The translations under genes were made by a program, and so were the position numbers. A stretch of DNA of 16,068 nt from Treponema sp. (GTDB taxonomy: Bacteria > Spirochaetota > Spirochaetia > Treponematales > Breznakiellaceae). The DNA lies in assembly GCA_031255615.1 (NCBI GenBank), contig JAIRSD010000090.1, positions 1-16,068 of the forward strand, written 5' to 3'. The stretch's first letter is position 1. Each line of letters begins with the position of its first letter. A model generated the notes under the pieces. The model worked only from the letters and a program-made list of their open reading frames with translations, was not told the origin of the DNA and made no database searches. Positions 1 through 16,068 of this stretch are shown one piece after another.

Positions 1-390
1 AAGTCCACGGACAGCGTGCTGAACAAGTTTGAAGCGATAGACGTGGGGGTGAAGACGGTGTCGGATCAGGAGGAGAGCATCCGCGGGGCGATGGAGGAGC
101 AGAACGAGGGGAGCAAGCAGATTTTGGAATCCCTGAGTCAGTTGAACGAGGCGACGCAGATGGTGAAGGGGGGGTCGCAGGAGATGCTGGAGGGGAGCAG
201 GCAGGTGATAGAGGAGGGCAAGAATCTGGATCTGGTGACCCAGGAGATAAGCAACGGGATGAACGAGATGGCTTCGGGGGCGGATCAGATCAACGTGGCG
301 GTGAGCCGGATAAACGCGATCAGCAATTCGAACAAGGAGAACATCGACGTCCTGGTGCAGGAGGTGGCGCGGTTCAGAGTAGAAAGATGA
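1..390 (+). CDS. Methyl-accepting chemotaxis protein, C-terminal end (partial)
   Basis: This is the last 129 codons of a chemotaxis receptor; the reading frame is already open at base 1 and stops with TGA at 388-390. The product is a long amphipathic helix rich in Glu, Gln, Ser and Asn, with segments such as MEEQNEGSKQILESL and EISNGMNEMASGADQI. These are typical of the distal part of the cytoplasmic signalling and methylation hairpin, which couples to CheA/CheW. It ends in VARFRVER, close to the V-x-x-F tail of many spirochaetal receptors, and has no CheR-tethering pentapeptide. The sensor, membrane spans, HAMP and hairpin tip lie outside the window, so the ligand cannot be inferred. The GTG at 16 is internal and not a start. 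It converges on sbcC across a hairpin-rich gap. Confidence 0.9.
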   Translation, partial: KSTDSVLNKFEAIDVGVKTVSDQEESIRGAMEEQNEGSKQILESLSQLNEATQMVKGGSQEMLEGSRQVIEEGKNLDLVTQEISNGMNEMASGADQINVAVSRINAISNSNKENIDVLVQEVARFRVER

Positions 391-443
391 GATCCCCCCG
401 GGCCGGCGGGAGGCGGGCCGCAACACCCTGCGCGGCGGTTTTT

Positions 444-480
444 CGGGGTTTGTGCGGGGCGCCGCCCCGCACAAACCCCG
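444..480. repeat. 17-bp perfect hairpin in copy A
   Basis: Arms 444-460 and 464-480 are exact reverse complements, separated by the loop GCC at 461-463. The outer GGGGTT/AACCCC and the adjacent A/T run are shared with the hairpin at 5689-5719 in copy B, but the inner part of the stem is different. No U-tract follows on either strand, so it is a poor intrinsic terminator. Confidence 0.85.
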
Positions 481-499
481 CAGGGGGAAGGGCATCCTT

Positions 500-526
500 G
501 AACCGGCGCACTCCGTGCGCCGGTTC
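500..526. repeat. 12-bp perfect hairpin in copy A
   Basis: Arms 500-511 and 515-526 are exact complements around a 3-base loop TCC. It sits inside the hairpin string of copy A and has no U-tract. Confidence 0.8.
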
Positions 527-599
527 CGAAGGCAAAGGCCGCGCCGGCAGGAGGCCGGCGGTTTTGCCGCAGGAGTTTTTGCGGAGCAACACTTACAAT

Positions 600-629
600 C
601 CAAAAATCCGCATGGACGCGGATTTTTGG
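600..629. terminator. Bidirectional terminator-like hairpin
   Basis: Arms 600-611 and 618-629 pair perfectly over 12 bp around a 6-base loop. The stem combines a GC-rich inner part with A5 on the left and T5 on the right, so both strands end the hairpin in a T-run. This suits a gap between convergent genes. It could end both the chemotaxis receptor and sbcC transcripts, although it is also one module of the repeat. Confidence 0.4.
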
Positions 630-631
630 AA

Positions 632-665
632 GGCGAAAGCCGTGCCGGCCGGCACGGCTTTCGCC
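632..665. repeat. 34-bp perfect palindrome
   Basis: Bases 632-648 and 649-665 are exact reverse complements with no spacer, centred on CCGG/CCGG. As DNA it could extrude as a cruciform; as RNA it would form a 15-16 bp stem. It lies next to the conserved CCGCTCCTATCCC linker of copy A, where copy C has an unrelated 13-bp stem with a 6-base loop. Confidence 0.85.
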
Positions 666-688
666 CGCGCAAGGGATAGGAGCGGAAT

Positions 689-707
689 AAAAACCCGCAG
701 GGTTTTT
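689..707. terminator. Short A/T-flanked hairpin, possible weak bidirectional terminator
   Basis: AAAAACCC at 689-696 pairs with GGGTTTTT at 700-707 around the loop GCA. Either strand gives a small stem ending in a U-run. Only three G-C pairs hold it, so terminator strength is doubtful. It occupies the slot between two conserved repeat linkers. Confidence 0.3.
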
Positions 708-816
708 GTTAGAGCGGATAGCCCGGTCCCCGCCGCAGGCGGGGATGCGCCCTATAAAAACTCGATGCCGGGCTTATCATTTTTCGCACCCGGCGCGGCC
801 CCGGACCTGGAGGAGT

Positions 817-3800
817 TCAGGCGAGAATCCTGGAACCGGAACCGGTCTTTACCACTTCTATTCGGCAGGGGATTCGGGAACCCATGTCCCCCACGTGGGA
901 GATGAGGCCCACCATCCGGTGGTCCCGCAGTTCATCCAGGATGAGCAGGGCCTTGTCCAGGCTGGCTTCGTCCAGGCTGCCGAAGCCTTCGTCGATGAAC
1001 ACCGCGTCGAGTCTTACGCCCCCGGAGCGGGTTTGGATTGAATCCGCGAGGCCCAGGGCGAGGCTGATGGAGGCCAGAAAACTTTCCCCCCCGGAGAGGG
1101 TGGCGCAGGGCCGGGTTTTGCCGGTGTGGGCGTCGAAGACGGAAAGGTCCAGTCCCGCGTAGCCCCGCTGCCCCGGCTGCCGCTGGCTTTCAGGGAGCAG
1201 GGAGTAACGGTGTTCGCTCATCTTTTCGAGCCGGGTTGTGGCGTATCCGGCGATTTCCGCCAGGTAGGATCCCAAAAGCCAGGAGTCGAAGGGCTGGCGC
1301 AGGGGATTTTTCCCCGCCAGATCGTCCGCCAGGGCCCGCAGTTCCCCGGCCTTGGCCGCCTGTCCTTCGTAGCGCCGCTGAAGATCCTCCATCTCTTTCC
1401 GATCCCGCTCCAGGCGGCTTAATTCGGCGAAGGCCTGGTCCCGTTCCCCTTCCTCCTGTTCCCGGCGGTTCCTGAGATCCGCCAGCAGTTGTTCCGCTTC
1501 CGCCAAACCGGGCATCCTCCTGGAGCCGGGAGTTTTCTTGGAATCCGGCGTTCCCCCCGGATCCTTCGCGGACGCGGACGCATCAGCGTCTGCACCTGCG
1601 GATAAGGCCGCGTCGGTGTCTGTGTCTGCGGACATGGCTGCGCCTGCGGATGCCGAGGGGCCGTCAACGCAGTGTTCGGGGAGTTCCAGGGCGTCGAGTT
1701 CCAAACGGATCTCCCGGACCCGCGCGGCGAGTTCCGCCTTTTGGGACTCCATCCCCGCCTTTTCTTCCCCCCAGGCGCGGATCTCACGATCCAGTTCATC
1801 TTCGGCCCCCTGATCCAGGAGGCTTTCCTCCGCTTCCTGGGCGCCGCTAAAGGGCGAGGCCGCCAGCTCCCGGTCCAGGGCCGTTTTTGCCGCCTCCAGC
1901 CGTTCCGCCGCCTGCTCCCGGTGCCGCAGGGCGGCCTGCTCCGCCGCCTGGGCCGCCGCCAGGCTGCGGCCCGCCTCCTCCCGTTCCCGCCGCCGCCGGG
2001 CGAGGCTTTGATCCAATGCCGCCACGGCCTTGTCCAGGGCGGCCAGGGCTTCCGCCGCCCCGGAGCCGCTTCCCCGCGGCGGAACCGGCAGTTCCCGCCG
2101 CCGTTCTTCCTTTTCCGCGATGCGGCTTTCCAGGTTCCGCATCCCCTCCCGCAGGGCCGCAAGTTCCCTTCCGGTTTCTTCCAGGACCTTTTGCCCCTCC
2201 TCCTTCTGCCGGTAGACTTTTTGCATGGTGCGGACGGCATCCCGAACCTTCTGTTGTTTTGCCAGGAGGCCGTTAAGTTCCCGGACCAATTCATTGATAT
2301 CCCGGTCTATCGCCGCCGTGTCCGGCAGCGCAGCCGGTTCCCCCGTCTCCTCCATCTCCTGATCCTGCCGCCGCAGTTCCTCCGCGATCCGCCCCGCCTC
2401 CGTCCGCTTCGCCTCCAGCTCCCCCAGGGCTGCCGACAGAAGCCGGTCCAGATCCCGCAGGCTCTTGTCCATTCCCTCGATTCGTTCCTTCAGGCTGAAG
2501 CGCCGTTCCCAGGCGGCCGCGGGCCGGGGGTGCAGGGTGGAACCGCAGACAGGACAGGGTTCCCCTTCCGCGAGATTCTGGGCCAGGACCGCCGCCATGT
2601 CCGCCTGTTCCGCCCGGGCCTGCTCCCTCCTGAGCCCTTCGATTTCCTCCGTCATCAGGGGAATCCGTTTTTCCAGATCCTGCCGCCGGTCTTCCAGTTC
2701 CCCGATGCGGGCATCCAGGGTTTGCCGATTCCCCTCCAGGTTTTCCCGACGTTCCGCCAGAAACCGCCGCTTTTTCCAAAGATCCAGGCGATTCCGTGTT
2801 TCCTCGATCCGGTTGTCCAGGGAGGGGCCCTCCGCGGTCAGCGCCTCCACGGCGGCGATCCGGCCTTCCTGCCTGGACTGTTCTTCCCTTACTTCCGCCT
2901 GCCCCTGTTCCAGTTCCGCCAAACGGCCCCTGTTTTTCTCAAGTTCCTCACCCTCCCTTTTTAATTCCTCCTCCTCTTTTTGCAGTTCCACAAGGGCAGG
3001 CCGCCGTTCCCGCAGGCCAAGGAGTTCCTGCTCCTGCCGGAGATTTTCTTCCTCCCGGCCTTCTATCGATTCCAGAATACGCCGGGCCCCGGCCCGTTCC
3101 TCCGCCGCCCGCAGCAGCGCGGCGGAAACTTCCTCGCTGTTTTTTTTCGCCCCCTTCCAGGAACGCAAAAATTCCCCCAGGGGCCGGGCGCTCCGGGACC
3201 GGGCGAGCCGCCCCCTTTTTTCCGCTATCGCCTCCTCCCCGGCCAGGATGCGCTGTTCCTGCCCCCGGTTCTCCCGTAATCTTTTTTCCACATCCTCCTC
3301 CGCCTGCCGCAGAGAAAGGGTCCTTAGCAATACTGTTTCCGCGTTTCCCAGATCCCGGAGTTTTTTCTTTGCCTCCTCAAAGGCGGCCTGGGCCTTTTTA
3401 TGGGCCCCCTCGTAGCCATGGGGGCCGGCCCTGTTTTGCAGCGACTCAAGGGCCAGCCTGGTTTCTTCCGCCCTTGTCTGGGCTTCCGCCGCCGCCCCGG
3501 CGGCGGCTTCTTTAACTGCCCTTGCCTTTTCGATGGGGAACAGCTTCCCCAGCACCTTCTGTCTTTCGTTGGTGTTCTGCCGTAAAAATTCCGCAAATTC
3601 CCCCTGGGGGAGCAGAACTATCTTGAAAAACTCGTCCGCCTCCAGGCCGACGAGTTCCACGATTTTTCGATTTACCTCGCTTTTTTTGCCCCCCAGGACG
3701 GTTTCTTTCCCGTTGAAATTTTCCCACAGTATGACTATTTCGTCCCTATGGCTTGTTCCGCCGCCCCGCTTCTTTTTTAGCTCCCGCCGAAGTTTCCGTT

Positions 3801-4086
3801 CCACCGTATAGATCCGGCCCCCCGGACGGAGGCCCAGGGAAAAATCCAGGCGCACCACGCAGTCCGCGTCTTCCCCGGCGTGATCGCTTCTCAGACGGCC
3901 AAGATGGCCCGACCGGGCCCCCGGAACATCCCCGTAAAGGGCGAAGCAGACGGCGTCAAAGATGGTGGTCTTCCCCGATCCCGTCTTGCCGGAGATCAGG
4001 AATATGTCTTCCAGTTTGGAAAAATCCAATTCCGCCCTTCCCGCGAAGGGGCCGAAATTTTCCATCACCAGTTTTTCCGGCCTCAT
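817..4086 (-). CDS. sbcC: Exonuclease subunit SbcC (Rad50-like ATPase)
   Basis: This is the SMC/Rad50-type ATPase of the SbcCD nuclease, which opens DNA hairpins and processes blocked double-strand ends with Mre11-like SbcD. At 1089 residues it is about the usual length. The Walker A GKTGSGKTT is at residues 33-41. Long Glu/Arg-rich coiled coils flank a zinc hook CPVC at 511-514, almost central. The ABC signature LSGGES is at 997-1002 and the Walker B FIDEGFGS has D1032 and E1033. An unusual Ala/Asp/Ser/Pro-rich insert of about 55 residues (about 803-860) lies in the descending coil shortly before the C-terminal lobe. The start ATG overlaps the sbcD stop (ATGA, 4086-4083), with GGAGG 6 bases upstream, so translation is probably coupled. 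Identity is firm. Confidence 0.97.
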   Translation of the reverse strand: MRPEKLVMENFGPFAGRAELDFSKLEDIFLISGKTGSGKTTIFDAVCFALYGDVPGARSGHLGRLRSDHAGEDADCVVRLDFSLGLRPGGRIYTVERKLRRELKKKRGGGTSHRDEIVILWENFNGKETVLGGKKSEVNRKIVELVGLEADEFFKIVLLPQGEFAEFLRQNTNERQKVLGKLFPIEKARAVKEAAAGAAAEAQTRAEETRLALESLQNRAGPHGYEGAHKKAQAAFEEAKKKLRDLGNAETVLLRTLSLRQAEEDVEKRLRENRGQEQRILAGEEAIAEKRGRLARSRSARPLGEFLRSWKGAKKNSEEVSAALLRAAEERAGARRILESIEGREEENLRQEQELLGLRERRPALVELQKEEEELKREGEELEKNRGRLAELEQGQAEVREEQSRQEGRIAAVEALTAEGPSLDNRIEETRNRLDLWKKRRFLAERRENLEGNRQTLDARIGELEDRRQDLEKRIPLMTEEIEGLRREQARAEQADMAAVLAQNLAEGEPCPVCGSTLHPRPAAAWERRFSLKERIEGMDKSLRDLDRLLSAALGELEAKRTEAGRIAEELRRQDQEMEETGEPAALPDTAAIDRDINELVRELNGLLAKQQKVRDAVRTMQKVYRQKEEGQKVLEETGRELAALREGMRNLESRIAEKEERRRELPVPPRGSGSGAAEALAALDKAVAALDQSLARRRREREEAGRSLAAAQAAEQAALRHREQAAERLEAAKTALDRELAASPFSGAQEAEESLLDQGAEDELDREIRAWGEEKAGMESQKAELAARVREIRLELDALELPEHCVDGPSASAGAAMSADTDTDAALSAGADADASASAKDPGGTPDSKKTPGSRRMPGLAEAEQLLADLRNRREQEEGERDQAFAELSRLERDRKEMEDLQRRYEGQAAKAGELRALADDLAGKNPLRQPFDSWLLGSYLAEIAGYATTRLEKMSEHRYSLLPESQRQPGQRGYAGLDLSVFDAHTGKTRPCATLSGGESFLASISLALGLADSIQTRSGGVRLDAVFIDEGFGSLDEASLDKALLILDELRDHRMVGLISHVGDMGSRIPCRIEVVKTGSGSRILA

Positions 4087-5381
4087 CGGGCGCCTCCTTC
4101 GGATTCTTCGTATTCTTTGGATCCTTTGGAGGATCCTCCAGATTCTCCGGGTTCTTCAGGGGAATATACCGATTCTTCAGGAGAATATGCCGGGGCTTCC
4201 CGGTCTTTCGCTTCCACCTGGGCCAGGAGTTCCCGGAACAGTTTTACCTTCCCCTCGTCGCTCTGCCCGTAAAGGCTGGTCAGGAATTCCGCAAAGTCCG
4301 CCGCCGCATCCCGGCGCTCCCCGGACGCCGCCGGAAGGGCATAGGCGTTTTGCAGCCCCCGCCGGGCTTCCTCCTGCCGGACCGAGAGGAGTCGGGGGTA
4401 GCGTAATTGAAGCAGGGGCAGGGCGTTCTCCGTAAGGGAAGAATCCCGCAAGTTGAATTCCAGGTAATCCTCCCCGGCTTCCTGGAGTTCCCCGTCCTGG
4501 GGGGAAGGGCGGTTGAACCGTTCAAAGGGGCCGGAAAGGCGGCGCACCGGGTGCAGGGCTTTCAGGGGAATCGGCTCTACCCGCGGGTCCCCGCCGTTTG
4601 GGATTTCCACCGAAAGGACGGCCTTTTCCAGCCCCCCCTCGTCGAAGGAGTAGGCCAGGGGGCTTCCCGCGTACCAGCCGTTGCGCCCCGCCCGCTGGCG
4701 GCGGTGCAGATGCCCCAGGGCCACATAATCGAAAGCCGCAAAAAGCCCCATGTCCACCTTTTCCGCGCCGCCAAGAAAGATCCGCTCCGATTCGGATTCA
4801 ATACCCCCGCCGGCGAAAAGATGGGCCGCCAGCACCGCGTGGGAAAGCCCCCGCGCCGCCCAGCGCCGCCTGCTCAGTTCCAGCCGCCGCGCCGCCTCCG
4901 CCGCAAGCTGGGCCTGGGACCGCAGGATCCCCGGTTCCCCGGAACCCTCCCCGCCGCCGATCAGACTGCCGGGATTCAGGAAGGGAAGAAGGAAAAAAGC
5001 GCAGCCCCCCCCGGCATCCTCCAGAATCACCGGTTCAAAAGAATCCTCCGGGTCCGCGGCGAAATGGATCCCCAGCTCCCCAAAAAGTTCCCGGCCAAAA
5101 CCCAGACGGACGGAGGAATCGTGGTTTCCGGGGATAACAAAAATTTCCAGCCGGGGATTCTGCGCCTTCAACCCCGCAAGGAAGGCGCCAAAAAGCCGCA
5201 CCGCCTCCGGGGAAGGGACGGAACGGTCGTACACATCCCCGGCGATGACAAGGGCCCGGTAGGAAGGATCCAGCAGCAGCGCCGCAATCTGGTCCAGCAC
5301 ATAACCCTGATCCTCGATAAGCGAAAGATCGTAAAAGGTCTTACCCAGATGTAAATCCGCGGTATGAAGAAATTTTATCAT
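4083..5381 (-). CDS. sbcD: Exonuclease subunit SbcD (Mre11-like phosphoesterase)
   Basis: This is the metal-dependent nuclease subunit that pairs with SbcC. I place the start at the ATG at 5381, giving 432 residues and the family-typical opening MIKFLHTADLHLGK. A longer frame from the GTG at 5432 adds 17 residues with no family resemblance. Calcineurin-like phosphoesterase motifs are complete: D9 and H11 (DLH), GDVYD with D49 and D52, GNHDS with N86, H87 and D88, and GHLH at 223-226. The capping region follows. The last ~35 residues are an acidic Ser/Glu/Gly tail with two YSPEE units, not expected for catalysis. A moderate GAGG lies 9 bases before the ATG. It overlaps sbcC by 4 bases, and the two surely form one operon. 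Confidence 0.95.
   Translation of the reverse strand: MIKFLHTADLHLGKTFYDLSLIEDQGYVLDQIAALLLDPSYRALVIAGDVYDRSVPSPEAVRLFGAFLAGLKAQNPRLEIFVIPGNHDSSVRLGFGRELFGELGIHFAADPEDSFEPVILEDAGGGCAFFLLPFLNPGSLIGGGEGSGEPGILRSQAQLAAEAARRLELSRRRWAARGLSHAVLAAHLFAGGGIESESERIFLGGAEKVDMGLFAAFDYVALGHLHRRQRAGRNGWYAGSPLAYSFDEGGLEKAVLSVEIPNGGDPRVEPIPLKALHPVRRLSGPFERFNRPSPQDGELQEAGEDYLEFNLRDSSLTENALPLLQLRYPRLLSVRQEEARRGLQNAYALPAASGERRDAAADFAEFLTSLYGQSDEGKVKLFRELLAQVEAKDREAPAYSPEESVYSPEEPGESGGSSKGSKEYEESEGGAR
4152..4193 (-). repeat. 21-bp tandem duplication in the sbcD tail
   Basis: Bases 4152-4172 and 4173-4193 are near-identical 21-base units (consensus TTCTTCAGGRGAATATRCCG). They encode two adjacent seven-residue units containing YSPEE in the acidic tail of SbcD. 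The duplication is in frame and probably reflects replication slippage in an unconstrained tail. Confidence 0.7.
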
Positions 5382-5449
5382 GGAGCCCCGCCTCACGGCC
5401 CGCATGGACCGCCATATTCCGCCAGCCCCCACCGAACCGGCAATGCAGG

Positions 5450-5478
5450 ATTATAGGAAAGGGAGGACAAAAAGAAAA
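5450..5478 (-). promoter_or_regulatory. Candidate sbcDC promoter
   Basis: On the minus strand a perfect TATAAT (5455-5450) lies 68 bases before the sbcD ATG. The hexamer 17 bases further upstream is TTTTCT (5478-5473), a weak -35 in a T-rich stretch. This is the only consensus -10 I see between sbcD and the repeat upstream. Transcription would start near 5443, so the leader would be about 60 bases. Confidence 0.5.
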
Positions 5479-5560
5479 TACCGCTTCCAAACCGGACTTC
5501 CGGTCCCGGCGATGATTCCCGGTCGGGAAAAGCATGGCAGGCGGGACCATTCGTTCCTTT

Positions 5561-5730
5561 TGGGCGCATTTCTGGCGCTTCGCACCAAAAACCGGGCTAT
5601 CAAGGCAGCCGCAGGTTGCCAGAGCTTCGCTCCGGCCCCGGCGCGATGCGCCGTGCGGCTGCTCCGCACCCCTCCTATCCCCCTATGCGGGGTTGGCGGG
5701 ATCCCGCCCCGCCAACCCCCAAAAAGCCCA
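5561..5730 (+). repeat. Modular hairpin repeat, copy B (partly decayed)
   Basis: This lies in the 620-base gene-free gap between sbcD and the tRNA. It has the linkers GGGCGCAT (5562-5569), ACCGGGCTATC (5591-5601) and CTCCTATCCCC (5672-5682) in the same order as copy C. Between them are hairpins unlike those of the other copies. Stem 5569-5591 has 10 pairs with two mismatches and a 3-base loop. Stem 5604-5620 has 7 pairs with one wobble and loop GCA. Further stems are 5622-5632, 5640-5652, 5653-5669, and 5689-5719 (12 bp). The last shares its GGGGTT/AACCCC-A5 frame with copy A. More mismatches than in copies A or C suggest this copy is older. Confidence 0.7.
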
Positions 5731-5876
5731 GCCCGCACCGCTTTGCCCCCCCTCCGCGGGCTTCCAGGGCCCCCGCTATCGGAACGGCCAGGGGCCGCGC
5801 CCCGGCGGGGAACCCGCGCCAACCGCGCCCATCTGCTGCCTTGGCATCGGAATCGCCGATTCCCGCCGGCGGGGTA

Positions 5877-5906
5877 TTGGAAAAGCCCCCGGCCTTTGTA
5901 TATGAT
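5877..5906 (+). promoter_or_regulatory. Candidate promoter for tRNA-Arg
   Basis: TTGGAA (5877-5882) and TATGAT (5901-5906) are 18 bases apart, in a locally AT-richer patch about 100 bases before the tRNA. Initiation would fall near 5913. It is the best match in this gap but not a strong one. The rest of 5731-6005 holds GC-rich sequence with no gene I can support. Confidence 0.35.
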
Positions 5907-6005
5907 ATGTTCCGGTAAACGAGACCGTTACGGGACCGTTTTGGAATTCCAGCCCTGCGGCGGCAGCCTTCCACCGGAGGGCGGCCCGGGGGTTCCGCTC
6001 CTGCC

Positions 6006-6079
6006 GCGACACTAGCTCATCCGGATAGAGCAGCTGCCTTCTAAGCAGCAGGTGGGCCGTTCGAGTCGGCCGTGTCGCA
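6006..6079 (+). tRNA. tRNA-Arg (anticodon TCT)
   Basis: A complete cloverleaf can be folded. The acceptor stem is GCGACAC (6006-6012) with GTGTCGC (6072-6078) and discriminator A at 6079. The D arm is GCTC/GAGC, and the anticodon stem is GCTGC/GCAGC with the 7-base loop CTTCTAA. The variable loop has 5 bases, and the T arm is GGCCG/CGGCC with TTCGAGT. The anticodon TCT reads AGA/AGG, codons that are rare in the GC-rich genes here. The 3' CCA is not encoded (the next bases are TAC) and must be added by the nucleotidyltransferase. Confidence 0.95.
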
Positions 6080-6094
6080 TACCGCTCAGGACAA

Positions 6095-6138
6095 GGGCGG
6101 TCGTCGTCTCCCCGGAGGGACCGGGTTATTCGTTCAAT
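6095..6138 (+). repeat. Probable decayed fragment of the modular repeat, copy D
   Basis: Bases 6121-6138 read CCGGGTTATTCGTTCAAT. Copy C has CCGGGCTATCCGCTCCAATT at the same linker, so the fragment differs by three C-to-T changes and one missing base. A GGGCG lies upstream at 6095, where the first linker would be, with a short GC hairpin between. The rest of the gap to radA (6139-6290) has GC-rich partial hairpins but no clear third linker. Confidence 0.45.
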
Positions 6139-6290
6139 TTCAGGCCGCGGGGAGGGGGCGGCCCCCTGCGGGGCTTTCCCGCATTGAGGCCCCATACACA
6201 CAACCGCTGTTTTTACGGCAATTTAACATCCCCCCGCGCCATGCCGCCGGAAGGGCGGCGATCCATACGATCCCTGACAAGAGAGGTCCG

Positions 6291-7706
6291 GTGAAGAAAC
6301 AAAAGGAATTTGTCTATCGTTGTTCGGCCTGCGGACACGAGGAACCCAAGTGGCTGGGCCGCTGCCCGGAGTGCGGGGAATGGAATACCCTCATAGAAAC
6401 GGCGGCCTCCGGCCGGAGTCCGGGGCCGGGTTTTGGGGCCCGGACCCAGGTCCCCCACTCCATGCCCCTTTCCTCGGTCGATCCCCTGGAGGGGAGCAGA
6501 ATTGGAAGCGGTATTCCCGAACTGGACCGGGTGCTGGGCGGGGGCATTATGAAACGTTCCGCCGTCCTGGTGGGAGGGGAACCGGGGATCGGCAAGTCCA
6601 CCCTGCTGCTCCAGATTGCCGCCGCCGCGGAAACCAGGGGCCGGGTCCTCTACATTTCCGGGGAGGAGTCCGCCGGGCAGATTCGCATGCGCGCGGATCG
6701 GCTGGAACTGGGGGACCGGTCCTCCCGGATCGAGGTAGGCTGCTCCGGCAGACTGGAAGACATTAACTCCCTCCTCGATTCGGTAAAACCCGTGATTGTC
6801 CTGGCAGACTCCGCCCAGACCCTCTACAGTACCGGGGCCGGGGCCCCAGGCACGGTGAATCAGATGAAATATTGCACCTGGGAACTCATTTCCTGGGTAA
6901 AAGACCATGACGCGGCCCTGTTTTTAACCGCCCATGTAACCAAGGAAGGGATTATCGCGGGCCCCAAGACCCTGGAGCACATGGTCGATACGGTCCTGTA
7001 TTTTGAGGGATCCGAAGCCAACGGGGGGGAAAGCCGCTTTCTGCGGGCCTCCAAGAACCGTTTCGGTTCGGTGGACGAAATCGGTATTTTTACCATGGGG
7101 GAACGGGGCCTTGTCCCGGTGGAGGACGCCTCCCGGCTTTTCCTGGTAAGGCGGGAGGGGGAACTGCCGCCGGGGGTAGCCGCCGCCGCCGTACTGGAAG
7201 GGAGCCGGAGCCTTTTGGTGGAGATCCAGGCCCTGACGGTAAACGCGAAAAGCGGCATGAGCCGGGTATATTCGGACCGGATCGATTCGGGGCGGGTGTC
7301 CAGAGTGGCGGCGGCCCTGGAAAAGTACCTGGGGGTCCGGCTGAGCGATCAGGATATCTATGTAAACGTGGCGGGGGGCATACGGATCGCCGAAGTGGGG
7401 GTGGAACTGGCCCTGGGCTGCGCCGTTTATTCCGCCCGGACGGGCCTCGCCCTGCCCGGGGGCCTGGCAATCGCCGGGGAATTGTCTTTAACGGGAGAGA
7501 TCCGGCCCCTGCGCCGCATGGCCGGCCGCCTGCGGGCCGCCGGAGCTTTAGGATTCTCCCAATTCCTCGGCCCCGCCGGATCCGAAGCGGCCCTGGGCCC
7601 CTCGGAATTTCCCGAAAAGGGGGCCTTTATCCCCGCCGCCGACATCAAGGCCGCCGTCCGCTGCCTGTTTAAGAGCCCTCCTCCGCCGGCCCGGAGACTC
7701 CCGTGA
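6291..7706 (+). CDS. radA: DNA repair protein RadA
   Basis: RadA is a RecA-like ATPase that acts as a branch-migration helicase in recombination. The chosen GTG start (6291) gives 471 residues, the family length, and opens directly on the zinc finger; AGAGG lies 4 bases upstream. The open frame extends upstream to 6072 but that part is not protein-like. Cysteines at 11, 14, 25 and 28 form the C4 zinc finger. Walker A GEPGIGKST is at 96-104, followed by a Walker B VIVLADSAQ and the RadA-specific KNRFG at 255-259. The C-terminal region is the Lon-protease-like domain, including GGIRIAEVGVELAL. It follows tRNA-Arg by 211 bases and is probably transcribed with or just after it. Confidence 0.96.
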   Translation: MKKQKEFVYRCSACGHEEPKWLGRCPECGEWNTLIETAASGRSPGPGFGARTQVPHSMPLSSVDPLEGSRIGSGIPELDRVLGGGIMKRSAVLVGGEPGIGKSTLLLQIAAAAETRGRVLYISGEESAGQIRMRADRLELGDRSSRIEVGCSGRLEDINSLLDSVKPVIVLADSAQTLYSTGAGAPGTVNQMKYCTWELISWVKDHDAALFLTAHVTKEGIIAGPKTLEHMVDTVLYFEGSEANGGESRFLRASKNRFGSVDEIGIFTMGERGLVPVEDASRLFLVRREGELPPGVAAAAVLEGSRSLLVEIQALTVNAKSGMSRVYSDRIDSGRVSRVAAALEKYLGVRLSDQDIYVNVAGGIRIAEVGVELALGCAVYSARTGLALPGGLAIAGELSLTGEIRPLRRMAGRLRAAGALGFSQFLGPAGSEAALGPSEFPEKGAFIPAADIKAAVRCLFKSPPPPARRLP

Positions 7707-7792
7707 AAAGACCGGGACCCATCCCGCCGCGTTATCCCCGGCATGTTTCATCTGAAAATACACCTTTTTTTTGTAATATTCACCATCCGCCC

Positions 7793-7821
7793 TTGACGTA
7801 TAAATAGATCGGGTATATTCT
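7793..7821 (+). promoter_or_regulatory. Candidate promoter of the RRM gene
   Basis: TTGACG (7793-7798) is followed 17 bases later by TATTCT (7816-7821); TATATT overlaps it at 7814-7819 with a 15-base spacing. The stretch is much richer in A/T than the genes around it. It is the best promoter between radA and the RRM gene, and implies a leader of about 295 bases. Confidence 0.6.
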
Positions 7822-8124
7822 ATTTCTAGGTTCATAGGTTCGATGTATAGGATAGGTTCTAGCGATTGTTTCCGGGTTAATTTCTCTGTCATGGGGTATC
7901 CTTCTCTTGGTTTGTTTTCCCTGCCGCTGAATTTCTTTTATCCTAATCAATTCCAGCATCCTGCTTTCCCCAGAAGGGGAGGGAGTCGTCCACATAGTCG
8001 GGCGTGAATAAATGCGGAATCCGGCCGCACAATCAAAGGATCGTATGCACCCGTCCCGCATCTACGGACATGGGGGGAGGGGGAATTGCGGAAATTTGAT
8101 AATTCCGGATGAAGGAAATCTTCA
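7822..8124 (+). promoter_or_regulatory. Long structured leader of the RRM gene with three TAGGTTC repeats
   Basis: No gene is visible here. TAGGTTC occurs three times in direct orientation (7827-7833, 7835-7841, 7853-7859) just after the predicted start site. Further down, TCCCC/GGGGA forms a small hairpin (7967-7980). CGGAAATT pairs with AATTCCG (8089-8107, one bulged A), with an alternative partner GGAATT at 8082-8087. The Shine-Dalgarno AAGGA (8112-8116) lies within a 4-bp GAAG/CTTC hairpin. A long leader with competing structures near the ribosome site would fit temperature or autoregulatory control of an RNA-binding protein; that is inference. Confidence 0.45.
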
Positions 8125-8418
8125 ATGGGCAAGAAATTGTATGTGGGGAATCTCTCGTACAACACTTCCGAGGACAGTTTGCGTAACTTGTTTGCTGAAT
8201 TCGGAAACGTTGCTTCCGCCAAGATCATTTTTGATCGTGACACCGGTAATTCCAAAGGTTTCGGCTTTGTGGAAATGGGCACCGATGATGAAGCCAGCGC
8301 AGCGATCACCGGGACCAACGGTCGTGAATTAGAAGGCCGCCAGCTCCGGGTGAACGAAGCAATGGATAAACCCCGGCGGGATCGGGGTTCCGGTGGATAT
8401 AGCGGAGGCAACTGGTAG
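8125..8418 (+). CDS. RRM-type RNA-binding protein
   Basis: This is a 97-residue protein made of one RNA recognition motif. RNP2 is LYVGNL at residues 5-10 and RNP1 is KGFGFVEM at 44-51, with the expected aromatic residues for stacking on RNA bases. A short Arg/Gly tail follows (DKPRRDRGSGGYSGGNW), as in the small Rbp proteins of cyanobacteria and spirochaetes, several of which are cold-induced and bind single-stranded RNA. AAGGA lies 8 bases before the ATG. It stands alone: a long leader precedes it and an intrinsic terminator follows. Its base composition is less GC-rich than radA. The RNA target cannot be inferred. Confidence 0.93.
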   Translation: MGKKLYVGNLSYNTSEDSLRNLFAEFGNVASAKIIFDRDTGNSKGFGFVEMGTDDEASAAITGTNGRELEGRQLRVNEAMDKPRRDRGSGGYSGGNW

Positions 8419-8446
8419 CATCCCCTTTGTCCGGGGTCTAACCGGA

Positions 8447-8482
8447 GGCGCTTCCGATGGTCATCCGTTGGGAGCGCCTTTT
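8447..8482 (+). terminator. Intrinsic terminator after the RRM gene
   Basis: GGCGCTTCC (8447-8455) pairs with GGGAGCGCC (8470-8478) over 9 positions with one G-U wobble. TTTT (8479-8482) follows directly. The 14-base loop contains a small GAT/ATC inner pairing. It lies 28 bases after the RRM stop. Confidence 0.7.
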
Positions 8483-8555
8483 CCGTATCCTGGGGGGCCT
8501 TGTCTCCCGTGTTCTCCCGTTCCGCATCTCGGCATTTCCAAAAAAAGGGGGTTGC

Positions 8556-8984
8556 ATGAATGAGAAGAGTCTCCGTTTTGGCGCTGCTGCCGTGCTTGCT
8601 GCTCTCGCCGTCTTCGCCGCCGGTTTCCGCGCGGGATATCTTCGAGGAAATGGACGCGATAATTTCCGGCATGGAATCGAACTTGAACAAATTAGAGCAG
8701 AACAACGAAGATCTGAAGAACAATATCAGCAGCTTAGAGTCAACTATTCAAGAGAAAGAGAACTTAATTCTCGACTCAGAGATGTTGTTGAAAACAGTGC
8801 AGGACTCTTACAATCAAATGACAACACAATATCTGGACTTAGGCGGCAAATATCGCTCCTTAGAGAAAAAATACAAGAGCTTAAAGATATCTTTGGCAAT
8901 TTCCCTGCCGGTGGTTCTGTTGGCGGGATCCCTGACAACCGCGCTGTTGATGAGGAAGTAGAACCCTGGCATGAGACCGGTTGA
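8556..8984 (+). CDS. Putative membrane-anchored coiled-coil protein (frame 1 of a nested pair; i-spanin-like layout)
   Basis: This 142-residue frame starts MNEKSLRFG. A hydrophobic span at about residues 8-28 (AAAVLAALAVFAAGF at its core) is followed by a Gln/Glu/Arg-rich stretch from about 38 to 118 with heptad-like spacing (for example ISLLREKIQELKDIF). The tail is acidic and polar. An N-terminal anchor with an exported coiled coil is the layout of Rz-type inner-membrane spanins; I recognise no specific family. The start lies only 4 bases after the purine run AGGGGG, tighter than ideal. A fully overlapping frame (8560-8961) also looks coding, so one of the two may be fortuitous. It overlaps the next gene by 14 bases. 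The DNA at about 8640-8900 is clearly more AT-rich than its surroundings, suggesting transfer. Confidence 0.5.
   Translation: MNEKSLRFGAAAVLAALAVFAAGFRAGYLRGNGRDNFRHGIELEQIRAEQRRSEEQYQQLRVNYSRERELNSRLRDVVENSAGLLQSNDNTISGLRRQISLLREKIQELKDIFGNFPAGGSVGGIPDNRAVDEEVEPWHETG
8560..8961 (+). CDS. Putative exported coiled-coil protein with C-terminal membrane anchor (frame 2 of a nested pair)
   Basis: This 133-residue frame starts 4 bases inside the 8556 frame. It begins MRRVSVLALLPCLLLS, a signal peptide with likely cleavage after PVSA (about residue 24). A Glu/Asn/Leu-rich coiled coil follows from about 27 to 107 (for example NLNKLEQNNEDLKNNISSLE). A hydrophobic span at about 110-130 (SLAISLPVVLLAG at its core) precedes the final RK. 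The product would place a coiled coil in the periplasm with a C-terminal inner-membrane anchor. AGGGGG at 8546-8551 is 8 bases upstream, better spacing than for the 8556 start. Codons look natural, and of the two frames this is the one I consider more likely. I know of similar uncharacterised proteins in treponemes, but cannot verify it here. Confidence 0.7.
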   Translation: MRRVSVLALLPCLLLSPSSPPVSARDIFEEMDAIISGMESNLNKLEQNNEDLKNNISSLESTIQEKENLILDSEMLLKTVQDSYNQMTTQYLDLGGKYRSLEKKYKSLKISLAISLPVVLLAGSLTTALLMRK

Positions 8985-9342
8985 ACACTTCCTGTCCCAA
9001 CTGGACAGGCTTGAACGCGGCTCCTCCGCCGGCGCGGAGGAGCAGGCCCTGCGGGGTTTTACGGATCTTGTCTCCCCGGTTATCGGCAGGGCCGGAGCCC
9101 GGGATCTTGGCGGCGCCCTCCTGGGGGAACTGCGGGAAAAGCCGGGGCCCGGCGGGCCCTTCTATATGAAACTGGGCTACGCCGCCGCCTTTCTCCTGGG
9201 GGAATTCGACGATTCCATGGAACTGGAAGCCGGGGAATGGGAGGAGATCCGCTTTGCCCTGGAGGAAGCGGCGGGGGAGATGGATCTCAATACCCTTGCC
9301 GCCCTGATGGGGGACCTCCTTGAACGGGGGAAACTTTTTTAG
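8971..9342 (+). CDS. Hypothetical small helical protein
   Basis: This encodes 123 residues, acidic and Leu/Ala/Glu/Gly-rich, apparently all helical, without signal peptide, membrane span or cysteines. I recognise no family. It begins 9 bases after the 8560-8961 stop and overlaps the 8556 frame by 14 bases, so it is probably in the same transcript. The only purine-rich stretch upstream, GAGGAAG (8952-8958), is 12 bases from the ATG, so translation may depend on coupling. G/C-ending codons are typical of the host, unlike the AT-richer frames before it. It converges on the TPR gene with 24 bases between stops. Confidence 0.75.
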   Translation: MRPVEHFLSQLDRLERGSSAGAEEQALRGFTDLVSPVIGRAGARDLGGALLGELREKPGPGGPFYMKLGYAAAFLLGEFDDSMELEAGEWEEIRFALEEAAGEMDLNTLAALMGDLLERGKLF

Positions 9343-9366
9343 ATCCCCCGCGCAAGGTCCGTCCTC

Positions 9367-10755
9367 TCAGCGTTTGCGGACCGCCGGCGTCGCCGCCGCG
9401 GCAGCCCTGCTGTCCACGGTGTTCAGAATGGCGGAAAGCCGGTCTTTCTCGATAAGATCTATCAGCCGGGCTTCGGTGTACCGTTTGGCCTCGTCGGTAA
9501 AGGCCCCCACGGTAATGCAGATCCCCTTGCCGGCCTTCACCTCTTTAAGGTGGGAGTGGAAGTCCCGGACGATAAGTTCCCCAATGGAGCCCTGGGTGCG
9601 GATAAACCGGAACATGATAACATCCGACCACTTGGGGGTGTCCACCTCCGCCAGAATATCCGCCCATTCGTTTTTGTTGACCGAAATGTTGGTAATCTTG
9701 GTTTTCGCCCGGGGAAAATAGGTCATAACAATTTTGCGGCACAGGGCCATAAAGTCCGCCGCCGAGGCCATCAGGTAGATCTGGAGATTCCGGTTGGCGT
9801 TGAGTTCCTGGTATTTGTTGATGAGCATGGCCACGTCTTTATACTGGGGATTCTCGTTTTGAATGGTCCGCAAGAGGGGCAGGGCCTTGCCAATATCGTT
9901 CTTTCCCAGATAAACCTGGGCCAGCTTATACCGGAGATCCACCTGAATATCGCCTTTAATGTTTTGATGCCGCAGCCCAATCTCAAAATTCTGGATGGCG
10001 GCGTCTTCCTGATGCTGCTCCAGATTGATGGCGCCGGAAAGGAGGCAGGCCTGGGGGCCCATGACGGGGTCCGCCCGCATGTGGTTGAAAACCCGCAGGG
10101 CCTGGTCCATCTGGTTGGCCTCGTAGTAGCACTCCCCCAGGGTAAACAGGGATTCCTTGTCCTCCGGCGCCAGGTCTATGGCCCGGCGGATGTAGGCCAT
10201 CGCCTCCTTTGCCCTTTTAACGCGGAACAGGGAATGCCCCAGATAACGAAGGACCGGGGCGCTCTCCGGATCCTGCCGCCGGGCCTGGTCCAGAAGCTGA
10301 ATCGCCCGATCGTAGTTTTTCCGCTGGAATTCCAGGTAACCCAGGTTAAAATTAACCTCGAAGTTATCCTGCCGCATGGTTCGGGCAACAGACAGACCCT
10401 TGAAGGCTTCGTTGATCATGTTTAGTTTCATCGCAGAAAGACCGTACCGCAGGTTTACCTCAAATTCGTCGATTCCCGAATTCCCCCCCCCCAACTCGAT
10501 GAGGGTCTCGTAGGTTTTCATAGCGTCGAGCCAGGATTCTTCCTGAAAGTAAACATCCCCTATTGTTTGAAGGGCCTGGGGATCACGGGGATTCTGGCCG
10601 AGCCGTTTGGCGGCGTTTCGGACGAGAGAATCCCGTCCCTGTATTCGCCTTCGACCCGATCCAGGCTCCCGGCGGCGGCCCATGATCAGCATAAAACCTA
10701 TAACTATTGCCGCCAAACCGATAACAGCGACAAGTATGGGAACCAAAGATGTCAT
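9367..10755 (-). CDS. Membrane-anchored TPR protein with Mrr-like C-terminal domain
   Basis: This protein has 462 residues. An N-terminal span (about 4-26) is followed by Arg-rich residues, so the rest should be cytoplasmic. Residues ~55-310 contain serial tetratricopeptide repeats, seen as A-x-x-x-Y/F patterns such as NYDRAIQLLDQARRQDPE and AKEAMAYIRRAIDLAPEDKE. The C-terminal ~120 residues resemble the Mrr/restriction-endonuclease-like fold: DILAEV (D366), then a strand, then GKGICITVGAFTDEAKRY, matching the family's G-x-x-I-T-x-x-x-F-T-x-E-A. The usual Q-x-K after D is replaced by R383-x-I385, so nuclease activity is unlikely. A scaffolding role is plausible. The ATG at 10755 has no Shine-Dalgarno; a consensus promoter implies a leaderless transcript. 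Confidence 0.85.
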   Translation of the reverse strand: MTSLVPILVAVIGLAAIVIGFMLIMGRRREPGSGRRRIQGRDSLVRNAAKRLGQNPRDPQALQTIGDVYFQEESWLDAMKTYETLIELGGGNSGIDEFEVNLRYGLSAMKLNMINEAFKGLSVARTMRQDNFEVNFNLGYLEFQRKNYDRAIQLLDQARRQDPESAPVLRYLGHSLFRVKRAKEAMAYIRRAIDLAPEDKESLFTLGECYYEANQMDQALRVFNHMRADPVMGPQACLLSGAINLEQHQEDAAIQNFEIGLRHQNIKGDIQVDLRYKLAQVYLGKNDIGKALPLLRTIQNENPQYKDVAMLINKYQELNANRNLQIYLMASAADFMALCRKIVMTYFPRAKTKITNISVNKNEWADILAEVDTPKWSDVIMFRFIRTQGSIGELIVRDFHSHLKEVKAGKGICITVGAFTDEAKRYTEARLIDLIEKDRLSAILNTVDSRAAAAATPAVRKR

Positions 10756-10761
10756 GGCTAT

Positions 10762-10790
10762 ATTATCGGCGATATGGGATTCATCTTCAA
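10762..10790 (-). promoter_or_regulatory. Promoter of the TPR gene, predicted leaderless start
   Basis: On the minus strand TTGAAG (10790-10785) and GATAAT (10767-10762) are exactly 17 bases apart. The first base of the ATG is 7 bases after the -10, where transcription would normally begin. No Shine-Dalgarno sequence exists before the ATG. The same hexamer pattern (TTGAGA-17-GATAAT) occurs at the divergent promoter at 11048-11076. Confidence 0.65.
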
Positions 10791-10841
10791 TCCGCCGCCT
10801 CTATGGAGGACAGGGATTCCGGAGAATAGAGAGTCTCTATT

Positions 10842-11003
10842 GGGCGCATTTTTTTGCGGCTGCGCCGCAAAAAAACCGGGCTATCCGCTCCAATTCCCCG
10901 CCCCCTCCGGGGGCGGGGAATTCCGCTTCTATCCCTTGCGCGGCCCAAACACGGCCTCCCTGCCGTGTTTGGGCTAGGAAAACCCGCCGGCCTCCCTGCC
11001 GGC
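10842..11003 (+). repeat. Modular hairpin repeat, copy C (best preserved)
   Basis: Three conserved linkers are separated by perfect stems. GGGCGCAT (10842-10849) overlaps the first T of a 12-bp hairpin (10849-10875, T7GCGGC with loop TGC). CCGGGCTATCCGCTC (10876-10890) precedes a 14-bp hairpin (10892-10922, loop TCC). CCGCTTCTATCCCTTGCGCG (10923-10942) precedes a 13-bp hairpin (10943-10974, loop CTCCCT). A 6-bp hairpin with the same loop CTCCCT follows (10986-11003). Linkers match copy A almost exactly, while the first three stems are unrelated to those of copy A. It lies in the 574-base divergent gap between the TPR gene and the LysM gene. The first stem has its T-run at 5' on both strands, so it is not a terminator. 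Confidence 0.85.
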
Positions 11004-11047
11004 AGGGCCTTCGCCGTTGACAAAGCGGCAAAGCCCGCCTAAATTCT

Positions 11048-11076
11048 TTGAGACATCCTGGTATCATACCGATAAT
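11048..11076 (+). promoter_or_regulatory. Promoter of the LysM-transglycosylase operon
   Basis: TTGAGA (11048-11053) and GATAAT (11071-11076) are 17 bases apart. Transcription would start near 11083, leaving a leader of about 247 bases before the ATG at 11330. No other comparable promoter lies between here and the gene. Confidence 0.6.
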
Positions 11077-11225
11077 GACGATAACGGCCCAAGGGTATGG
11101 GGCAGAACATCCGGCGGGCGGGCCTTTGATTTGCCGATTTCTGGTGTTTGAAAAGCAGGAAGTTGAGGCCGGCAGCCTCGAAAAAACGCGGTTTTGTACG
11201 GATTCAGCCTGAAAACCGCAAGAGC

Positions 11226-11291
11226 CTGTTCCAAAACCCCGCCCCCGGCCATGCCGGGAACGCTGGCGCACAGTCATTAGCTTTGGAACAG
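11226..11291 (+). promoter_or_regulatory. Nested inverted repeat in the operon leader
   Basis: CTGTTCCAAA (11226-11235) and TTTGGAACAG (11282-11291) are exact complements and would close a 46-base loop. Inside it CCCGGC/GCCGGG (11244-11258) forms a second stem with loop CAT. It ends 22 bases before the Shine-Dalgarno GGAAGGAG. It could be a translational control element, or a paired binding site in DNA. No matching known riboswitch was recognised. Confidence 0.45.
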
Positions 11292-11329
11292 CTTCGGTTT
11301 ACTGGATTTTTTTGGAAGGAGCGGAACCG

Positions 11330-12466
11330 ATGGCAGGGACTATTGGCATAAAGATTGCTAACGGCGAGTTCTATTCGATTATTGATGAGAATTCAAATGT
11401 CAAGAAACGGCTGATACTCACCACAGTGCATGATAATCAACGAAGTGTTCAGATAGATTTATACAAAAGTTCCACAATGACGATGGCGGACGCCCTGTAT
11501 ATCGGCAGCCTGGTGGTGGAGGACATCAAGCGGAAACCGAAGGGGGATCCTTCTATCGAGATGATCATTTCCTCCAACGCGAAGGGCTTTATCACCGCGA
11601 AGGCACTGGATCTGGATACCCGTTTCGCCGGGCGGCACCAGTACCTCAATGTATCGCTCCAATCCCTGGATGAGGATGACCGGGATATGTATCTCTCCGA
11701 TTTTGAATTGGAGCAGGAGGGAAGCTCCTCCTCCGGGCTTTATCGCCTGGCCGACAAAATCATGAAATGGGGAAAGGCGAAACAGGGGAAGGAGCTGTGG
11801 GCTTTGGGGATCCTCCTGGGGATGTTGGTGCTCTTTGTTTTTCTGGTCCTTTTCTTTTTTATCTCCCGGGACAAGAATATGCTGGGTAGAGGGGGAATCC
11901 GGTCGCGGGAGATCCTCTTTGCGGCCCAAAACAGCGCCCAGCCCAGCGTAAAAACTGATGCCCCGGCGGTTCCGGCGGCCCGGCCCGCTACGGAGTCCGC
12001 CGCCCCGGAGGATCCCGCAGATTCGGATCCGGCGGCCCAAGCCGCCGCGGAGTCCGCCGCCCCGGAGGATCCCGTAGATTCGGATCCGGCGGCCCAAGCC
12101 GCCGCGGAAGCCGCCGTCCCGGAAGATTCCGTGGATTCGGATCCGCTTCCGGAGTCCCAGAGTCCGGCTCCCCAGGCCGAAGCGGCCCCGCAGCCTCCCC
12201 CGGTAATCGAGGCCCCGGCCCAGTCCAGCCCTCCGGCCGTTGTGTCTCGGAGACGTAATCCCCCGGTGGCTTCCTACAAGGTTCCGGCCTCTATTCCCCA
12301 GGGCGGGGCGGTGTACCGGGTCCGCTGGGGGGATACCCTGTGGGACATCTCGGAAGCCTTCTACCGGAATCCCTGGCTTTACCCCCGAATCGCCCGGTAC
12401 AACGGTATTCGGAATTCCGATCTGATCGTCGCCGGTACAACCATCCGTATACCTCCCAGGAATTAG
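11330..12466 (+). CDS. Bitopic LysM protein with cytoplasmic Hsp70 substrate-domain-like region
   Basis: This protein has 378 residues. I choose the ATG at 11330, which has GGAAGGAG 8 bases upstream; a TTG at 11312 would add six residues inside that site. Residues ~25-115 resemble the beta-sandwich substrate-binding domain of DnaK: TTVHDNQRSVQI (31-42) and SIEMIISSNAKGFITAKALD (75-94) match the DnaK patterns DNQ-x-x-V-x-I and IEV-x-F-x-x-x-x-x-G-x-L-x-V-x-A-x-D. There is no ATPase domain. One membrane span lies at about 156-180, then an Ala/Pro/Glu/Asp linker with 19-residue repeats, then a C-terminal LysM domain (about 327-378, VYRVRWGDTLWDISEAFY) that binds peptidoglycan. It heads an operon with the transglycosylase. 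Confidence 0.88.
   Translation: MAGTIGIKIANGEFYSIIDENSNVKKRLILTTVHDNQRSVQIDLYKSSTMTMADALYIGSLVVEDIKRKPKGDPSIEMIISSNAKGFITAKALDLDTRFAGRHQYLNVSLQSLDEDDRDMYLSDFELEQEGSSSSGLYRLADKIMKWGKAKQGKELWALGILLGMLVLFVFLVLFFFISRDKNMLGRGGIRSREILFAAQNSAQPSVKTDAPAVPAARPATESAAPEDPADSDPAAQAAAESAAPEDPVDSDPAAQAAAEAAVPEDSVDSDPLPESQSPAPQAEAAPQPPPVIEAPAQSSPPAVVSRRRNPPVASYKVPASIPQGGAVYRVRWGDTLWDISEAFYRNPWLYPRIARYNGIRNSDLIVAGTTIRIPPRN
11993..12145 (+). repeat. 57-bp in-frame tandem repeat in the LysM linker
   Basis: Units at 11993-12049 and 12050-12106 are near-identical, and a third partial, more diverged unit runs 12107-12145. Each full unit encodes 19 residues containing ESAAPEDP and DSDPAAQAAA. The linker spans the periplasm, so copy number could tune its length. 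Confidence 0.85.
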
Positions 12467-14670
12467 TGTTTCGTCCCAAGTCTTCCCGGATCCTCCTTGC
12501 TTTCTGTATTCTCTTCTGTTCCTGCGTCCACGGCGGCAAAGCCCTGTTTCGGGAGGATGCGTTCCGGGCCTACTACCGGGGACGGGGTATCCTGGAACGG
12601 GAGGGCGCCGGGGGGGAAAGCCGGGCCTGGCCCCTCTTTGAGATCGCTCTGGCAAGCGCCAATTCCCGGGTCGCCGAGGCGGCGGCGGCGGAGCTGATCC
12701 TTCCCCTGCTGCGGGGCGGCCTGGATGCCGCCGCCTTTCTTGAAGGCCGCAATAAGTATAGCCGGAAAATCGGGAATCAAGCGGCTTTGCCCCTGCGGAC
12801 CGCCGCCGCCGCCGCGCTTTACCGTCTGGGCCGCTGGGAGGAAACCGCCCTCCTCTTTGGAACCGGGGCGGCTGTTCCGGGGAAGGGGCCGCCCGCCGGC
12901 CGGGAGGCCGCCGGAACAGGAGAGCTCCTCGATTCCTGGGGCAGAGTCCTCCTGTCGCTGGCCCGGCAGCGGCTTGCGCTGGAAACGGAGGAACAAGAAA
13001 GTTCCCGCATGGCCGAAAGCCCCCGGCCCCCCGCCATGGAGGCCCTTCTTTCCTGTCTTTTTGAGATTCCCCCAGGTCCGCCCCTCCGTTGGGCCGCGGA
13101 GGAAATTGACATTGGCTTCCCGGATTTCCTCAACGAGGCGGAGGAAGCCGCTTTGAAGGGCCGGCTGGCGGCGGCTCGTTCCTCCTTCGCCGAGGGTCTG
13201 GCCCTGTTCCGCCCCGCCCTGGAGGAGGATCCGGGGCTTTTCTTGCGCTACCCCGCCCTGATCAGCGATTTAGGCCGTTGTTTTCAGTTCGGGGCCGCCG
13301 GGGATGAGGGGATCGAAACCTTTTTGGCATGGGAAAAAGAAGGGGCCGCTCCGGTTCCGCGCTACCAGCTCCTTTATTACGCAGGCCGCATAGCCCGATC
13401 CCGGGGCAGCTACGACCAGGGGGCCGGGCTGTTTGAACGGGCCCTGGCCGCCGCCCCGGACCCAATCCAGGAAGACGCCTGCCTTTGGTACATCCTGGAC
13501 ACCCGCCTCCGGGAAAGCGGGGAGGGGCTTTCCGGGCCGGAATTAGTAAAACTGGTCAAGACCTGGATGCCCCGCCGCCGCGATCCAGCCTATTTTGACG
13601 ACATCCTGGACCGGGTCGCCCAGCGTTTAGCGTCCTCCGGGCAGTGGCGGTTCTTTCCCGAACTTCTTGCCTTCCTTGAGCAATACGGGGCCCCGCTTTC
13701 AATCGCCCGCTACGCCTACATCAGCGGCAGGGCCCTTAGCGTGGGCCTTATGCCGGGGGAAGGTCCCGGTTTCGGCGGAAAGGAGGCCCGGGAAGAAGAG
13801 GCCCGGCGACTGTTCCGCACCGCCTATCGGACCGGAACACGGGCCCTCTACTACCGGGCCATGGGCGCCTATTTCCTTGGGGAATCCTTTATCTATCCGG
13901 AGGAGGAAACCCGGACCAGGAACCGGAATTTTCCCCACCGGGAGGAAATGGAATTCCTCCTGGGTTTTTACAAGGCCGGACTCCCCAATGCCGGGGAACC
14001 GTATATGGAGGCCCTGGCCGGGGAACTTACCCTGGATGAGCTCCGGGCCCTGGGGGAGGCCATGGAAAAGGCGGGGGCCCATGCCCAGGCTATCAGAACA
14101 GCCTCCCGCTGGATCAACCGGGAGGACTATGAGATCCAGCGGCGGGACCTGGAAATCCTTGCCCCCCGGCCTTTCCAGGAACTGATAGAGGAGGGGGCCC
14201 GGCGGACGGATTTTCCCCCGGAACTGCTCTACGGCCTTGTCCGTACAGAAAGCGCCTTTCAGCCGGAGATCATTTCCCGGGCCGGGGCGGTAGGATTGAC
14301 TCAGCTTATGCCCGCCACCGCGGCGGACATGGCGGGCCGGATGAAAAGAGGAGGGGGGCCTGATTATACGGGGAACCTTGATCTGAAAGACCCGGAAATC
14401 AACACCGGTATCGGGTTCTACTACCTGAATTATCTTCGGGATCTGCTGAACCACCCCCTTTCAGCTATCCTCGCCTACAACGGGGGCCTGGGCCGGGTAC
14501 GGCGCTGGCGTCAAGCCCAGGACGGCCTGCCGGGGGACCTCTTTCTTGAGACCATAGAATACCCGGAGACCAGAGAATACGGCAGGCGGATCATCTCCGC
14601 CGCCGCCCTATATGGGTACCTCTACTATGGGGTGAATCCTCCTCCTTTTTTAGCCGATATATGTAAATAG
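12466..14670 (+). CDS. Lipoprotein lytic murein transglycosylase (Slt type)
   Basis: This enzyme cleaves the MurNAc-GlcNAc bond with formation of 1,6-anhydro-MurNAc. I place the start at the GTG at 12466, sharing one base with the LysM stop (TAGTG) and with AGGA just upstream, giving 734 residues. The frame is open further upstream only because it overlaps the LysM gene. The N-terminus RILLAFCILFCSC is a lipoprotein signal with a loose spirochaetal lipobox, modified at C20. Residues ~25-570 are helical-repeat-like, as in Slt70. The C-terminal SLT domain has RTESAF with catalytic E595, GLTQLMP at 610-616, and the LAYNGGLGRV motif. It is longer than typical E. coli Slt70 (about 620). Translation is coupled to the LysM protein. 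Confidence 0.93.
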   Translation: MFRPKSSRILLAFCILFCSCVHGGKALFREDAFRAYYRGRGILEREGAGGESRAWPLFEIALASANSRVAEAAAAELILPLLRGGLDAAAFLEGRNKYSRKIGNQAALPLRTAAAAALYRLGRWEETALLFGTGAAVPGKGPPAGREAAGTGELLDSWGRVLLSLARQRLALETEEQESSRMAESPRPPAMEALLSCLFEIPPGPPLRWAAEEIDIGFPDFLNEAEEAALKGRLAAARSSFAEGLALFRPALEEDPGLFLRYPALISDLGRCFQFGAAGDEGIETFLAWEKEGAAPVPRYQLLYYAGRIARSRGSYDQGAGLFERALAAAPDPIQEDACLWYILDTRLRESGEGLSGPELVKLVKTWMPRRRDPAYFDDILDRVAQRLASSGQWRFFPELLAFLEQYGAPLSIARYAYISGRALSVGLMPGEGPGFGGKEAREEEARRLFRTAYRTGTRALYYRAMGAYFLGESFIYPEEETRTRNRNFPHREEMEFLLGFYKAGLPNAGEPYMEALAGELTLDELRALGEAMEKAGAHAQAIRTASRWINREDYEIQRRDLEILAPRPFQELIEEGARRTDFPPELLYGLVRTESAFQPEIISRAGAVGLTQLMPATAADMAGRMKRGGGPDYTGNLDLKDPEINTGIGFYYLNYLRDLLNHPLSAILAYNGGLGRVRRWRQAQDGLPGDLFLETIEYPETREYGRRIISAAALYGYLYYGVNPPPFLADICK

Positions 14671-14706
14671 AGTCCATCTATAATGTAGGCATATTATGGA
14701 TGGACT
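14671..14706 (+). promoter_or_regulatory. Inverted repeat carrying a TATAAT box ahead of ftsK
   Basis: AGTCCATCTATAAT (14671-14684) pairs with ATTATGGATGGACT (14693-14706) over 14 positions with one G-U, around an 8-base loop. It starts right after the transglycosylase stop and ends 27 bases before ftsK. The left arm contains a perfect TATAAT (14679-14684) but no good -35 lies 17 bases upstream. The hairpin is followed by TCTTTG, a weak U-run. It may be a weak terminator, an operator over a promoter, or both. Confidence 0.5.
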
Positions 14707-14733
14707 TCTTTGAACCTAAATAGGAGAAGGTCT

Positions 14734-16068
14734 GTGTCCGATTTCAAGTACCGCATCATAGCTCTCGGTTCCGCCGTTGTGCTGGGGATCTGTTCCCTGG
14801 CGCTAATTGTCGCCATCATGGGGGCGATCATGGGACTTCCCGGCTTTGAACGGGGAATCGGCGCCTTCCTGGCCGCCAGTTACGGACTTTTGGCCCTCGG
14901 CATCCCCGCGTTTTTGTTCTACGCCGCCGTTATTTTGGCGGATAAAGAATGGCGGCCGGACCAGATCTTTATCCTGGCGCTCAGCATTTTCCCCTTTATG
15001 ACTCTGACCGCCGGGGTGGTCCTTCTCCGGGACTATGAGACCCATGCCCTCCATTATGCCTTTTTGAAAATGACCGGCAAAACCGGATTTAGCTTCTTCA
15101 TAATAGCTTTAACGGTGCTGGAGGTTCTGTTCGTTTCGTTTTTGAAGACCTTCCTCTTTCCCCGCACCGCCCCGGCGGGAAGTTTCCCGGCGGGGATTTT
15201 CCCTTTTTTTGGCCGGCTGCAATTCCCGCGCTTTTGGAAGGACTGGACCCTTGCGGGGTGGATGCCCTGGCAGCGCGCCGCCCCGGACCATGCCGGCGGC
15301 GGCAAAGAAAACACGGATGGCGCGGCGGCGGAGGCCGCCGGCAGCCAGACGAATCCCGCCTCTCCGGATTCCCCGGCGGCAGGGGCCGTGGAGGGGGCCG
15401 CCCCGGAAGACCGGGATCCCGCCCTGGATGTTGACATCATGCTCCCGGAACTCCGGCCCTTGGCCTCCGCCAAAGCCATGAAGAACCTGGATCCCCTCTG
15501 GACCGGCGGCCAGGAGGATCCCGCCGAAGAACAGGGCAAGGCGCAGGAAAGCCCCGGCCCGGAGGCCCCCGCCGCTGCGGCCCCCATGGAAACCGTGGTG
15601 GAGGTGGTTTCGGTCAGGCCCAAACCGGTACCCAAAACCCCGATCCGGGGCTCCTGGAAGGTCCCCGTGGACATCCTCAACCGCTACCCCGACGGGGAGT
15701 ACTGGATCATCGACGACGCTACCCGGGCCGCCGCCGCCACCCTGCGTTCCACCCTGGAGGAGTTCCACATCCAGGCGGAGGTTACGGGGATCCGCAAGGG
15801 GCCGGTCATCACCATGTTCGAAATTCTCCCCGCCCCGGGGGTCAAACTCTCCAAGATCGTCAACCTTCAGGACAACATCGCCCTCAGGCTCGCCGCCTCG
15901 TCGGTGCGGATCGTGGCCCCCATACCGGGGAAACACGCCGTCGGCATCGAGGTGCCCAACCCCCGGCGGAACATCGTCTCGTTCAGGGAAATCATCGAAG
16001 GGGAACTCCACCGGGATGGGAAAAAAGAAGGCCGCCAGCCGGAGATCCCCGTGGTCCTGGGCAAAGAC
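14734..16068 (+). CDS. ftsK: DNA translocase FtsK/SpoIIIE, N-terminal part (runs off the window)
   Basis: The first 445 codons are present and open to the right edge. The start is GTG, with AGGAG (14722-14726) 7 bases upstream. Four membrane spans lie at about residues 8-35, 44-70, 77-99 and 118-142. A Pro/Ala/Glu-rich linker runs to about residue 305. The alpha/beta part of the motor then begins (about 310 on), with the family patterns GPVITMFEILPAPGVKLSKI and DNIALRLAASSVRIVAPIPG and then GIEVPNPRR. The ATPase Walker motifs and gamma domain lie beyond the window. FtsK pumps chromosome termini through the division septum and activates XerCD recombination at dif. The opening does not resemble E. 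coli FtsK in detail, so SpoIIIE-like is an equally fair name. Confidence 0.93.
   Translation, partial: MSDFKYRIIALGSAVVLGICSLALIVAIMGAIMGLPGFERGIGAFLAASYGLLALGIPAFLFYAAVILADKEWRPDQIFILALSIFPFMTLTAGVVLLRDYETHALHYAFLKMTGKTGFSFFIIALTVLEVLFVSFLKTFLFPRTAPAGSFPAGIFPFFGRLQFPRFWKDWTLAGWMPWQRAAPDHAGGGKENTDGAAAEAAGSQTNPASPDSPAAGAVEGAAPEDRDPALDVDIMLPELRPLASAKAMKNLDPLWTGGQEDPAEEQGKAQESPGPEAPAAAAPMETVVEVVSVRPKPVPKTPIRGSWKVPVDILNRYPDGEYWIIDDATRAAAATLRSTLEEFHIQAEVTGIRKGPVITMFEILPAPGVKLSKIVNLQDNIALRLAASSVRIVAPIPGKHAVGIEVPNPRRNIVSFREIIEGELHRDGKKEGRQPEIPVVLGKD

Follow-up and report, generated by a model that had tools for sequence, protein, structure and literature searches.

The window, by which we mean the whole 16,068-nucleotide stretch of Treponema sp. 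DNA that was analyzed, contains two open reading frames that overlap almost completely on the forward strand, at the positions where a first-pass annotation of this DNA had placed them. Frame A (8556 to 8984, from an ATG at 8556 to a TGA at 8984) encodes 142 amino acids, with a short basic N-terminus, a transmembrane segment, a coiled-coil helix, and a Gly/Pro-rich tail. Frame B (8560 to 8961, from an ATG at 8560 to a TAG at 8961) encodes 133 amino acids, with a signal peptide, a coiled-coil helix, a C-terminal transmembrane segment, and an RK tail. B lies in the +1 frame relative to A, i.e., codon position 1 of B is position 2 of A, and the two start codons form a linked double start, ATGAATG (8556 to 8562, forward strand). 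A has a further in-frame ATG upstream at 8457, but a GGGGG run resembling a ribosome-binding site (8547 to 8551, forward strand) ends 4 nt before the start at 8556, and 8 nt before that of B. Transmembrane and signal segments were called by our own reading of hydropathy and not by a trained predictor; on this basis, the transmembrane segment of A (8577 to 8627, forward strand) overlaps the signal peptide of B, and the C-terminal transmembrane segment of B (8887 to 8937, forward strand) overlaps the end of the helix of A and the start of its Gly/Pro tail.

The first-pass annotation described this DNA as AT-rich, and the GC fraction of 0.476 at 8501 to 9000 is indeed below the 0.54 to 0.64 of the adjoining intervals, but it is not uniquely low, with 7751 to 8250 lower still at 0.448. 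A Pfam scan of the neighboring proteins identified chromosomal genes (SbcC, an SbcD-like metallophosphoesterase, a RadA-like protein, and RRM, TPR, LysM, and SLT proteins) together with an unmatched 123-amino-acid protein, and no phage genes were seen among them, as had been described previously. The conserved 123-amino-acid protein without a Pfam match is encoded directly downstream of the pair (8971 to 9342), its gene sharing 14 bases with the end of frame A, and is also found 3′ of the pair in the locus L001 (3291 to 3668). The SLT-domain lytic transglycosylase (12340 to 14670; E 9.7e-26) lies approximately 3.4 kb 3′ of the pair and resembles an enzyme of the host more than an endolysin of a phage.

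We collected homologues of each frame, and demonstrated that both are conserved across two subfamilies, with relatives reaching down to about 20% identity with the window proteins. A protein search with A returned 19 relatives besides itself, and a search with B returned one (P0003, 80% over 110 residues). The locus L001 carries both frames behind an ATGAATG start (A 67% and B 72% relative to the window), as do L002 and L003 (A about 49%, B about 56%). Within the family, 195 genomes were scanned, of which 23 match the B profile and 6 the A profile; at the order level, there are matches in 41 of 390 genomes, many as fragments only, and at the class level in 24 of 394, several of these matches being, by eye, long unrelated coiled coils. 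Of 30 loci fetched with the B profile, where A was not used, 27 have an open frame of at least 80 codons at the position of A, the other three being broken (L019) or repetitive false matches as judged by eye (L026 and L027); L028 and L032 are interrupted upstream. Three loci fetched with the A profile (L065, L066, and L067) have B open. Linked starts, in which an ATG, TTG, or GTG for A is followed after one nucleotide by the ATG of B at an offset of 4 nt, occur in 31 of 42 tabulated loci. Thirty of these 31 were taken into later analyses, and 27 of the 30 contain a purine run resembling a ribosome-binding site before the starts, mostly 4 to 7 nt 5′ of A.

Both frames are open over the matched stretch in 41 of the 42 tabulated loci, the exception being L060 (2746 to 3141, a second copy in genome G116), where A contains a nonsense codon and B is intact; L054 is missing the N-terminal part of B, and L114 is truncated at a contig edge. 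Outside these 42, both frames are broken in L118, L119, and L121. The pattern that the first-pass annotation had named as speaking against a nested pair, i.e., homologues of one frame only or stops in the other frame in relatives, is in general not what these loci show. Four of the pair proteins had no tblastn match in named phages (50,697 phage records), and viral scans with A1, A5, and A12 identified no relative.

Several observations concern how these copies vary and multiply. In L112 (10088 to 10906), frame A encodes approximately 272 amino acids and runs past the stop of B, as if fused to another domain. Several short B fragments occur within single genomes (G071, G105, G106, and G172), which suggests that such pairs have been gained, and have decayed, repeatedly. 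Two pair copies within one genome (L002, 2376 to 2872, and L003, 5959 to 6455) are 96.8% identical over 497 bp, with scattered short repeats also common to both; the common stretch begins with a C run approximately 84 bp before A and ends just past the genes, and a truncated copy in L007/L061 also starts after a proline run (a run of C). L048 and L049 have in common the pair and a 117-bp upstream stretch, and L043 and L060 the pair and a 948-bp block elsewhere.

The predicted topology of the two products is the same across the linked-start loci. In all 30 of these, as in the window, hydropathy places one N-terminal hydrophobic segment and no second one in A, and both an N-terminal and a C-terminal segment in B (the N-terminal one being weak in L047), with K or R present in the short tail of B in 26 of 30. 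Cleavage of the signal peptide of the window B protein is likely, by eye, after VSA at residue 24. AlphaFold2 predicts B of the window as a single long helix (residues 24 to 132, mean pLDDT 85.8) and A as a single long helix (residues 3 to 114, pLDDT 81.1) followed by a low-confidence tail, and comparison with solved structures returned generic coiled coils only (keratin, Mediator subunit 9, and pRLB-519). The proposal that the two nested frames encode envelope coiled-coil proteins anchored from opposite ends is supported by both the predicted topology and the predicted helices.

In order to assess dual coding, we permuted synonymous codons within each gene while one protein was held fixed. 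With A fixed, B is expected to be open in 0.47 (about 0.5) of the 30 loci, and with B fixed, A is expected to be open in 1.1 of 30; both were observed open in 30 of 30, with the openness of B being partly selected, and that of A much less so, since these loci were chosen for a linked start and an intact B, many via B similarity. For the window itself, B was open in a fraction of 0.03 of 300 shuffles with A fixed, and A in 0.00 (rounded) of 300 with B fixed. All 23 control gene sequences, from 7 groups, contain 3 to 45 stops in the +1 frame. The earlier expectation that two stop-free frames would be hard to obtain by chance therefore held for the window and for the 30 loci.

Substitutions were then counted by codon position of A, using pairs that are not independent of one another: per site, these were 0.19/0.10/0.20 at positions 1/2/3 in 20 pairs with an A identity of at least 0.7, and 0.35/0.23/0.31 in 157 pairs with an A identity of 0.5 to 0.7. 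Between the window and L001, the counts are 33/17/22 over 132 codons (0.25/0.13/0.17), whereas the single-frame neighbors give 72/52/179 for RadA (515 codons), 6/2/25 for RRM (97 codons), and 21/16/53 for the downstream gene (123 codons). Substitutions are thus rarest at the codon position where a change is nonsynonymous for A and B alike, and the third-position excess seen in all three single-frame neighbors is missing, which is the pattern predicted by dual coding; this comparison of synonymous and nonsynonymous change, which the first-pass annotation had proposed, fits constraint on both frames rather than on A alone or B alone. Because common ancestry also raises z-scores in control genes (12.0 and 13.1 for RadA, and up to 7.6 for TerL), z-scores alone are not decisive, and it is the open frames and the position-specific substitutions that carry the argument for dual coding. 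Chance or composition as the origin of the two open frames is ruled out by the shuffles together with the substitution pattern.

A single gene, with the other frame an accident of codon bias and of coiled-coil composition mirrored into the shifted frame, is highly improbable, since, while the sources annotate A in 19 relatives and B in one, and while a shifted coiled coil in purine-rich DNA would tend to yield E/K/R-rich sequence, the open frames misfit constraint on either frame alone, each frame is found open at loci fetched with the profile of the other, as described above, and the substitution pattern in our view refutes it. The sequences show that this locus codes for two proteins in overlapping frames, each of them under constraint. 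As the sources mostly annotate one of the two frames, such pairs are easily half-missed.

Relatives of the pair are found within the lysis cassettes of phages and prophages. A lysis-enzyme gene is located immediately, or a short distance, 5′ of the pair in 8 viral contigs (L062, L063, L065, L066, L067, L070, L153, and L154) and in 13 prophage-like loci from 9 genomes (L111, L112, L113, L116, and L141 to L149), where the enzyme is of the M15, CHAP, C39, or DUF261 type, or untyped in L116. The first six of these contigs are IMG/VR contigs from the second subfamily, in which the pair directly follows a lysis-enzyme-like gene: an M15 peptidase in L063 (PHROG endolysin, E 9.5e-15) and L070 (3.7e-13), a protein of the DUF261 type in L062 (Pfam E 6.6e-4) and L067 (6.4e-4), both below the curated cut-off, and relatives of this DUF261-type protein in L066 and L065. 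The pair is likewise beside a lysis-enzyme gene in L153 (M15) and L154 (CHAP). Among the prophage-like loci, the pair is preceded by CHAP in L112, L141, L143, and L144 (with L142 near-identical by eye), by M15 in L146 and its copy L145, by C39 in L113, L147, L148, and L149, and by DUF261 in L111 (E 1e-9), with some containing one small open reading frame between the lysis-enzyme gene and the pair.

The wider surroundings of many of these loci are also phage-like. For example, L062 carries a Mu-type portal, F-like proteins, and a terminase downstream, and terminase or head genes are found near the pair in L113, L116, L146, L147, L148, and L149, and weakly in L141; in L111 and L112, the one neighbor scanned in each gave no structural-gene match. 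No holin HMM matched any holin-like open reading frame, and small membrane proteins resembling holins were judged by eye. The search of the flanks of homologues that the first-pass annotation had suggested thus returned endolysin-type genes in all 8 viral contigs and in 12 of the 13 prophage-like loci, but holins by eye only. The pair holds its place while the family of the lysis enzyme changes, and in this respect behaves like a spanin gene. That the missing phage genes set the pair apart from spanins, as the first-pass annotation had hinted, is not supported, since relatives are located in lysis cassettes and one branch carries a lipobox in A.

Two further features of these cassettes were observed. 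DUF261-type proteins (PF03196) occupy the lysis-enzyme slot in L062 (9488 to 9925), L065 (9563 to 9991), L067 (9552 to 9989), and L111 (8555 to 8992), several of those before the pair contain a Cys motif, and DUF261 may represent a family of spirochete phage endolysins that has gone unrecognized. Mu-like phages and prophages encode, 3′ of the pair, a further small protein with, by eye, an N-terminal membrane segment and a charged helix (L062, 10365 to 10658; L113, 6516 to 6809; L147, 9213 to 9497; L148, 9648 to 9947; and L149, 9929 to 10297).

The closest approach to a classical spanin is seen in the branch where frame A encodes a lipobox followed by polar residues, i.e., L145 and L146 (MLAAC), L153 (ALSGC), and L141 to L144 and L154 (LFSGC); this motif is strict in L145 and L146, was assigned by reading in L153, and is of the FSGC form in L141 to L144 and L154. 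B of this branch keeps its signal peptide, coiled coil, and C-terminal segment, which gives A the look of an o-spanin and B that of a type I partner in the inner membrane. The case for homology between this branch and that of the window is built on B-profile scores, which are weak (E 1e-6 to 1e-5), and on the architecture and position that the two have in common. A pattern search for lipoboxes within 2.5 kb of the pair in 17 phage and prophage loci, which misses the LFSGC cases, matched A of L146, A of L153, and one opposite-strand open reading frame in L063. Among the 30 linked-start pairs, 13 A sequences contain a lipobox-like Cys but with hydrophobic residues after it, two B sequences contain a lipobox-like motif, and a periplasmic Cys is present in A in 3 and in B in 4.

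In the window, neither A nor B contains a lipobox or a periplasmic Cys, which agrees with the earlier remark that the second product is not an obvious lipoprotein, and a lysis cassette with a holin and an endolysin was not found beside the pair. Other spanin features are present by prediction: A (N-terminally) and B (C-terminally, as a type I protein) each combine one transmembrane segment with a periplasmic coiled coil, as in an inner-membrane subunit, and where spanin genes are embedded, overlapped, or separated, this pair overlaps almost completely in the +1 frame. Window B differs from a unimolecular spanin in that it has the C-terminal transmembrane segment but no lipobox. Matches to Rz-like HMMs are weak (E 0.00095 for A, and 0.031 for B of L063), and A and B of L062 gave no family match at E 0.1. 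As it is without a lipobox, a lysis cassette, or a periplasmic Cys, we class the window pair as spanin-like, and not as a proven spanin.

A dual-coded cassette pair of another kind, e.g., an antiholin, an endolysin regulator, or a superinfection-exclusion membrane protein, would also fit the place beside the endolysin, and most phage loci outside the lipobox branch contain no clear lipobox on either protein, with no other lipobox open reading frame within 2.5 kb by pattern except the opposite-strand one in L063. We nevertheless regard such a role as rather improbable, since the pair stays in place across four lysis-enzyme families, the two long predicted periplasmic coiled coils and the lipobox version in one branch match spanins, and separate small membrane proteins that are possible holins are, by eye, present.

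The prototype two-component spanin is Rz/Rz1 of phage lambda. Like Rz/Rz1, the pair uses different frames of a single DNA segment to encode two envelope proteins, is located 3′ of an endolysin gene in phages, and comprises an inner-membrane coiled-coil partner and, in one branch (A of L145, L146, and L153), a lipoprotein-like one; unlike Rz/Rz1, the second protein has type I topology, with its coiled coil anchored at the C-terminus, and the window pair has neither lipobox nor periplasmic Cys. B resembles the u-spanin gp11 of phage T1 in that an export signal is present at its N-terminus and a transmembrane segment at its C-terminus, but window B lacks a lipobox, is predicted to form one long helix and not a beta-rich fold, and is accompanied by A. 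Kongari et al. 2018 define o- and u-spanins by a lipobox, report that two-component spanins ubiquitously contain cysteines, and place the start of about 70% of embedded o-spanins at 0.4 to 0.5, and the end at 0.9 to 1, of the length of the i-spanin (PMC6139136). Unlike these embedded genes, the starts here are 4 nt apart (7 nt in L141 to L144) and both genes are near full length. A type I, C-terminally anchored protein could serve as an i-spanin, a possibility that these authors named but did not consider (PMC6139136); B of the lipobox branch, with this predicted topology and located beside a lipobox protein and an endolysin, would be a sequence-supported candidate for what was there a possibility only. 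In some Leptospira prophages, holins and spanins have been predicted close to an M23 peptidase (PMC8705779). Among the literature matches listed, no title or abstract opening concerned Treponema spanins or such a pair.

The copy in the window stands apart from any such cassette. The window, L001 to L003, and most of L042 to L060 and L102 to L110 appear solitary, a term that refers to the DNA examined, several chromosomal loci having short flanks. When 167 phage and prophage open reading frames were swept over the chromosomal loci, the matches were mainly to the pair itself and to antisense frames over it, with the exception of two methyltransferase-type matches in L003, one in L045, and one in L109; the last of these matches a tail-side open reading frame of L114, and L109 may be a prophage. 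Ten flanking proteins included no endolysin or holin (esterase, antitoxin, MazF, IF3, and an unknown family were found), and the one beside L060 gave kinase, Ig-domain structural, and tail matches.

Fragments are common among the chromosomal copies, so that relics may be present among the solitary ones, and the window pair could itself be a phage-derived lysis pair left behind by a decayed prophage and now without function. We consider this unlikely. The scattered, solitary, and often fragmentary copies would suit it, as would the damaged examples described above (the nonsense codon in A of L060, the two broken frames of L118, L119, and L121, and the B of L054 without its N-terminal part), but the gene order on both sides of the pair is the same in the window and L001, so that this copy probably predates their split, and both frames are still open in the two. 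In addition, substitution in the overlap (0.25/0.13/0.17) compares with 0.35, 0.26, and 0.43 at the third positions of RadA, RRM, and the downstream gene, with positions 2 and 3 of the overlap clearly lower than these neighbors and position 1 about equal to the slowest. The position held in common with L001 and the constraint on two frames argue for a present role in the host; the window pair probably serves the host, where it may act in controlled lysis, vesicle release, or envelope remodeling, and this is the least certain step of our explanation.

We therefore favor, with a probability of roughly three in four, a dual-coding, constrained pair from a family found both in the lysis cassettes of Treponema phages and prophages and, on chromosomes, as solitary copies, with a spanin-type mode of working and a use by the host in the window. 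The pair in the window would work like, and very probably shares descent with, a phage spanin-type pair. The first-pass annotation had proposed a new nested envelope gene pair; the conservation of both frames upholds the nesting, but the lysis-cassette relatives and the A lipobox identify the pair as a divergent branch of phage spanin-type genes, here a solitary chromosomal copy, rather than as a new kind of envelope pair. What is new is the 4-nt offset of the starts, the full-length dual coding, the type I membrane partner, and retention outside prophages.

In the mechanism that we propose, one ribosome-binding site would serve the two starts 4 nt apart, so that both proteins would be made. 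A would be anchored by its N-terminus, through a transmembrane segment in the window and a lipid in one prophage branch, and B would be exported, lose its signal peptide, and be anchored by its C-terminus in the inner membrane, with the coiled coils of A and B pairing antiparallel in the periplasm. In a phage, the endolysin would remove the peptidoglycan, and the A/B complex would then break open the outer membrane in the manner of Rz/Rz1. The window pair would have outlived its phage and, being still maintained, would serve the host. Counting against a spanin reading, both anchors of the window pair are predicted in the inner membrane, with no evident reach to the outer membrane. A more specific version, which we hold only tentatively and think somewhat more likely to be wrong than right, is a fully dual-coded, two-protein lysis device that evolved in Treponema phages, with anchors at opposite ends, in which a type I partner replaces the classical type II i-spanin, and which some chromosomes, including that of the window, have retained outside prophages and use for a programmed opening of their own outer membrane or for vesicle release.

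The dual coding described here is unusually complete, with two conserved proteins of approximately 130 to 140 amino acids encoded on nearly all of the same DNA. Outer-membrane opening by Treponema phages seems to be little described, and this family makes the type I spanin subunit, raised as a possibility by Kongari et al. 2018 (PMC6139136), testable. The double gene of this gut spirochete is probably an atypical form of the apparatus with which phages breach the outer membrane.
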